Shown piece by piece: positions 1-64,000 of a stretch of 64,000 nt of DNA; within the stretch, counting starts at the first letter, position 1, and each line of letters starts with the position of its first letter. The translations under genes and the position numbers were made by a program. The stretch covers positions 2,621,501-2,685,500 of the forward strand of contig NZ_CP023344.1 of the NCBI RefSeq assembly GCF_002310495.1, read 5' to 3'. The DNA is from Nibricoccus aquaticus. GTDB taxonomy: Bacteria > Verrucomicrobiota > Verrucomicrobiia > Opitutales > Opitutaceae. The notes under the pieces were generated by a model, which saw only the letters and a program-made list of their open reading frames with translations, was not told the DNA's origin and searched no databases.

Positions 1-196
1 TGACGCCATAAACCAAGACGCCACCTCCCGCCTGATTGGACAGTGCTGACAAGTGTTCTGTTAGCCGGGCTTTGTCGGGGGAAAGAGCTGCTTTCCAGTC
101 GAGCTCGTTGAGTTCGTGACGAGGAGGTTCCAAGCTGACTCTCAGCAGACTTACTGCTTTGAGAAGCCATGGTTTTGTGGGGTTGCCGGATTCCAC
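1..196 (-). CDS. AlbA_2 (Schlafen-type) domain protein, N-terminal fragment
   Basis: A reading frame enters on the minus strand from a GTG at 194-196, one codon after an in-frame TAA (197-199), and runs off the left edge, so only about 65 residues are visible. They include HELNELDWKAALS, DKARLTEHLSALSNQ and AGGGVLVYGV. This is the N-terminal signature of AlbA_2 putative DNA-binding domains (E-x-LDxK at the start, then AN-x-GG-x-hhhGV), usually found in transcriptional regulators or ATP-binding proteins with Schlafen-like folds. Function and full length cannot be judged. The GTG start is inferred from the upstream stop; a TTG further in is possible. It is transcribed in the same direction as araA but lies beyond araA's terminator. 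Confidence 0.72.
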   Translation of the reverse strand, partial: MESGNPTKPWLLKAVSLLRVSLEPPRHELNELDWKAALSPDKARLTEHLSALSNQAGGGVLVYGV

Positions 197-422
197 TTAA
201 ATAAAAAACTGCTGGTTAAGAGCGATTTGCGTAAAGCTGGTGCTTTGGACTTAATTGAGCCTCGGCATGGCCATCAGTAATCTAGGTTCATGGTGGAAGT
301 GACATTGGGGGCTGGTTTTTAAGTACAAGCCGCCTTGTGTGGGAAGTCGTAGAAGCAGAGGAAAAGGTCGCAAGCCTTGGCTGCTATCAAAACGGGGTCT
401 CCTTAGCGGCAGAGGTCTGAGG
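197..422. other. Spacer between AlbA_2 gene and araA terminator
   Basis: I see no supported gene here. The region must hold the promoter of the leftward AlbA_2-domain gene, but I could not place convincing -35/-10 boxes. Confidence 0.4.
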
Positions 423-456
423 AAAAAACAGGCCGGTCCTGTTGGGGAGACCGGCC
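423..456 (-). terminator. Rho-independent terminator of the arabinose operon
   Basis: GGCCGGTC (431-438) pairs with GACCGGCC (449-456) around a 10-nt loop. On the minus strand the stem is followed by a T-rich run (A-run at 423-428 on the plus strand). It lies about 95 bp past the araA stop codon. Confidence 0.75.
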
Positions 457-479
457 GGGAGGAGAGCGGAGCTCGGAAT

Positions 480-547
480 GCGCGACGGGGGCGTCGCGCC
501 TCCAACGGACGAGACGGACAATGCGGAGCATTGTCCCTACCTCGGAT
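480..547. repeat. Two tandem REP-like palindromes with conserved tails
   Basis: The first is GCGCGACG-GGGG-CGTCGCGC (480-499) followed by CTCCAAC. The second is ACAATGC-GGA-GCATTGT (518-534) followed by CCCTACCTCGGA. Stems differ but the GGA-type loop and the C(C/T)NAC(CTCGGA) tail recur elsewhere (7274-7302, 16424-16454, 63961-63991). They lie between the araA stop and its terminator. Confidence 0.6.
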
Positions 548-549
548 AG

Positions 550-2058
550 TTAGACGCGGAAGCCTTGGGCTAGGTGGTAGTAGACCTCGTTGTTGCGGAG
601 GTCTTGCTTGAGCTGCGGCAGGGTCGTGTCGGCGTTGATGTGGACCGTCTCGATGCCGGCGATGGTCGCGAAGTCTTCGAGCATTTCGCTCGTGACGACG
701 TAGCTGTAGCCGGTGTGGTGAGCGCCACCCGCGTAGATCCACGCGGCGCAGGCGGTCTTGAAGTCGGGTTTGCATTCCCAGACGGCGCGGGCGACGGGGA
801 GCTTGGGGAGCTTCGGCGTTTTGACCGCTTTGACTTCGTTGATGATGAGGCGGAAACGGTTGCCGAGATCGACGAGCGAGGCGTTGAGGGCTTCACCGGC
901 GGGAGCGTCGAAGACGAGGCGGACGGGGTCTTCTTTGCCACCGATGCCGAGTGGGTGGACTTCGACGGCGGCTTTGCCCTGCGCGATCGACGGGCAGATT
1001 TCGAGCATGTGCGAGCCGAGGACTTGGTGGCCTTTCGGAGACATGTGGTAGGTGTAGTCCTCCATGAACGAGGTCTGCTGTCCACCGGCCATGACCTTCA
1101 TGGCGCGGACGAGGGCGGAGGTCTTCCAGTCGCCTTCGCCGCCGAAGCCGTAGCCTGCGGCCATGAGGCGTTGCGAAGCCATGCCGGGAAGTTGCTTGAG
1201 GCCGTGGAGATCTTCGAAGGTGTCGGTGTAAGCCTTCGCGCCGACTTCGGCGAGGAAGCCGCCCATACCGAGTTCGAGGCGGGCGCTGTAACGGAGTTCG
1301 TCGTGGCGCTTGCCGCCTTTCTTGAGGGCGGGGACGACGGCGTAGAGTTTTTCGTATTCGGCGACGAGGTCGCTGATGGCCTTGTCGGAGACGGCGTTAA
1401 CCTTGGCGACGAGATCGCCGACGCCGTAAGTGTTCACCTCGAACCCGAAGCGGATTTCGGTGGCGACTTTGTCGCCCTCGGTGACGGCGACGTAGCGCAT
1501 GTTGTCGCCAAAGCGGACGACGCGGGCGCCCTGCCAGTCGTGCCAGGCGTGGGTGGCGCGCATCCAGGCGCCGATGCGGTCCTGGACTTCGGAGTCGGAC
1601 CAGTGGCCGACGACGACTTTGCGGCCGAGGCGGAGACGCGTGTGGATGAACCCGGCTTCGCGGTCGCCGTGGGCGGCCTGGTTGAGGTTCATGAAGTCCA
1701 TGTCGATCGTGGACCAGGGGAGGTCGCGATTGAACTGGGTGTGGAGGTGGAGGAAGGGCTTCTTGAGCGAGGTGAGGCCGCGTATCCACATCTTGGACGG
1801 CGAGAAGGTGTGCATCCAGAGGACGAGACCGGCGCACTTCGGGTCGGCGTTGGCTTCGACGCAGACCTTGGCGATCTGGTCGGAGTCCACGAGGAGGGCC
1901 TTGAACTTCAGGGGAAGCGGGAGGCGCTTGGACTTCACGAGGCCGTCGACGACGGCCTGGGCGTTGGCGGCGACCTGCTTGAGCGGGCCTTCGCCGTAGA
2001 GGTGCTGCGAGCCGCAGACGAACCAGATTTCGGGAGTGGTCAGGTTAACGAGGGACAT
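550..2058 (-). CDS. araA: L-arabinose isomerase
   Basis: The 502-residue product converts L-arabinose to L-ribulose in the cytoplasm, the first catabolic step. The N-terminus ([16 protein letters not shown]) is diagnostic of AraA and the length matches the roughly 500-residue family. The metal-binding and catalytic residues expected from E. coli AraA are visible: Glu in GGEGDWKT, Glu in FMEDYTYH, His in GSHMLEICP and His in [10 protein letters not shown]. It is the last gene of araF-x-araG-araH-araB-araA, 232 bp after araB. The spacer holds several short repeat arrays rather than a recognisable promoter. Two REP-like palindromes and a terminator follow the stop codon. Confidence 0.97.
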
Positions 2059-2064
2059 GGATGG

Positions 2065-2092
2065 AATAGGAAAAAGTGAAGGGTGAAGAGTG
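2065..2092. repeat. 28-bp heptamer array (aagagtg family)
   Basis: Four degenerate 7-bp units (aatagga, aaaagtg, aagggtg, aagagtg) start 6 bp upstream of the araA start codon. The same family occurs at 5141-5168, 15703-15730 and 24631-24665. Confidence 0.6.
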
Positions 2093-2123
2093 AGGCGGAG
2101 ACTAAAGCGGGCGGTGGTGAGTG

Positions 2124-2283
2124 AATCACGAAGACGCGAAGGCGCTAAGGTCGGAGCGAAGTTTCGGAGGCCGGAGTTTCAAACCACAGATTGCACAGAT
2201 GGGACCCAGATGACGGAGATCGGAGGGCGATTTAGTTCTTGGCTCGGGACTTTGCGGCTTTGCGTCTTTGCGATTCAAAAAAC
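2124..2283. repeat. Three 36-bp nonamer arrays in the araB-araA spacer
   Basis: 2124-2159 has four 9-bp units (aatcacgaa, gacgcgaag, gcgctaagg, tcggagcga). Its last 18 bp recur exactly at 25673-25690. 2184-2219 has four related 9-bp units beginning ccacagatt. 2248-2283 is an inverted relative of the first (gactttgcg, gctttgcgt, ctttgcgat). No gene is present. Confidence 0.6.
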
Positions 2284-2290
2284 GACGTGA

Positions 2291-3949
2291 TTACGCGTGG
2301 GTGGATTCTTTTAGCGTGAGGAGGTCCTTCATCACGTTGCTCAAGTCGGCTGATTTGTTGCGACCGCCGAGGCTGTCGTGGAGCTGGCGGTACAAAGAAT
2401 AGAGCTGGTCGTAGACTTTGCGGTTCGCCGCAATTGGCTTGTAGGTGACCTTCTTGAGGCCGGTCATCTTCTTTTGCGCGGTCGGGAAATCCTTGTGCGC
2501 ACCGGCGAGGACGGCGGCACTGACCGCGGAGCCGAGGGCGCAGGCTTGCGAGGAGCCGGCGACGAGCATGGTGCAGCCGGTGACGTCGGCGTAGATCTGC
2601 ATGAGGAGCGGATTTTTCTCGGCGATGCCGCCGGCGCAGACGACGCGCTCGATGGGGACGCCGTATTCTTTGATGCGCTCGATGATGGCGCGGGCGCCGA
2701 AGGCGGTGGCTTCGATGAGGGCGCGGTAGATTTCGGCGGGCGTGGTGTGGAGTGTCTGGCCGAGCATGAGGCCGGTGAGGCGCTGGTCGACGAGGATGGT
2801 GCGGTTGCCGTTGTTCCAATCGAGCGCGAGGAGGCCGTGCTGGCCGGGCTTTTGTTTCGCGGCCTCGGCGGTGAGGGTGGCGTGGAGTTTCGCGTCTTTA
2901 AGGACGCCTTCGACATACCACTTAAAGATGTCGCCGACGGCGGACTGGCCGGCCTCGATGCCGTAGAAGCCGGGGAGGATGGCGCCTTTGACGATGCCGC
3001 AGATGCCGGGGATGTCGGGAACGTTTTTGTCGGCCGAGACGACGCCGCAGTCGCAGGTCGAGGTGCCGATGACTTTGACGAGAGTGCCTTCTTTTACGCC
3101 GCAACCGATGGCTCCGTAGTGGACGTCCATCTCGCCGATGGCGATGGGTATGCCGACGGGGAGGCCGAGCTTTTTGGCCCACTCGGGGCTGAGCTGGCCG
3201 GCGGCGGTGCTGGCGTCGTGGGCTTTCTCATACAAGCGGTCGCGGAGATCAGCCAGCTTCGGATGGAGAAGCGTGAGGAATTCCTTGTCGGGGAGACCGC
3301 CCCAGTCGTCGGCGTAGAGGGCTTTGTGTCCGGCGCAGCAGACGCCGCGCATGACCTTGGTCGGGTCATTGACGCCGGCGAGGACGGAGGGAATCCAGTC
3401 GGCGAGTTCGACCCAGGAGTAGGCGGCGTCGAAGACTTTGGGAGCGACGAAGAGGCAGTGCCAGAGTTTGGACCAGAACCACTCGGAGGAGTAGGTATTG
3501 CCGCACTTGGCGATGAACTGCGGGCGGTGTTGCGCGGCGAGTTCGGTGATCTTGGCGGCTTCGCGCCAGCTGGTGTGGTCTTTCCAGAGCCAGCATTGGG
3601 CGTGGAGGTTTTTTGCCCACTTCTTGTCCTGCGCGAGGGCGCGGTTGTTTTTATCGACGGGAATCGGGCTGGAGCCGGTGGTGTCGACGCCGATGCCGAT
3701 GATTTTGTCGGCTTTGAAGCCGGGTTTCTTTTTTGCGGCGGCGAGGGCGGTTTTCACGCTCTTCTCGAGGCCGAAGAGGTAGTCGCCGGGATGCTGGCGG
3801 GCGAGATTGTGGTCCTTCGGGTCGAGGAGGATGCCTTGCGAGCCGGAGGGATAGTTGACGATGGCGGAGCCGAATTCGGCGCCGTCTGAGGTGCGGACGA
3901 TGAGGGCGCGGACGGAGTTGGTGCCGTAGTCGATGCCGAGGGTAAACAT
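2291..3949 (-). CDS. araB: Ribulokinase (FGGY family)
   Basis: The 552-residue FGGY carbohydrate kinase phosphorylates L-ribulose to L-ribulose-5-phosphate. The N-terminal phosphate-binding motif LGIDYGTNSVRALIV is the ribulokinase form of the DxGT signature. Further features are VDTTGSSPIPVD (about 86-97), HYGAIGCGVKEGT in the central fold, and the C-terminal FGGY signature region around RALIEATAFGARAIIERI followed by CAGGIAEKNPLLMQIYADV. Length and order match ribulokinase rather than xylulokinase. It lies between araH and araA on one strand. The 181-bp gap upstream carries two inverted repeats. AraD, the next enzyme, is not in the window. Confidence 0.95.
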   Translation of the reverse strand: MFTLGIDYGTNSVRALIVRTSDGAEFGSAIVNYPSGSQGILLDPKDHNLARQHPGDYLFGLEKSVKTALAAAKKKPGFKADKIIGIGVDTTGSSPIPVDKNNRALAQDKKWAKNLHAQCWLWKDHTSWREAAKITELAAQHRPQFIAKCGNTYSSEWFWSKLWHCLFVAPKVFDAAYSWVELADWIPSVLAGVNDPTKVMRGVCCAGHKALYADDWGGLPDKEFLTLLHPKLADLRDRLYEKAHDASTAAGQLSPEWAKKLGLPVGIPIAIGEMDVHYGAIGCGVKEGTLVKVIGTSTCDCGVVSADKNVPDIPGICGIVKGAILPGFYGIEAGQSAVGDIFKWYVEGVLKDAKLHATLTAEAAKQKPGQHGLLALDWNNGNRTILVDQRLTGLMLGQTLHTTPAEIYRALIEATAFGARAIIERIKEYGVPIERVVCAGGIAEKNPLLMQIYADVTGCTMLVAGSSQACALGSAVSAAVLAGAHKDFPTAQKKMTGLKKVTYKPIAANRKVYDQLYSLYRQLHDSLGGRNKSADLSNVMKDLLTLKESTHA

Positions 3950-3997
3950 AGTGTGTGGAGTCGGAAAGTGGGCGGGCGGGCGGTCCGAAAAAGGAAG

Positions 3998-4077
3998 CGC
4001 CCGAGCTTGTTAAGCGCGGGCGAGTGGTAAACGGCTGGGGGGCTTGACAGTACCGCCGTCCGCGCGGGCGCGGACGG
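3998..4077. promoter_or_regulatory. Two inverted repeats in the araH-araB spacer
   Basis: CGCCCGAGCTT-GTT-AAGCGCGGGCG (3998-4022) is an 11-bp inverted repeat with one mismatch. CCGTCCGCG-CGGG-CGCGGACGG (4056-4077) is a perfect 9-bp stem. Both lie in the leader of araB. Neither has a T-run in the direction of transcription, so they look more like RNA hairpins affecting relative expression, or operators, than terminators. Confidence 0.4.
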
Positions 4078-4083
4078 AAATCT

Positions 4084-4111
4084 GAAGGTCGAATGACGAA
4101 GGCCGAAGGAG
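4084..4111. repeat. 28-bp heptamer array (gaaggtc family)
   Basis: Four units: gaaggtc, gaatgac, gaaggcc, gaaggag. Almost the same set, gaaggtt-gaaggtc-gaatgac-gaaggag, occurs at 24694-24721, 20 kb away. Confidence 0.6.
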
Positions 4112-4130
4112 ACGGAAAGTTTCTTTGGGC

Positions 4131-5135
4131 TTAGCGGTTTTGGCGGAAGCGGTCGAAGAGGACGGCGCTGAGGAGGATGGCGCCGCGGACGATGTACTGA
4201 TAATCGTGTTTGATGTTCAGAAGGTTCATCGCGTTTTCGACGATGCCCATGATGAAGACGCCGGCGATGACGTAGCTCATGCGGCCGATGCCGCCGCTGA
4301 GGGAGACACCGCCGAGGACGCAGGCGGAGATGATGGAGAGCTCGATGCCTGGGGCGACTTTGGGATCACCGATGCCCATGCGGGCGGCGAGCAACGTGCC
4401 AGCGAGGGCGGCGATGGCGCCTTGGAGGACGAAGATGGTGATCTTCACGCGATCGACGGGGATGCCGGCGAGGCGGGCGGCTTCTTCGTTGCCGCCGACG
4501 GCGAGGGTGTTGCGGCCGAAGGTGGTGCGCTGGAGGAGGAATCCGAAGAGGCCGAAGAGGCCGAAGCAGATCCAGACGGGGGCGGTGATTTGAAAGAGGA
4601 TGCCGCCGCGGTCGTTGTGGATGACGGGGAAGGCGGCGTTGGCGAGGCCGAGGATGCCGTCGTGGCTGATGCCGATGGAGCGGCTGTCGGCGAAGGCGAA
4701 GGCGAGGCCTTTGACCATCATCATCGTGGAGAGCGTGGTGATGAGGGGGTTGATTTTGAATTTGGCGACGACGACGCCGTTGATGAGGCCGACGATGGCT
4801 CCGAAACCGAGCGAGCCGGCGATGGCGAGGGGGAGGTTGCCGGTGTCGCGGAGGATGAGCGCGCAGAGGACGCCACCGGCGGGGATGATGGTGCCGACGG
4901 AGAGGTCGAAGTTACCCGAGGCGAGACAGAAGAGCATCGTGGTGGCGACGATGCCGACGGTGGAGACGGCGAGGAGGACGCTCTCGGCGTTGTTGGGCGA
5001 GGCGAAGTTGGGGACCGCGAAGGAGCAGACCAGGATGAGCGCGGCGAGGATGAGCAACATGCCGGCGCGATCGAGAAAGGCGGCGGTGGTGCTGGGTTTG
5101 GCGGAGGCGGCGGTGGACGGAGCGGAGGCGGACAT
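4131..5135 (-). CDS. araH: L-arabinose ABC transporter permease
   Basis: The 334-residue hydrophobic protein belongs to the RbsC/XylH/AraH permease family (BPD_transp_2). It has about ten predicted membrane segments and the family motifs NLSVGTIIPAGG-like (here GNFDLSVGTIIPAG), INGVVVAKFKINPLITTL and AVGGNEEAARLAGIPV, the last being the typical cytoplasmic coupling segment. It would form the membrane channel of the arabinose importer with AraG and AraF. The symbol relies on the strong match of the neighbouring binding protein to AraF. It starts 185 bp after araG, separated by a long inverted repeat and repeat arrays. Confidence 0.88.
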   Translation of the reverse strand: MSASAPSTAASAKPSTTAAFLDRAGMLLILAALILVCSFAVPNFASPNNAESVLLAVSTVGIVATTMLFCLASGNFDLSVGTIIPAGGVLCALILRDTGNLPLAIAGSLGFGAIVGLINGVVVAKFKINPLITTLSTMMMVKGLAFAFADSRSIGISHDGILGLANAAFPVIHNDRGGILFQITAPVWICFGLFGLFGFLLQRTTFGRNTLAVGGNEEAARLAGIPVDRVKITIFVLQGAIAALAGTLLAARMGIGDPKVAPGIELSIISACVLGGVSLSGGIGRMSYVIAGVFIMGIVENAMNLLNIKHDYQYIVRGAILLSAVLFDRFRQNR

Positions 5136-5140
5136 GGAAG

Positions 5141-5217
5141 AAGAGTGAAAAGTGAAGGGGGAAGAGTGAAACGGATCGATTCACCGCTGAGGCGCGGAGG
5201 GCGCGGAGTTTAAGAAG
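5141..5217. repeat. Heptamer (28 bp) and nonamer (36 bp) arrays between araG and araH
   Basis: 5141-5168: aagagtg, aaaagtg, aaggggg, aagagtg. 5182-5217: caccgctga, ggcgcggag, ggcgcggag, tttaagaag. They lie immediately upstream of the araH start codon. Confidence 0.55.
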
Positions 5218-5252
5218 AGTGGAGCGGTTGGTGAGTGGAGGGATCGGCGGGT

Positions 5253-5316
5253 TCTTTCTCTTTCCTCTTTCGTCAGCTGCCTCGATCCAGAGAAAGAGTA
5301 AGAGGAAAGAGAAAGA
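5253..5316 (-). repeat. 17-bp perfect inverted repeat just after araG
   Basis: Left arm TCTTTCTCTTTCCTCTT (5253-5269) and right arm AAGAGGAAAGAGAAAGA (5300-5316) are exact complements around a 30-nt loop. The right arm ends 4 bp before the araG stop codon (5321-5323). The transcript would form a long purine/pyrimidine hairpin between araG and araH. There is no T-run, so an mRNA-stabilising or polarity role is more likely than termination. Confidence 0.6.
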
Positions 5317-5320
5317 TGAG

Positions 5321-6832
5321 TCAGGCGGCGGAAGATTCGATGGGGAGGGCGGAGGCGAGGATGCGCTCGGGGTTGAAGTCGGCGCGGAGGAACTCGGCGG
5401 AGATTTTGCCCTGGCGCATGACGAGGAGGCGGTCGGCGAGGCCGAGGACTTCGGGGAGGTCGCTCGAGACGACGAGGACACCGACGCCGTCGGCGGCGAG
5501 TTTGAAGATGAGGTTGTAGATTTCGCTCTTGGCGCCGACGTCGATGCCGCGGGTGGGCTCGTCGAGCATGAGGACTTTGACGTCTTCGGAGAGCCAGCGG
5601 CCGAGGATGACCTTTTGCTGATTTCCGCCGGAGAGGTTTTTGATGAGCTGGCCGAGGGAAGGCGTTTTGACGGCGAGCGAGGTGCTTTGGTGCTGCGCGT
5701 TTTCGCGTTCCCAGCGCTCGTTGATGATGCCGCCGAGGAGGACGTGGTGGCGGCGGGCGGAGATGTTGCAGTTCTCCTGAACGGAGGCGACGGGGACGAT
5801 GCCTTCTTTTTTGCGGTCCTCGGTGCAGTAAACGAGTCCGGAGCGGATGGCGTCGGCGGGGCGTTTGATGGTCGCAGGTTTTTCCTGGATACGGATGACG
5901 CCGGTGGTGGCGGGCGTGGCGCCGAAGAGGAGTTTGAGGAGTTCGGTGCGACCGGCGCCGACCAGGCCGAAGAGGCCGAGGATTTCGCCGCGGGCGACGT
6001 TGAGAGAGACGGGGGCGTTGATGCCGGGGCCGAAGATTTTTTCGACTTCGAGGGCGGGAGCGCCGTGTGCGCGCGGGCGGTAGCCGTAGACATCTGCGAT
6101 GTCGCGGCCGACCATGTCTTTGACGAGGACGTCGGGCGTGATGGCTTTGAGCGAGTCGTGAGTCCTCACGTGCGCGCCGTCGCGGAGGACGGTGCAGGCG
6201 TCGCAGAGGCGGAAGACTTCCTCCATGCGATGCGTGACGTAGAGGATGGCGCAGCCCTCGCGGCGGAGGTCGGCGATGACGTTGAAAAGTTTATCGATCT
6301 CGCGGGCGGAGAGCGAGCTGGTGGGTTCGTCGAAGGCGATGACCTTGGCACCGCGCGTGAGGGCCTTGGCAATCTCGACCATCTGGCGCTGACCGATGGG
6401 GAGGTTGGCGAGTTTGGTGTCGGGATCGATGTTCTCACCCAGACGGCGGAGTTGCTGGGCGGCGAGTTCGCGGAGGCGGGAGCGGTCGATGAGGCCGCCG
6501 CGCGCGGGGAGATGGCCAAGGTAAATGTTTTCGGCGACCGTCATCTCGGGGACGAGATGGAGCTCCTGGTAGATCACGGCGACGCCGGCGGCCATGGCGG
6601 CGGAGGTGTTGGTGAAGACGTGGTCTTTGCCGGCGATGCGAAGGCTGCCCGTAGTGGGTTGGTGGGCACCGGCGAGGGCTTTGAGGAGCGTGGATTTACC
6701 CGCGCCGTTTTCACCCATGAGCGCGTGGACGGTGCCCTCGTGGACGCCGAAGGTGACACCGCGGAGGGCTTTCACGCCCGGGTAGGTTTTGGTGATGGCG
6801 TCGAAGACGAGGTAGGGCTGGGCGGCGGACAT
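5321..6832 (-). CDS. araG: L-arabinose ABC transporter ATP-binding protein
   Basis: The 503-residue protein has two tandem ABC ATPase domains, the form used by the ribose/galactose/arabinose importer family. Domain 1 has Walker [10 protein letters not shown] (about 40-48), signature [15 protein letters not shown] and Walker [13 protein letters not shown]. Domain 2 has a degenerate P-loop ([11 protein letters not shown]), as is normal in this family, but an intact signature [15 protein letters not shown] and Walker [15 protein letters not shown]. It would power AraFGH uptake at the inner membrane. It follows a small membrane protein by 15 bp. Confidence 0.93.
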
Positions 6833-6847
6833 GAGCGACGGAGCGGG

Positions 6848-7192
6848 TCAGGCGAGGAGGACGTGGATGGCGGTTTCACCGAAGAGCACGGTGAAGACCA
6901 GGAAGGAGAGCGGGACGTAGATCCACTGAAAGGGGCGGGTGTCTTTTTCCCACGGGTGCGGGTAGACGGGAATTGCCGGGTCGGGGCGGTTGAGGTGGTT
7001 GAGGCAGGCGATGATGCCGAAGATGAGGGAAAAAAAGACGATGCCCATGAGCAGGCCGAACCAGATGCTGCCGGTGGCCATGAAGTACACGGCGCCTTTG
7101 ACGATGGCGATGCCGGCGGCGGCGAGGAGGCGGCCGGAGGGCTTTTTCGCCACCATGAATGTGCCGAAGAACATCAGCAGATTGAGGATCAT
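6848..7192 (-). CDS. Small four-helix membrane protein in the ara operon
   Basis: The 114-residue product has hydrophobic segments near residues 1-15, 22-36, 39-60 and 95-112, separated by a short loop with PDPAIPVYPHPWEKD. I do not recognise a named family. It sits between araF and araG, 15 bp upstream of araG, so it is probably co-transcribed with the importer. Its C-terminus (LLFGETAIHVLLA) is hydrophobic. A role as an accessory transporter subunit is only a guess. Confidence 0.7.
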   Translation of the reverse strand: MILNLLMFFGTFMVAKKPSGRLLAAAGIAIVKGAVYFMATGSIWFGLLMGIVFFSLIFGIIACLNHLNRPDPAIPVYPHPWEKDTRPFQWIYVPLSFLVFTVLFGETAIHVLLA

Positions 7193-7273
7193 GGTGGCGG
7201 GTCGGGGCGGCGGGGAGGTGGGCGATGCGGAGTGGTTGGCGGAGCTATTTCGCGGATGGAATCCAACCCGGCG

Positions 7274-7302
7274 GCGTTAAGGCTAACGCGCCCTACCTCG
7301 GA
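7274..7302. repeat. REP-like palindrome with CCCTACCTCGGA tail
   Basis: GCGTTA-AGGC-TAACGC (7274-7289), then G and CCCTACCTCGGA (7291-7302). It ends 2 bp from the araF stop codon, in the araF-membrane protein spacer. Confidence 0.6.
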
Positions 7303-7304
7303 CA

Positions 7305-8321
7305 TCAGTCGATGATGCCTTCGCGTTTCAGGATTTCCTGGAAGTTTTCGCGGGTGATGAGGATGCCTTCGGTGCGGGTATCGAGGGGCGGCGGGGTACC
7401 GTCTTTGATCCACTTGTAGAGCATCTCGGAGGCGGCGAAGCCTTCTTGTGGAGCGGAGGCGAGCATGGAGCCGAAGAAGGGGGTGGGCTTGGTCTTACGG
7501 AGTTCGTCGATGCAATCGGTGCCATTGATGCCGACGCCGACGGCGGTCTCGTGAGTGAAGCCACGGCCTTCCATGGCGCGGACGGCACCGAGGACGGCGT
7601 TGTCGTTCATGCCGAGGATGAGCCAGCGTTTGATCGAGGACTGCTGGGTGAGGAGGATGCTGGCGGCGTCGAAGGCGCCGGGGATGTCGGTCGTTTTTTG
7701 CGGAGCTTTGAAGATGCGCTCGGCGGGGATGCCGGCGTCTTTGAGGGCGGCGATGGAGTTGTCGGTGCGTTCGCGAGCGGTATCCAGTTCTTCGAACGTG
7801 ATGGCGCAGACGCCGGTTTCTTCGAGGGCCCAGCCGCGTTTTTTGAATTCGGCGGCGAGGGTTTCGCCCTGTTTGCGGCCGATGCGCGAGGCGGACATGC
7901 CGACGTAGGGGACCTCGGTCATGAACTTGCCGTCTTTGACGAACTGGTCGTCCACGGTGACGACCTTGAGGCCTTTCTGTTTAGCCTTGTTCATGATGGC
8001 TGGCCCGAGGCGGACGTCGGGCGTGCAGATGACGAAACCCTGGGCGCCGGCGACGGCGATGGTGTCGATGGTGGAAAGGGTTTTTTCGCCGTCGGGAACG
8101 CCGAGCTTCATGACTTCGAAGCCGTATTGGGCGGCGGCTTTATCGGCGCCCTTCCACTCGTACTGGAACCAGGGCTCCTCGGGCTGTTTCACGAGGAAGG
8201 CGATCTTCACTTTATCGGGAGCTGCAGCGGTGCTGCCGGAGGCGGCGGGGTCGGATTTTTTGGAGCAACCGGCGATGAGACCGAGAGCGAGGACGGGCAG
8301 GAGGAAGCGCAGGGATTTCAT
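7305..8321 (-). CDS. araF: L-arabinose-binding periplasmic protein, lipoprotein form
   Basis: The 338-residue type I periplasmic binding protein captures L-arabinose for AraGH. Segments match E. coli AraF closely: FLVKQPEEPWFQ, GFEV-x-KL-x-VPDGEKTL, FVICTPD, VDDQFV, ELDTAR-x-RT, DIPGAFDAA and WLI-x-GMND. Unlike the E. coli protein it carries a lipobox (LIAGC, Cys at residue 19), so it is probably anchored to a membrane. It is the first gene of the minus-strand arabinose operon and is divergent from a LacI-type regulator 148 bp away. Confidence 0.95.
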   Translation of the reverse strand: MKSLRFLLPVLALGLIAGCSKKSDPAASGSTAAAPDKVKIAFLVKQPEEPWFQYEWKGADKAAAQYGFEVMKLGVPDGEKTLSTIDTIAVAGAQGFVICTPDVRLGPAIMNKAKQKGLKVVTVDDQFVKDGKFMTEVPYVGMSASRIGRKQGETLAAEFKKRGWALEETGVCAITFEELDTARERTDNSIAALKDAGIPAERIFKAPQKTTDIPGAFDAASILLTQQSSIKRWLILGMNDNAVLGAVRAMEGRGFTHETAVGVGINGTDCIDELRKTKPTPFFGSMLASAPQEGFAASEMLYKWIKDGTPPPLDTRTEGILITRENFQEILKREGIID

Positions 8322-8469
8322 GAGGGGTCAGAGAGGTGATACGTATGAAGAGGTGGGAGCAAAGATGGCGGTGCGGGCGACGTAAAGGACGCAGACTAGT
8401 GATTGCTGGTGATATTTTGTTCCTGTTTCCGGCTGGCAAAGCGGCGCAGGGCTTTACAGTCCTGTGCAT
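8322..8469. promoter_or_regulatory. Divergent araF / regulator control region
   Basis: This 148-bp gap must hold promoters in both directions. A perfect 8-bp palindrome ATACGTAT (8339-8346) lies 18 bp upstream of the araF start codon. LacI-family operators are palindromes with a central CG, so it is a plausible half of an operator, but it is short. No clear Shine-Dalgarno precedes either start. Confidence 0.4.
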
Positions 8470-9522
8470 ATGGCACGTGTCACGATGGCGATCATCGCAG
8501 AGAAGGCCGGTGTTTCGAAGAACACGGTGTCGCTGGCGCTGCGTCACGATCCGCAGATCCCGGCGCACACGCGGAAGCGGATCGCGAAGATCGCGAAGAC
8601 GATGGGTTACACGAAGAATCCGGTCGTCGCGCAGCTGATGACGGAGTTGCGGAAGGCACATCCGGCGGGGTATCGGCGGACGCTGGCGTTATTGAACGCG
8701 AATCAGGATGGGCGGGCGTTTAAGAGCCATCCGACGGTGCCAGCGTATGTAACGGGATGCCGGAGACGCGCGGAGTTTCACGGGTATAAGCTGGATGAGT
8801 TCTGGTTGCACGATCCGGAGCTGAACGGTGACCGGTTGGACCGCATCTTGAAGGCGCGGGGAATCCGTGGCGCGTTGATTGTTGGGCTCATGAAGGAGAA
8901 TCAGCTCCCGGAGCGGTTTGGCTCAACGTGGCAGAATCATGCGTGCGTGGTCACGGGTGTGCGCACGCGGCTCCCGACGCTGCCGTTTTGTTGCGTGGAT
9001 CATCACGCGCTGGTGTTGCAGGCGATGGAGCAGGCGCGGGCGCTCGGCTATGAACGGCCTGCGTTGGTAGTGGACGAGCATATCGACCGGCTGGTGGACG
9101 GGCGTTTTGGCTCGGGGATGTGGGTGGCGCAGCAGGGGCTCGCGGTGAAAAATCGAGTCGAAGGATTTTTTCAGGTAGAGGAGGCGCGTAAAGATCCGGC
9201 GTTGTTTGCGGGGTGGCTGAAGGAAGCGAAGCCGGATGTGATTTTCACGCTCTACCATGTGGTGAAGACGTGGATCGAAGGGCTCGGGATGAAAGTGCCG
9301 CGCGACATCGGGCTCATCCAGCTGGAGCATCGCGAGGAGTGCAAAGACTGGGCGGGGATGGATCAGCACAACGATCAGACGGGCGAGGGCGCCGTCGATA
9401 TGCTGGTCGGCATGGTCCACAATAATGAGATCGGGCTGCCGGATTTTCCGCGGGCGACGTTGATCAGTGGGTCGTGGGTGGAGGGTGGGACAGTGCGAGC
9501 GCGGCACGTCGTGACGGTCTGA
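8470..9522 (+). CDS. LacI-family transcriptional regulator of the arabinose genes
   Basis: About 350 residues. The N-terminal helix-turn-helix MAIIAEKAGVSKNTVSLAL is followed by the hinge helix region RIAKIAKTMGYTKNPVVAQL, typical of LacI/GalR proteins. The rest is a periplasmic-binding-protein-like effector domain with diverged sequence. I chose the ATG at 8470 because it gives the normal short lead before the HTH; a GTG two codons upstream is also possible. The divergent position next to araF suggests control of the arabinose operon, with arabinose or a derivative as effector; that is inference. Confidence 0.88.
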   Translation: MARVTMAIIAEKAGVSKNTVSLALRHDPQIPAHTRKRIAKIAKTMGYTKNPVVAQLMTELRKAHPAGYRRTLALLNANQDGRAFKSHPTVPAYVTGCRRRAEFHGYKLDEFWLHDPELNGDRLDRILKARGIRGALIVGLMKENQLPERFGSTWQNHACVVTGVRTRLPTLPFCCVDHHALVLQAMEQARALGYERPALVVDEHIDRLVDGRFGSGMWVAQQGLAVKNRVEGFFQVEEARKDPALFAGWLKEAKPDVIFTLYHVVKTWIEGLGMKVPRDIGLIQLEHREECKDWAGMDQHNDQTGEGAVDMLVGMVHNNEIGLPDFPRATLISGSWVEGGTVRARHVVTV

Positions 9523-9575
9523 CCGGCGCTTGCGCGGTTGCGTCATATTTTCGCGACGATACGGTCGCGGTCCGA

Positions 9576-10958
9576 ATGTCCGACACGCTTACTTTGAGGG
9601 CGGAGATTTCCGCGCTGATCGCCCGCAGGGATTTCGCCGCGCTGAAAAAGAAGATCGAGCCGTGGCTGCCAGTCGATCTCGCGCCGATCGTGGCCGATAT
9701 GCCGTTGGAGGAACTGGCGATGCTGTTCCGGCATTCGTCGCGTGAAGTGGCGGCGGCGGCGTTTGGCTATCTGGCGGTCGATGCGCAGCGGAAATTATTG
9801 CGGCAGCTGACACAAGAGCAGGCGGCGGCGTTACTCAACGCGCTGCCGCCGGACGATCGCACGGCGTTTCTGGATGAACTGCCGCTCGATGTGGCCATGC
9901 AGATGCTCGCACTGCTTTCGCCGGAGGAGCGCAAGGTCGCCCAGTCGTTGCTGGCGTATCCGGAAAACAGTGTCGGCCGGATGATGACGCTGGATTTCGT
10001 GACGGCGCGTCCGGAGTGGACGGTGGGTGAAACGCTCGCACACGTGCGGGAAAACGGGGCCGACCGGGAGACGCTTAACATGGTCTATGTCGTGGACGAG
10101 AGCGGGCGTTTGCTGGACGACGTGCGCATGCGGCGCGTGCTGCTGTCGCCGCTGGAGAAACGCATGAGCGAGCTGTTTGACGGGAGTTGCCCGACACTGC
10201 CCGCGACCGATGACCGAGAGACGGCGCTGGAGATGTTTCGCAAGTACGACCGTGTCGGACTTCCGGTGGTCGATGAATTTGGGAAGATCATCGGGATCGT
10301 GACAGTGGACGACATGCTCGATGTGGCGGCGGAGGAGGCGACGGAGGACATCCAGAAGCTGGGCGGCAGCGAGGCGCTGGATGAGCCGTACACGACGATT
10401 CCGCTGCTGAAAATGGTGCGGAAGCGCGCGAGCTGGCTGGTAATATTGTTTCTCGGCGAGATGCTGACGGCGACGGCGATGAGCTATTTTGAAGACGAGA
10501 TCGCGAAGGCGGTGGTGCTGGCGCTGTTCGTGCCGCTGGTGATCAGCTCGGGAGGCAACGCCGGATCGCAGGCGGCGACGCTCGTGATTCGTGCGCTGGC
10601 GCTGGGGGAGTTCACGCTGTCGCAATGGTGGCGGGTGATGAGGCGCGAACTGATGGCGGGACTGGCGCTCGGGGTGATTTTGGGGGCGGTGGGATTTCTC
10701 CGTATCGCGGTGTGGTCGCAGTTCAGCGATATCTATGGACCGCACTGGCTGCTCGTGGCGACGACGGTGGGAAGCGCGCTGGTGGGAGTCGTCCTTTGGG
10801 GCTCGTTGATCGGATCGATGCTGCCGTTGTTGCTGAAGCGGCTGGGCTTCGATCCGGCGACATCGTCGGCGCCGTTTGTGGCGACGCTGGTCGATGTGAC
10901 CGGCCTGGTGATTTATTTTGGGCTCGGGTATCTGCTGCTGCGCGGGACGCTGCTGTGA
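9576..10958 (+). CDS. mgtE: Magnesium transporter MgtE
   Basis: The 460-residue protein has the MgtE layout. An N-terminal superhelical domain (about 1-130) contains the repeat-like LNALPPDDRTAFLDELP. A CBS pair follows (about 135-255, with PENSVGRMMTLDFVT and VGLPVVDEFGKIIGIVTVDDML). Five membrane helices then begin near RKRASWLVILFLGEMLT, with the pore-lining VPLVISSGGNAGSQAATL. It is a Mg2+ channel/transporter of the inner membrane gated by cytoplasmic Mg2+. The ATG at 9576 gives the normal family length. A frame open upstream of it overlaps the regulator gene and looks non-coding. Confidence 0.95.
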   Translation: MSDTLTLRAEISALIARRDFAALKKKIEPWLPVDLAPIVADMPLEELAMLFRHSSREVAAAAFGYLAVDAQRKLLRQLTQEQAAALLNALPPDDRTAFLDELPLDVAMQMLALLSPEERKVAQSLLAYPENSVGRMMTLDFVTARPEWTVGETLAHVRENGADRETLNMVYVVDESGRLLDDVRMRRVLLSPLEKRMSELFDGSCPTLPATDDRETALEMFRKYDRVGLPVVDEFGKIIGIVTVDDMLDVAAEEATEDIQKLGGSEALDEPYTTIPLLKMVRKRASWLVILFLGEMLTATAMSYFEDEIAKAVVLALFVPLVISSGGNAGSQAATLVIRALALGEFTLSQWWRVMRRELMAGLALGVILGAVGFLRIAVWSQFSDIYGPHWLLVATTVGSALVGVVLWGSLIGSMLPLLLKRLGFDPATSSAPFVATLVDVTGLVIYFGLGYLLLRGTLL

Positions 10959-10982
10959 GCGTTGGCGGGGGCGGCTGTTGGA

Positions 10983-12815
10983 TTAGCGACCTGAGAGCAT
11001 GTGTTTGAGCTGGGCGAAGGTGGCAGACATTTCGGCGCGGGAGGCGGACTTGTATTTCTCGGGTAGGAAGCGGCGGTCGGAGCAGGCGAGGACGGCGGCG
11101 AGTTCCTGGAGTGCGAGGAGGTTTCCGTCGAGCGGGTCGATGAATGAATCGACGGCGTCGCGGAGGTCGGCGAGCTGGACGTCGTGGTCGCGTTTGGCGA
11201 GGACGGCGCGTTCTTTGGCGCGTATCAGGATGGCCTCGACGTCGCTGCCGGTGAGCGAGCGCGAGCCGAGTTCGTTGCGCGCGTAGGCGATGATCTCGTC
11301 GGTGAGGGCGATTTTTTTCACGCGGCCGATGACGGTGAAGAGCTCTACGACTTCGTCAGGATTTTGCGCGGCGAAGAGCGGGACGCAGAGGCCGAAGCGG
11401 CCCTGGCGTTTGAGGTCGATCGCGAGAAGATCGGGGCGCGAGGTCATCGCGATCCAGAGTTCGCGGCCACGGAGAGAACTGTCGCCGAGGTGGGCGGCGA
11501 AGGCGGCGAAGACGCGGCTGGAGATGCCGCTGTCGCCATCGGCGGAGCGGTTGCCGAAGACGGCGTCGGCTTCGTCCACGACGACGATCACGGGGCCGAG
11601 CGCGCGGATTGTGAGGAGAATGCGCGCCTGCTGGCGTTCGGTTTCGCCGACCCATTTGGAGCGGAATTCGCCGATCTCGAGGACGGGCAGGCCGCAGTCG
11701 CTGGCGAAGCAATCGATGAGAAATGATTTGCCGACACCGACGCGGCCGGGGACGAGGACACCGCGTTCGAGGACGTCGTCCTTTTGATTTTTGATGAGCC
11801 AGGCGAGTTCGCGCAGGCGGGCTTTGGCGGCGGTGTGCGTGGCGACGTTTTCGAGGGAGACGCCGGGCTTGGGGTCTTTGAAGCGAACGAGACCCTGGCA
11901 GTAGTCTTCGATGAGGCGGCGTTTGCCGGCGGAGATGGCTTCGGGGGTGAGACGTTCGCCGGCGCGGAGGACGGTGACGAGGAGTTGCTCGATGCGCAGG
12001 AGGGCGAGGCCGGAGGTGCGCTTGGCTAGGTCGTCGGTCGAGAGATCTGTGGCGTCGGAAAGTTTTTTGCCGCCCGAGGCGCGGTCGAGCCAGCCGGAGG
12101 CGAGGAACTGGCGGCGCTCGGCGAGATCGGGAAGCGGGATGCGCACGGTGCCGATGTGCGGGTTTTGCACGAGGTCGGACTGAAGCTCGGCGGCGGTCTC
12201 GGTGACGAGGAGGACGCCGATGTCGCCGAGGTGGAGTTCGGGCGAGGCGGCCCATTTCAGGAGGGTGACGAGGGCGGCGCGTTCGTCGGCGGAGGCGCCG
12301 GATTCCTCGGAGGCGGGGATGATTTTTTCGGGGAAGTTGAGGACGAGCGTGACGCCACGGTCGCGGCCTTTTTCGTCGGCGGCGCGAAGGAAGAAACGGC
12401 GGAGGAGCGGGACGAGTTCGCCGAAAGCGCGGGGAGGACCGTCGATGTGGAAGCGGGTGCCCTCGACTTCGTCGAAGATCGCGAGCCATTCGAAGAAACG
12501 CTGCTGCATCGCGGGCGAGCCGAAGGAGAGGCCTTCGCCGATGTCGTAGAAGAGCAGATACGCGCGGTCGGCGAAGAGGCGGCGGGAGAGGAAGGCGGGG
12601 AGGGCGGCGTACTCGGGGGTGTTGCGCGTGGAGGCGATGGTTTCGGCGGGGACGGAGACGGGGAAGAGGTCGAAGATGTTTCCGTGCAGGAGAAAGAGGC
12701 TGTGCGCGCCGCTGTTCCAGAGACGGGCGAGTTCGGCGGCCCAGGGTGGGAGGGGGGCGAGCGAGGGAGATTTTAGCGGCTGCGCGGGTGCTGGGCTGGA
12801 GGCGGGCGATGACAT
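10983..12815 (-). CDS. Classical AAA+ ATPase with Ycf46-like architecture, PspA operon
   Basis: 610 residues. Residues about 28-300 look like a degenerate ATPase-type fold without a P-loop (SLFLLHGNIFDLF, GVTLVLNFPEKI, IPLPDLAERRQFL). Residues about 300-500 form an AAA+ domain with Walker A GRVGVGKS (357-364), a pore-loop-like segment FRSKWVGETE, Walker B VIVVVDEADAVF (409-420) and GDSGISSRVF. A second region of homology, LAIDLKRQGRF (arginine finger Arg473), places it in the classical AAA clade with Vps4 and FtsH. The inactive-then-active order and the GDSG-S-RVF motif resemble Ycf46 of chloroplasts and cyanobacteria. It is the last gene of the pspA operon. It may remodel or disassemble PspA polymers, but that is inference. 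Confidence 0.85.
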   Translation of the reverse strand: MSSPASSPAPAQPLKSPSLAPLPPWAAELARLWNSGAHSLFLLHGNIFDLFPVSVPAETIASTRNTPEYAALPAFLSRRLFADRAYLLFYDIGEGLSFGSPAMQQRFFEWLAIFDEVEGTRFHIDGPPRAFGELVPLLRRFFLRAADEKGRDRGVTLVLNFPEKIIPASEESGASADERAALVTLLKWAASPELHLGDIGVLLVTETAAELQSDLVQNPHIGTVRIPLPDLAERRQFLASGWLDRASGGKKLSDATDLSTDDLAKRTSGLALLRIEQLLVTVLRAGERLTPEAISAGKRRLIEDYCQGLVRFKDPKPGVSLENVATHTAAKARLRELAWLIKNQKDDVLERGVLVPGRVGVGKSFLIDCFASDCGLPVLEIGEFRSKWVGETERQQARILLTIRALGPVIVVVDEADAVFGNRSADGDSGISSRVFAAFAAHLGDSSLRGRELWIAMTSRPDLLAIDLKRQGRFGLCVPLFAAQNPDEVVELFTVIGRVKKIALTDEIIAYARNELGSRSLTGSDVEAILIRAKERAVLAKRDHDVQLADLRDAVDSFIDPLDGNLLALQELAAVLACSDRRFLPEKYKSASRAEMSATFAQLKHMLSGR

Positions 12816-12822
12816 TGGGATG

Positions 12823-12858
12823 GGACCTATAGGTCTTATGGGACTGATAGGACTTATA
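12823..12858. repeat. 36-bp nonamer array
   Basis: Four 9-bp units ggacctata, ggtcttatg, ggactgata, ggacttata lie just upstream of the AAA+ gene's start codon. Confidence 0.6.
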
Positions 12859-12866
12859 TCGGAGGG

Positions 12867-13796
12867 CTATTCGCTGACCGGGGTTTTTTGCGGAGGGCGC
12901 GGGGCGGTCGTAGTCGAGTAACCGACGCGGGTGGGGAGGTCGGGGAGATTGTTGGTGAGGTCTTTGAACTCGGTGAGTTCGGAGAGCCACTTGTTGGTCG
13001 CGGCGAGGTGTTCGATACTGAGGTCGATGCGGGCGCTGAGGGCGTCGGCGTTTTTGGCGGCGACGGCGTCGGCACGGATGAGTTTCACCTGTTCGACGAG
13101 GCGCTCTTGCTCGGAGCGGACGAGGTCGAGATTGCCCTGGGCTTGCTCGATGCGGCGGAGGCGTTGGCGGAGGGTTTCGAGGCGTTCGAGGCGGGAGGCG
13201 GCGAGGCGTTCTTTGGTGTCGAGGATGGGGGACGTCTTATTCGCTTTTTTGGCGGTCTCGATTTCGGCGGCGAGGGATTGGGTTTCGGCTTCGAGGGAGG
13301 CGACGAGTTCGGGGACGCGTTCCTTGCGTTCGGTCTCGAGGTAGACGTCGAGCGATTGCTCGATGGCCAACATGCGGAGGTAGGTCCACATGAGCTCGTC
13401 GAGTTTGCGGAGGCGGGAATCGAGATCGAGGCCGGTGGAGTTTTGGGCCTCGGTGGAGGCTTTTTCGATGTCGGCGCAGACGGCGGCAAGCTGGGCGTGG
13501 CGCTGGCGGCGCGCGGGGGAGAGATCGGCGAGGACGCGGTCTTGTTGCTGGTGAAAGTCGGCGAGGCGGGCGGCGGCTTCGAGGTCGCGGCGGCCTTGCG
13601 TATCCGAATCGATGGCACGGCGGAAGAAGCCGGCGTCGGGGAGGTAGACGAGGCCTAGCGCGTAGAGGGTGGCGCCGGCGAGGAGGCCGAGGGGTTCACC
13701 GCTGGCGAAGCCGAGGCCCAGCGTGAGGAGAGCGAGCCAGAGGTGGTGGCGGCTTTTCCAGAAGGCGCGGCGGTAGTTGGTCGGCTGGTCGGGCAA
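12867..13796 (-). CDS. Membrane-anchored coiled-coil protein in the pspA operon
   Basis: 309 residues. Two adjacent hydrophobic segments near residues 18-55 (LWLALLTLGLGFASG, LGLLAGATLYALGLVYL) are followed by a long, charged, Leu/Glu/Arg-rich region (about 60-285) with heptad character and a Pro-rich tail. I recognise no named family. The only possible starts are non-ATG: a TTG at 13796 lies 8 codons after an in-frame TAA. It lies between the binding-protein/OmpA gene and the AAA+ ATPase gene with short spacers. It may be the inner-membrane partner that recruits the ATPase or PspA. Confidence 0.75.
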   Translation of the reverse strand: MPDQPTNYRRAFWKSRHHLWLALLTLGLGFASGEPLGLLAGATLYALGLVYLPDAGFFRRAIDSDTQGRRDLEAAARLADFHQQQDRVLADLSPARRQRHAQLAAVCADIEKASTEAQNSTGLDLDSRLRKLDELMWTYLRMLAIEQSLDVYLETERKERVPELVASLEAETQSLAAEIETAKKANKTSPILDTKERLAASRLERLETLRQRLRRIEQAQGNLDLVRSEQERLVEQVKLIRADAVAAKNADALSARIDLSIEHLAATNKWLSELTEFKDLTNNLPDLPTRVGYSTTTAPRPPQKTPVSE

Positions 13797-13811
13797 GCGG
13801 TCGGAGTTTGG

Positions 13812-13993
13812 ACAGGATTAACAGGATGGACAGGATTAAGGCGGAGCGGCGACGGAGTTTTGCAGGAGGAAACTGAGGGAACGGAGAGGTGTCAGAGTGG
13901 CGGATACGGAAGCGGTGGTAGAAATTCGTCGGAAGGAAAACGAGTATGAGTGAGAGAACGATGCGGAGGGAAGCGGGGTGAGGGCACCCCCGC
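13812..13993. repeat. Nonamer array and hairpin between the OmpA-fusion and coiled-coil genes
   Basis: 13812-13838: acaggatta, acaggatgg, acaggatta. 13973-13993: GCGGGGTG/CACCCCCGC hairpin followed by CTACAACGGA. A close copy of this hairpin lies at 31456-31475. Confidence 0.5.
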
Positions 13994-14007
13994 CTACAAC
14001 GGAGGCG

Positions 14008-15696
14008 TTACTCGACTGTGAACCACTGGACTTCGACGCGGCGGTTTTTTTCGGGGTCGGGGCCGGCGGGTTCTTCCCAGCCGCGGCCAACGGTTTCGAG
14101 GCGGGTGGGTTCTACTTTGAGGCGTTCGATGAGGAGGCGGCGGATTTCGCCGGCGCGGTTTTTGGAGAGCTCCATGGATTTGAGAGCCATCTGGCGGACG
14201 AAGGCGTCGCCGCCTTGTTCGCGGAATTTATCGACGAGCGCATTATCCACGTGGCCGCGGAGGAGAATCGTGGAGCCGGGGCTAACTTGGAGAAGGCGGC
14301 GGATCGAATCGAGGTTGGTGAGGTTGTCCTGGCTCGTGAGATCGAGCTTGAAGGAGTTTGGCTCGAAGAGGAATCGGATGTCTTTGCTAAGGAGCGGATC
14401 GCGTTCGAGAGCGCCGCCGGCGGTGCTGCGGATCGGGGCGAGCGTGATTTGTTGTCCGGCGAAAGCGCCGGCGGTTTTGAGGGCTTCGAGGTGCTGCGGT
14501 GCCATGTAGCGCTCGGCGTCGACGGGTTTGTCGATGAGCGAACCGTAGGCGAGAATCGCGGAGGAATAGATGCCGCTGAAGCTGCCGGCGGCGTCGATTG
14601 CGCCGGAGTAGAACGCTAGATTCTCGGGGAGGTTGGAGAAGTGGACTTTGGCGAGCTCGGCCTGGGTTTGGGCTTTGTCCCACTTGAAGGTTTTGCCGAT
14701 CAGATCGAGGTGCGGCGCGGGATTGTCGCGGACGAGGCGGTTGCCTTCTAGGATGCCGTCGACGAGGCCGGCGACTTGCGCGGGGTTGGCGGTGGCGAAG
14801 CCTTTGTTGACGACGAGAATGTCGGCGATGATGAGGAGATTTTTATTGGTCGTGAGCTGGGTGGCGGCGCCGTTGGAGGCTTCGACGACCTCGGTGGTTT
14901 TTGGGGCCCAGGTGACGCAGCCGGCGAGGCGGGTGCCGCCGGACTGGAGTTCTTTGAGGAAGATGTCGCCGGCGGCGAAGGCGTCGGCGGCGAAGAGGAG
15001 GTTGACCTTGTCGGGCGCAGGGCGGTCGGACGGGCTGGAGAGGACGTTGACGCCGAGGCCGGCTTCTTGCGTGAGGTAGCGGAGGAAGAAGTCGGCCTCG
15101 GTGAACTGGGCGGTGACGAGGGTCCGGCCCTTGAGGTCGTTGATGCGGCGTATTTCTTTTCTGACGACAAGGCCGTCGGCACCGCGGGAGAAGCCGATCT
15201 GCACGGGGGCGGTGACCTGGAAGTTGCGACAGTGGGCGGCGAGGACGTCGACCGTGGTGGCGGAGGCGGCGAGGCGGCCGGTGTTGAGGGCGGGCCAGCT
15301 TTCTTCCTCGGAGAGTTTGATGCGGACTTTGAAGCCGTGCTTGCGGAAGAAGTAGGAGTTTTCGGAGGGATCGAGTCCGCCGTTGGCGACGACGATGCCG
15401 GCGTAACCGGCGTACTCGGAGAGTTCGAGGTCGAGGGTGTTGTCCTTCGCGATGTAGGTGCCGGCGGGCGGGAGGAGCGGGCAGGTCGTGAGGGGCTCGA
15501 TGAAGTCGGCGGGATCGAGGGCGGCTTTGCCTGCGGTGCCGTTGGCGGCGGAGGAGCCGGAGTTGCTGGCTGAAGCGCTGGAAGTGGCGGTGGATGGCGC
15601 AGCGTTGGGCTGGGCTTTATTGAGCCACTTGTAGGCGCCGAGTCCGGCGATTGCCAGGATGAGGAGGGTGAGGACGAATTTTCCGCGGCCGGTCAT
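14008..15696 (-). CDS. Periplasmic binding-protein / OmpA fusion of the pspA operon
   Basis: 562 residues. A single N-terminal membrane anchor (FVLTLLILAIAGLGAYKWL) is followed by a low-complexity Ala/Ser linker. A type II substrate-binding domain (about 75-390, with YAGIVVANGGLDPSENSYFF and LKGRTLVTAQFTEADFFLRYL) resembles the phosphate/NMT1-type binding proteins. The C-terminal OmpA-like domain (about 425-562) contains ILLRGHVDN and AGEIRRLLIE and ends ENRRVEVQW-like (here EKNRRVEVQW). It would be anchored in the inner membrane with its OmpA domain able to bind peptidoglycan. No permease or ATPase of an importer is nearby, so a sensing or structural role is more likely than transport. It lies between the small membrane protein and coiled-coil genes. 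Confidence 0.85.
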   Translation of the reverse strand: MTGRGKFVLTLLILAIAGLGAYKWLNKAQPNAAPSTATSSASASNSGSSAANGTAGKAALDPADFIEPLTTCPLLPPAGTYIAKDNTLDLELSEYAGYAGIVVANGGLDPSENSYFFRKHGFKVRIKLSEEESWPALNTGRLAASATTVDVLAAHCRNFQVTAPVQIGFSRGADGLVVRKEIRRINDLKGRTLVTAQFTEADFFLRYLTQEAGLGVNVLSSPSDRPAPDKVNLLFAADAFAAGDIFLKELQSGGTRLAGCVTWAPKTTEVVEASNGAATQLTTNKNLLIIADILVVNKGFATANPAQVAGLVDGILEGNRLVRDNPAPHLDLIGKTFKWDKAQTQAELAKVHFSNLPENLAFYSGAIDAAGSFSGIYSSAILAYGSLIDKPVDAERYMAPQHLEALKTAGAFAGQQITLAPIRSTAGGALERDPLLSKDIRFLFEPNSFKLDLTSQDNLTNLDSIRRLLQVSPGSTILLRGHVDNALVDKFREQGGDAFVRQMALKSMELSKNRAGEIRRLLIERLKVEPTRLETVGRGWEEPAGPDPEKNRRVEVQWFTVE

Positions 15697-15702
15697 AGTG
15701 AG

Positions 15703-15810
15703 AAGAGTGAAAGGTGATGAGTGAGGAATGAAAGGGGATGAAGAGGGCGGACGAGACTCGGAAGGAGCGGAGTCGGAGTTCGGACTGGATTAACGGGAGT
15801 TACAGGATTG
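15703..15810. repeat. Heptamer (28 bp) and nonamer arrays in the pspA operon
   Basis: 15703-15730: aagagtg, aaaggtg, atgagtg, aggaatg. 15784-15810: actggatta, acgggagtt, acaggattg. They lie upstream of the OmpA-fusion start codon. Confidence 0.55.
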
Positions 15811-15832
15811 GGCGGATCGCAGGCGTGAGTGA

Positions 15833-16141
15833 TTACGTGGTCTGGCGAGGGGCTTTTTTGATGAGGAGGATGAAGATAAAAGAGAGTACGGAGAGGCTGG
15901 TTGCGATCCATGCGACGCCTCTCCCTAGACCGCGCTGCACGTTCAGTTCTTTGTCGCTGATTCGCAGGTCGGCCCAAGCCTTCTTGATTTCAGGAGACGC
16001 GCTTTGCGGAGAGATGAGGCGCTCTGCGTCCTGCTGTGCTTGGTAATAGCGCTTTTCTTGATCGGCGGCTTTTTGGAGTTTCAAACCGAACAAGGTACAG
16101 AGGATGGAAAGTGTGAGAAAAATGATCGCGGCGAGCTTCAT
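15833..16141 (-). CDS. Small two-helix membrane protein
   Basis: 102 residues. A hydrophobic N-terminal segment (AAIIFLTLSILCTLFGL) and a second near the C-terminus (VAWIATSLSVLSFIFILLI) flank a charged soluble segment of about 55 residues. No family recognised. It starts 3 bp after the DUF4177 gene stops, so it is translationally linked in the pspA operon. The predicted hairpin topology would expose the middle part on one side of the inner membrane. Confidence 0.75.
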   Translation of the reverse strand: MKLAAIIFLTLSILCTLFGLKLQKAADQEKRYYQAQQDAERLISPQSASPEIKKAWADLRISDKELNVQRGLGRGVAWIATSLSVLSFIFILLIKKAPRQTT

Positions 16142-16144
16142 GAC

Positions 16145-16339
16145 TTAAACCAAGGGGCGTTTGAAGATGGCGGTGACTTCGCGGGTGTCGCCGCTGTTGG
16201 TCCATGAAAGGATGTTCACGAGTTCCCAGCCGTCGGCTCCGTAGGCGTTGAGGCGCGCGTGGAAATCCTTGTGATCCAGTTTTGTGCTAAGCAGTCCGGC
16301 GGAATCGGCGACGAAGGTTGCGTATTCAAATTTCTGCAT
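16145..16339 (-). CDS. DUF4177-type small protein
   Basis: 64 residues beginning MQKFEYATFV and containing DGWELVNILSW near residues 36-46. This KFEYKVV...GWELV pattern is typical of DUF4177 proteins, small cytosolic proteins of unknown function. The ATG at 16339 is chosen because the conserved domain begins there; an upstream extension would be unrelated sequence overlapping a palindromic repeat. It lies 131 bp after pspA and directly before the small membrane protein gene. Confidence 0.75.
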   Translation of the reverse strand: MQKFEYATFVADSAGLLSTKLDHKDFHARLNAYGADGWELVNILSWTNSGDTREVTAIFKRPLV

Positions 16340-16423
16340 GTCGTGAAAGAGTGGAAAGCGGGCTTGGCGTGAGTGGTTCGATGCGAGGTCGAGCCCTACG
16401 GGGAAAAGCGGGCGGTGGCGAAG

Positions 16424-16454
16424 AACGCGCACGGAGTGCGCGTTCCACCTCGGA
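16424..16454. repeat. REP-like palindrome with CCACCTCGGA tail
   Basis: AACGCGCAC-GGA-GTGCGCGTT (16424-16444) followed by CCACCTCGGA, in the spacer between pspA and the DUF4177 gene. The same structure, in reverse orientation, ends the window at 63961-63991. Confidence 0.65.
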
Positions 16455-16470
16455 GCCGGCGGGCCTAGTA

Positions 16471-17226
16471 TTAAGACTCGGCGATTTTTTGGCGCTCGGG
16501 GGCGGCGGCGGTGGGTGTGGTGGCGGCGGGTTGCACCATGCCCATTTTCTTTTGGTATTCCTTGAAGAGCTGGTTGCCGCGGGCGCGTCGCATTTCCTGC
16601 TGGCGTTGGATGTTCGAGCCCATCTCTTTCGCGAGATCGAGGGTGGCGCGCATCTGGCCTTCGCCGCTGGCGGCGGACTCGCGGAGTTGTTGCATGGATT
16701 GTCCCATCTCGCCGCCCATCATGCCTTGGAGTTCGGTGATCGAACCTTTCATGAGGCCGGAGAGTTGTTCGAGGGAGCGGCCGACGGCGACCTTGGCTTT
16801 GACGGCCTGGAACTCGCGTTCGAACTTTTGGATTTCGCGTAGGCTGTTGGCGATGATCTCGGTGTTTTGCTGGTAGAGTTGTTCGAGGCCGGCGAGCTGG
16901 GACTGGTTGTCGGCGATGTCTTGATCGAGGGTGGCGAGCTCTTCTGCGAAGTGGGCGCCGTTGACCTCGTCGTTGGCGGCGGCGGCGGTCTGGAGCATGC
17001 CCTGGATTTCCTGCTTCTGGCGCTCCTGGCGTTTGATCTGGTCTTTGAGGAGGGCGATCTGGCCGGCGAGTTGTCCGTTGGCGTAGTGGGCTTTGTCGGC
17101 CTTGGCCTTGGAGTCTCGGATGCCGCGTTCGACGACGGCCTGGTTGATGGCATCGGTCTCGGTGGCTTTTTCGGCGGCGAGACCGAGCCAGATGAAGACG
17201 CGTTTGATGGCGCGGAAGATTCCCAT
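16471..17226 (-). CDS. pspA: PspA/IM30 family envelope-stress protein
   Basis: 251 residues. An N-terminal amphipathic segment MGIFRAIKRVFIWLG binds membranes in this family. It is followed by long helices (about 20-220), rich in Gln, Lys and Glu, that make up the PspA/Vipp1 coiled-coil hairpin (for example QIALLKDQIKRQERQKQEIQ), and a low-complexity tail. PspA/IM30/Vipp1 proteins belong to the ESCRT-III superfamily and polymerise on damaged inner membranes. There are no PspB/C/F genes nearby. Instead it leads an operon with DUF4177, a small membrane protein, a binding-protein/OmpA fusion, a coiled coil and an AAA+ ATPase. Confidence 0.9.
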   Translation of the reverse strand: MGIFRAIKRVFIWLGLAAEKATETDAINQAVVERGIRDSKAKADKAHYANGQLAGQIALLKDQIKRQERQKQEIQGMLQTAAAANDEVNGAHFAEELATLDQDIADNQSQLAGLEQLYQQNTEIIANSLREIQKFEREFQAVKAKVAVGRSLEQLSGLMKGSITELQGMMGGEMGQSMQQLRESAASGEGQMRATLDLAKEMGSNIQRQQEMRRARGNQLFKEYQKKMGMVQPAATTPTAAAPERQKIAES

Positions 17227-17710
17227 GGTGATGTGTGTTGGAGTTGAGTTGGTTGGCTGACGTTAAAGGAAAGTGGGGAAGAGCCGGGCTTTTAGGGGCA
17301 GGCAGGCTGGGGCGTTGCGGTTCTCGGCGGTTTTGGTGAAGAGGTCGAGGCTGTCTTAGGGCGCAGGGCGGCTGGGCGGTGCGGGCCGGAGTGCGGTGGA
17401 GACGAGGGCCGGGCCGAAGTGGAGGCCGGAGCGGTGTAGCCGGAGTTTGGTGACGGACGATGTGGTGTGTGGCATTGACGGGCCCGTTGGAGGAGCGCGA
17501 AGCAGAGAGAGGTTTTAGCAGAAGGGGACCGGCGCGGAAATTATAATTCCAGAGGTAAAGTCGCAGCGGCGCGGGAGCGAAGGATCAGAAGCCAGAGACC
17601 AGAAGCCAGGGGCAGATGAGGTTGGGGCGGGATTGGAAGGAACGCGGGCGATGTCGGAAAACGCGTTGGGGCTGACGACACGGAGGGCGTCCCGCCATCG
17701 GAGAATTGAG
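17227..17710. other. Non-coding stretch upstream of pspA, with one repeat array
   Basis: I see no gene here. It contains a heptamer array at 17580-17614 (aaggatc, agaagcc, agagacc, agaagcc, aggggca) and a hairpin-like element near 17675-17690. The pspA promoter should lie here but I could not place it. Confidence 0.5.
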
Positions 17711-17744
17711 AAAATAAAAATGGCCGGGCGCGTGGGGCCCGGCC
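17711..17744 (-). terminator. Terminator of the RRM protein gene
   Basis: GGCCGGGC (17722-17729) pairs with GCCCGGCC (17737-17744). On the minus strand it is followed by ATTTTTATTTTC. It lies 49 bp past the stop of the RNA-binding protein gene. Confidence 0.8.
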
Positions 17745-17792
17745 GGGAAACCAAGACGACTGAGGGGAAGGCTCAGTGAGTGAAGAATGCGA

Positions 17793-18143
17793 TTAGCGGA
17801 AGTTGCGTTCGTTGCGGGAGCTGCTGCGTCCGCCTCCACCACCGAAGCCGCTGTTTTCACGGCTGTCGCCACCGGCGAATTCGCGGGGACGTTCTTCGCG
17901 GGGGCGGGCTTCGTTCACGGTGAGGGCGCGGCCGGCCATGTCGAAGCCGTGGAATTTTTCGATGACGCGCTGGGCGTCTTCGGGAGAGGCCATGTTGACG
18001 AAGGCGAAGCCGCGGGAGCGGCCGGTGAATTTGTCGAAGATGAGATCGACGGCGGAGACGGCGCCGGCGTCGGTGAAGAGATCCTGGAGTTCTTGCGCGG
18101 TGGTGTTGAAGGGGAGATTCCCGACGTAGAGCTTGCTTGTCAT
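17793..18143 (-). CDS. RRM-domain RNA-binding protein
   Basis: 116 residues, a single RNA recognition motif with RNP2 LYVGNLPF (residues 5-12) and RNP1 RGFAFVNM (about 42-49), then a Gly/Arg/Ser-rich tail. This matches the small bacterial and cyanobacterial Rbp proteins, which bind RNA and are often linked to cold or stress responses. The ATG at 18143 is chosen because the RRM begins immediately; an upstream in-frame start would add 15 basic residues unrelated to the family. It stands alone with its own terminator. Confidence 0.92.
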   Translation of the reverse strand: MTSKLYVGNLPFNTTAQELQDLFTDAGAVSAVDLIFDKFTGRSRGFAFVNMASPEDAQRVIEKFHGFDMAGRALTVNEARPREERPREFAGGDSRENSGFGGGGGRSSSRNERNFR

Positions 18144-18375
18144 ATACGTTTTTTCCCGCCGCCGTTTTTTCCCGCCGTTCCCGTGCATCGAGTTTCAAAT
18201 CATCACTGAACTTTCCCGCTCATCGACAATTCACCGTGCTAAGAATCAAACTGCGACGAAAGGGAACGTGGGCGCGTTGAGGGGCTGCGCAAGAGCGGAG
18301 AATGCCGGTTTCTGGCATCTAGGGCGGTGGTGTTTGACTACGCAAATTGGGCGGCGGGCGAGCGGAGTTTGCGCG

Positions 18376-18456
18376 AATGACCAATGACCAATGACCAATG
18401 ACCAATGACCAATGACCAATGACCAATGACCAATGACCAATGACCAATGACCAATG
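18376..18456. repeat. Tandem heptanucleotide repeat (aatgacc), about 11.6 copies
   Basis: 81 bp of perfect 7-bp repeats. A related 28-bp copy with substitutions lies at 24729-24756. It is in the gap between the RRM gene and the chorismatase gene. Frames through it translate to a repetitive HWSLVIG peptide that I regard as non-coding. Confidence 0.95.
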
Positions 18457-18625
18457 CGCTGGCGCGGTTAGCAGGGAAGTGGGTGGTCGGGAAGTTATCA
18501 CTTGAGGCTGAACGGAGGGGGTGTTTTGTCCGGTGCTGAAATCGATTCATTGTGGAAAAAACGCAGACTGAAACAGCCTTAGGGAAAACTGGCTCTCGTT
18601 GCCGAACGGGGAGCGGACTTTGAGC

Positions 18626-19576
18626 ATGGCGGCGATCCACGGGATGACGATGGAGCTGGGGGTGCGGTTTGGCCCGGCGGGGAGTGCGGCGCAGGTGCGC
18701 GGGCCGGAGATCGGGATCGAGCTGCCGTGCATGGCGGGGGCGGCGCGTGAAGAAATTTTTCTTGGACTAGAGCTGGTGACGGCGGTGCAGGGCGTGATAC
18801 TTTACCGGCGCGGCGGGTTGTTGGTGGGGCACGCGCGGGAAATTTTCAGCGAGACGACGGTGGAGACGGATGCGCGGCGGTTGTACGAGCGCGTACTGGC
18901 GGCGACGGGGAGGCGGCATTTGTACCGGATGTGGAACTACGTGCCGCGGATCAACGATCAGACGGGCGGGCTGGAGCATTACCGGTCGTTTTGCAAAGGG
19001 CGGTCGCTGGCGTTCGAGGCGGCGTTTGGCGCGGGATTCGAGCGGCAGCTGCCGGCGGCGTCGGCGGTGGGGAGCGATGGGCGGACGTTGGAGGTGATCT
19101 TCGCGGCGGGGGAGGCGGCTCCGCGGCATGTGGAAAATCCGGAGCAGGTGCCGGCGTATCTTTATCCGGTGGAGCATGGGCCGAGGCCGCCGAGTTTTTC
19201 ACGGGCGACGGTCGTGAGTGAGGGCGGGCAGCGATGGGTTTTCGTGTCGGGCACGGCGTCGATCAAGGGGCACACGACGGTGGGTGCGGGGTCGTTGCGC
19301 GCGCAGATCGAGGGGACGCTGGATAATCTGGGGCTGATTTCAGCGGCGAGCGGTGTGGGCGAGAATCTGGGACGCCCGGAGGGCGCAGGCGGTCGTGCGC
19401 AGTGGGCGCGGCATTTTAAGGTCTATCTGCGGCGGGCGGAGGATCTGGCGGAGGCTCGGGCGGCGCTGGAGGGTGTGCTGGTTTTCCCGGAGGCGGGGGA
19501 TCAGGTGAGCTGGCTGCGGAGCGATATTTGCCGGGCGGAGCTGGATATCGAGATCGAGGCGACGCTCCGCGCGTAG
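18626..19576 (+). CDS. Chorismatase (XanB2/Hyg5-like hydroxybenzoate synthase)
   Basis: 316 residues. The motif YRMWNYVPRIN (about 94-104) and the trailing Rid-like half with WVFVSGTASI and KVYLRR are characteristic of chorismatases (FkbO/Hyg5/XanB2). The C-terminal ELDIEIEA carries the acidic residues conserved near the end of the family. These enzymes split chorismate to pyruvate and a hydroxybenzoate or dihydrobenzoate. XanB2-type members provide the aryl starter for xanthomonadin-like pigments, which suits the adjacent polyene genes. The ATG at 18626 is chosen over a TTG nine codons upstream. It converges on the minus-strand cluster. Confidence 0.88.
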   Translation: MAAIHGMTMELGVRFGPAGSAAQVRGPEIGIELPCMAGAAREEIFLGLELVTAVQGVILYRRGGLLVGHAREIFSETTVETDARRLYERVLAATGRRHLYRMWNYVPRINDQTGGLEHYRSFCKGRSLAFEAAFGAGFERQLPAASAVGSDGRTLEVIFAAGEAAPRHVENPEQVPAYLYPVEHGPRPPSFSRATVVSEGGQRWVFVSGTASIKGHTTVGAGSLRAQIEGTLDNLGLISAASGVGENLGRPEGAGGRAQWARHFKVYLRRAEDLAEARAALEGVLVFPEAGDQVSWLRSDICRAELDIEIEATLRA

Positions 19577-19591
19577 CGTGTAGCGCGGAGA

Positions 19592-19744
19592 AATCACAAA
19601 CGCCAAAGGTCCAAACGCCAAAGGAAGGAGGCGGAGAGGTTCGCGGGTGATGGGTAGTTGAATCGCGAAGACGCTAAGATCAGAGCGAAGGGACGGGGGC
19701 GGATTTTTCACCGCGGAGACGCAGAGGGCGCGGAGGACCGGACG
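19592..19744. repeat. Cluster of three short arrays between the chorismatase and ligase genes
   Basis: 19592-19626 has heptamers (aatcaca, aacgcca, aaggtcc, aaacgcc, aaaggaa). 19661-19690 has nonamers (aatcgcgaa, gacgctaag). 19709-19744 has nonamers (caccgcgga, gacgcagag, ggcgcggag). Confidence 0.5.
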
Positions 19745-19803
19745 AGGGAGCGTGGGGAATGAAGTAGTGACGAGGCTCGGTGGACGCGGGACTATCAGAG
19801 GCG

Positions 19804-19825
19804 GCGAGCAAGCTCGCGCCCTACA
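19804..19825. repeat. REP-like palindrome at the ligase gene end
   Basis: GCGAGC-AA-GCTCGC (19804-19817) followed by GCCCTACA, overlapping the ligase stop codon (19821-19823). Confidence 0.45.
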
Positions 19826-21245
19826 GGCGGAGGGCGGCGCGGAGGGATTGGGTGTCGGGTTTGCCGCGGGGGGTGAGGGGGAAGTCTTTGAGGACGTGGA
19901 GGCGCTTGGGGATTTTCCAGGCGGTGAGGCTGCGGTGGAGGAGGGCGCGGGCGTCGGTGGGGGAGAGATCGGTGGCGAGGGCGCAGGCGAGTTCGTCGGG
20001 GCGGTCGGGGTGCGGGGCGGCGTAGGCGTCGCGGAGGCCGGGGAGTTTTTTGATCTCTTGCTCGAGGGTAGTGAGGTCGAGGCGGCGGCTGGCGATTTTG
20101 ATCATGCGGCCGGTGCGGCCGAGGAGAGTGAGTTCGCCGTGGGCGTTTAACGCGGCGAGGTCGGCGGGCATGTGGGCACCGTGGCCGGAGGGTGAGCGGC
20201 GGCGGTTTTTGTGGGTGAAGACGGCGGCGCTGGAGACGGTGAAGCGTTTGGTGCGGGTGAAGGTGAGCGTAACGCCGTCGAGCGGGGTGCCGACGGAGCG
20301 GCCTTCGAGGGTGGCGTCACCGGTGCGGTCGTAGGCGATGCCGCCGGTTTCGGATGAGCCGTAGAAGTTGTGGATGCGCTGGCCGAATTTTTCGAGGAAG
20401 GTGCGGGCAGTTTCGGGTGGAAGAACGGAGCCGGCGGAGATGATGACGCGGAGGCTGCGTAGTGATTCGGCGGGCACGTCGGTGAGCGCGAGGATGCGGA
20501 GGATGGCGGGGACGGCGGGGAAGACGGTTGGAGAAAAGCGGGCGCAGTCGGCGGCGAGGGCGTGGTGGAGCGGGGCAGAGGGCGTGAGGATGGCGGTGCC
20601 CTGGGCGAGGAGCGGGATGACGAGGTTGCCGAGGCCGTAGGAGTGGCCGAAGGGGATGAGGCCGAGGTTCAGGTCGGCGGGGCGGATGTCCATCGAGGCG
20701 CAGACGTTGCGGGCGTCGGCGAGCATTTGGGCGTGGGTGAAGGCGAGGGCGCGGGGTGTGCCGGTGGAGCCGGAGGTGAGTTTGATCAGCGCGGAAGCCG
20801 CGCCGGTACGGGGCGGCTTGAGTATTGAGTAGCGAGTAGCGGGTAGCGAGTAGTCGGAAGAGTTGGCGGAGGTACTGGTGGTGACGGGGGTGATCTGGTT
20901 GTCGGGCGTGAGGAGGAAGTGGGCGCGGACGGATTGGGCGAGGGTGAGTTGTGAGGAGTGGGATTCGCTGGGGTCGAGGGGGACGGGGACGGCGCCGAGT
21001 TGGAGGATCGCCAGGAAAGCGGCGAGCCAGTCGGGGCCGTTGGGGCGGGAGAAGGCGATGAGACGGTTGTTGAAATCGAGCGAGGGATGCGCCGTGCGGA
21101 AGATTTGCGCTAGGGTGGAGGCGCGGGCGTCGAGCGAGCGACGGGTGTGAATTTCGCCCGTGGCGGCTTCGATCAGGGCGCGGGCGTCGGGGGCGGCGGA
21201 CACGAGAGCCGCCCAAGTGGTGAGCAACGTGTCGTGCTCGTTCAT
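19821..21245 (-). CDS. AMP-forming acyl/aryl ligase of the polyene cluster
   Basis: 474 residues of the ANL adenylating family. Visible motifs are A3 LTSGSTGTPRALAF, A5 YGSSETGGIAYD, and the C-terminal catalytic lysine in PLTPRGKPD. The usual TGD motif is replaced by PADLA, keeping the Asp. It would activate the aryl starter (hydroxybenzoate) or a fatty acid and load an ACP. It starts at an ATG overlapping the MMPL stop (ATGA), so it is translationally coupled. Residues about 130-141 (YSLPATRYS) are encoded by a 28-bp heptamer array inserted in frame between domains. Confidence 0.85.
   Translation of the reverse strand: MNEHDTLLTTWAALVSAAPDARALIEAATGEIHTRRSLDARASTLAQIFRTAHPSLDFNNRLIAFSRPNGPDWLAAFLAILQLGAVPVPLDPSESHSSQLTLAQSVRAHFLLTPDNQITPVTTSTSANSSDYSLPATRYSILKPPRTGAASALIKLTSGSTGTPRALAFTHAQMLADARNVCASMDIRPADLNLGLIPFGHSYGLGNLVIPLLAQGTAILTPSAPLHHALAADCARFSPTVFPAVPAILRILALTDVPAESLRSLRVIISAGSVLPPETARTFLEKFGQRIHNFYGSSETGGIAYDRTGDATLEGRSVGTPLDGVTLTFTRTKRFTVSSAAVFTHKNRRRSPSGHGAHMPADLAALNAHGELTLLGRTGRMIKIASRRLDLTTLEQEIKKLPGLRDAYAAPHPDRPDELACALATDLSPTDARALLHRSLTAWKIPKRLHVLKDFPLTPRGKPDTQSLRAALRL
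20827..20854. repeat. 28-bp heptamer array inside the ligase gene
   Basis: gagtagc, gagtagc, gggtagc, gagtagt. The same 28 bp occur inside the ketosynthase gene at 28221-28248. Confidence 0.85.
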
Positions 21246-23773
21246 GGGCGCTTCGACGGTCGGCCGAGTGGTTCGAGTTCCACCATGAGGAGGGCGGTGA
21301 TGACGATGAGGCCGACGGTGGTGCCGAGGGCGGCGACGACGGGGATTTTGCTGAGGGCGAGCGCGCCGAAGACGACGGCGGTGCAGAGCGCGGAGAGGCG
21401 GATGGAGGGCGGCGGAGGTTCGTGGCGCTGGATGTTTTCGGCGGAGAAGATCGCGTAGTTGTGGCTCAGGCACACGCCGAGGAAGGCGGCGAGGAGGTGG
21501 AAGATGTTGAGCGTTTGTCCGCAGAGGCCGAGGAGGCCGAGGGCGAAGAGGCAGGAGCCGGCCGGGATCACGAAGATGCGGATGCCGCGCTTGAAGCCGT
21601 AGATGACGAAGACGCTGGCGCCGAGGAGGGCGAGGCCGATGGCGCTGAGTTTGGCGGCGTCGGCGCGGTAGCGGGCGAAGAGCGTGTTGAGCGATTCGAG
21701 CTGGGCGACGCTGAAGGTGTTTAGTTCGGCGGGCGGTATCGCGCCGGGTGGGTGATCGGCGAGAGTGAGGAACCAGCTGGGGCCACCGGCGGGATCGAGG
21801 TGGAAGAGGAGGCTGAGGGGGCCGGTGAGTTCGCGGCGGAGGTCGGTGAAGAGGGAGGAGTAGGAAGCGGAGGAGTTTAGGGTTGAGGGTTGAGAGTTGA
21901 GAGAAGGATTGGCGGCGGTGTTGAGCGTCGGAGAGGCGGTGAGCGCGGACCAAGAGTCGAAGAAGGGGGCGAAGGAGTCGGGGGTGTAGCCGTGTTTTTC
22001 GAGGGCGGTGCGGAGGTCGGCGGGGAAGTTTTTGAGGGCGGCGAGATGGGCGGCGCGGGCGTTCCAGTCGGTTTCGGTGGGGAGGAGGAAACCGGCGGAG
22101 GCGGCGGGGTTTTCCGGGAATTGGGCGTCGTGCCAGGTGGTGAAGCGGGCGAGGTTGACGCGGGCGGCGGCGGGGGTGTCACCGCGGGTCAGATACGCGG
22201 TGCGTTCGGTGGCGTCGCCGAAGAGGGCGCGGACTTCGCCGTCGTTGGCGCGGAGGGCGGGGGCGGGGATTTCGAGTTCGCGGATGTCGTCGCGCCAGCT
22301 GAGGAACCAGGGGCCGGCGAGTGCGACGAGTGCGGCGAGGATGAAGAGCGGGGTGATGAAGCGGCGCGAGCGGACGGCGGGGGGGATGACGAGCGGGCGG
22401 GTTTCCAGGAAGGCATTTTCCAGTTGGGCGAAATAGAGGATCGCGATCAGCAGGGCGGAGATGAGGCCGGCGCTAACGAAGACGCCGAGTTGCTGGACGA
22501 GCGGGAGGTCGGACCAGAAGAGTAGGGAGAAACCAATGACGGTGGTGAGGCAGCTGGTGAGGAGCGGCTTGAGGAGGCGGCTCAAGCGGGAACGGTAGGG
22601 TTCGCCGGGGCGCAGCGAGGGCTGCATGTAGAGGTAGAAGCCGTAGTCGATCGCGACGCCGGCGAGGATGGAGCCGATGACGAAGACGAGGACGTGGACG
22701 CGGTCGAAGACCATCGTGGTGACGACAAGGGCGCCGAGGGTGGAGAGGATGACGACGGGGACGAGGTGGAGGATTTTCCAGAGGCGGCGGACGAAGAGGC
22801 AGACGATGATAAGGACACCGAGGAGCGAGAGCAGGTGGCGGGAGAAGATCTCGGACTTGATGCTGGCTTTGCTCGCGGCGGCGAAGCGGTTGATGCCGGT
22901 CCAGCGGAGTTCGGCGCCGGGGGAGATTTTTTTCGCCTCGGCGAGGGCGGTGTCGATCGCGGCGAAGACGGGGTCCTGGCCGGCTTCGCTGAAGGGAGAG
23001 TCTTTGACGACGGCCCAGATGAGGGCGGGGCCGGTGGGAGAGGCGGTGGGTTGGGAGGAGGCGAGGCCTTCGACTTTGCCGATGAGCGAGGGAACGAGGA
23101 GGAGCGGGTCTTGGGGAATGAGTTCCTGGAAGGCGATGCTCTCGGGGCGGGCGAGGAAGGTGTCGAGGGCGAGGGCGGTTTGTTCGGCGAGCCACTCGGA
23201 GAAGGCGGGGGATTCGGAGGAGTTGAGAGCTGAGGGTTGAGAGTTGAGGGACGGAGAGGAAGAGGTGGCGAGGTAGGCGCGGTGTTGTTCGGCGAGCCAG
23301 GTGGGGAGGAGGAGGTCCTGGCGGCGGGTGAAGATGAAGACGCCAAGTGCGTCACGGGCGGAGGTGTCGCCGAGTACGACGGCGTCGGATACGGCGGGGG
23401 AATTTTTTAGCGAAGCGGCAAAAGCGGCGACGGCGGCGGGTGACGGCGCGGGGTAAGACGAGAAGGGAAAAGGGGCGGAGGACGGGTTGAGAGTTGAGGG
23501 TTGAGAGTTGAGAGAAGCAGAAGTGGCGACAGCGGCGGGATCGGTGGCGGTGTTGGGACCGGCGAGCGCGAGGAGGAGGACGCGGGATTGTTGCTGGTCG
23601 GTGAGGTCGCGGACGAGGGCGAGTTCGGGCGCGCGTTCGTCGGACGGGATGAGGTCGATGACGTTGGTCGAGATCTTCGCGGAGTAGTCGAGGCGGGCGA
23701 GCCAGAGGGCGCAGAGCGCCGTGAAGAGCAACAGGGCGAGGCGGGCGAAGAGTTTCTGGCGAGGCGGTTCCAT
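21242..23773 (-). CDS. MMPL/RND-type exporter of the polyene cluster
   Basis: 843 residues. There is one N-terminal helix, a large periplasmic domain, a helix bundle (LLGVLIIVCLFVRRLW, VFVIGSILAGVAIDYGFYLYM, TTVIGFSLLFWSDLP), then a second periplasmic domain and bundle ending in LIVITALLMVELEPLG. The GxxxDYG motif and two-halves layout identify the MMPL family. Related exporters in xanthomonadin and aryl-polyene clusters are thought to move the lipid to the outer membrane. It follows the LolA-like gene and overlaps the ligase start by 4 bp. Three heptamer arrays encode SLNSQPSTLN-like stretches at about 87-96, 175-184 and 624-633, all in the periplasmic domains. Confidence 0.88.
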   Translation of the reverse strand: MEPPRQKLFARLALLLFTALCALWLARLDYSAKISTNVIDLIPSDERAPELALVRDLTDQQQSRVLLLALAGPNTATDPAAVATSASLNSQPSTLNPSSAPFPFSSYPAPSPAAVAAFAASLKNSPAVSDAVVLGDTSARDALGVFIFTRRQDLLLPTWLAEQHRAYLATSSSPSLNSQPSALNSSESPAFSEWLAEQTALALDTFLARPESIAFQELIPQDPLLLVPSLIGKVEGLASSQPTASPTGPALIWAVVKDSPFSEAGQDPVFAAIDTALAEAKKISPGAELRWTGINRFAAASKASIKSEIFSRHLLSLLGVLIIVCLFVRRLWKILHLVPVVILSTLGALVVTTMVFDRVHVLVFVIGSILAGVAIDYGFYLYMQPSLRPGEPYRSRLSRLLKPLLTSCLTTVIGFSLLFWSDLPLVQQLGVFVSAGLISALLIAILYFAQLENAFLETRPLVIPPAVRSRRFITPLFILAALVALAGPWFLSWRDDIRELEIPAPALRANDGEVRALFGDATERTAYLTRGDTPAAARVNLARFTTWHDAQFPENPAASAGFLLPTETDWNARAAHLAALKNFPADLRTALEKHGYTPDSFAPFFDSWSALTASPTLNTAANPSLNSQPSTLNSSASYSSLFTDLRRELTGPLSLLFHLDPAGGPSWFLTLADHPPGAIPPAELNTFSVAQLESLNTLFARYRADAAKLSAIGLALLGASVFVIYGFKRGIRIFVIPAGSCLFALGLLGLCGQTLNIFHLLAAFLGVCLSHNYAIFSAENIQRHEPPPPSIRLSALCTAVVFGALALSKIPVVAALGTTVGLIVITALLMVELEPLGRPSKRP
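21875..21902. repeat. 28-bp heptamer array (gttgaga) inside the exporter gene, copy 3
   Basis: gtttagg, gttgagg, gttgaga, gttgaga. It encodes SLNSQPSTLN near residues 624-633. Confidence 0.8.
23222..23249. repeat. 28-bp heptamer array (gttgaga) inside the exporter gene, copy 2
   Basis: gttgaga, gctgagg, gttgaga, gttgagg. It encodes LNSQPSALN. Confidence 0.8.
23486..23513. repeat. 28-bp heptamer array (gttgaga) inside the exporter gene, copy 1
   Basis: gttgaga, gttgagg, gttgaga, gttgaga. It encodes SLNSQPSTLN. Confidence 0.8.
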
Positions 23774-23810
23774 GCGGTTGAGTCGGCGGCGGAGGCGGAA
23801 AGTGGAAACC

Positions 23811-23940
23811 GCTAATGGACGCTAATGGGCTCTAATGATGAAGGAGAATTTTTGGGGTGTGGATTTTTGAGCCACGGATGTCACGGATGCCGGAGGGGAC
23901 AGATTTTTAACCACTGATGGGCACTGAGAGGCACTGATTT
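23811..23940. repeat. Decamer and nonamer arrays upstream of the exporter
   Basis: 23811-23840: decamers gctaatggac, gctaatgggc, tctaatgatg. 23872-23907: nonamers ccacggatg, tcacggatg, ccggagggg, acagatttt. 23911-23940: decamers ccactgatgg, gcactgagag, gcactgattt. The 250-bp gap has no gene. Confidence 0.55.
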
Positions 23941-24021
23941 CGGAAGTGGATATGTCGCCCGCTGGGGGCAGGATTACCACGAGGGGCAGAAGGTTAGCGG
24001 GGACGTCGTGTGCTCGAAAGA

Positions 24022-24684
24022 TTAGCGGAAGGATTTTTTGAGTTCTTCGGGGGTGAACTCGGCGTGGGTGCGGACGTCGCCGATGAGGATTTCGATGCCT
24101 TGGAAGGCGGACTTTCTCATCTCGATTTTTTTCACGGCGGCTCCCTGGCCGGTGATAACGAGGCGGGTGAGGACGCTGGCGAGTTCGCCGGGGCGTGGGT
24201 CGAAGACGAGTTGCCAGTCGTCGCCGGTGCGGAGGCCGTAGAGGTCGAAGTTTTTGGCGAGTTCGGTGAGGTCGAAGCGCATGACGTGGAGGAGCGCGGT
24301 CGTGGCGGCCTGGGCACGGGGCTCGTTAGGGAGTTCGCGCTGGCGGCCGCGGGCGTCGCGGAGGAGGACGCCCTGGGCGTCGACGATCATGAGCTGGTTC
24401 TCGGGTTTGGTGTAGGCGAGGCTGAGGCCGCGTTCGGGGGAGAGGCGCATGTCGCCCGTGAAGACGACGGGGATTTTTTTGAAAGGGAGGTAGCGGTTTT
24501 CGGTGAAGGGGGCGGTGACGTTGCCGTTGGCGGCGAGGGCGGTCGCGAGCTCACGCCAGGGGGCGTCGTTTTGGCCGACGGTGATTTTGTTGGCCGGGGC
24601 CATGAGCTCGGCGACGTCGGCGGCGGGCAGAAGAGTGAAGAGCGAAAGGTGAAGGGTGAAAAGGGAGAGGAAGCGGAGGAGCAT
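24022..24684 (-). CDS. LolA-like lipoprotein carrier of the polyene cluster
   Basis: 220 residues. A signal peptide is followed by an all-beta region with APFTENRYLPFKKIPVVFTG, MRLSPERGLSLAYTKPE and MIVDAQGVLLRD. This is the pattern of LolA-type outer-membrane lipoprotein carriers that accompany aryl-polyene exporters. The ATG at 24684 is chosen because the signal peptide begins there; an upstream in-frame ATG would only translate repeat arrays. The hydrophobic core of the signal peptide (SLFTLHLSLFTL) is itself encoded by a heptamer array (24631-24665). It lies upstream of the MMPL gene. Confidence 0.82.
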   Translation of the reverse strand: MLLRFLSLFTLHLSLFTLLPAADVAELMAPANKITVGQNDAPWRELATALAANGNVTAPFTENRYLPFKKIPVVFTGDMRLSPERGLSLAYTKPENQLMIVDAQGVLLRDARGRQRELPNEPRAQAATTALLHVMRFDLTELAKNFDLYGLRTGDDWQLVFDPRPGELASVLTRLVITGQGAAVKKIEMRKSAFQGIEILIGDVRTHAEFTPEELKKSFR

Positions 24685-24760
24685 GGGAAATCCGAAGGTT
24701 GAAGGTCGAATGACGAAGGAGGGAAGAGAATGACCAGTGACCATTGACCAATGACCAGTG
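24631..24760. repeat. Three heptamer arrays at the LolA-like gene start
   Basis: 24631-24665: aagagtg, aagagcg, aaaggtg, aagggtg, aaaaggg (inside the gene). 24694-24721: gaaggtt, gaaggtc, gaatgac, gaaggag. 24729-24756: aatgacc, agtgacc, attgacc, aatgacc. Confidence 0.85.
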
Positions 24761-24840
24761 GGGAAGTCGCGGAGTTTTTTTGGCGTTAGGTTGAGGAGAG
24801 CGGGCGATGGTGAACAGCGCGCTCAGCGTGCGCGGTCTAC

Positions 24841-25611
24841 CTAAGAGCGGCGGCGGCGTTGGTGGCGGAGGGCGGCGGGCCAGCGCCAGAGGATGAGCTG
24901 GGTGAGGAGGCGGGCGTGGAGCCAGATCATGCGAAGATTGTCGCGCAGATAGTGGAAATGGGAAATACCGCCGTCGGATTTGGCGAGGTAGCGGCAGGTG
25001 GCGGGGATGTTGAGCGTGGGGGTGCCGTTCCAGATCATGCGGACGGCGACCTCGGGATCGAAATCGTAGCGGCGGGCGAAGCGAGTGGAGGTGAGTGCGC
25101 GATGCAGCGGGGCGAGCGGGTAGACGCGGAAGCCGAAGAGGGGGTCGTCGATGCCGGGGCCGAGGATTTCGAGGTTGGCGAAGAAGATGGAGAGTTTACG
25201 GCCTTGGAGGCGGATGTTGGGCGCTTCGGGGCCGAAGATGGGTTTGCCGATGACGAGGGCGGCGGGCGTGGCGGCGGAAGCGGCCATGAAATCGGCGATG
25301 CGGTTGGCGGGGTGCTGGCCATCGGCGTCCATGACGAGTGCGTGAGTGAAGCCGGCGGCGAGGGCGGCTTCGGTGCCGGTGAGGACGGTGGCGCCTTTGC
25401 CACCGTTGGCGGGGCGGAGGATGACGCGGAGGTGCGGGGTGTGTCGGGAGAGTTCAACTACGGGCTCGTGGGAGGCGTCGGTCGAGGCGTCCACCACGAC
25501 CCAGACGGGCTGCCAGTGGGCGAGCGCGTCCTGCACCGTCGAGAGGAGGCGCGGGCCGGTGTTGTAGCTCGGGATGAGCAGGAGGTGGGTGGTTGAGGGC
25601 GCGGGCGGCAC
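24841..25611 (-). CDS. Family 2 glycosyltransferase of the polyene cluster
   Basis: 256 residues. The GT2 GT-A fold is shown by the N-terminal HLLLIPSYNTG, the nucleotide-binding VVVDASTDAS and the DxD-containing VMDADGQHP (about 93-101). The C-terminal half has DPLFGFRVYPL and RRYDFDPEVAVRMIW, typical of the dolichyl-phosphate-sugar/LPS branch. Related genes occur in aryl-polyene and flexirubin-type clusters, presumably for attaching a sugar or head group. The start is a GTG (25609-25611). It follows the PlsC-like acyltransferase gene by about 120 bp. Confidence 0.85.
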   Translation of the reverse strand: MPPAPSTTHLLLIPSYNTGPRLLSTVQDALAHWQPVWVVVDASTDASHEPVVELSRHTPHLRVILRPANGGKGATVLTGTEAALAAGFTHALVMDADGQHPANRIADFMAASAATPAALVIGKPIFGPEAPNIRLQGRKLSIFFANLEILGPGIDDPLFGFRVYPLAPLHRALTSTRFARRYDFDPEVAVRMIWNGTPTLNIPATCRYLAKSDGGISHFHYLRDNLRMIWLHARLLTQLILWRWPAALRHQRRRRS

Positions 25612-25653
25612 GAGTTGGCAAACGAGGGATGAAAGCGGGACCGGGATTAGGTT

Positions 25654-25690
25654 AATCGCAAAGATGCGAAGATGCTAAGGTCGGAGCGAA
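25654..25690. repeat. 36-bp nonamer array
   Basis: aatcgcaaa, gatgcgaag, atgctaagg, tcggagcga. The last 18 bp plus flank match the array at 2142-2160 exactly. Confidence 0.6.
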
Positions 25691-25734
25691 GAGTTTTTGG
25701 GTCGATCTACGGGGCAGGTTGTTGCGGAAGCTAT

Positions 25735-26490
25735 TTAGGAAAGGGGGGCGACGGGGGTGGCGGAGGCGGTGAGTTTTTTCGCGACGTAGGCGGTGATCTC
25801 GGTGGGGGTGAGAGGGGTGTCGGCGGGGATTTCTTCGCCGAGGGTGACGATCATCCAAGTGGGGAGGGCGGGGAGTTTCCACCAGGCGCGGCCTTTGGTG
25901 GTGAGGTTGCGGCTGACCTCGATCGTGATCAGGCGGATGGGGGCGCGGGCGCGGCGGGCGATGAGGGCGAAGCCGGGCTTGAGGGGGTTGAGGCGTTGGC
26001 CGGGAGCGGTGCGGGTGCCTTCGGGGAAGATGACGAGGGAGCGGCCTTCAGCGACTTTATCGGAGGCGTCGCGAATGGCGTCGAGGCCGTCGCCTCCGGA
26101 GGCGTATCCGGCAATCAATGCCGCGGGGCCGATGGCGGGGTTGCGGAGGAGGGCGGGTTTGAAGATGCAGATGGCGTCGGGGAGCGCGGAGATGAGGACC
26201 TGGGCGTCGACGAGCGACGGGTGGTTGGCGACGTAGATGGTGCCGGCGGAGAGTTTTTGATTATCAAAGCCGCGCCAGGTGACGCGGAAGATGTGGGTGG
26301 CGTGACACCATTGGCGCCAGAAAATGAACATGCGCTTGATGGCGAGGCGCGTGCCGGGGCCGAGGCGGTGGCGGTTGGGGACGAAGAGGAGAATCGTGCA
26401 GACGACGTTCAGGAGAACGCCTCCGGCGCCGAACCAGAGCCAGGGGAGATAGTAGGCGACAGCCAGGAGGCAGTAGCGGAGGCGGCCCAT
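25735..26490 (-). CDS. PlsC-type 1-acyl-glycerol-3-phosphate acyltransferase-like protein
   Basis: 251 residues. Two N-terminal hydrophobic segments are followed by the acyltransferase motifs. The usual HxxxxD appears as NHPSLVDAQ (about 87-95), and motif III FPEGTRTAPGQRL fits the PlsC family. It transfers an acyl chain from ACP or CoA to an acceptor at the inner membrane. The ATG at 26490 lies 2 bp after the stop of the preceding acyltransferase, which fixes both the start and the operon. In this setting it likely acts in assembling the polyene lipid. Confidence 0.85.
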   Translation of the reverse strand: MGRLRYCLLAVAYYLPWLWFGAGGVLLNVVCTILLFVPNRHRLGPGTRLAIKRMFIFWRQWCHATHIFRVTWRGFDNQKLSAGTIYVANHPSLVDAQVLISALPDAICIFKPALLRNPAIGPAALIAGYASGGDGLDAIRDASDKVAEGRSLVIFPEGTRTAPGQRLNPLKPGFALIARRARAPIRLITIEVSRNLTTKGRAWWKLPALPTWMIVTLGEEIPADTPLTPTEITAYVAKKLTASATPVAPLS

Positions 26491-26492
26491 GA

Positions 26493-27527
26493 TCAGCGGA
26501 CGGGGAGAGGGCGCGGGCGTGGCGTTTCCGGAGCGGCGGCGGGAACGGAGCTGGCGGGTGGATTGAGAGGAAGGAAGTTGAACCACAAATACGGGTCGAG
26601 GCGCAGGTGGGCTTCGAGTTGACGGAGGAAATCCTGGAAGTGGGCGTGGGCGCTGGCGAGGTTGGCGGCGCGGGGGCGGGTCTTGTCGGGCTCCCACACG
26701 GGGGAGCTGTGGATGATGGTTTCGCCGGCGGTGCCAGGGACGCCGAAGGTGAGCAGCACGGGCATCGCGAAGATGAGTGCGAGGTGGTAGATCGTGAACG
26801 GGAAGACGCGGCGGGCGCCGAGGAAGTCGAAGGCTTCGGTCTTGGCACTGAACTCGAGACGGTCGCATTTGAGGGCGACGGAGCCTTCGGAGGCGACGGC
26901 TTCTTTGAGGGCGAAGAGGAGATTTTCGGGTTCGTTGACCCAGATGAATTTGAGCCACTGGCCGAAGAGGGCGCCGAGTTTCTCGGTGTCGTGGGAGTTG
27001 CCGACGCGCTGGCGGACCATGAAGACGCGGTGATTTTCGACGGGGCCGAGGAGGAAGCCGAGGAGGTCGGAGTGGCCGACGTGGAAGGATCCGAGGAAGG
27101 CGTAGCGGCCGGAGTTGACGAAGGTCTTGAAGTGCTCGGAGCCAGGGGCGAGGACGGTGCGGGGGATGCGTCCGCTGGCGGCGCGAAGTTTGATGAGGAG
27201 GGATTCCTCGAAGGCGAAGAAGTGGCGGAAGATTTCGCGCAGGCGGGGTTCGCGGCCGAGGATGATGCGGAGGTAGTCGCGCGAGTGGCTGCGCTGTATC
27301 GGCATCGCGGCGACGCTGACCCAGGTGCCGAGGGCGCGGAGGGGGCGGTAGAGGAATTCGGGGAGGATGCGGTCGAGGAAGGTGATGGCGCTGAAGCCCC
27401 AGCTCGGGCCGGGGTTGCGGGGGCTGGCGGGCTTCGCTTCGCCGGAGGCAAGGTGCGGAGCGGCTGTGGGCGCGCTGGCGGCGGCGGGAGGCGCGGAAGG
27501 AGCGGACGTTTTTGCTGACGCGTTCAT
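26493..27527 (-). CDS. LpxL/HtrB-like acyltransferase
   Basis: 344 residues. An Ala/Pro-rich, disordered N-terminal stretch (1-40) precedes a LpxL/HtrB-type fold with YAFLGSFHVGHSDLLGFLLG (catalytic HxxxxD as HVGHSD) and GSVALKCDRLEF. Lysophospholipid acyltransferases of this type occur in aryl-polyene clusters. The ATG overlaps the ketosynthase stop codon by 4 bp (27524-27527), so translation is coupled. The substrate is unknown. Confidence 0.82.
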   Translation of the reverse strand: MNASAKTSAPSAPPAAASAPTAAPHLASGEAKPASPRNPGPSWGFSAITFLDRILPEFLYRPLRALGTWVSVAAMPIQRSHSRDYLRIILGREPRLREIFRHFFAFEESLLIKLRAASGRIPRTVLAPGSEHFKTFVNSGRYAFLGSFHVGHSDLLGFLLGPVENHRVFMVRQRVGNSHDTEKLGALFGQWLKFIWVNEPENLLFALKEAVASEGSVALKCDRLEFSAKTEAFDFLGARRVFPFTIYHLALIFAMPVLLTFGVPGTAGETIIHSSPVWEPDKTRPRAANLASAHAHFQDFLRQLEAHLRLDPYLWFNFLPLNPPASSVPAAAPETPRPRPLPVR

Positions 27528-29458
27528 GACCAGGTCAGCGCGAGGCGAACGCCGGGGGCGGCGAGAAGGTCGAGGGAGCGGCGTTGGTGGAGGGCGTCGA
27601 AGAAGTCGGGGAGGGCGAGGGCGGCGGAGTCGGGCGACGCGCTGGAAGGCGATGGGGGGCGTGAGGGCGATTCGTCGGTGGAGGTAAGTATTATGCGACC
27701 GAGGGTGTCGGGTGTGGCTTCGCGGGTGAGGGCGAGGGTGAAGGCGAAGGTGCGTGGGCTGGCGGAGTTGCTGGCGAGGAGCCAGGTGCCGCGTTCTTCG
27801 CCGCCGCAGAGGAGGGCGCGAGGGGCGTCGGCGAGCCAGGCGGTCTGGAGGGCGCGGACGACAAGGTGGGCGCGACCGGTGACGGGGAAAAATTCGCGGA
27901 TGGGTTGCTGGCGTCCGATGAGCGCTTGTTGGACGGCGCTGGGGTGGATGGAGGTCTGGAAGAGCGTGGGGCTGGCGGTGGGGAAGCTGTCGAGGTAGGC
28001 CTCGAGGGCGCGGGTCTCGGCGTATTCGGAAGCGTAGATGAGGGCGTCGGTTTCGGCGGGGACGAGCGGAAGTAGTGTGTTTCCCACGACGAGGCCGAGC
28101 TGGGTCATGCGGCGGCTGGCGAGTTTTGGGAAAATTTCCTTGAGGCGCTCGCGGGTGGTGGCGGGTTCTTCGAGGTCGGCTGAGTCGGTGCGGAGGGCCT
28201 GGATGAAGAGCTCGGAGGAAGAGTAGCGAGTAGCGGGTAGCGAGTAGTGAGTAGACGGAGAGACCTGAGGTTCGGAGCTCGGCGCAGAGCTGATCGAGAA
28301 CGGAGTGGCGGAGACGGGGAGAGTGAGGGAGGGCTGGGGTGCGGGGGCTTTGGCGAGGAGGAGGGCGGCGTGGGCGCCGCCGAATGCGTTGCTCGTACAG
28401 AGGACGCTGTCGAAGGATGTGTTATCGAAGGGCTCGAAGGCGATGGCTTCGCTGAAGCCGGGGGAGCGGGCGCCGATCGAGCCGGGGGTGCGGCCGGTGC
28501 GGAGGGATTCGGTGGCGAGGGCGAGTTCGACGATGCCGCAGCTGCCGAGGGTGTGGCCGAGGGAGCCTTTCCAGGAGACGAGGGGGGCGGCGGGGAATTG
28601 TTTCGCGAGGGCGCTAGCTTCGAGTCGGCCAGCTTCGAGGGTGCCGGTCCCGTGGCCTTTGAGCCAGAGGCGTCGGTTTTGCGCGAGTGGCGCGAGGCCG
28701 GAGAGGCAGGCCGCGAACCCAGTGCCGTCGGCCTGGTTGGCGGTGAAATGGTGCATCTCGTTGTGCAGGCTCTGGCCGAGGATGGCGAAGTCGCCGCAGT
28801 CGCGAGTGAGGACGGCGAAACCGGCGCCGTCGCCCAAGCCGATGGAGCCGACGGGACGGTTTTCGTAGGGAGCGGGGAAATCGGCGTTGAGGATTTTCAG
28901 CGCGTGAAAGCCGCCGGCGACGAAGGGGCTGAGGAAGTCGAAGCTAAAGACGAGGGCCTCGTCGGCGAGGCCGGCGTGGAGCGCGCGGGCGGCTTGCAGC
29001 AGTCCTAGATGCGCGGATACGCAGGCGTGCGAGAAGGTGGTGACGTTTGGCCCCCAACCGAGCTCGCGGCGGAGCCAGTCCACGCAGGCGCTGGGCGTGC
29101 CGTAGCGAAGGTGGGCGGGATCGCCGGTGCGACGGAAGGCGTAAAGGCTGCCGACGCCGAAGTTACTGCTCGTGACAAACACTGGATGGCGCGGGCCGCC
29201 CCAGTTGTTTCCCGGAATGGTGGCGACGAGCGGGCGGAGAAATGCGAGCCAGTTGGGCGGGGCGGATTCGTCGAGAGGACGACCCGGGCAGAGAGCGAGT
29301 GGAACGAGGTCCCCACCGGAGGTCCCGAGGACGGGAGCGGGCTGAAGGGCGCGTTGGCCGGAGAGCAGGGCGACGTGGGTGGCGCGGGCGTCGCCCAGCG
29401 CGGTGAGGCAGCCGGTGGCGGCGAGGCGGGCGGACGTGTTGGCGAGGGAGGCGGCCAC
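27524..29458 (-). CDS. Beta-ketoacyl synthase with C-terminal Ketoacyl-synt_2-like domain
   Basis: 644 residues. Residues about 1-375 form a ketosynthase with active-site Cys146 (FSHACVSAH), His269 (LKGHGTGTLEAGRLEA), Lys297 and His302 (KGSLGHTLGSCGIVEL). Residues about 415-640 (LGLVVGNTLLPLVP, DALIYASEYAETRALEAYL, TLFQTSIHPSAVQQALIG) resemble the PF13723-type domain found as a separate protein in aryl-polyene clusters, so this looks like a fusion. The linker (about 400-412) is encoded by a heptamer array. The start is GTG. It would extend the polyene chain on the neighbouring ACP. Confidence 0.85.
   Translation of the reverse strand: MAASLANTSARLAATGCLTALGDARATHVALLSGQRALQPAPVLGTSGGDLVPLALCPGRPLDESAPPNWLAFLRPLVATIPGNNWGGPRHPVFVTSSNFGVGSLYAFRRTGDPAHLRYGTPSACVDWLRRELGWGPNVTTFSHACVSAHLGLLQAARALHAGLADEALVFSFDFLSPFVAGGFHALKILNADFPAPYENRPVGSIGLGDGAGFAVLTRDCGDFAILGQSLHNEMHHFTANQADGTGFAACLSGLAPLAQNRRLWLKGHGTGTLEAGRLEASALAKQFPAAPLVSWKGSLGHTLGSCGIVELALATESLRTGRTPGSIGARSPGFSEAIAFEPFDNTSFDSVLCTSNAFGGAHAALLLAKAPAPQPSLTLPVSATPFSISSAPSSEPQVSPSTHYSLPATRYSSSELFIQALRTDSADLEEPATTRERLKEIFPKLASRRMTQLGLVVGNTLLPLVPAETDALIYASEYAETRALEAYLDSFPTASPTLFQTSIHPSAVQQALIGRQQPIREFFPVTGRAHLVVRALQTAWLADAPRALLCGGEERGTWLLASNSASPRTFAFTLALTREATPDTLGRIILTSTDESPSRPPSPSSASPDSAALALPDFFDALHQRRSLDLLAAPGVRLALTWS
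28221..28255. repeat. 35-bp heptamer array inside the ketosynthase gene
   Basis: gagtagc, gagtagc, gggtagc, gagtagt, gagtaga. The first 28 bp are identical to 20827-20854. It lies between the two protein domains. Confidence 0.85.
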
Positions 29459-29509
29459 GGCGAAGGGCGGAGAGGTCAGACGAGTTATCTCGCGCAGACG
29501 AACGCCGGA

Positions 29510-29785
29510 TCAGGACGGGAGGCGGGCGGGGTCGGCGCGTTCGCGGACGAAGTCGGTGAGGGACTTGATGCTGGCGAGGGCGGTGCGGGACTCTTCGCTG
29601 TTGCTGATTTTGATGCCGAATTCTTTTTCGAGGCGGACGACGAGTTCGAGGGCGTCGATAGAATCGAGGTTGAGGCCGGCGCCAATGAGAGGTTCGTCAT
29701 CAGCGATTTCGGCAGGCGTGACGCCTTCGAGTTTGAGGGCTTCGACGATGAGGTGTTTGAGGCGGTCAACGAGCGGGTCGGTCAT
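29510..29785 (-). CDS. Acyl carrier protein of the polyene cluster
   Basis: 91 residues. The four-helix ACP pattern with phosphopantetheine Ser42 in LNLDSIDALELVVRLE. It is acidic and small, as expected. It is the first gene of the minus-strand operon running ACP, ketosynthase fusion, LpxL-like, PlsC-like, GT2, LolA-like, MMPL, ligase. Its promoter must lie in the 158-bp gap shared with rpsR. Confidence 0.93.
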   Translation of the reverse strand: MTDPLVDRLKHLIVEALKLEGVTPAEIADDEPLIGAGLNLDSIDALELVVRLEKEFGIKISNSEESRTALASIKSLTDFVRERADPARLPS

Positions 29786-29899
29786 GCGATGAGGGGGTAG
29801 GAGATGAGGAGGTTAACGAGGGCTCGCAAGTCTGGAGGCAGGGGGAGGGAAAGGCTGGCGACGGGTGTTTTGCAGGGCCGACGGGAGCGGAATCGTGGG

Positions 29900-29928
29900 T
29901 TGACAGGGGCGGGGTGATGTTTTGTCCT
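29900..29928 (+). promoter_or_regulatory. Possible sigma70-like promoter for rpsR
   Basis: TTGACA at 29900-29905 is a perfect -35 box. The -10 region at the usual spacing (near 29923-29928) is poor. The rpsR start is at 29944. Confidence 0.3.
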
Positions 29929-29943
29929 GACCCTCTTTTTCAA

Positions 29944-30141
29944 ATGAGCACGACCGAACCGACCACCCAACGCAGCCTCACTCCCGAGGAGTTTCCCTTC
30001 ACCGATCCTTCCTTGATGGTCCGCTACGTGACCGATACCGGCAAGATTTTGCCACGCAAGTACACGGGTCTCTCCGCCAAGCAGCAGCGCCGCGTTACGA
30101 AGACGATCAAGCAGTCCCGTAACATGCTGCTCGCGAAGTAA
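29944..30141 (+). CDS. rpsR: 30S ribosomal protein bS18
   Basis: 65 residues. The core FTDPSLMVRYVTDTGKIL followed by PRKYTGLSAKQQRRVTKTIK is diagnostic of bS18, which binds S6 and 16S rRNA in the small subunit. The ATG at 29944 gives a normal N-terminus. The leader (tctttttcaa) has no Shine-Dalgarno, as with several genes here. It stands alone; the usual partners rpsF and rplI are not adjacent. A strong terminator follows. Confidence 0.95.
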   Translation: MSTTEPTTQRSLTPEEFPFTDPSLMVRYVTDTGKILPRKYTGLSAKQQRRVTKTIKQSRNMLLAK

Positions 30142-30165
30142 GCGAAGCGACTATGTCACTTTTTC

Positions 30166-30192
30166 AGGCCGGAGTTTTCTCCGGCCTTTTTT
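30166..30192 (+). terminator. Rho-independent terminator after rpsR
   Basis: AGGCCGGAG (30166-30174) pairs with CTCCGGCCT (30179-30187) around a TTTT loop and runs into a T tract to 30192. It ends just before the Sua5 start. Confidence 0.95.
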
Positions 30193-30198
30193 GTGTCC

Positions 30199-31314
30199 AT
30201 GAACAAAGCAGCGATCACGAAGACGATGCGGGCTAACGGGAAGACAGCGAAGGCGGGACGCGCACGCGTGTATCGCGGGACGGCGCGCAATCTGGCGCGG
30301 CTGGCGGGGGTGTTGCGCGAGGGCGGGATCGTGGCGGTGCCGACGGAGACGGTTTACGGGCTGGCAGGGGATGCGTTGAATGCGGCGGCGTGCCGGAAGA
30401 TTTTCAAGGCGAAGGGACGGCCGGCGAACGATCCGTTGATCGTGCATATCTGGGAGCTGGCGCAGCTGAATGTGCTGGCGGAGCGAAATGAGGCGGTGGA
30501 CAAAGTGGCGGGGGCATTCTGGCCGGGGCCGTTGACGATAGTGCTGCCTAAGAAGGCGGTGGTGCCGGATCTGGTGACTTCGGGGCGGCCGAGTGTGGCG
30601 GTGCGGATGCCGAGGCACCGGATGTTTTTGGAGTTATTGAAGCGGTGTGGAAGGCCGCTGGCGGCACCGAGTGCGAATCCGTTTGGGTACATCAGCCCGA
30701 CGACGGCGGCGCATGTGCGGGAGAGTCTGGGCGGGAAGATTGATTTTATTTTGGACGGTGGCGACGCGGAGGTGGGGCTCGAGTCCACGATTCTGGATCT
30801 GCGCGATCCGAAGAATCCGGCGGTGCTGAGGCCGGGGGCGATCTCAGTGGGGGAGATTGCGAAGGTGCTGGGGCGGCGCGTGGGCGTGGTGAAGAAAATT
30901 GCAGATTTGGAAGCGGCAGGCTCAAGCGGGGCGAAAGTGGGCTCGGGGGGGGGAGAGATTGCGCCGGGGATGTTGTCGAAGCACTATAGTCCGAAGACGG
31001 CGATCACGCTGCACCGGAAGCTGAGCACGGCGGTGGTGAAGGCGTTGCGGGCGGATGAGGCGGCGGTGTTTTTGTTCAAGCCGGCGGGCGGAGAAGGAAA
31101 GCCGGGGACGCGCGCGGGTGCGAAGGCGAAGAATGTGTTCTGGTTATCGGAGCGCGGGGATTTGCGGCGGGCGGCGCGGGGATTATTCGGGATGTTGCGC
31201 GCGCTGGATGGCGGGCAGTGGAAACTGATTCACGCGGAGCTGGCTCCGGGGACGCCGGATGGGTTTGCGGCGGCGATCAATGACCGGCTGACGCGGGCGG
31301 CGGCGAAGCGGTGA
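30199..31314 (+). CDS. L-threonylcarbamoyladenylate synthase (Sua5/TsaC type)
   Basis: 371 residues. The YrdC-like core (about 24-215) has the hallmark VAVPTETVYGLAGDA, KGRPANDPLIVH, FWPGPLTIVLPK and PLAAPSANPFGYISPT. After it comes a Sua5-type C-terminal domain (about 240-370, with PGMLSKHYSPKT, a motif of the linker). It makes the threonylcarbamoyl-AMP used for t6A37 in tRNAs. The length fits the longer Sua5 form rather than short TsaC. The ATG at 30199 is preferred; a GTG two codons earlier overlaps the terminator's T-run. Confidence 0.92.
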   Translation: MNKAAITKTMRANGKTAKAGRARVYRGTARNLARLAGVLREGGIVAVPTETVYGLAGDALNAAACRKIFKAKGRPANDPLIVHIWELAQLNVLAERNEAVDKVAGAFWPGPLTIVLPKKAVVPDLVTSGRPSVAVRMPRHRMFLELLKRCGRPLAAPSANPFGYISPTTAAHVRESLGGKIDFILDGGDAEVGLESTILDLRDPKNPAVLRPGAISVGEIAKVLGRRVGVVKKIADLEAAGSSGAKVGSGGGEIAPGMLSKHYSPKTAITLHRKLSTAVVKALRADEAAVFLFKPAGGEGKPGTRAGAKAKNVFWLSERGDLRRAARGLFGMLRALDGGQWKLIHAELAPGTPDGFAAAINDRLTRAAAKR

Positions 31315-31335
31315 ATCGCGCGGCGTAGCCGCGCG

Positions 31336-31480
31336 AAATCTCAAAGGCCAGAGGGACAAACTCCAAAGTCGGGGAGGCCGGGCCGATTGGTGGAAGTGGG
31401 GCGGCCTAGACGACACGGAGATCGTCCCTCCAAGAGAGCGGTAAAGCCCAAGGCAGCGGGGTGGGGGCACCCCGCCTACA
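31336..31480. repeat. Heptamer array and two REP-like hairpins
   Basis: 31336-31370: aaatctc, aaaggcc, agaggga, caaactc, caaagtc. 31409-31426: GACGA/TCGTC hairpin followed by CCTCCAA. 31456-31475: GCGGGGTG-GGGG-CACCCCGC followed by CTACA. The last may end transcription of the tyrosine kinase gene, though no T-run follows. Confidence 0.55.
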
Positions 31481-31488
31481 TCAAAGCG

Positions 31489-33699
31489 CTATTTCAGCGG
31501 GGACTGGGTGTCGTCTTTTTTAGACATGACGACGTAGTAGTCTTTGTAGGACTTGTCGGTGTACTGGCCGTAGTAGTAGCCCGAGACGTTCATGTTGAGG
31601 CCGTTGAGGACGGCGCCGAAGTTGGGGACGTGTGAGTCGATAAGGCGGCGGGCGGCGTACTGGGCGGCGCGGCGGCGGACTTTGTTGAAGAAGACGGTGA
31701 AAATGGAGCCGTCGACGAGCGGAAGGATGATGAGCGCGTCGCTGACGGCAGCGATGGGTGGCGTGTCGATGAAGACGCGGTCGTAGCGGGTGCGGAGGTC
31801 GGCGATCATGTGCTCGAAACCGGCGCTGTTGAGAACGTGCGTGGGGTTTTTGGCGCGGCCGCCGGCGGGGATGATGTCGAGATTCGGGTGCGGGCCTTTG
31901 ACGACGACGTCTTCGACGCGGGTGTCGCCGCCGCACAGATCGATGACACCGCGCTGATTGGCGATGCGGAAGGATTTGTGGATGTTGGGGCGGCGGAGGT
32001 CGCAGTCGATGACGACGACTTTTTCGCCGTGGGCGGCGAAGGTGAGCGCGAGATTGGTCGTGGTGAAGGATTTGCCCTCACCGGGGATGGTGCTGGTGAC
32101 GAGGATACACTTGGCGGCGCGGGCGTCGTCCTTCAGGCGGAGGCTGGAGTGAAGTGTGAGGAAGGCTTCGGAGACCTGGCGGTCGGCGTGGTTGGCGACG
32201 ACCTGGGCTTTTTCGGGGGCGGGCATTTTCCGCACCTGGGGGATGATGCCGAGGAGGTGAAGGCCCATCTGTCCTTCGATGTCGAAGGAGCTCTTCACGC
32301 GGTCGTCGATGAAGGCGACGAAGATGGCGACGGCGAGACCGAGGCCGAGGCCGCCGACGAGACCGAGGCCCAGGTTGAGGAGGATGACGGGTTTGACGTA
32401 TTGCTCGGGCTGGGACGGGAAGGCGCGGTCGATGACGCGGGCGTTCTGAGTGTCGAGCGTGCTGGACATGGTGGTCTCGCGCATCCGGCCCATGAGGTGC
32501 TGGAGGACTTGCTCCTCGATCTTGAGTTCGCGATCGAGGCTCTCGTATTCGACGCCGGCGCGGTCGATGCCGAGGGACTGGGTTTCCTGCTCAACGAGGC
32601 CGGAGCGGGCTTCGTCGGCGTTGCGGAGGGCGGACTGGTAGTCACCTTCGACGATGGAGGCGGCCTCAGCGGTGGCCTTGGCGAGCTCGGCGTCGATCTG
32701 GGACAACATGCGGGTGGCGTCGATCATGCGCGGGTGTTTCGCGCGGTAGCGTTCGCTGAGCTGGGCGACGACGACTTTTTGCTCGGCCTGCTGTTTCTTG
32801 AGTTCGCCGATGATGGGCTGGATGGCGATGAAGGAGAGTTCGGTGAGGTCGCGGCCGGCGGCGCGGAGTTCCTGGATTTGTTTCCAGCGGACCTCGGCGT
32901 CTTTGAAGCGGGCGTTGGTCTGAGTGACGATGATGTTTCGTGCCTTGAGAGTCTCGGTGACCATGTCGCGGCGCTGGTCGAGCGAGACCATCTTGTGCGT
33001 TTCGCGGTAGGTCTGGAGGCGGGTGGCGAGCTCTTCGACCTTCTTGCGCTGGTCGTTGACGCGGGCGCGGAGTTCGTCGACGGCCTTCATGGATTCGTCG
33101 ATACGGACGCGGGAGTTGTAGGCGATGAACTCGTCCACGAACATGTTGGCGATGTCGGAGGCGAGGACGCGGTCGGGGTGGCGGTACTGAACCTCGATGA
33201 TGAGGCTCATACGGCGCGGGATGACGCGACGGTTTTTGAAGAGCACCTCGGCGGGGGTGAGTGGGTCGCCGCTGCCGCCTTTGAGGTAAGGCGCCATGAA
33301 CTGGGCGAGTTTTTCGCCGGTGAGACGGTCGGAGACCTTCTGGATGATCGTGCCGCTTTCGAGGATCTGGACGATGGTGTTGAGGTCTTCGAGGGAGCGG
33401 ACGTCGTTATCGGTGACGGACTGGACTTTGAGGACGGCGGGGTCGCGGCGGAGGATCTGGATGAGGGAGCGCGACTGGTAGATTTTGGTCTGCGTGAGGG
33501 TGTAAACGAGGACGCAGGAGAAGATGACGAGGAAGACGGCGAGGATGTACCAGATGCGTTCGCGCAGGATGAGGACGTAATCCTGGAAGCCGCGCTGCTG
33601 GGGGCCGTCGGGTGGTTGTTGATACGCGCCGTAGCCGTAGGGGGACTCGGGCGCCTGATCGGGGCCGCCGTGGGGAGCGGGGGAAGCGGGAGGGTTCAT
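31489..33699 (-). CDS. Exopolysaccharide tyrosine autokinase (Wzc-like)
   Basis: 736 residues. A Pro/Gly/Tyr-rich N-terminus precedes a Wzz domain with membrane helix IWYILAVFLVIFSCVLVYTL (about 49-68). A long coiled-coil periplasmic part follows (about 190-400), then a second helix (LLNLGLGLVGGLGLGLAVAI). The cytoplasmic BY-kinase has Walker A TSTIPGEGKSFTTTNLA (about 534), Walker A' VVVIDCDLRRP and Walker B VFIDTPP. A Tyr cluster near the C-terminus (GYYYGQYTDKSYKDYY) would be the autophosphorylation site. It controls polysaccharide chain length and export at the inner membrane. It lies 9 bp after the Wza-like gene. Confidence 0.94.
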   Translation of the reverse strand: MNPPASPAPHGGPDQAPESPYGYGAYQQPPDGPQQRGFQDYVLILRERIWYILAVFLVIFSCVLVYTLTQTKIYQSRSLIQILRRDPAVLKVQSVTDNDVRSLEDLNTIVQILESGTIIQKVSDRLTGEKLAQFMAPYLKGGSGDPLTPAEVLFKNRRVIPRRMSLIIEVQYRHPDRVLASDIANMFVDEFIAYNSRVRIDESMKAVDELRARVNDQRKKVEELATRLQTYRETHKMVSLDQRRDMVTETLKARNIIVTQTNARFKDAEVRWKQIQELRAAGRDLTELSFIAIQPIIGELKKQQAEQKVVVAQLSERYRAKHPRMIDATRMLSQIDAELAKATAEAASIVEGDYQSALRNADEARSGLVEQETQSLGIDRAGVEYESLDRELKIEEQVLQHLMGRMRETTMSSTLDTQNARVIDRAFPSQPEQYVKPVILLNLGLGLVGGLGLGLAVAIFVAFIDDRVKSSFDIEGQMGLHLLGIIPQVRKMPAPEKAQVVANHADRQVSEAFLTLHSSLRLKDDARAAKCILVTSTIPGEGKSFTTTNLALTFAAHGEKVVVIDCDLRRPNIHKSFRIANQRGVIDLCGGDTRVEDVVVKGPHPNLDIIPAGGRAKNPTHVLNSAGFEHMIADLRTRYDRVFIDTPPIAAVSDALIILPLVDGSIFTVFFNKVRRRAAQYAARRLIDSHVPNFGAVLNGLNMNVSGYYYGQYTDKSYKDYYVVMSKKDDTQSPLK

Positions 33700-33708
33700 G
33701 GGGGCGGA

Positions 33709-34305
33709 TCAGAGGACGCGCTCGGGGACGTAAACGGTATCGCCGACCTGGAGAACCCATTTTTCGGCGGAGGCGCCTTTGTTCATGAGCTGGTCGGCGT
33801 TGATTTCGACGGTCTCGCTTTTGCCATCGGTCGAGGTGCGGGTGAGTTTGACGCGTTTGCGATCGGCGAGGCGGTTGAAGCCGCCGGCGCGGGTGATGGC
33901 GTCGATGAGGTTGAGTTTTTGCTCCTGAGGAAAGGGGACGGCGCCGGGGAGGTTGACGTTGCCGAGGACGTTGACGGTGCGTTTGGCGTATTCGACGACG
34001 ACGAGGGTGATCTGGGGGTTGACGAGGAAGTCGCGGTCGTAGAGGTCACGGATTAGCTGCTCGGCCTGGCGGAGGGTTTTGTTGCGCAGATCGACTTGGT
34101 TGATGAGGGGGAGGTTGATGGTGCCTTCCTGGGAGATGCGGACTTCGCGGAGGAGGTCGGGCTCCTGGAAGACCTGCACTTTGATCAGGTCTTGGGGCTG
34201 GAGGAGGAAATCGCCAGAGGGGACGGACGGCTCTTGGGCGCGGAGGGCGGTGAGGGCGAGTCCGGTGAGCAGGAGTGTCCGGAGGAGATTGAGGAGTCGG
34301 AACAT
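33709..34305 (-). CDS. Polysaccharide export protein (Wza-like, SLBB domains)
   Basis: 198 residues. A cleavable signal peptide (LLLTGLALTALRAQ) has no lipobox Cys, unlike classical Wza. The Poly_export domain (about 30-110) begins FLLQPQDLIKVQVFQEPDL. An SLBB domain follows, with VNVLGNVNLPGAVPFPQEQ and ending in GDTVYVPERVL. It is the periplasmic/outer-membrane part of the exopolysaccharide export channel, working with the tyrosine kinase next to it. It is shorter than Wza (about 380), as in many non-enteric systems. A hairpin with a U-run sits 3 nt before its start codon. Confidence 0.92.
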   Translation of the reverse strand: MFRLLNLLRTLLLTGLALTALRAQEPSVPSGDFLLQPQDLIKVQVFQEPDLLREVRISQEGTINLPLINQVDLRNKTLRQAEQLIRDLYDRDFLVNPQITLVVVEYAKRTVNVLGNVNLPGAVPFPQEQKLNLIDAITRAGGFNRLADRKRVKLTRTSTDGKSETVEINADQLMNKGASAEKWVLQVGDTVYVPERVL

Positions 34306-34307
34306 AG

Positions 34308-34336
34308 AAAAGCCGCGCGAGTGTTCTTCGCGCGGC
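34308..34336 (-). terminator. Hairpin with U-run directly before the Wza-like gene
   Basis: GCCGCGCGA (34312-34320) pairs with TCGCGCGGC (34328-34336). On the minus strand it is followed by TTTTCT and then the ATG of the Wza-like gene. It has terminator shape for the upstream beta-barrel gene. Confidence 0.7.
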
Positions 34337-34371
34337 AGGTCAGGTCAAGAGGGGCTCGACCGGTTGACGGT

Positions 34372-35481
34372 TTAGAAGCGGAGGGCGGCGCCGAGGCTGA
34401 TGATGCTGTTGTCGAAGTTGGCGCCGTTGAGGGAGGAGTCGTTGGAGCGGTAGTTGTAGGCGGCGGTGATTTTCGCGTGGTCGTTGATGAGGTAGGCGAG
34501 GCCGAGGCGGCCGTCTGTGTAATCGTCGTCGCGACCGCTGAAGTATTCGAGCTGCTGGTAGGTGAGGCCGAGGGAGCCTTCCCACTGGGCGGAGAATTTG
34601 GTGCGCAGGGTGGGGGCGATGGTCATCGTTTTCTGCGAGATACCTTCGGCGCTGGTGGTGTAGTCGTTACCGAGGAAGAGGGTGAGATCGGTCTTGGCGG
34701 TGATGACGTACTGGAACTCGGCTTCGACGCCGACGCCGGTTTCTTTGTCACCGGTCTCGGGTTTGCGCTCGTTGTAACCGACGCTGAAGTAGCCGCTGAA
34801 TTTTTCGGTGACGGGGATGCGGGCACCGACGTTGTAGTAATAGTCTTTCGAGTCGCCGGCGCTGATGGCGAGGGAGGTCTGGCGGTAACGGAAGCCGGCG
34901 CTCAGATCGAGTTTCTCGGAAACGGCGTAGTAGTAGTTAAAGGGGACGGTGATTTCCTCGATGTCGATGTACGAGGAGCTGTCGTAGTCGGTGTCCGTCC
35001 AGCTGATGCCGAGGCCGGTGGAGCTTTTTTCGGAGATGCTGATTTCGGAGTCGGCGCTGGCATCGAGCACATCGCGGTTGACGAGGGTGCTGCCGCGGAT
35101 GTCGCGGGTGCTTTGGGAGAGCTCGCGGTAGGAGGCGTCGAGATCGAGTTTAAGTTTGGCGTCGTCGTAGGAGAGGTTGAAGACGGAGGAGAGGAGTTCG
35201 TCGTCGAGGGAGTCGTTATCGAGGTAGCGGGTGAAGGTCTCGGCGATTTTGAAGGAGCCTTTGGTCTGGGCGCCCTGGCCGAAGGTGAGCTGGAGGCCGG
35301 GGGAGAGTTCGAAGATGGTGTCATCGACCTCGGCACCGTTGGTGAGGAAGATGTTGTCGTCGGTGCGCGCGCTGATGTCACCGGTGATGAACAGTTCGGC
35401 GGATTCGCCGACTTTGGTGATGGCTGAGGCCGTGGAGGCAAGACAGGCGAGTGCGGCGATTCCGCAGGCTAGGTTCTTCAT
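34372..35481 (-). CDS. Outer-membrane beta-barrel protein of the exopolysaccharide locus
   Basis: 369 residues. A signal peptide (ACGIAALACLASTASA) is followed by alternating polar/apolar strands with many Tyr, Asp and Ser, such as FSGYFSVGYNERKPE and SLGLTYQQLEYFSGRD. It ends in Phe (SLGAALRF), the usual outer-membrane assembly signal. The composition matches the EpsL/VpsM-like beta-barrels that accompany Wza and Wzc. It probably is part of the polymer-export pore. A terminator-like hairpin separates it from the Wza-like gene. Confidence 0.8.
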   Translation of the reverse strand: MKNLACGIAALACLASTASAITKVGESAELFITGDISARTDDNIFLTNGAEVDDTIFELSPGLQLTFGQGAQTKGSFKIAETFTRYLDNDSLDDELLSSVFNLSYDDAKLKLDLDASYRELSQSTRDIRGSTLVNRDVLDASADSEISISEKSSTGLGISWTDTDYDSSSYIDIEEITVPFNYYYAVSEKLDLSAGFRYRQTSLAISAGDSKDYYYNVGARIPVTEKFSGYFSVGYNERKPETGDKETGVGVEAEFQYVITAKTDLTLFLGNDYTTSAEGISQKTMTIAPTLRTKFSAQWEGSLGLTYQQLEYFSGRDDDYTDGRLGLAYLINDHAKITAAYNYRSNDSSLNGANFDNSIISLGAALRF

Positions 35482-35531
35482 GTAGGCAGGGTGTGTGGTC
35501 GTTAACTAAAGCGATGGGATGCGGTCCGGGG

Positions 35532-35966
35532 TCAGCGTGAGGGGCTCACGATGATGGGCGGACGCTGGGTGGGGAAGTTGCGGCCGTTGCGGATTTTGTT
35601 TTTCACGGCTTTCGTGGCCTCTGGGGAGGATTTGCCGGTGGCTGCGAGGATGGCGGATTCGGCGGCTGGGACGGCTTTGATCGCGGAGGCGATGATCGCT
35701 TCGACGAGTTTTGCTTTTTCATCGGCTGGCGTAGAGGCCGGGATGGCGTCGATGGCGGCGGTGGTGGTGGACGCGGCGACGTTGGCGGAGGCGTCGGGGC
35801 TGAGGCCGGCGGTGAGTTTGGCGAGAGCCTGTTCGACGGCGGCTGGGGCTTCGGCGGGGTTGGCCTGGATCTGGGCGACGAGGGCGTCGATCGCGGGATC
35901 AGCGGCGTGGCTGAAAAGAGCGGAGAAGCCGAGGGCGAGAGAAAGCAGGAATGCGCGTGTTTTCAT
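35532..35966 (-). CDS. Secreted Ala-rich helical protein of unknown function
   Basis: 144 residues. A clear signal peptide (FLLSLALGFSALFSHA, cleavage about residue 21) is followed by an Ala-rich helical region (LVAQIQANPAEAPAAVEQAL, AIIASAIKAVPAAESAILAA). The basic, proline-containing C-terminus is NGRNFPTQRPPIIVSPSR. No family recognised. It precedes the outer-membrane barrel gene by 50 bp on the same strand and is probably co-transcribed with the exopolysaccharide genes. Confidence 0.7.
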   Translation of the reverse strand: MKTRAFLLSLALGFSALFSHAADPAIDALVAQIQANPAEAPAAVEQALAKLTAGLSPDASANVAASTTTAAIDAIPASTPADEKAKLVEAIIASAIKAVPAAESAILAATGKSSPEATKAVKNKIRNGRNFPTQRPPIIVSPSR

Positions 35967-36100
35967 GGGTATGAGTTTGCGGTGGACCGACCGCGTTCTG
36001 TTAGAAAGGTTCGCGCTATCGGTGTGAGCAATCCCTATTTGAATCGAGCCTAGGTCAGTTGCTTAGCTGGTTTTTACCTGAATTTTGCCAAACCTTTTGC

Positions 36101-37762
36101 ATGTCCAAGTCCCCGGAGAAAGCTGACGCGAGCGCCTTGAAACAAACCGCCCGAGATCGAGTGCGTGAGGCGCGGGGATGGGAGCGGGTGGTGCCGGTGT
36201 TCATCCATCGCACGGAGGAAGGCGTGCAGGTGGTGGTGCATTGGCGGCGGCTGTTGCTGAGTGTTTTTGCGCTGGGTGCGGTCTCGGTGCTGGGGCTGAC
36301 GCTGGCGGCGTGGGTGTATGTTTATTCGTACAAGGGGGTGAAGGAGGTGGGCTATCTGCATATCGCGCTGCCGTGGCGGTGGGATGAGTACCGGGTAATG
36401 CGGGGGGCGCATTATGTGGCGACGGCGAAGGAGATGATCGCGACGGCGCAGTGGCGCGGGGCTTACTTGAATCTGCGCGTGGGCTTGCTGAAAGACCCAG
36501 CGAACCGGGAGGGGCGGCTGTTGCTCGCTCAGTTTTATGGGATGTTGCGGCGGTTCGAGCTGGCGGAGGAGACGTTGATGGAGGGGTTGAGTTATCACCG
36601 GACCGACGATGCTTATTTGCAGGCGATGCTGCAGTTTCTCCTGCAGCAGCAGAGTGACGCGCGGATCGTGACGCTGACGGGCGAGGTGCTGGCCGATGCT
36701 GGCGCGGGCGTGATGAGGAAGCGGATCGCGGCGCTGTATGCGGCGACGGCGCATGCGTATCGGGGAAGTTATGACCGCGCGGAAGATCTCATCGCGGCGC
36801 ATCAGCTGGGCGAGACTCGCGAGGGGCGGATGCTGGTGGCGCGCATCGAATGGGAGCGCGGTTATCCGGAGCTGGCGTTGATTAAACTGGAGCAGCTGCG
36901 CGCGGGGTTGCCGGCCGATGATGAAGTGGCGGGAGTGCTCGCGGGCTACTATGGGGAGCTGGGCCGGGTGGATGAGGCGCGGCGGCTTAATTTGTTGAGG
37001 CAAGTGACGAGCCCGGCGGCGCCGGGGCCGCGCATCGCGATGCTCAAGCTGCTCGCCAAGACGGGCGATGAGGTGGCGGCGAAACGGGAGGTGGAGGAAG
37101 TGATGCGCGATTTTCAGAACGATGGGCCGGCGCTGGTGCAGCTGGCGGAGTATGCGGCCAACAACGGAGACATCGCGCTGGTGCGCCGCATTTATGAGCA
37201 CTGCAAGGCGGCCGATCTGCCGTGGGATGTGGTGGCGGTGCTCACGGTTGAAGCGAGCATCGTGGCGAAACAGTATCAGGACGCGTTGGATCTGACGCGG
37301 GAGTTGCTACGCGAGAATCCGGAGTGGAGCCGGCGGCACTATACGTTGTTCAACGGATTGCAGGCGATCGCTCTGCATGGGCTGGGCGATCATGACGCCG
37401 CGCGGTTGTTCATGAAGAATTTCCTCGGGCAGGCGAACATCCGCAGCGAGCAGCTGGCATCGGTGTCGGGGCGGCTGGCGGCGGTGGGCGCGGCGGACGA
37501 GGCGCGTGATCTGCTGGACCGGGCGGTGCAGGATGATCCGCTCAACCAAGCGGCGCTGACAAAGTTGATCGAGCTGGATTTGAAGGCGGGGCGTCTGGAG
37601 GAGCTGCCTGCGGCTGTGCGGAAGCTGCTGACGATGCGCAAGCCGTCGCCGCTGTTGCTGGCGCGCGTGCGCGAGGAACTGGGGCGTGACCGGTGGTTGT
37701 TTCTGGACGGGCGGACGGCGGCGCTCGATGAGCTGAGCGCGGCGCTGGCGGTGAAGCCGTAG
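36101..37762 (+). CDS. Membrane-anchored TPR protein
   Basis: 553 residues. One transmembrane helix (LLLSVFALGAVSVLGLTLAAWVY-type, residues about 52-74) separates a basic N-terminal cytoplasmic part from a long helical region with repeated 34-residue units (AYLNLRVGLLKDPANREGRLL, DEARRLNLLRQV). These are TPR-like and Leu/Ala/Glu-rich. It is divergent from the exopolysaccharide genes and may help assemble or secrete the polymer, as TPR proteins do in PEP-CTERM/exopolysaccharide loci. The ATG at 36101 is chosen over one 14 codons upstream. Confidence 0.75.
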   Translation: MSKSPEKADASALKQTARDRVREARGWERVVPVFIHRTEEGVQVVVHWRRLLLSVFALGAVSVLGLTLAAWVYVYSYKGVKEVGYLHIALPWRWDEYRVMRGAHYVATAKEMIATAQWRGAYLNLRVGLLKDPANREGRLLLAQFYGMLRRFELAEETLMEGLSYHRTDDAYLQAMLQFLLQQQSDARIVTLTGEVLADAGAGVMRKRIAALYAATAHAYRGSYDRAEDLIAAHQLGETREGRMLVARIEWERGYPELALIKLEQLRAGLPADDEVAGVLAGYYGELGRVDEARRLNLLRQVTSPAAPGPRIAMLKLLAKTGDEVAAKREVEEVMRDFQNDGPALVQLAEYAANNGDIALVRRIYEHCKAADLPWDVVAVLTVEASIVAKQYQDALDLTRELLRENPEWSRRHYTLFNGLQAIALHGLGDHDAARLFMKNFLGQANIRSEQLASVSGRLAAVGAADEARDLLDRAVQDDPLNQAALTKLIELDLKAGRLEELPAAVRKLLTMRKPSPLLLARVREELGRDRWLFLDGRTAALDELSAALAVKP

Positions 37763-37770
37763 GATCGCGA

Positions 37771-38862
37771 TTAGCGAGTGGCGGTGGCGAGTTCGGCGAG
37801 GAGGCGCACGTTTTGGGTGTGGGTGCCGACAGTGAGGCGGAGCCACTCGGGCATTCCGTAAGGTTTCATCGGACGAACGATGACGCCGCGGCGCTGGAGG
37901 GCGTCGAAGACGCGGGCGCCGTCGCCGACTTTGACGAGGATGAAGTTAGCGACGCTGGGAACGTATTCGAGATTCAGCGACTTGAAGCCGGTTTCGAGCT
38001 GGGCGAGGCCTTCGCGGTTTTTGCGGGCGACATCGGCCGTGAAGGTTTTGTCGTCGAGCGCGGCGATGGCGGCGGCCTGGCCGATGGCGTTGACGTTGAA
38101 GGGCTGGCGGACGCGGTTGAGGAGCGCGGCGAACTCGGGAGTGGTGTAGCCGTAACCGACGCGGAGGGAGGCGAGGCCGTAAATTTTGGAAAAGGTGCGC
38201 AGGCAGATGACCTTGCGGCCCTCGGCGATGAGGGGGCGGAGGTCAGGCGGGTTATCGAGAAATTCGGAGTAGGCTTCGTCGTAGGCGAAGACGACGTGAG
38301 GCGGGAGTGCGCGGACAAAGGCGACGATTTCTTCCTGGGTGTTGGCCGTGCCGGTGGGGTTGTTGGGGCTGGGAAGGAAGACGAGTTTCGTCGCGGGTGT
38401 GATGGCCTTGAGGAGGGCGTCGAGATCGTGGCGGTGATTGACGAGCGGGACTTCGATCGGGCGGGCGCCGAAGAGGAGGGTGACGAGTTTGTAGACAACG
38501 AAGGCGGGGGTGCCCATGACGACGTCGTCGCCGGGGCCTAGGAGGACGTGACCGAGGAGTTCGAGGAGTTCGTTGGAGCCGTTGCCGATGACGAGCTGGT
38601 CGGGGGCGATGGAATAAGCGGCGGCGAGTTTGGCGCGGAGAGCGAAGCAGCCTCCATCGGGATAGAGCTCGGCTTGGGAGAGCGCGCGCGTGGCGGCGGT
38701 GATGGCCAAAGGCGAGGGGCCGAAGGGGTTTTCGTTGGAGGCGAGTTTGATGATGCTAGCGGGGTCGAGTCCGAGTTCGCGGGCGACGTCTTCGATGGGT
38801 TTGCCGGGCTCGTAAACGGGCTGCTTGAGGACGGAGGGTTTGACGAGTTGAGCGAGAGTCAT
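37771..38862 (-). CDS. hisC: Histidinol-phosphate aminotransferase
   Basis: 363 residues. Fold-type I PLP aminotransferase of the HisC subgroup: N-terminal LASNENPFGPS, cofactor contacts NGSNELLELL, PNNPTGT and YDEAYSEF, and the Schiff-base Lys226 in FSKIYGLASLRVGYG. It converts histidinol-phosphate/imidazole-acetol phosphate with glutamate in histidine biosynthesis, with possible use on aromatic substrates. No other his genes are near. It is the last gene of dapL - GT4 - ACP - ketosynthase - hisC on one strand. Confidence 0.9.
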   Translation of the reverse strand: MTLAQLVKPSVLKQPVYEPGKPIEDVARELGLDPASIIKLASNENPFGPSPLAITAATRALSQAELYPDGGCFALRAKLAAAYSIAPDQLVIGNGSNELLELLGHVLLGPGDDVVMGTPAFVVYKLVTLLFGARPIEVPLVNHRHDLDALLKAITPATKLVFLPSPNNPTGTANTQEEIVAFVRALPPHVVFAYDEAYSEFLDNPPDLRPLIAEGRKVICLRTFSKIYGLASLRVGYGYTTPEFAALLNRVRQPFNVNAIGQAAAIAALDDKTFTADVARKNREGLAQLETGFKSLNLEYVPSVANFILVKVGDGARVFDALQRRGVIVRPMKPYGMPEWLRLTVGTHTQNVRLLAELATATR

Positions 38863-38875
38863 GGCGGTGAGTTTT

Positions 38876-38911
38876 TATCGCGGAGACGCGGAAGAGCGGA
38901 AACGCGAAGGA
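38876..38911. repeat. 36-bp nonamer array
   Basis: tatcgcgga, gacgcggaa, gagcggaaa, cgcgaagga, between the ketosynthase stop codon and the hisC start codon. Confidence 0.5.
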
Positions 38912-38916
38912 ATCGT

Positions 38917-40182
38917 TTAGTTCGGGGACTTTAAGACCAGGCAGACGTTGCTGCCGCCGAAGCCGCTGGAGTTTTTAAGGATGATGCGGGGAGCGCGCGC
39001 GATGGATTCGCGGGGGAAGTCCAGGCCGGCGCAGGCGGGGTCGAGGTCGGCGAGGTGGGCGTTGCCGGGGATGAAGCCTTCTTTCATCGCGAGGGCGCAG
39101 AAGGCGGTTTCCATGGCGCCGGCCATGGAGAGGCCGTGGCCGGTGAGGCCTTTGGTGCTGCTCACCACGGGGCGGTGGCCGGCGGTGGTGAAGATCTCGC
39201 GGAGGGCCTGGGCTTCGGCGGCGTCGCCGACTGGCGTGGAGGTGGCGTGGGCGTTGACGTAGTCGATTTCTGAGGACGGGACTTGGGCGTCGGCGAGGGC
39301 GCGGGTGATGGCGGAGCGGAGGCCGGCGCCGTCGGGGCGGGGGGCGGCGACGTTGTAGCCGTCGGAGGCCTGGCCCCAGCCAGCTAGGGTGGCGTAGATC
39401 GGCGCGTTGCGGGCGAGGGCGGTGGCGCGTTCTTCGACGATGAGGACGACGGCGCCGCCGGTGCCGACGAAGCCGTCGCGCGATTTATCGAAGGGGCGCG
39501 AGGCGGTGGCGGGGTTGGCGTTGGTCGAGAGCGCGCGCATGGCGGCGAAGGGGAGGACGGTCTCGGCGTTGAGCTCTTCGGCGCCGACGACGATCATGCG
39601 TTTCTGACGGCCGAGGCGGATTTCGTCGGAGGCGTAGCCGAGGGCGTGAGTGGAGGAGGCGCAGGCGGAGACGAAGCCGGTGACGGGGCCAGCGATGTGG
39701 TAGTGCGCGGCGAGGTTGAAGTTGAGCGTGCCGGCGATCGAGGAGACGACGCCCATCGGGTGACCGCGGTCGAAGTTAACGGCGGTGGATTGGGCGAGGT
39801 AGTGATGGAGGAGAAAGGCGGAGCCGGCGGAGGCGCAGAAGAGGCCGGTCTGGCCATCGGTGAGATCGGCGGGGGTGAGAGCGGCGTCGGCGAGGGCTTG
39901 TTCGAGGGCGCAGAAGGCGTAGACGCCGTGGGGGGCGAGGCCGCGGAGGGTTTCGCGGGGGATGTCGTATCGGGACGGCCACGACCAGTCGCGTGTGCTC
40001 GGCGAGGAGACGTCGAAGTCGCGGACGGGGGCGGCGACTTTGACGGTGAGGTTGGGGTTTCCGCAGAAGTCGAAGAGCGTCATCCCATGGAGGCCTTCGC
40101 GGAGGCTGCGGGAGACGGCGGCGCGGTCGTTGCCGATGCTGGTGATGAAGCCGAGGCCGGTGATGACGGCGGTGCGAGACAT
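38917..40182 (-). CDS. Beta-ketoacyl-ACP synthase (FabF-like)
   Basis: 421 residues. Thiolase-fold ketosynthase with Cys174 (FVSACASSTHAL), His312 (NAHATSTPVGDAAEA), Lys344 and His349 (STKGLTGHGLSMAGAME), and the C-terminal SSGFGGSNVCLVL. The full Cys-His-His triad says it is a condensing enzyme. It lies 15 bp downstream of an ACP gene, and the pair sits between a GT4 and hisC. It could be the second ketosynthase of the polyene pathway 10 kb away, or part of a separate small lipid pathway. Confidence 0.92.
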   Translation of the reverse strand: MSRTAVITGLGFITSIGNDRAAVSRSLREGLHGMTLFDFCGNPNLTVKVAAPVRDFDVSSPSTRDWSWPSRYDIPRETLRGLAPHGVYAFCALEQALADAALTPADLTDGQTGLFCASAGSAFLLHHYLAQSTAVNFDRGHPMGVVSSIAGTLNFNLAAHYHIAGPVTGFVSACASSTHALGYASDEIRLGRQKRMIVVGAEELNAETVLPFAAMRALSTNANPATASRPFDKSRDGFVGTGGAVVLIVEERATALARNAPIYATLAGWGQASDGYNVAAPRPDGAGLRSAITRALADAQVPSSEIDYVNAHATSTPVGDAAEAQALREIFTTAGHRPVVSSTKGLTGHGLSMAGAMETAFCALAMKEGFIPGNAHLADLDPACAGLDFPRESIARAPRIILKNSSGFGGSNVCLVLKSPN

Positions 40183-40197
40183 GCGCGCGGGATGGGC

Positions 40198-40575
40198 TTA
40201 TTGCGCGGGGCGTTCGGCGAGCTTGGCGCGGACGAAGGCGCGGAGCTCGGCGACGGTGGAGACCTTCATGATTTCTTCGTTGGAGATTTTAACGTCGAAG
40301 AGGTCTTCGAGGAAGAAAACGGTTTCGGCGATGGCGAGGGAGTCGTAGCCGAGGTCGGCCATGAGTTTCGCGTTTTCGGGGAGGGGTTGGTCGGCGGGCG
40401 GGGCGACGTGACGGGGGATGAAGTCACGGACGACGGCGAGTACGACGGTGTCGAGGCCGGAGGTGTCGCCGGTGGATTTGAAGTCGGCGTAAGCGTGGCG
40501 GACTTCGCGGGGAAATTTGGCCAGCGGGTCGTGGACGCGACGGGTGGGAGAGGTGTAATCAGTCGGCTCGGACAT
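40198..40575 (-). CDS. Acyl carrier protein with N-terminal extension
   Basis: 125 residues. The C-terminal ACP domain (about 45-120) has the phosphopantetheine Ser79 in LGYDSLAIAETVFFLEDLF. About 40 extra residues at the N-terminus are unusual for a simple ACP. Paired with the ketosynthase that follows by 15 bp. Confidence 0.88.
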   Translation of the reverse strand: MSEPTDYTSPTRRVHDPLAKFPREVRHAYADFKSTGDTSGLDTVVLAVVRDFIPRHVAPPADQPLPENAKLMADLGYDSLAIAETVFFLEDLFDVKISNEEIMKVSTVAELRAFVRAKLAERPAQ

Positions 40576-40635
40576 GGAATAGGGTGGGGAGAACGTAGGG
40601 ACGTTTGAGCGGGCGACAAGCCCGGGGAGAGCCGG

Positions 40636-41802
40636 TTACGCGTGCAGGCTTCGGATGGCGGCGAGGTAGCGGGCGATGCCGGAGGACTCGTCGTAGAGCG
40701 GGGAGAACGGGGAGGTGAAACGCTCGGGCTGGCTGGTGGCTTCGGTCAGCAGACGGGCGAGGGTTTCGGGCTGATCGGGGTCGAAGCGGCAGCGGGCATC
40801 GGGGACGATTTCGCGGTAGGAGGAGCGGTCGGCGACGAGGATGGGGCAGCCGACGACCATCGCTTCGACGGGAGGGTAGCCAAAGCCCTCGTGGAGGGAG
40901 GGAGAGACGAAGAGGGTGGCGGCGGAGTAGAGGGCGGGCATGTCGGACTCGGCGACGTAGCCGGGCATGAGGATGGAGCCGGGGGCGCAGGCTGAGCGGG
41001 TGATTTCGCCGTGGATGTCGCAGGGGTTGAAGCCGGAGTGGAGCGAGGGGATTTTGCCGACCAGGACGAGCGGCGGGAGCGGTGCGCTGTGGGAGGCGAG
41101 TGCGTGGGCGCGGATGAGGCACTCGACGTTTTTGTAGCGGCTGTAGCCGCCGACGTAGAGGATGAAGCGATCGGGGAGGCCGAGCTTCTGGCGGAGCGAT
41201 GCGATGGCAGAGGGGGCGGGGCGGCGGTAGCTGGCGTCCATCCAGTTTTGCAATACAGCGGGGCGGCGATCCTGGCCGTGGTGGTGGGTGAGCTCGTCGG
41301 CGGCGAATTGGGAGATGGTGGCCCAGACGCCGGCTTTTTTCGCGTAGCGGATGCACTGGCGGCGGTAGAAGCGGCGGATTGCGCTGCCTGCGCTGACGGC
41401 ATCGATTTCAGGAAGCGCGTCGTGAGTGATGGCGAGCCGGTGTCGCGGATAGCGGAGTGCCCAGAAGTCGCTCGGGGTGATGAAAATCGCACGGGGGTCG
41501 AGCTGGCGGGCGATGCTGGCCAGAGTGAAGCTCGTGAAAATCTCGGAGATGATCGGGCGGCTGCGCGGGAGTTTTCGCGGGGTGAAGGTGACGGTTATCT
41601 GAGGCGGGAGCTCTTCGAGATTAGTTCGTTCGGGGACGAGCAAGTGTATCGGGTATCCGGACTCGGCGCGGGCGAGTCCGGAGAGGAGGCGGTACACGTA
41701 GGCCGGTTTGCCTCCGTCGGTGTAGGCGAGGGCGGTGCCCGAAACAACGATAGGCGGCAGCGCGGGAGCGGTGCCGGATTGTTGCTGCGGAGACGGAGGC
41801 AT
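40636..41802 (-). CDS. Family 4 glycosyltransferase
   Basis: 388 residues, GT-B fold. The N-terminal half has a GGKPAYVYRLLSGL segment near the acceptor side. The C-terminal half has the donor motifs ILYVGGYSRYKNVECLI (about 213-229) and SLHEGFGYPPVEAMVVGCPI, with the catalytic EGFG(x)PPVEAM typical of GT4. It likely adds a sugar to a lipid or polysaccharide. It lies 21 bp after dapL and 60 bp before the ACP. Confidence 0.9.
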   Translation of the reverse strand: MPPSPQQQSGTAPALPPIVVSGTALAYTDGGKPAYVYRLLSGLARAESGYPIHLLVPERTNLEELPPQITVTFTPRKLPRSRPIISEIFTSFTLASIARQLDPRAIFITPSDFWALRYPRHRLAITHDALPEIDAVSAGSAIRRFYRRQCIRYAKKAGVWATISQFAADELTHHHGQDRRPAVLQNWMDASYRRPAPSAIASLRQKLGLPDRFILYVGGYSRYKNVECLIRAHALASHSAPLPPLVLVGKIPSLHSGFNPCDIHGEITRSACAPGSILMPGYVAESDMPALYSAATLFVSPSLHEGFGYPPVEAMVVGCPILVADRSSYREIVPDARCRFDPDQPETLARLLTEATSQPERFTSPFSPLYDESSGIARYLAAIRSLHA

Positions 41803-41823
41803 GGAGCCGGTCGCGGGGAAACG

Positions 41824-43047
41824 TTACTTCAAGGCGGCGGCGATGCGGTCGAGGGCCTTCTCGACGTTTTCGCGGCTGTTGAAAGCGCTGATGCGGATGT
41901 GGCCTTCGCCGCATTTGCCGAAGCCCGCGCCGGGGGTGCAGACGACCTGGGCTTTGTTGAGGAGGAGATCGAAGAATTCCCAAGAGTCGCGGCCGGCGTT
42001 GACCCAGATGTACGGGGCGTTGTCGCCGCCGATGCAGGAGAAGCCGAGTTTGTTGACGGCGGTGCGGATAAGGGCGGCGTTGGCGAGGTAGAAGTCGGTC
42101 ATGGCGTGGACCTGTTTCTTGCCTTCGTCGGTGTAGATCGCTGCGGCGGCTTTTTGGACGGGGTAGGAGACGCCGTTGAACTTGGTGGTGTGGCGGCGGT
42201 TCCAGAGGGCGTGGACGGCGTGGGCGTTACCGGCGGCGTCGTAGGCCATGAGGGATTTCGGGACGACGGTGTAGGCGCAGCGGGTGCCGGTGAAGCCGGC
42301 GGTCTTGGAGAAGCTGCGGAACTCGATGGCGACGTCGCGGGCTCCCTCGATTTCGTAGATGGAGTGCGGGATCTCGGGGTTGCGGATGTAGGCCTCGTAG
42401 GCGGAGTCGAAGAGGATGATGGCTTTGTTGGCCTTGGCGTAAGCGACCCAAGCGGTGAGCTGGGCCTTGGTGGCGACGGCGCCGGTGGGGTTGTTGGGGA
42501 AGCAGAGGTAAATCAGGTCGGTGGCGACGCCGGGAATTGCGGGGACGTAGCCGTTGGCGGGCGTGCTATCGAGGTAGGTGATGCCCTGGTAGCGACCATC
42601 GATGTTGGTGCCGGTGCGGCCGGCCATGACGTTGGTGTCCACGTAAACCGGATACACGGGATCGGGGATGGCGAGGCGGACGTCGGTGGAGAAGATTTCC
42701 TGGATGTTGCCGCAGTCGCACTTGGAGCCGTCGGAAACGAAGATCTCGTCGGCCTCGATTTTGGCGCCGCGAGCGGCGTAGTCGTGCTGGGCGATGGCTT
42801 CGCGGAGGAAGGCGTAGCCCTGTTCGGGGCCGTAGCCTTTGAAGGTGGCGCGTTTGCTGAGTTCGTCGGTGCCGGCGTGGAGGGCGTCGAGGCAAACCTG
42901 AGGGAGAGGCTCGGTGACATCGCCGATACCGAGGCGGATCACGGGTTTATCGGGATTGGCCTGGGTGTAGGCCGACACGCGTTTGGCGATGTCGGAGAAC
43001 AAGTAGGATGCCTTAAGCTTGGTGAAGTTTTCGTTGATGCGGATCAT
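41824..43047 (-). CDS. dapL: LL-diaminopimelate aminotransferase
   Basis: 407 residues. The N-terminus [17 protein letters not shown] and IGDVTEPLP are hallmarks of DapL. The PLP Lys248 lies in [14 protein letters not shown], with [10 protein letters not shown] and the [10 protein letters not shown] motif. It makes LL-diaminopimelate from tetrahydrodipicolinate in one step, a route used by plants, cyanobacteria, chlamydiae and verrucomicrobia. The ATG at 43047 is chosen because the family starts there; an upstream extension runs through the divergent panC promoter region. Confidence 0.95.
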
Positions 43048-43132
43048 GGCGACGTAGAGGGCTTGAATAAGCGCACGGGGTTTCCTTAGTTCAAGCCCGG
43101 CTTTGTACGCCCCAGCCCCCGAAAATATACCC

Positions 43133-43975
43133 ATGCAAAAACTGACGTCGGTTTCCGAGATGCAACGAGTGGCCGAAGAAATGCGGCTCAAAGGGCAGAT
43201 CATCGGGCTGGTGCCGACGATGGGGGCGTTGCACGAGGGACATTTAAGCCTGATCCGGCAGATGGCGGAAACGGCGGATGTGGTGGTGGTGTCGATCTTC
43301 GTGAATCCGACGCAGTTCGGGCCGAGCGAGGATTTTGCGAAGTACCCGCGTGAGCTGGAGAACGATCAACGGCTTTGCGAAGAGGCGGGGGCGGATGTGG
43401 TTTTCGCGCCGCCGGTGGAGGAGATGTATCCCAAGGGCTATTCGACCTACGTGACGGAAGAATTTGTGGCGAAACCGCTCGAAGGGGCGACGCGGCCGAC
43501 GCATTTCCGCGGAGTGACGACGGTGGTGGCGAAGCTTTTTAATATCGTGCGGCCGCATCAGGCGATCTTCGGGCAGAAGGATGCGCAGCAAGTCGCGGTG
43601 TTGCAGAAGATGGTCGATGACCTGCACCTCGGCGTACAGATCGTGGTGGCGCCGACACTGCGCGAGCCCGAGGGGCTGGCGATGAGTTCGCGGAACCGTT
43701 ATCTTGGAAATAATCAGCGGGCCGAGGCGCTGGCGATTTATCAGGCGCTGAAGTACGCGACGGAGATGGTGGCCAAGGGCGAGCGGCGGCCGGACCGGTT
43801 GATCGCGGAGGCGACGCATATTTTGTCCCAGAAGCGTCGGGTGCGCGTGATCTATATTTCGATTGTGGATCGGAAGACGATGGAGCCGATGCGCGAAGTG
43901 GAGCCGGGGCGTTCGCTGATGGGTATCGCGGCGTGGGTGGATGAGACGCGGTTGATCGATAACGTGGTGCTGTGA
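43133..43975 (+). CDS. panC: Pantothenate synthetase
   Basis: 280 residues. The nucleotidyltransferase motifs are [15 protein letters not shown] (HIGH-like, about 27-41), [20 protein letters not shown] and [10 protein letters not shown]. It joins pantoate and beta-alanine with ATP to make pantothenate. The ATG at 43133 gives the normal N-terminus; upstream residues are unlike the family. It diverges from dapL across an 85-bp gap and is followed by nadB and panE on the same strand. Confidence 0.96.
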
Positions 43976-44061
43976 GGCGGGCGTTAAGCGCGGCAAGAAA
44001 CGACCGGCTGGCGGAAACGGGCTCGCGTGTGGCGGGCGGGCGGCGACAGTTTTGAATTCTC

Positions 44062-45726
44062 ATGACCCGGAATTTTGACGTGCTTGTTATCGGCAGCGGT
44101 ATCGCGGGGTTGAGCTTCGCGCTCAAAGTCGCTCAGGAAGGGCGCTCGGTCGCGATCCTGACGAAAAAGACGAAGGCGGAGTCGAATACCAACTATGCGC
44201 AGGGCGGCATCGCTGTCGTGACGTCGCAGGAAGACGCGGTGGAGTCGCACGTGCGCGACACGCTGGTGGCGGGCGACGGGCTTTGTGATGAAAAAGTGGT
44301 GCGCGAGATCGTGCGCGATGGTCCGGCTCGGGTGCAGGAGCTGGTGGATCTGGGGCTGAAATTTTCGCGCGATGAGTCGGGCGAGTACGATCTCGGGCGG
44401 GAGGGCGGACACAGCGAGCGGCGCATCCTTCACGTGAAGGATATGACAGGGAAGGCGATCGAGGCGGCGCTACTCAAGGCGATCGGACGCGAGGCGCGGA
44501 TCGCGCTATTCGAGCATTTATTCGCAGTGGATATCGTGACGACGGACAAGCTGGCGGCGGAGAAGCGAGGAGCGAAGAAGGCAGGGAAAACGGCGGCGAA
44601 AGACGTGAAACGTGCAGCGAAAACAGAGTCGGGAAAAAATCGGGTGGCGGGGTTGTACGCGCTCGATGTGCGGGACGGACGGGTGGTGACGTTTCATGCG
44701 CCGGTGGTGATTTTATCCACGGGCGGAGCGGGGCAGGTTTATCTTTATACGACGAATCCGGACATCGCGACGGGCGACGGGATCGCAATGGCTTACCGGG
44801 CGGGCGTGGAGGTGCGGAACATGGAGTTCATTCAGTTTCATCCGACGGCGCTGTATTCGACGACTGGAGCGCGGTTTCTCATCAGTGAGGCGGTGCGTGG
44901 CGAGGGGGCGATTTTGCGGAATGCGGCGGGCGAAGCGTTCATGCCGGGTTATCACCCGATGGCGGACCTCGCGCCGCGCGACATCGTGGCGCGGGCGATT
45001 GATGCGGAGATGAAGAAGTCGGGCGCGGCGCATGTGTGGCTGGATATCACGCACCGCAACGAGGCGTTTTTGCGGGAGCGGTTTCCGCAGATTTATCAGA
45101 CGTGCAAAAAACTCGGGATCAACATCAGCAAGGACATGATCCCGGTGGTGCCGGCGGCGCATTATACGTGTGGCGGTGTGGCGACGAATCTGTCGGCGGA
45201 GACGGAGCTGCCGGGGTTGTACGCGTGTGGAGAGGTGGCCTGCACGGGTCTGCACGGGGCGAATCGGCTGGCGAGTAATTCCCTCCTCGAAGCGGTGGTG
45301 ATGGCGCATCGCGGCGCGGAGTCGGTGGGGGCGTATTTGCGATCAGCGGGCGGGCGGGCGGCACCGGTGCGCATCCCGGATTGGGTGGATCTGCATGGCG
45401 GCGATGAAGACGAGCGGGTGGTGATCGTTCACAACTGGGATGAGCTGCGCCGCACGATGTGGGATTACGTGAGCATCATGCGCACGACGAAGCGGCTGGA
45501 GCGGGCGCGCACGCGGATCACGACGCTCGCGCGGGAGATTCAGGACTACTATTGGAATTTCTCGGTCGATCCGCGTCTGCTGGAGCTGCGCAATTTGATC
45601 GAGGTGGCGGGGCTGGTGGTGAACTGCGCGCTCCAGCGGAAGGAGAGCCGTGGGCTCCATGCGGTGACGGATTACCCGAAGAAGCTGAAGGCGGCACGGG
45701 ATTCGCGGTTGCGGCGGGAAAAGTAA
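44062..45726 (+). CDS. nadB: L-aspartate oxidase
   Basis: 554 residues. FAD-dependent enzyme of NAD synthesis (aspartate to iminoaspartate). It has the N-terminal Rossmann motif VLVIGSGIAGLSFAL, the NTNYAQGGIAVV motif, HSERRILHVKDMTG, EFIQFHPTALY, the active-site AHYTCGGVATNL and HGANRLASNSLLEAVV, and a C-terminal helical domain. An insertion rich in Lys and Ala at about 164-193 sits between conserved blocks. NadA and NadC are not in the window. It lies 86 bp after panC. Confidence 0.93.
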   Translation: MTRNFDVLVIGSGIAGLSFALKVAQEGRSVAILTKKTKAESNTNYAQGGIAVVTSQEDAVESHVRDTLVAGDGLCDEKVVREIVRDGPARVQELVDLGLKFSRDESGEYDLGREGGHSERRILHVKDMTGKAIEAALLKAIGREARIALFEHLFAVDIVTTDKLAAEKRGAKKAGKTAAKDVKRAAKTESGKNRVAGLYALDVRDGRVVTFHAPVVILSTGGAGQVYLYTTNPDIATGDGIAMAYRAGVEVRNMEFIQFHPTALYSTTGARFLISEAVRGEGAILRNAAGEAFMPGYHPMADLAPRDIVARAIDAEMKKSGAAHVWLDITHRNEAFLRERFPQIYQTCKKLGINISKDMIPVVPAAHYTCGGVATNLSAETELPGLYACGEVACTGLHGANRLASNSLLEAVVMAHRGAESVGAYLRSAGGRAAPVRIPDWVDLHGGDEDERVVIVHNWDELRRTMWDYVSIMRTTKRLERARTRITTLAREIQDYYWNFSVDPRLLELRNLIEVAGLVVNCALQRKESRGLHAVTDYPKKLKAARDSRLRREK

Positions 45727-45802
45727 ACGCGGCTGGCGGAGTTATGCGCGTCGCGATGACGATGCTTGTCAGCAAGCGCGGGAAGAGGCTTCGCTGCGCG
45801 GC

Positions 45803-46726
45803 ATGGAAAACGTCTTCGCGAAAATAGCTGTGGTCGGGTCGGGTGCGCTGGGTTGTTATTATGGAGCGATGCTGGCGCGTAGTGGAGTGGCGGTGACGTT
45901 TTTGGTGCGGAGCGATCTGGCGGTGGTGCGTGAGCGGGGGCTAAGGGTTAAATTGCCGACGGAAGAGTTTGCGCTGCGGGAGGTGCGGGCGCAGGCAACG
46001 CCGGAGGAGATCGGGCCGTGCGATCTGGTGATCGTGGCGCTGAAGACGACAGCGAACGGGGATTTTAGGACGTTGATCGCGCCGTTGCTGCATGAGCGGA
46101 CGGCGATTTTGACGCTGCAAAACGGGCTGGGCTCGGATGAGGAGCTGGCGCGGCTTTTCGGCGCGGAGCGGGTGATGGGAGGGCTGTGTTTTATCTGCGT
46201 GAACCGGACTGCGCCGGGCGAGGTGCTGTGCATCGAGCCGGGGTCGCTTTCGCTGGGCGAATTTGGGCGACCGGTGAGTGAGCGGTTGCGGGCGGTGGGG
46301 GAGCTATTTACGCGAAGCGGGGTGCGCTGCCAGCTGGGCGACGATCTGGCGTGGCTGCGCTGGAAGAAGCTGGTGTGGAATGTACCGTTCAACGGGCTCT
46401 CGATCGTGGCGGGAGGGATCACGACGGATGTGATTCTGGCGGATGCTGCACTGGAAGCTGAGGTGCGCGCGTTGATGGCTGAGGTGATTGGTGCGGCTGG
46501 AAAACTGGGATATGCAATTCCGATGAATGTGATCGATCAGCAGATCGCGCACACGCGGCCGATGGGGCCGTACAAGCCGTCGAGCTTGATTGATTATCTC
46601 GCGGGGCGGGCGGTGGAGGTGGAGGAGATCTGGGGTGAGCCCTTGCGTCGGGCCCAGGCGGTGGGGGCTCAGGTGCCGAGGATGGCGATGTTATATGCGC
46701 TGCTGGGGCGGCTGACGAAGCGATAG
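45803..46726 (+). CDS. panE: 2-dehydropantoate 2-reductase
   Basis: 307 residues. An N-terminal NADP-binding motif IAVVGSGALGCYYGAML, then the substrate region with LTLQNGLGSDE and, in the C-terminal helical domain, KLVWNVPFNGLS. It reduces ketopantoate to pantoate, the substrate of PanC. With panC and nadB it makes a cofactor-synthesis group on the plus strand. A bidirectional terminator follows. Confidence 0.92.
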   Translation: MENVFAKIAVVGSGALGCYYGAMLARSGVAVTFLVRSDLAVVRERGLRVKLPTEEFALREVRAQATPEEIGPCDLVIVALKTTANGDFRTLIAPLLHERTAILTLQNGLGSDEELARLFGAERVMGGLCFICVNRTAPGEVLCIEPGSLSLGEFGRPVSERLRAVGELFTRSGVRCQLGDDLAWLRWKKLVWNVPFNGLSIVAGGITTDVILADAALEAEVRALMAEVIGAAGKLGYAIPMNVIDQQIAHTRPMGPYKPSSLIDYLAGRAVEVEEIWGEPLRRAQAVGAQVPRMAMLYALLGRLTKR

Positions 46727-46793
46727 GCGCGGCGGACTTGTGACAGGGACAAGAAGGGCAGGAGGATAGCCCATGACCTGCGGGCGGGTGGGC

Positions 46794-46828
46794 ACAAAAA
46801 AAAGCCCCCGCCGTGAGGCGGGGGCTTT
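46794..46828. terminator. Bidirectional terminator between panE and the first PEP-CTERM gene
   Basis: AAAGCCCCCGCC (46801-46812) pairs perfectly with GGCGGGGGCTTT (46817-46828). The A-run before it gives a strong T-run on the minus strand. It lies between convergent genes and can serve both. Confidence 0.92.
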
Positions 46829-46864
46829 AGAGTTATCCAAACTCGTTTAAGAGCTGAGCAACGC

Positions 46865-47761
46865 TTAGGCGGCTTTTTTGGAAGCCTTGAAGCGGCGGTA
46901 GCCAACGAGGCCGAGGAGGGCGGCAGCGCCCATCAGGCCGTAGGTGGATGGCTCAGGAACAGCCTGGCTTGGGAGGAACTGGAAAGCGAAGATGAAGTCG
47001 CTGTAGTCAGCACCAGGAATGATGATCGGAGGAGCATCGTTCGGGTTGGTCTGGGCGAAGGTGAAATCTTCGAAGGAAACGAGGAGGGTGTCCACGAGAC
47101 CAGCGGTGAAGTTACCGTTAGCGTCAACGTACTCGGTCCAGACTTGCTGGGTGGTCCAGCGGTAGTGCTGGTAGCCAGGGAGAGCTTGACCGTGGAGGTA
47201 AGCTTCGAGGCCGCCTTGACCGAGAACGAACCAAGCGCCGAGGCCGCCGTTAACGTAAGGGCTGCCGGAGTTGTAGAGGAAGAAATCAACCGTCTCGCCA
47301 GCGCCGTAGTTGACGTAGGCTTCCTGGCCGCTCTTCACATTCCCTACACCGTTCAGCGAGTTTTCGATGTCGGTAGCGAGGTAGTTGAGGTTGGAGGTAT
47401 CGGTGATACCGCCGACGTTCGGGAACTTAACGTAGCCGAAGTCATTCAAGTTACCGGCTGTTTCGCCGAGGAAGATTGCCTTCACGGTGCCGCCGTTCGG
47501 ATTGAACGTCGGGAATGGAGCGACACCATTGTTCCAACCAACGATGGCGGGAGGGGTGATGTTGGCTCCGGAATCAATGTAGAGATTGCCGTTTGGCGAT
47601 CCAGCGGTACCGAACGCGGTCGTGTAGTTGGCGTTGTTACCTGCGAACAGTGGGTTGTTGAACAGATTCACGCCAGATGGATTTGGCAGGATCTGGGCGC
47701 TGGCAACGGATGCCAGGGCAGCAGCGATGGTCGCTACGATGATGGATGTCTTGGTTTTCAT
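46865..47761 (-). CDS. PEP-CTERM sorting domain protein, paralogue 1
   Basis: 298 residues. A signal peptide (IIVATIAAALASVASA), then a secreted body rich in Asn, Gly and Tyr, and a C-terminal PEP-CTERM signal: VPEPSTYGLM, a hydrophobic helix (AAALLGLVG) and a basic end (YRRFKASKKAA). Such proteins are cleaved by an exosortase and attached to the surface or exopolysaccharide. Mature starts QILPNPSGVNLF. The gene ends at a strong terminator. No exosortase gene lies in the window. Confidence 0.93.
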   Translation of the reverse strand: MKTKTSIIVATIAAALASVASAQILPNPSGVNLFNNPLFAGNNANYTTAFGTAGSPNGNLYIDSGANITPPAIVGWNNGVAPFPTFNPNGGTVKAIFLGETAGNLNDFGYVKFPNVGGITDTSNLNYLATDIENSLNGVGNVKSGQEAYVNYGAGETVDFFLYNSGSPYVNGGLGAWFVLGQGGLEAYLHGQALPGYQHYRWTTQQVWTEYVDANGNFTAGLVDTLLVSFEDFTFAQTNPNDAPPIIIPGADYSDFIFAFQFLPSQAVPEPSTYGLMGAAALLGLVGYRRFKASKKAA

Positions 47762-48050
47762 GAGGTGATTAACAGTGATGCAATTTTCGGAAGAGCGCTT
47801 CCCGGCAGCTCGCCCGAGGTCGCAGAGTGATCTTTAACGATGACCAGATTCCGGGGTAGATTCCCTATTGGCAAGTGTCTGGCGGGTAAGATAACGCCTG
47901 CGATTGGGTTAGGGGAAACCCTGAGTGTAATTGTCATTAAGTGGCATTGGCGGGACTGATCCCTGAATGCGTATTCAGTTTCCCTTACGAGAATGCGCTA
48001 TGGAAATGGGCTTTTGGCGCACATATTCCGGTACTCTATGAGAAGGCATA
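47762..48050. other. Spacer upstream of PEP-CTERM gene 1
   Basis: About 290 bp, less GC-rich than its surroundings, with no gene. It must hold the promoter of the first PEP-CTERM gene. I found no certain -24/-12 or -35/-10 boxes. Confidence 0.4.
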
Positions 48051-48082
48051 AAAAAGCCGCTCCGGCTGAGAGCGGAGCGGCT
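48051..48082 (-). terminator. Terminator of PEP-CTERM gene 2
   Basis: AGCCGCTCCG (48055-48064) pairs with CGGAGCGGCT (48073-48082). A-run at 48051-48055 gives the T-run on the minus strand. Confidence 0.9.
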
Positions 48083-48105
48083 GGGGGGCGGGTTGAGTGA
48101 ACGGG

Positions 48106-48999
48106 TCAGGCTTTGATCTGGCGTGACTGGTTGAACCGGCGGCGGGCGATGACAGCCATCAGGCCGAGGGCGGCGATGAGTCCATAGGTGGAGGGCTCAG
48201 GGACCATGCTTGGCTGTGTGGGGAGGAACTGGAAGCCGACGATGAAGTCGGTGTAGTCACCATCCCCGGGGGCGATGGTGGGGAGGGCTGCACCGGGAGC
48301 AAGGGCGGGGCCGCGGAGGTCTTCGAACGCGATCAGAAGAGTGGCGACATTGCCGCGGACGGTCGCGCCGTTGGTGTCCACATACTCAGTGAGGACGTTC
48401 GTCCAGGAGTATTTGCTGTGAGTATAGGGATCGCCGCCGGCAAAGGCAGCACCGACAGAGTTCTCAAGGAATGCGAAATAGGCGCCACCACCGTCGAAGG
48501 TGCCCGGGTTGTTCAGCCAGAAGTCCAGGCGTTCGCCGGCGCCGTAGTTGGCCAGGGTTTCCCAGCCGCTCTGGATCGTGCCGCCGGGTGTATTCGTGTT
48601 TACGATATTCGTGGCGAGGGGAATATAGTTGGAGGATGTCGAGATGCTGGTGCCCGATCTGATGAAGCCGAAGTCGTTATTCGCGCCGGCGGATTCGCCG
48701 AGGAAGATCGTTTTCACGGTGCCGCCGCCTGCGAGCCAGGGGATCGAGGGGGCGATGTCGGAGTTTTGGGTGACGAAGTTCCAGCTGCTCACCGTCGCGC
48801 TGGGAGCGAATGCTTGTGAGGCAAAATAGAGGCCCATGCCGCCGGGGGCGTTGCCGAAGGTGGCGGCGTAGCTGGCGGTGTTGAAGGCGGATGCCTGGGT
48901 GAACGTGTTAACGCCGACCGGGTCGGGGATGATTTGAGCGGTCGCGGTGAGCGCAAAAGCGGTCAGGCCGACCGCGAGCAGATGGATGCGTGTTTTCAT
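48106..48999 (-). CDS. PEP-CTERM sorting domain protein, paralogue 2
   Basis: 297 residues. Signal peptide (LLAVGLTAFALTATA), body, and PEP-CTERM end (MVPEPSTYGLI, helix, basic ARRRFNQSRQIKA). The N-terminus of the mature part (QIIPDPVGVNTF) and the middle (KTIFLGESAGANNDFG, YGAGERLDFWL, YTDFIVGFQFLP) align with the neighbouring paralogue, and the lengths are almost equal, so this is a tandem duplication. The ATG at 48999 is used because the signal peptide begins there. Confidence 0.92.
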   Translation of the reverse strand: MKTRIHLLAVGLTAFALTATAQIIPDPVGVNTFTQASAFNTASYAATFGNAPGGMGLYFASQAFAPSATVSSWNFVTQNSDIAPSIPWLAGGGTVKTIFLGESAGANNDFGFIRSGTSISTSSNYIPLATNIVNTNTPGGTIQSGWETLANYGAGERLDFWLNNPGTFDGGGAYFAFLENSVGAAFAGGDPYTHSKYSWTNVLTEYVDTNGATVRGNVATLLIAFEDLRGPALAPGAALPTIAPGDGDYTDFIVGFQFLPTQPSMVPEPSTYGLIAALGLMAVIARRRFNQSRQIKA

Positions 49000-49260
49000 G
49001 TGATGACTGATTGTGGTCTGTTTGTGGTGATGAGCAGGTCGTGGCCGGTGCGTTTGGGCAGCTGGCCATGAACCCAGCGACGGCGTTTGCACAAAGCAGA
49101 CCAGTGAGGCGCTGATTTTGGTGGAGATGGCGGTGCGGCGCTGTCGGAGATGCGCGCGGACGTGCTCATCAACTGCGCTACGTGATTCGCGGTTGAGGAC
49201 TTACGGTGCCGGCGGGCGGCGGACTGTTTTTGCCGTCGCTCGTTTGTAACCGGGAAAATG

Positions 49261-50046
49261 TTACAAAACGCCGTTGGCCAGTGTGCCTATAGAATCGATG
49301 GAGACTGCAATTTGATCGCCGCTTTTGAGCCAGCAGGGCGGTTTGCAGGCGTAGCCGACGCCGTGGGGCGTGCCGGTGAGGATGACGGTGCCGGCGGGGA
49401 GGGTACGGTCTTCGCTGAGGAAGGAGATGAGGGTGGGGACATCGAAGACCATGTCGGCGGTGGTCCAGTCCTGGCGGGTTTCGCCGTTGACGGTGGTGAC
49501 GAGACGGAGGGCGTTGGGGTTGGGGATCTCGTCTGCGGTGACGATGACCGGGCCGAGGGGGCAGAAGGTGTCGAAGCTTTTGGCGTGGCAGAACTGGCCG
49601 CCGCCCCACTCGAACTGCCAGTCGCGGGCGGAGATGTCGTTGGCGATGGTGTAGCCGAAAACGTAGGACAGGGCTTCGGCTTTGGGGACGTTGCGGGCGG
49701 GTTTGCCGAGGATGATGGCGAGTTCGCCTTCGTAATCGACCTTGGTGCTGGAGGCGGGGAGGCGGATGGGATCGCCGGGGTTTTGGACGGTGTTGGTGGT
49801 TTTCATGAACCACATGGGGCGGGTGGGGACGGCTTTGCCGCCTTCTTCGGCGTGGCGGCGGTAGTTGAGGCCGATGCCGAGGATGTTGGTGGGATCGAGC
49901 GGGGCGAGGAGCTTGCCGGGGGCTATGCTTTGGCCGGTGGAGAGGAGCGTGGTGAAGTGTTCGCCTTCGAGGGCGAGGGCGGAGCCGTCGGGCTGGAGGG
50001 CGGCGTAGGCGGGGCCGGCGGGCGTGAGGTGGCGGATGATTTTCAT
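49261..50046 (-). CDS. Fumarylacetoacetate hydrolase family protein
   Basis: 261 residues. The FAH fold is shown by ILGIGLNYRRHAEEGGK, the metal-binding residues in DYEGELAIILGK (Glu-x-Glu), GYTIANDISARDWQ and GTVILTGTPHGVG. These enzymes hydrolyse or decarboxylate 2-keto-acid-type compounds, and the exact substrate cannot be read. The ATG at 50046 fits the family; upstream in-frame sequence runs into the nrfA gene and is not part of it. Confidence 0.9.
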   Translation of the reverse strand: MKIIRHLTPAGPAYAALQPDGSALALEGEHFTTLLSTGQSIAPGKLLAPLDPTNILGIGLNYRRHAEEGGKAVPTRPMWFMKTTNTVQNPGDPIRLPASSTKVDYEGELAIILGKPARNVPKAEALSYVFGYTIANDISARDWQFEWGGGQFCHAKSFDTFCPLGPVIVTADEIPNPNALRLVTTVNGETRQDWTTADMVFDVPTLISFLSEDRTLPAGTVILTGTPHGVGYACKPPCWLKSGDQIAVSIDSIGTLANGVL

Positions 50047-50186
50047 CGGTGTGTGTGGAAAGCGGATATGGGGCCAGTGAGGGCAGTGGAAATGAAAAAG
50101 CCGCCGGGGTGAGCGGCGGCTTGGGGTGTGAAGTGAATGAGGCGGGATGTATGGCGGTGGCGTGGTCCACTCGCTGGCGCTCGTGG

Positions 50187-51602
50187 CTACTTGGCGGAGA
50201 GGGCGAGGATCTGGCCCTGGCGGGCGTAGTCGATGGCTTCGCCGAGGATGCGGGCGGCTTCCTGCGGGGCATGGAAGCCGGTGGAGTTTTCGGCGGCGAT
50301 GAAGTCGAGGCGCCACTGGGCTTTGCGCTGGAGGTCGCGGGCGCCTTTGAGGGCGTCGTCGGTCGCGCCGCGCTTGGCGGCGTCCTGGATGTTTTTGATG
50401 AGGGCGACGACGGCTTCCTCGGCGCGGTCCATGAGGCTTTGGTTGCGATCCTGAATGGCTTCGACGCGGGAGCGGATCTCGGCTTCGGGGTAGCGGTGGC
50501 AAGTCTGGCAGGACTGGGCGATGTTGAGGAGCGGGCTGCGGACGTGGTGGTTACTGACTTTAATGGCGCCTTCGCGGACGTAGGGCATGTGGCAGTCGGC
50601 GCAGGCGACGCCACTGCGGGCGTGGATGCCCTGGCTCCAGAGTTCGAATTCGGGGTGCTGGGCTTTCAGGACGGGCGCGCCGGAGTCGGTGTGTTTCCAA
50701 TCCACGTGTTTCACTTCGTCGTAGTAGGCCTCGATCTGTTCGACGCGGAGACCTTTGTCCCACGGGTAGGTGACGAGTTTTCCCTGGCCCTTGAAGTAGT
50801 ACTCGACGTGGCATTGGGCGCAGACGAGGGAGCGCATTTCCTGGCGGGAGGCGTCTTTGTTGGGGTCGTAGTCGCCCTTGCGGCCTTCTTTGCGCCAGCG
50901 CTCGATGCTGGGGAGATGGGGCGTGGCGTAGTCGGAGCGGGCGAGGGCGCGGATGCCGTTGACGAAGGCGGGGCGGCTGACGCGGAGGTCCATGGAGTCG
51001 GCGGCGTGGCAGTCGGTGCAGGTGACGGGATGTGCGACGAGTTTGCGGGCGTCGGCGTAGGGCATGGCGCAGAGTTCCTCGAAGCCTTTCTGGATTTGCG
51101 CCTCGCGGTTTTCAGGGCCGGCGGGGATGCCGGCTTTCAAGCCGGCTTGTATGTAGGTGGGTATGACAGCGGCGTGGCAGTGGAGGCAGGAGCCGGGCTG
51201 TTTGAAGTGGGTGACGCGCTCGGTCTCGTCCTGGTCCTTGAGCATGTAGGCGTGGCCGCGTTCTTCGCGGTAATCGACGGCGAAGGCGTAGCCCTTGAAG
51301 ATCTCGCGCCAGCGGGGGTCGGCGTCGAGTTTCTGGAAGGCGTCGGAGCCGCCGTGTTTGGTGCGCTCGATGTCGACGGTGCGTTTGTAGGAGTCGAACT
51401 GGCGGGGATAATTTTTTCCCCAGGCGGCGGGATCGACGGTGTTTTCGTCCACATCGACGACGCGGAAGACGTGCTGGGTGGCCTCGGCTTTGCGCGCGAC
51501 GATGTTTTGGTAGAGGAGGAGCACGCCGAAGGTGGCGACGGTGGTGACGGCGATGAGGACGACGTAGTGCCAGAGGGCGAGGCCGCGTTTGAAGAAGGGC
51601 AT
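50187..51602 (-). CDS. nrfA: Ammonia-forming cytochrome c nitrite reductase
   Basis: 471 residues. An uncleaved-looking N-terminal helix (YVVLIAVTTVATFGVLLLY) is followed by five heme motifs: CLHCH (139-143), CTDCH (195-199), CAQCH (261-265), CADCH (334-338) and CQTCH (365-369). The substrate-site motif is VEYYF (Tyr268) after the third heme. In most NrfA the first heme motif is CxxCK, but here it is CLHCH. It reduces nitrite to ammonium in the periplasm, receiving electrons from NrfH encoded 55 bp upstream. An 8-bp palindrome of REP type is encoded in frame at 51129-51146. Confidence 0.93.
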   Translation of the reverse strand: MPFFKRGLALWHYVVLIAVTTVATFGVLLLYQNIVARKAEATQHVFRVVDVDENTVDPAAWGKNYPRQFDSYKRTVDIERTKHGGSDAFQKLDADPRWREIFKGYAFAVDYREERGHAYMLKDQDETERVTHFKQPGSCLHCHAAVIPTYIQAGLKAGIPAGPENREAQIQKGFEELCAMPYADARKLVAHPVTCTDCHAADSMDLRVSRPAFVNGIRALARSDYATPHLPSIERWRKEGRKGDYDPNKDASRQEMRSLVCAQCHVEYYFKGQGKLVTYPWDKGLRVEQIEAYYDEVKHVDWKHTDSGAPVLKAQHPEFELWSQGIHARSGVACADCHMPYVREGAIKVSNHHVRSPLLNIAQSCQTCHRYPEAEIRSRVEAIQDRNQSLMDRAEEAVVALIKNIQDAAKRGATDDALKGARDLQRKAQWRLDFIAAENSTGFHAPQEAARILGEAIDYARQGQILALSAK

Positions 51603-51657
51603 GGCGGGGAAAAGCGGAGTGTTGAGTGAAGGGAAAAGATAACGCGGGTGAGGCGGG

Positions 51658-52134
51658 TCAGCGGACGGGGCCGTGGCCGACCTCGCGGTGGCAGTGGACG
51701 CAGTCGAGCATCTTCATTTTGTCGCCGGGATGGGTGTTGATCTCGGCGGTGATGCGTTCGTGGCAGGCGACGCAGTTTTTCTGAAGCAACGCGGAGTTGC
51801 GCGGCTTGATCATGATGGGCTCGTGAAAGTCCTGGAAGGTGAAACCCTTCGAGTGCCAGAAACCGTTTTCGGCTTTGGCCATGTATTTCCCGATGAAGTT
51901 GTGGGGCGTGTGGCAGTCGTTGCAGGTGGCGACGGCGTGGTGCGGGCCTTTAAGCCAGCCGTCGTACTGTTCGCGCATGATGTGACAGTTGACGCAGGCG
52001 GCGGGGTCGTTGGAGAGGTAGGAGAGGCCCTGGCCGTAGTAGAATGTGTAGCCGCCCACGCCTGCCAGGCAGCCGAGCGAGATGCTCAGTGCGATGGGCC
52101 AAAGAAGATGGAGCATGAGTTTCCGCGGGCTCAT
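51658..52134 (-). CDS. nrfH: Cytochrome c nitrite reductase membrane subunit
   Basis: 158 residues. One N-terminal membrane helix (LLWPIALSISLGCLAGVGGYT-type) is followed by four heme motifs CVNCH, CNDCH, CVACH and CVHCH. This is the NrfH/NapC pattern: a quinol-oxidising tetraheme cytochrome that feeds NrfA. It precedes nrfA on the same strand. A 12-bp palindrome lies 12 bp upstream of its start. Confidence 0.94.
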   Translation of the reverse strand: MSPRKLMLHLLWPIALSISLGCLAGVGGYTFYYGQGLSYLSNDPAACVNCHIMREQYDGWLKGPHHAVATCNDCHTPHNFIGKYMAKAENGFWHSKGFTFQDFHEPIMIKPRNSALLQKNCVACHERITAEINTHPGDKMKMLDCVHCHREVGHGPVR

Positions 52135-52146
52135 GGGGGCTGCTGG

Positions 52147-52158
52147 AGCTTCGAAGCT
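52147..52158. promoter_or_regulatory. 12-bp palindrome in the nrfH leader
   Basis: AGCTTCGAAGCT, perfectly self-complementary, lies 12 bp upstream of the nrfH start. It could be an operator or leader hairpin. It is not an FNR-type site (TTGATnnnnATCAA), which I did not find in the nrfH-porin gap. Confidence 0.4.
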
Positions 52159-52326
52159 GAGGATGAGGGGAATTCATTCAATTGCCAAGGCTGCGCATTT
52201 CTTGGTGAAAGATGAGCGGCGGCGATTTTGCGGCGGGTGACGGATCGATGACGCGGGGGCAAGAAAAGCGTGGGTTCCGACAGGGCGTGCGGAGGCGGCG
52301 GGAGGGGAGGGCGGTAGGATGGGCGG

Positions 52327-53775
52327 GTGAAAACGAGGATGCAGACAACCGAATCGCCCGGCGGCCGGGCGTGGAAAAATGGCGCTTCGTGGGGCGCGGG
52401 TTTGCTCGCGTGGATTTGCGCGGGGGCGGTGGTGGTGACTACCGCGCAGGCCGGGGAGAGCGGAGCGGGGGTTTGGAGCGGTGGAGGGGATGTGCGGTGG
52501 CGCGACGAGTATTTCGACGGCGCGGCGACGTTGAGCACGGCGGCGGCGATGCACGGGCAGAATTATCTGCGGCTGAGGACGCGGGCGTGGGCAGCGTGGA
52601 AGCCGGTGGACGGCGTGACGATGCGTGTGAGGGCGGTGGCGGAGCCGCGGTATTGGACGCAGACGTCGGCGGCGAAGACGTTTTCGGGGCGGACGGGATT
52701 GGAGGAAAAATATGCGCTGCTCGACGAAGTCGTGGTGGAGTGGGCGGGGAAAGTCGGGGTGGGGGGCGATGTGTTGACGGTGACGCTCGGGCGGCAGGAC
52801 TTGAAGCTGGGGGAGACGGGCAATGCGTGGTTGATCACGGAAGGGACGCCGGGGGATGGGTCGTGGACAGCGTATTTCGATGCGGCGCGGGCGGCGGTGA
52901 AGTCGGAGCGGTTGAAGACGACGTTCGATGTGGTCGTGATCGATCAGGACAGCGATCCGAACGACCGGCTGCCGACGCTGGGGCGGAGCGAGGCGTATCC
53001 GGTGACGGAGCAGGATGAGTTTGGCGTGATTTTTTATGCGGCGAACCGGTCGCAGGCGGCGGCGCGGGTCGATGCGTTTGTGATCTACAAAGAGAACCGG
53101 CGCGTGCTCGCGAATGGGAATGACTCGGAGCTGACGACGCCGGGGATTCGAGTGTGGGGCGATGCGGGGAAACACTGGCAGTACTCGGCGGAGGCGGCCT
53201 GGCAGTTTGGCGAGAAGCGCGACCCGACAGTGAAGAATCCGGTGCTGGCGGCGATGCGGCGCGATGTGCGGGCGTGGGGCGGGAATGCGCGGGTGACGTG
53301 GCTGGCGCGGGATGCGCGGGAGAGCCGGGTGTCGCTGATTGCCGAATACCTGTCGGGCGACGATCCGGCGACGGCGGGGCGGGATGAGATGTTCGATCTG
53401 CTGTGGGGGCGGTGTCCGCGGTTCAGCGACATCGTGGCGACGGCGTTTTCGACGGAGAATGCATGTACGTATCAGGCGGCAAATCTGATTCGGGTGGGGC
53501 CGGAGTGGAGTTTCGCGCCGACGAAGACGACTGGGCTGACGGTCGGATGGCAGAAGTTGTTTGCGCCGGAGATGACACCGACGCGTACGGCGAAGCTGGC
53601 GATGTTCAGCCGCGAGGGGCACGAGCGCGGGGATTTTTTCCGGGCGACGTGGCGGCAGAGGTTTTCGAAGAGCCTCAGCGGGCTGGTGACGGCGGAGGCG
53701 CTGAAGCAGGAAGATTTTTATGCACGGCGGGACACGTTGACGTTCCTGCGTGTGGAGCTGGCGGTGACGTTTTGA
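52327..53775 (+). CDS. Alginate-export-type outer-membrane porin
   Basis: 482 residues. After a signal peptide (LLAWICAGAVVVTTAQA) come many amphipathic strands, such as LRTRAWAAWKPVDGVTMRV and LTVTLGRQDLKLGETG, and the protein ends in Phe (FLRVELAVTF). The GRQDLKLGE motif and length suggest the Alginate_exp family (AlgE-like). Substrate unknown. It starts at GTG 52327; an ATG four codons later is possible. It is divergent from nrfH, so a role in nitrite entry or in an unrelated function cannot be told from sequence. Confidence 0.75.
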   Translation: MKTRMQTTESPGGRAWKNGASWGAGLLAWICAGAVVVTTAQAGESGAGVWSGGGDVRWRDEYFDGAATLSTAAAMHGQNYLRLRTRAWAAWKPVDGVTMRVRAVAEPRYWTQTSAAKTFSGRTGLEEKYALLDEVVVEWAGKVGVGGDVLTVTLGRQDLKLGETGNAWLITEGTPGDGSWTAYFDAARAAVKSERLKTTFDVVVIDQDSDPNDRLPTLGRSEAYPVTEQDEFGVIFYAANRSQAAARVDAFVIYKENRRVLANGNDSELTTPGIRVWGDAGKHWQYSAEAAWQFGEKRDPTVKNPVLAAMRRDVRAWGGNARVTWLARDARESRVSLIAEYLSGDDPATAGRDEMFDLLWGRCPRFSDIVATAFSTENACTYQAANLIRVGPEWSFAPTKTTGLTVGWQKLFAPEMTPTRTAKLAMFSREGHERGDFFRATWRQRFSKSLSGLVTAEALKQEDFYARRDTLTFLRVELAVTF

Positions 53776-53815
53776 ACGCGCGGCGGACGGCTCGCTGCGC
53801 GCTCGCGGCTACGGG

Positions 53816-56722
<2,907 letters not shown>

Positions 56723-56924
56723 AAAGGCCGAGACCGTAGGCTGGGGAGGGGCGCGGGCAATCGCGATTTGGGTAAAAAGGCGGGTGGTTGCGCAGGTGCA
56801 GAAGGAGGCGGCGGTTATCGGGAAACTATTTTTATTTTGGGTGTCGGGTTTGGGCGTTTGGTGTTCTTGACGGTCTCATTTTTGAGAGGATGACGGGGAG
56901 GAGATGGGTGTGGTTTTGTGGGGC
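56723..56924. promoter_or_regulatory. Divergent gcvP / GH43 gap
   Basis: About 200 bp. GGGGAGG at 56896-56902 is a Shine-Dalgarno-like stretch. It lies too close to an ATG at 56904 and would suit a GTG at 56910, so the GH43 start is uncertain. Confidence 0.35.
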
Positions 56925-59726
56925 ATGAAGTCCCCGACCCCACGGACGGCCGCGCGCGCGGCGTTTTTGTTCTGCACACTCTTAGGAACGGCGATCACGG
57001 CCTTGCACGGGCAGGCGCTGCCGTCGTTCACGAATGCCTCGGTGCATGATCCCTCGATCGTGAAAGCGGGGTCGGAGTTTTGGGTTTTTGGGTCGCACAT
57101 GGCGTCGGCGCGCTCGACGGATCTGATCAACTGGACGCAGTACTCGTCGTCGCCGACGGCGGGAAATCCGCTCGCGCCGAATCCGTCGGTGGAGTTTTCC
57201 GAAGGGCTGACGTGGGCGCAGACGACAACCTTCTGGGCGCCGGATGTCATCCAGCTCGCGGACGGAAAGTTCTACATGTATTACTGCATGTGCAAAGGCG
57301 ACCAGCCGCTATCGGCATTGGGCGTGGCGCGGGCGGATTCGATCGGCGGGCCGTACACGAATCTCGGGCTCATGCTGAAGTCAGGGATGTACGGGCAGAC
57401 GAGTCCGGATGGGACGAACTACGATGCGGTGAGGCATCCGAACGCGGTCGATCCCGATGTGTTTTTCGACAAGGCCGGAAAGCTCTGGATGATCTACGGC
57501 TCTTACTCGGGCGGCATTTTCATCATCGAGCTCGATCCGGCGACGGGGTTTCAGAAGCCGGGACAAGGTTACGGGAAGAAGTTGATCGGTGGAAACCACA
57601 GCCGCATCGAGGGCGCGTTCGTGCTCTACAGTCCGGAGTCGGATTATTACTACATGTTTCTTTCGTTCGGCGGGCTGGATGCGGTGGGCGGGTACAACAT
57701 CCGCGTGGGGCGTTCGCGGAATCCGGACGGCCCTTATCTGGACGCGGCAGGCACGGACCTGACGACGGTGCAGGGCAATTTTTCCAACGACGCGTTGATC
57801 GCGCCGCATGGCGTGAAGTTGATGGGCAACTACCAGTTTCTCTCCGTCAGCGGCGAGCCGCCGGGCGTGGTGAGCCGCGGTTATCTTTCCCCCGGGCACA
57901 ACTCCGCTTACTACGATCCGGTGAGCGGGAAGCATTTCCTGGTTTTCCACACGCGCTTTGTCGGACGCGGCGAGGAGCATGAGGTGCGCGTGCATCAGCT
58001 GGTCATGAATGCCGACGAGTGGCTGGTCGCGACGCCGCATCGCTACGTCGGCGAGAATCTCGCGCCGTACCAGGCCTCGCAGATTCCCGGCGAGTACAAG
58101 CTCATCAATCACGGCAAGGCGACCTCCTCGGCGTTGGTGACATCGTCGGTTATCACGCTGCACGCGGATAACTCGATCACGGGCGCGGCGAGCGGGACGT
58201 GGGCGCTGTCGGCGGATTTCGATGTGACGCTCACGCTGGGCGGCGTGACGTATAAAGGCGTGTTCGTGAAGCAGTGGGACGACGATAACGGCGTGTGGGT
58301 TCACACGTTTTCGGCGCTTTCGGCCAACGGTGTCGCGGTCTGGGGCAGCCGCGTGGCGAAATCTTCAACACCGCCCGCGACGCTCACGCTCGAAGATCGC
58401 ATGGCGATTTATGGAAACACGCTGACCTTCACCGTGCCGAAGCCGAATGCGGCCCCCGGAGAGGTTTATTCCTACGCGCTGGCGAACGGACCGGCGGGGG
58501 CGACGATCAATCTCTCGACGGGCGTGCTCTCGTGGAAACCGCTGCTCTCGCAGATCGACACGGTGTTTCCGGTGTCGGTGCGCGTGCTCAACACGAGCGC
58601 CGACGATCCAGCGCAGACGACGTATAACTTTAATGTCTCCGCCACGGCGGCGACAGTGGTGCAGCGGCTGGATCTGGATTTCTCCTCGGTGGCGGGAAGC
58701 GGGCTGCGCGATGCGTCGGGGCAGTTCACGGGACTCAACGCGCGGCTGCCGGGCACGGGCGCGAGTGTCGCGGCGAACGATCCCAACCTCACGCTCAACA
58801 CGGGCTCGGGTAAGCTCGATCTGCGGACCACGCGCGCTGACCTCAATGGACGGACCGGGCTCGCGGCCAATAGCAGCCCGGGCGTTGCGCTCAACACGCT
58901 CGGCTTTAGCGGCAGCGAGGATTTTTCGGTGACGGCGGTGATAAGGCCGCTGCCGGCGCTGGGTGACATCGATCAGGCGGGCGTTTATGTGGGCAACCAC
59001 AGTGACTCGGTGACGCGTGCGGGCACGATTGTCTGGGGCACCACGGCGGAGCGCTATTCGTCGCACGGCCAGAACGGTGTGGATAACGGCGGGCGGTTCT
59101 TTGGTTTCGGTTTCAACGGTGCCGACGGCATGACCGTGACGATCACGCGGCAGGCGGGCGTGTGGCGATATTTTGTCGATGGCGTGGAGTGGAATCCGAC
59201 TTCCGGGACGACCTTTCTCAACGGGCGCTCCGATCTGGTTGTCGGTGTTTTCGGGATGACGCCGCTCAATTCGAACGTGAAGACGCTGGAGATCGATTCG
59301 TTCTCGGCGGTGGTCGCCACCGCAACGCCGCTGCTGAGCACGGCGGAGCAATGGCGCGTGACGCACTTCGCGCAGATCGCGGGCACGGGCCAGGCGGCAG
59401 ACACCGCCGATGCGGATGCGGATGGTCTGCCGAATCTGATGGAATATGCGGTCGGCGGGAATCCGCGTATCGACGATTCGGGCACGGTGGCGCCGGTGGT
59501 TGCCAAGACCGCCGGGGCTGGCGCACGGCTCACGCTGACCTTTAACCGCATCGCCGATCCCGCGCTCACGTACACGGTCGAGGCGAGCGCGATGCCAAGT
59601 TCCGGCTACGCGCCGATCTGGACGAGCACGGGCGTGAGCAACACAGCCGGGCCGGTCACGGTGACGGACACGGTGGACATCGCGGGCGGACCGCGACGGT
59701 TCCTGCGGTTGCGCGTGGATAATTGA
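56925..59726 (+). CDS. GH43 arabinan endo-1,5-alpha-L-arabinosidase-like enzyme, multidomain
   Basis: About 933 residues. A signal peptide (AAFLFCTLLGTAITALHG) is followed by a five-bladed GH43 domain with VHDPSIV (Asp42), AVDPDVFFDKAG (Asp176) and RIEGAFVLY (Glu229), the three catalytic acids. Then come a GH43-associated C-terminal barrel (about 380-475), an Ig-like stretch (about 490-585), a lectin-type beta-sandwich (about 590-800, KTLEIDSFSAVV near its end) and a final module with ADADADGLPNLMEYAVGG. It would cut arabinan outside the cell, supplying arabinose to AraFGH. The start is uncertain (56904, 56910 or 56925). Confidence 0.85.
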   Translation: MKSPTPRTAARAAFLFCTLLGTAITALHGQALPSFTNASVHDPSIVKAGSEFWVFGSHMASARSTDLINWTQYSSSPTAGNPLAPNPSVEFSEGLTWAQTTTFWAPDVIQLADGKFYMYYCMCKGDQPLSALGVARADSIGGPYTNLGLMLKSGMYGQTSPDGTNYDAVRHPNAVDPDVFFDKAGKLWMIYGSYSGGIFIIELDPATGFQKPGQGYGKKLIGGNHSRIEGAFVLYSPESDYYYMFLSFGGLDAVGGYNIRVGRSRNPDGPYLDAAGTDLTTVQGNFSNDALIAPHGVKLMGNYQFLSVSGEPPGVVSRGYLSPGHNSAYYDPVSGKHFLVFHTRFVGRGEEHEVRVHQLVMNADEWLVATPHRYVGENLAPYQASQIPGEYKLINHGKATSSALVTSSVITLHADNSITGAASGTWALSADFDVTLTLGGVTYKGVFVKQWDDDNGVWVHTFSALSANGVAVWGSRVAKSSTPPATLTLEDRMAIYGNTLTFTVPKPNAAPGEVYSYALANGPAGATINLSTGVLSWKPLLSQIDTVFPVSVRVLNTSADDPAQTTYNFNVSATAATVVQRLDLDFSSVAGSGLRDASGQFTGLNARLPGTGASVAANDPNLTLNTGSGKLDLRTTRADLNGRTGLAANSSPGVALNTLGFSGSEDFSVTAVIRPLPALGDIDQAGVYVGNHSDSVTRAGTIVWGTTAERYSSHGQNGVDNGGRFFGFGFNGADGMTVTITRQAGVWRYFVDGVEWNPTSGTTFLNGRSDLVVGVFGMTPLNSNVKTLEIDSFSAVVATATPLLSTAEQWRVTHFAQIAGTGQAADTADADADGLPNLMEYAVGGNPRIDDSGTVAPVVAKTAGAGARLTLTFNRIADPALTYTVEASAMPSSGYAPIWTSTGVSNTAGPVTVTDTVDIAGGPRRFLRLRVDN

Positions 59727-59783
59727 GCGCTGACTGCGCGGCGTGGCGGTGAGGGCTGCCCTGGCGTGAACATTGGGCTGAAA

Positions 59784-59806
59784 AGTTCAGGTCATCCGTC
59801 TGAACT
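59784..59806. promoter_or_regulatory. Inverted repeat between GH43 and nuclease genes
   Basis: AGTTCAG-GTCATCCGT-CTGAACT, 7-bp arms with a 9-nt loop. No T-run follows, so it is either a weak terminator or an operator for the nuclease gene. Confidence 0.4.
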
Positions 59807-59926
59807 GGCAGGATTATCGCTTTCAGAGCGTTTCCCTGTGCTCCGTCTCACCGCGTTATTTCACCTTAATGTAAAGTTGCCTGCTTTACTCGCGGCCATC
59901 TGTGCGGAGCGTGCTGGCTCGATCCT

Positions 59927-62900
59927 ATGAACGTGCTTTCTTCGCTTTCCCTGCGCGGCCCTCGATTCGCGCGCGTCTCTTCTTTCACCGGACTGCTGTG
60001 CGCGGTTCTGTTCGCGGTCGGCTCTGTGAGCGTGCGCGCGCAGTCGGATGTGGTCTGGAATTTCGGCACGGCGGTGCCGGGTCAGGCTGCGCCCGTGAGT
60101 GGATTGCCCGCGGAATTGACGGGCGGCGTGGTGACTCAGGGAAACAACAACGGGACTACGCCGCTGCTTTCGACGACTTCGGTATCGAGCGGATATGCGG
60201 GTGCCACGGGTTCTTACAACGCGGGTGCGGCAGCCAGGATCGGCGCGCTGAACACGGGCGCGGGCGGCTCGGCTTATTTTGAATTTACGTTCACTCCTGC
60301 GGCTGGGAAGGCGCTGACGATCTCGGGCATCAAATTCGGGGCGCGGAGCACGAGCACAGGTCCGCAGGCGATCTCGGTGCGGACGAGCGCCGATAGTTAT
60401 GCGGCCAACGTGTTGTCGGCGTCGCCTTTGAACAACGGCACGTGGGCGCTGCACGGCGGCGCGCTGGCCAGTCCGGTCGTGAGCGAGTCGGCGGTGACGG
60501 TGCGCATTTATGGACACAACGGCGCGGGCAACGCGGCGGCCAACACGGCCAACTGGCGCATCGATGATTTGACGGTGACCGTGACGCTGGCCGATGCCGG
60601 TGGTGGCGGTCCTACGCCGGTTGCCCCCACGGTCGCGTCGACGACGCCGGCTAACGGCGCGACGGCGGTCGCGGTGGGCACGCCGTTGACGGTGACGTTT
60701 GATCAGGCGGTGACGACGACGGGCACGTGGTTTTCGCTCAACGGCTCGACCAGCGGTGCGTTGAGCGCGACGGCTTCGGGCGGGCCGGTGATCTTTACGT
60801 TAACGCCGTCGAGTCCGCTGCCGTACAGCGAGACGATCACGGCGACGATCCTCGCGGGAACGGTCGGCGATCAAGCGACCAACACGGCGCAGCTCGCGGC
60901 GAATTACGTTTTCTCGTTCACGACCGAAGCCGAGCCGCCTCCGCCGGGAGACGATGCGGAACTCGTCTGGAATTTCGGCACGGCGGCGGGCGTTGCGACG
61001 CCGGTCGGATTGCCGGCGGATGTGACGGGCGGCGAGGTCTCCCAAGGAAATAATAACGGGACGACGAATCTGCTCACGACCACGTCGGCCTCGAACACGT
61101 ACGTCGGTGCAACCGGGCAGTATAATGCCGGGGCGGCGGCGCGGATTGGCGCGCTCAATCGCGACGCGAACGGCTCGGCGTATTTCGAGTTCACGCTCAC
61201 GCCGGTGCCCGGACGCCAGCTCGCGATCAACGCGTTGAAGTTTGGTTCGCGCAGCACGGGCACGGGGCCGACTGCGTACACGATTTACACGAGCGCGGAT
61301 GGTTATGCTGCGCCCGTCGCGAGTGGCGCGTTGCCGGGCACGACGTGGGGCGCGGTGACGCCGACGCTCGCTTCCCCGGTCCAAGGGCTCAGCAGCACGG
61401 CGCTGACGGTGCGCATCTACGGTCACAGCGGCGCGGGTAACCCGGCGGCGAATACGGCGAACTGGCGCATCGATGATCTCGCGGTGTCCATCGAAACGTC
61501 GGTCGGCACACCGATCGCGCCTGCGGTGGCGGCGACTTCGCCTGCTGCGAACGAGACAGCAGTTTCCACGAGTGCGCCGGTGACGATTACTTTCAACCAG
61601 CCAGTGGCGGTGACCGGAAACTGGATCACACTCACGGGAACGAGCAGCGGAAATATTCCGGTGACGATCACGGGCGGGCCGGTGGTTTATACGGCTACGG
61701 CGGCGGCGCCGTTTATCACGGATGAGTCGGTCACGGTTTCGATCACGGGCGCGCAGGTCACGGAACAGGCGTTTGGATCGCTGACGATGGCGTCGAACTA
61801 CTCGTTCCAGTTCTCGACCTTCGTGCCGCTCAAGAAAGTCCACGAAGTGCAGGGCTCGGGCACCGCCAGTCCACTCAACAATACCAAGGTGAAGGTGGAG
61901 GGAGTCGTGACGGGATTTGTTTCGAGCGCTTCGGGAGTTGATGGGTTTTATCTCCAGGAAGAGGCGGCCGATGAAGATGGAGATCCGGGCACCTCGGAGG
62001 GCATTTATGTTTATGCGCCGGGCAATGCGTTCGCGGCGACGCTGACGCTGGGCGATGTCGTCACGACTTCCGGCACGATCACGGAGTTCAACGGGCTCAC
62101 GGAACTCACGACGCTCCTCAATCTCGCGAAGATCGGCACGGCGCCGTTGCCTGCGGCGGTGACGGTTTCGCTGCCGGCTGCGTCGGCCACGGCGCTGGAG
62201 CGTTATGAGGGTATGCGCGTGATCATGCCGCAGACACTCACAGTCACGGGTAACGACGGACTCGGCCAATATGGAGAACTCGTGCTCTCGGCCGACGGAC
62301 GTTTGATGACGCCGACGAACGTGATCGATCCGAATGACAATCCGGCGAGCGGCACGACTTCGACCGGCACGAGCAATGTTCCGGCGGTCACGGCGATGCA
62401 GACAGCCAATAATCTGGCGTCCATCGTGCTCGATGATGCGAGCACGGTGGCGTTCCCGGCGGTGACGCCATATTTGACAAGTACGGACGCGCTCACTGCG
62501 ACGCGCCGCACGGGCGACACGGTCACTGGCCTCGCCGGCGTGCTCAGCTACCGGTTTAATTTCTATCGCATCGATCCGCAGGCGGGTGCGCCGGTGACGT
62601 TCGCCAATGCCAATCCGCGTCCGATTACGCCTCCATCGGTCGGCGCGGCCAATGTGCGGGTGGCGAGCGCCAATGTGCTCAATTACTTCCTCACGCTCAG
62701 CGGTAGCGGTGGGCGTGGCGCGGACACCGAGGCGGAGCGGCTGCGGCAGCGGGCGAAGATTCTCGCGGAGCTCAGTGCGATCAACGCGGACGTGTTTGGG
62801 TTGATGGAGATCGAGCGCAGCGCCACCAACGGCGCGCTCGCCGATCTCGTCGCGGGGTTGAACGACATCTTCGGCGCGGGGACTTATGCGTACGTAAACT

Positions 62901-63949
62901 CGTCGGCGATCGCGGGGACGGATGCGATCCAGGTGGCGTTGATTTATAAGACGGGTGTCGTGACGCCGGTCGGCGCGCCGATCACGGACACGGCTCCCGG
63001 TGCGTCGATTCACAATCGTCCGCCGCTCGCGCAGACGTTCTCGGTGAACGCAAATGGCGAGAAGTTCACGGTCGTCGTGAATCATTTGAAGTCGAAGGGC
63101 AGCGGCACGGGCGCCGACGCGGATCAAGGCGATGGTCAGGCGGCGTCGAATGTGACGCGCAAGGCGCAGGCGACGATGCTGGCGGCGTTTCTGGCGAATC
63201 CGGCGGTGACGTTTGGCGATCCGGATGTGCTCATCATCGGCGATCTGAATGCCTACGCGGAAGAAGACCCGATCGACATCCTGCGCGCGGCGGGTTTCGC
63301 GAACCAGCTGGAGCGTTTTCATCCCGGCGGCACGTACTCGTATCAGTTCGATAATCAGTTCGGTTATCTCGACCACGCGCTGGCGAATGCGAGTCTGTCC
63401 GCGCAGATCACGGGTGCGTCGGAGTGGCATGTGAACGCGGACGAGCCGTCGTTCTACGATTACAACAACGAGGACAAGGCCGCGGCGCAGCAGGCGATCA
63501 ATGTGGGCATGCCGTTCCGCGCGTCGGATCACGATCCGGTTATCATCGGGCTCAGCCTGCTGCCGCCTGCACCTGCGGGTTTCGCGAGCTGGATCGCGCA
63601 GTATGGCATTCCCGCCGGGCAGGCGGGACCGGCGGATGATTTCGACGGCGACGGTGCGACGAATCTTTTCGAGTACGCGCTGGGGCTGCGTCCGGATCTC
63701 GCGGGCACGAGCGGGCTGCCGGTGTTGACCTCGGCGGGTGACGATCTGGCGTTTCGGTTTACGCGGCCGATCGCGCTGCCGGATGTGAGCTATGCGGTGG
63801 AGACGTCGCCCGATCTTGCGGTGTGGACGCCTTGGCCGGGAGTGTCGGTCGTGGAAGCGACGACGGAGACGACGGAAACGTTGCTGACGTTGATCCCGGT
63901 TTCGGAGGGGAAGCAGTTCGTGAAGCTGGCGGTGACGCAGTTGCCGTGA
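59927..63949 (+). CDS. ExeM/NucH-like extracellular nuclease, multidomain
   Basis: 1340 residues. A signal peptide (FTGLLCAVLFAVGSVSVRA) is followed by two copies of a roughly 185-residue beta module (about 44-230 and 348-530, both with WNFGTA, QGNNNGTT and NTANWRIDDL), each followed by a Big_5 Ig-like domain. Then an OB-like region (about 640-900, VKVEGVVTGFVSS), an endonuclease/exonuclease/phosphatase domain (about 910-1210, with ASANVLNYF, LMEIERS, NHLKSKG, GDLNAYAEEDP and RASDHDPVIIGL), and a C-terminal module with DGDGATNLFEYALGLRP. Such ExeM/NucH proteins degrade extracellular DNA. No PEP-CTERM signal; the C-terminal module may be a sorting signal. Confidence 0.9.
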   Translation: MNVLSSLSLRGPRFARVSSFTGLLCAVLFAVGSVSVRAQSDVVWNFGTAVPGQAAPVSGLPAELTGGVVTQGNNNGTTPLLSTTSVSSGYAGATGSYNAGAAARIGALNTGAGGSAYFEFTFTPAAGKALTISGIKFGARSTSTGPQAISVRTSADSYAANVLSASPLNNGTWALHGGALASPVVSESAVTVRIYGHNGAGNAAANTANWRIDDLTVTVTLADAGGGGPTPVAPTVASTTPANGATAVAVGTPLTVTFDQAVTTTGTWFSLNGSTSGALSATASGGPVIFTLTPSSPLPYSETITATILAGTVGDQATNTAQLAANYVFSFTTEAEPPPPGDDAELVWNFGTAAGVATPVGLPADVTGGEVSQGNNNGTTNLLTTTSASNTYVGATGQYNAGAAARIGALNRDANGSAYFEFTLTPVPGRQLAINALKFGSRSTGTGPTAYTIYTSADGYAAPVASGALPGTTWGAVTPTLASPVQGLSSTALTVRIYGHSGAGNPAANTANWRIDDLAVSIETSVGTPIAPAVAATSPAANETAVSTSAPVTITFNQPVAVTGNWITLTGTSSGNIPVTITGGPVVYTATAAAPFITDESVTVSITGAQVTEQAFGSLTMASNYSFQFSTFVPLKKVHEVQGSGTASPLNNTKVKVEGVVTGFVSSASGVDGFYLQEEAADEDGDPGTSEGIYVYAPGNAFAATLTLGDVVTTSGTITEFNGLTELTTLLNLAKIGTAPLPAAVTVSLPAASATALERYEGMRVIMPQTLTVTGNDGLGQYGELVLSADGRLMTPTNVIDPNDNPASGTTSTGTSNVPAVTAMQTANNLASIVLDDASTVAFPAVTPYLTSTDALTATRRTGDTVTGLAGVLSYRFNFYRIDPQAGAPVTFANANPRPITPPSVGAANVRVASANVLNYFLTLSGSGGRGADTEAERLRQRAKILAELSAINADVFGLMEIERSATNGALADLVAGLNDIFGAGTYAYVNSSAIAGTDAIQVALIYKTGVVTPVGAPITDTAPGASIHNRPPLAQTFSVNANGEKFTVVVNHLKSKGSGTGADADQGDGQAASNVTRKAQATMLAAFLANPAVTFGDPDVLIIGDLNAYAEEDPIDILRAAGFANQLERFHPGGTYSYQFDNQFGYLDHALANASLSAQITGASEWHVNADEPSFYDYNNEDKAAAQQAINVGMPFRASDHDPVIIGLSLLPPAPAGFASWIAQYGIPAGQAGPADDFDGDGATNLFEYALGLRPDLAGTSGLPVLTSAGDDLAFRFTRPIALPDVSYAVETSPDLAVWTPWPGVSVVEATTETTETLLTLIPVSEGKQFVKLAVTQLP

Positions 63950-63960
63950 GGCGAATTCGT

Positions 63961-63991
63961 TCCGAGGTGGAACGCGCGGTCCCCGCGCGTT
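63961..63991. repeat. REP-like palindrome, reverse orientation
   Basis: TCCGAGGTGG (63961-63970) then AACGCGCGG-TCC-CCGCGCGTT (63971-63991). Read on the minus strand it is stem-GGA-stem-CCACCTCGGA, like 16424-16454. It follows the nuclease stop codon (63947-63949). Confidence 0.65.
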
Positions 63992-64000
63992 GTTAGTCGT

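Follow-up and report, generated by a model that had tools for sequence, protein, structure and literature searches.

When the envelope is under stress, proteins of the PspA family polymerise on the inner membrane, and in E. coli PspA binds and inhibits the AAA+ activator PspF. As for ESCRT-III and Vps4, the C-terminal peptide of ESCRT-III is carried on a flexible linker, and the Vps4 pore loop contains a tryptophan. The binding of PspF was attributed to the N-terminal part of PspA in the relevant passage of PMC6003685. Whether PspF fills the Vps4 role for PspA, and whether Vipp1 has an equivalent ATPase, was called unclear in the corresponding part of Liu et al. (2021; PMC8281802), while ESCRT systems having both ESCRT-III and Vps4 genes were described in PMC11188069, in its passage on their distribution, as confined to archaea and eukaryotes. 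In their section on such operons, Ravi et al. (2024; PMC11237479) reported PspA together with a two-domain AAA+ protein whose N-terminal copy is inactive, encoded beside an ABC ATPase, a permease and a PBPB-OmpA protein, and compared the set with Snf7/Vps4; the ATPase and permease of the ABC transporter can be part of longer operons and are not strictly defining. The PspA/AAA+ association and the ESCRT analogy are already published there, and the original prediction for the locus described below cannot claim this idea as new.

Here, we analysed a window of 64,000 nucleotides from Nibricoccus aquaticus (NZ_CP023344.1, positions 2,621,501 to 2,685,500), to which all coordinates refer.

The window genes and the conserved four-gene module

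Six open reading frames on the minus strand were confirmed at 10983-17226 in the ORF list of the window, where they had originally been predicted, with intergenic gaps of 3 to 211 bases. They encode a divergent PspA-like protein of the ESCRT-III superfamily (251 aa, 16471-17226), a DUF4177 protein (16145-16432), a two-helix membrane protein (102 aa, 15833-16141; ORF list and Pfam scan), a binding protein/OmpA fusion (562 aa, 14008-15696; Pfam and NCBIfam), a membrane-anchored coiled coil (309 aa with a TTG start, 12867-13796) and a tandem AAA+ protein (610 aa, 10983-12815). Scores above the Pfam cut-offs were obtained for AAA (E=7e-18), OmpA (1.6e-10), NMT1 (2.3e-5) and DUF4177 (1.6e-8). The listed GTG start of the DUF4177 gene is probably too early, the ATG at 16339 being a better fit. 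No sigma-70-like promoter was found for the six-gene stretch. A terminator-like hairpin at 17722-17744 on the minus strand, a consensus match only, lies 3' of the upstream RRM gene and may part it from the PspA genes; such sites numbered 12 against 8.9 expected, which is not above chance. The six genes may form one operon. As predicted, PspB, PspC and PspF are absent among the window genes, and no ABC transporter genes were found among or directly beside them.

The PspA-like protein of the window missed the PspA_IM30 (PF04012) cut-off with 14.5 bits against 33.9; the protein of a relative (locus L085) reached 17.2 bits. When all of the window genome was searched with PF04012 at E 1e-3, nothing matched, the window gene included. 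By profile comparison (hhalign over the helical core), the window family matched a second PspA subfamily at 94.8, and this subfamily, which in 7 of 10 genomes scores above the PF04012 cut-off, matched ordinary PspA at 96.9; reversed-profile controls of the chain gave 0.5-0.8, and the direct comparison of the window family with ordinary PspA only 33.5. The predicted membership in the PspA/IM30 family, judged by this two-step chain, holds, although the Pfam cut-off itself was missed.

Searches with the PspA-like protein retrieved 57 related loci with 67-85% identity and no plasmid match. Within 3 kb after PspA, neither the DUF4177 gene nor the two-helix gene was found in any of the 57. Both are local additions outside the conserved module, and the six genes do not stand as a conserved unit. 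The module consists of four genes, namely those for the PspA-like protein, the binding protein/OmpA fusion, the membrane-anchored coiled coil and the tandem AAA+ protein. A wider module also includes a vWA gene, located upstream in 32 of 51 related loci, and frequently an ABC transporter; both are missing at this locus. No vWA homologue was found in the window genome at E 1e-3, and a moved or decayed copy in the PspA-RRM interval or elsewhere in the window was rejected (best E 0.11, not significant).

In the model of the coiled-coil protein (pLDDT 90.6; 29-row alignment, drawn from 31 available sequences), a pair of short hydrophobic helices (model residues 15-31 and 34-53) precedes long helices, and the protein may serve as a cytoplasmic tether. 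We also considered it as a second ESCRT-III subunit, for which profile comparison gave no support (hhalign against the PspA sets 0.7-1.3). Its model had no significant fold match in Foldseek (best E 0.1), and its VIA Z of 9.2 against a PspA hairpin is inside the background range for helical bundles. VIA-align reports only Foldseek-ranked chains, therefore a family missing there is uninformative. The fusion protein is predicted to have an N-terminal anchor, which would hold a periplasmic substrate-binding domain fused to OmpA; the window copy belongs to the subtype that an ABC transporter does not accompany.

The tandem AAA+ protein and its co-occurrence with PspA

The AAA+ protein scored 65.8 bits with Pfam AAA. 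Its second domain (about residues 306-560, then C-terminal helices) carries, on the minus strand, Walker A GRVGVGKS (residues 357-364, 11724-11747), the pore loop KWVGE (387-391, 11643-11657), Walker B VVVVDEAD (410-417, 11565-11588) and the arginine-finger pair RQGR (R470 and R473, 11397-11408). In an alignment of 33 of the 43 available sequences, the Walker A glycines and lysine, the Walker B DEAD, the pore-loop residues W388 and G390 and the two arginines of KRQGRF are invariant (a third alignment took 26 of 52). By its Walker A and B motifs, aromatic pore loop and two-arginine finger this is an active domain of the classical clade, and we take its pore loop to be of the substrate-threading type.

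The first domain (about residues 20-305) has no Walker motifs. As a sequence-level repeat of the second it was rejected, with an hhalign value of only 3.0 (0.2 reversed). In the structure model the N-terminal half folds as an AAA domain, and from residue 20 on the model aligns over both domains with the tandem-AAA proteins Rix7 (Z 23.8, 470 residues), NVL and p97; the closest solved chains are VCP-like/Cdc48 and AFG2. The model thus shows a tandem AAA fold, in which the first domain is modelled as a degenerate AAA. Both the inactive-then-active order of classical domains and the KRQGRF arginine-finger region had been anticipated, and both were recovered here. The search for Vps4 features had a different outcome. 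Neither a MIT nor a Vps4_C domain was matched in a Pfam scan at E 0.1, and the score against NCBIfam CdvC was 32.1 bits (cut-off 650); as judged from these domains, the protein is not of the Vps4 family. On the suggested relatedness to Ycf46, neither the NCBIfam scan nor the plasmid search with the AAA+ protein gave an entry of that name.

Of the 33 related loci that extend 7 kb or more downstream of PspA, 24 have the coiled-coil and AAA+ genes there, and ABC genes are present in 19 of these 24 linked loci. Nine loci of this length have no AAA+ gene on the locus, and in eight of the nine genomes it is found elsewhere. A wider count covered 28 genomes; five had been chosen with AAA+ on the locus, hence the fair base is 23 genomes, 19 of which have AAA+ elsewhere. 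We prefer the figure of eight in nine, because many of the 23 contigs end soon after PspA. Out of 288 genomes of the phylum, the same five have the PspA-like protein, the close AAA+ and the close coiled coil (for PspA versus close AAA+, Fisher p 6e-11), and the class sample holds 9 genomes with both, 1 with AAA+ only, 2 with PspA only and 176 with neither, the five window-type genomes being counted under the last (p 8e-13); these p values overstate the evidence, as related sequences are not independent. For a second AAA+ clade (27-33% identity), a PF04012 PspA was detected at E 1e-3 in 9 of 10 genomes, 7 of them over the cut-off, against a phylum-sample baseline of 6/59.

In another phylum PspA lies near AAA+ in 15 of 36 AAA+ loci; 20 have no PspA in the stretch examined, some of these contigs ending early, and one (L177) has only a 24-bit PspA match. 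At L036, L161, L174, L175 and L176, AAA+ relatives of 25-33% identity have genes for an ABC transporter or a binding protein as neighbours, and the stretch examined contains no PspA. Three Paenibacillaceae plasmids encode distant AAA+ relatives (24-25%), whose annotated neighbours, in incomplete gene tables, include no PspA. The co-occurrence of PspA and AAA+ exceeds gene linkage. A lack of synteny between the AAA+ gene and pspA in relatives had been named beforehand as speaking against the pairing; given the synteny observed and the co-occurrence beyond linkage, the pairing passes this half of the test.

The C-terminal tail of the PspA-like protein

Behind its helical core the window PspA has, according to the conservation map, a variable Ala/Pro/Thr-rich linker (residues 232-244, 16495-16533, minus strand) and a C-terminal peptide, RQKIAES (residues 245-251, 16474-16494, minus strand), which we propose as an ATPase docking tail. 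A tail of the form [RK]Q[KR][IV].E is present in 57 of 59 distinct window-clade records, and the two others are both cut short (L083 stops early, L093 ends with its contig). This count joins 55/55 rows, which include five loci fetched twice and so represent 50 records, with nine loci earlier missed through the ORF caller or a length limit, seven of them with the tail. In one genome with a long PspA contig (L057) the tail is kept and AAA+ was not detected at E 1e-20.

In two other groups, AAA+-partnered PspA proteins likewise have a flexible linker and then a conserved peptide, here of the form [MIL]GP. This pattern, defined after the tails had been inspected, occurs in 19 of 23, among them 5 of the 6 unlinked ones, against 0.9 of 23 expected by shuffling and 0 of 10 control PspA proteins, drawn from 6 genomes (G203, which supplies two of them, has a distant AAA+ match). 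The strict form [KR].[MIL]GP occurs in 15 of the 23 against 0.08 expected. A loose pattern, [MIL][GA][PQL], was dropped because, with all 23 matching, 8.2 were expected by shuffling and 2/10 controls also matched. Left outside the 23 are L177, where the PspA match overlaps the AAA+ frame, and L145, which is window-type; loci L122-L132 belong to genomes that the count already includes. Of 650 ORFs called at 54 loci, where some PspA genes (such as L113 and L114) escaped the ORF caller, 13 have the strict pattern, every one of them PspA, and 21 have [MIL]GP within their final 25 residues, of which 16 are PspA and 5 others. A control with the closest relatives gave GP-like tails in 9/9 versus 0/2 (p 0.018), the latter being two genomes of one genus.

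The GP tail cannot with certainty be equated with the window tail. The conserved tail is the strongest support for the proposed direct PspA/AAA+ contact. In position and form it looks like the Vps4-recruiting peptide of ESCRT-III, and ATPase-driven PspA remodelling is therefore directly testable. A conserved C-terminal tail on AAA+-partnered PspA seems to be new: section 18 of PMC11237479 makes no mention of one, and we found no report of this C-terminal tail, or of testing the PspA/AAA+ pair, in open-licence PMC papers.

Proposed mechanism, alternatives and known systems

We propose, with a probability of roughly 55%, that the module acts like ESCRT-III plus Vps4, with its own Cdc48/p97-like tandem AAA+ motor docking on the PspA tail. 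Envelope stress would lead to a PspA polymer on the inner membrane, as may also be the case for the window protein. The tail peptide (RQKIAE in the window, K-x-[MIL]-G-P in the sister groups) would dock on the AAA+ ring, and the active second domain would draw PspA subunits through its pore loop, so that the polymer is remodelled or recycled. The two-TM coiled-coil protein would tether the ATPase to the membrane, and the binding-protein/OmpA fusion, itself anchored, would sense the periplasm and the cell wall; many relatives still couple this putative sensor to the permease and ATPase of an ABC transporter, both lacking in the window operon.

The AAA+ protein might instead mainly service an envelope transporter/sensor complex made of the binding-protein/OmpA fusion and the ABC permease and ATPase, with PspA as a co-regulated, membrane-protecting passenger. 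The ABC genes in 19/24 linked loci and the five loci where AAA+ relatives accompany transporter genes with no PspA in the stretch examined fit this, but we consider it unlikely, since PspA and AAA+ share a stretch in which no transporter gene was detected at L146, L149, L157, L164-L167 and L169, there is no ABC gene within the window set or immediately next to it, and PspA accompanies AAA+ even when unlinked. It is similarly doubtful that PspA is the regulator of the AAA+ protein and not its substrate, its tail clamping the ATPase until stress releases it. The E. coli PspA/PspF pair offers a precedent, and the conserved tail and the PspA/AAA+ pairing would be expected here too. However, PspF is of a different AAA clade and has a DNA-binding domain, the window pore loop is presumably of the threading type, and a flexible linker carries the tail, just as in ESCRT-III; moreover, it is the N-terminal part of PspA that binds PspF in the passage cited above (PMC6003685).

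The least probable reading is that the tail binds another partner, such as the vWA protein, a SPFH-type protein or a membrane lipid, and that its association with AAA+ reflects mere shared module membership. The upstream vWA gene in 32/51 loci and the tail kept at L057 point that way, while the window genome keeps the tail with no vWA homologue (E 1e-3), and a tail is also found on PspA beside AAA+ where neither vWA nor transporter was detected.

The broadest form of our preferred reading, motor-driven remodelling of PspA, is that a true functional equivalent of ESCRT-III/Vps4 exists in Verrucomicrobiota and in a second phylum (apparently Planctomycetota), with a Cdc48-like tandem AAA+ protein unfolding PspA polymers via a degron-like tail; this we put forward tentatively, at a little under even odds. 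If true, the tail would be a sequence signature predicting, in any genome, PspA proteins under ATPase control. A motor dedicated to PspA, together with a short, defined docking tail, would allow simple binding and disassembly assays, and in this module ATPase-driven remodelling of membranes may have evolved convergently.

Like ESCRT-III/Vps4 of eukaryotes and the archaeal CdvB/CdvC, the window pairs a polymer protein of the ESCRT-III superfamily with a classical AAA ATPase, and has a peptide on a flexible C-terminal linker and a tryptophan in the pore loop. Unlike Vps4, the window ATPase is tandem with a degenerate first domain, no MIT or Vps4_C was found in it, and by sequence it is closest to AAA proteins of the VCP/Cdc48 type and AFG2; the window tail is presumably also unlike a MIM. 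The PspA family is common to the window and the classical Psp system (PspABC, PspF), whereas the window genes include no PspB, PspC or PspF, their AAA+ protein is of another clade, and there is no PF04012 match elsewhere in the genome. Vipp1/IM30, as described in the part of PMC8281802 concerned, shares the family and a flexible C-terminal extension, although the extension itself differs. Compared with the operons outlined by Ravi et al. (PMC11237479; e.g., OGG56892.1, known by description), the window has no ABC ATPase and permease and holds two local genes and a coiled-coil TM protein, perhaps their 'Snf7 with TM', but it shares with them PspA, the inactive/active AAA+ protein, PBPB-OmpA and the proposed ESCRT-like role.

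Identity of the PspA-like and AAA+ proteins

The six minus-strand genes of the original prediction are present at window positions 10983-17226, and Pfam confirmed the AAA, OmpA, binding-protein (NMT1) and DUF4177 domains of their products. The PspA label needed qualification: the protein did not reach the Pfam family cut-off (14.5 bits vs 33.9), and a search of the complete window genome with PF04012 gave no match at E 1e-3. In profile comparison with hhalign, a second PspA subfamily formed a chain between the window family and ordinary PspA, scoring 94.8 with the former and 96.9 with the latter; compared directly, these two reached only 33.5. A mixed PspA set gave 96.0, and the controls gave 0.5-0.8 (reversed profiles) and 0.4 (the coiled-coil family). 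Because this chain connects the window family to ordinary PspA, we treat the protein as a divergent PspA, judging from sequence profiles.

For the AAA+ protein, an alignment of 33 sequences from several clades shows no variation at the key Walker A and Walker B residues, at pore-loop positions W388 and G390 or at either arginine of RQGR. Its structure model (pLDDT 89.3) aligns across both domains with proteins of tandem AAA architecture, namely Rix7 (Z 23.8 over 470 residues, rmsd 6.3), NVL and p97, from which the first domain is predicted to be an AAA domain devoid of ATPase motifs. This tandem-AAA model, together with motif conservation in the second domain, bears out the inactive-then-active order proposed earlier. 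The second domain aligns with FIGNL1, spastin and Vps4 (Z 22-23), and the nearest solved proteins by sequence are VCP-like/Cdc48 and AFG2. Since MIT and Vps4_C domains were not found in a Pfam scan, the protein is not classed as Vps4.

Gene order and co-occurrence of PspA and AAA+

Scanning genomes for the PspA-like protein identified 57 loci encoding relatives at 67-85% identity, titled mostly Verrucomicrobiota or its families. The AAA+ gene proved syntenic with pspA: among the 33 loci where the sequence extends 7 kb or more downstream of PspA, 24 contain coiled-coil and AAA+ genes, with ABC permease and ATPase genes intervening in 19 of these and none in five; the remaining nine have neither gene. 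Two subtypes of the binding-protein/OmpA gene exist among the 33 loci, the window subtype with ABC genes in 0/10 loci and the other in 19/19; the gene is missing from four. In some ABC-type loci the gene immediately before the coiled-coil gene encodes a protein of ~190 aa that matches no Pfam family and probably spans the membrane several times (L046:8238-8819; also L056, L070, L081 and L097). Upstream of PspA, where 51 loci extend for 0.9 kb or more, 32 have a vWA gene; one example (L023:12644-13363) carries DTSGSM and a probable signal peptide. The window genome has no vWA homologue at E 1e-3, and the DUF4177 and two-helix genes accompany PspA at 0/57 loci. Thus, PspA, the binding-protein/OmpA fusion, the coiled coil and AAA+ recur but the six-gene unit as a whole does not, and the window holds a trimmed module variant with two local genes. 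Outside the module, a tandem repeat (window:18246-18501, VIGHWSL in one frame) lies between the RRM gene and the next gene.

Among 288 genomes of the phylum, the same five hold the PspA-like protein, a close AAA+ and a close coiled coil, and the eight with any coiled-coil match all fall within the 15 with an AAA+ match. AAA+ was encoded elsewhere in the genome for eight of the nine loci that lack AAA+ despite a long downstream stretch (the exception is L057), and for 19/23 when all loci without AAA+ in sight are counted. In a second AAA+ clade (27-33% identity), PF04012 found PspA at E 1e-3 in 9/10 genomes, adjoining AAA+ in three of the nine, vs 6/59 in the phylum sample. The class sample held both proteins in 9 genomes, AAA+ only in 1, PspA only in 2 and neither in 176, the last group including the five window-type genomes; p values for such samples are not literal, because the genomes share descent. 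In the phylum of the L062 genome (titled Planctomycetota), AAA+ occurs in 36/199 genomes, with PspA in the fetched stretch at 15/36 AAA+ loci.

The PspA/AAA+ association is real and conserved, and it is already published. Section 18 of PMC11237479 reports PspA adjoining a two-domain AAA+ protein whose first domain is inactive, sometimes within operons that also encode an ABC ATPase, a permease and a PBPB-OmpA protein, and proposes ATP-dependent remodelling like that of Snf7/Vps4; the ESCRT-III/Vps4 idea of the original prediction is thus already in print. A third context for the ATPase family is provided by five loci (L036, L161, L174, L175 and L176), where AAA+ relatives adjoin ABC ATPase, permease or binding-protein genes and the fetched stretch contains no PspA, so PspA may not be the sole client. 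Distant AAA+ relatives (24-25%) also occur on Paenibacillaceae plasmids (L108, L109 and L110), in two cases close to DUF262 and nrnB-type genes.

The C-terminal tail of PspA as a predicted docking site

In 57 of 59 distinct window-clade records, PspA ends in a variable linker followed by [RK]Q[KR][IV].E; of the two exceptions, one terminates prematurely and the other is truncated at a contig end. In the other two groups, the second AAA+ clade and the L062 phylum, a linker is followed by [MIL]GP in 19/23, the remaining four showing MAP, MGQ, LGL or terminating at MG. For six of the 23, PspA and the AAA+ of the same genome are on different contigs, and five of these six carry [MIL]GP. The pattern, composed after the tails had been inspected, is expected by shuffling in 0.9 of 23. 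It was found in 0/10 control PspA proteins from six genomes, five of them not listed with an AAA+ match and the sixth (G203, source of two controls) having a distant one. The strict tail form was found in 13 of 650 ORFs from 54 loci, and 13/13 are PspA. In G033 and G051, the two genomes without AAA+ whose PspA is most closely related, the tail is absent. One PspA (L160:2377-3189) contains K-x-M-G-P twice, which might be a repeated docking site. Section 18 of PMC11237479 makes no mention of the tail, nor did searches of open-licence PMC papers list one that describes it. The conserved tail, as a docking site predicted from sequence, is thus a new and testable addition.

The simplest reading, by analogy, is that the tail would recruit the AAA+ motor to the PspA polymer. 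The coiled-coil protein, which has a positively charged N-terminus followed by two hydrophobic helices, could keep the motor at the inner membrane, and the binding-protein/OmpA fusion may sense the periplasm. Two-part ESCRT systems are described as confined to archaea and eukaryotes (PMC11188069), and PMC8281802 leaves the question of a bacterial Vps4 open. The same source describes association of the C-terminal MIM of ESCRT-III with Vps4, and this MIM would be the counterpart of the PspA tail in the proposed recruitment.
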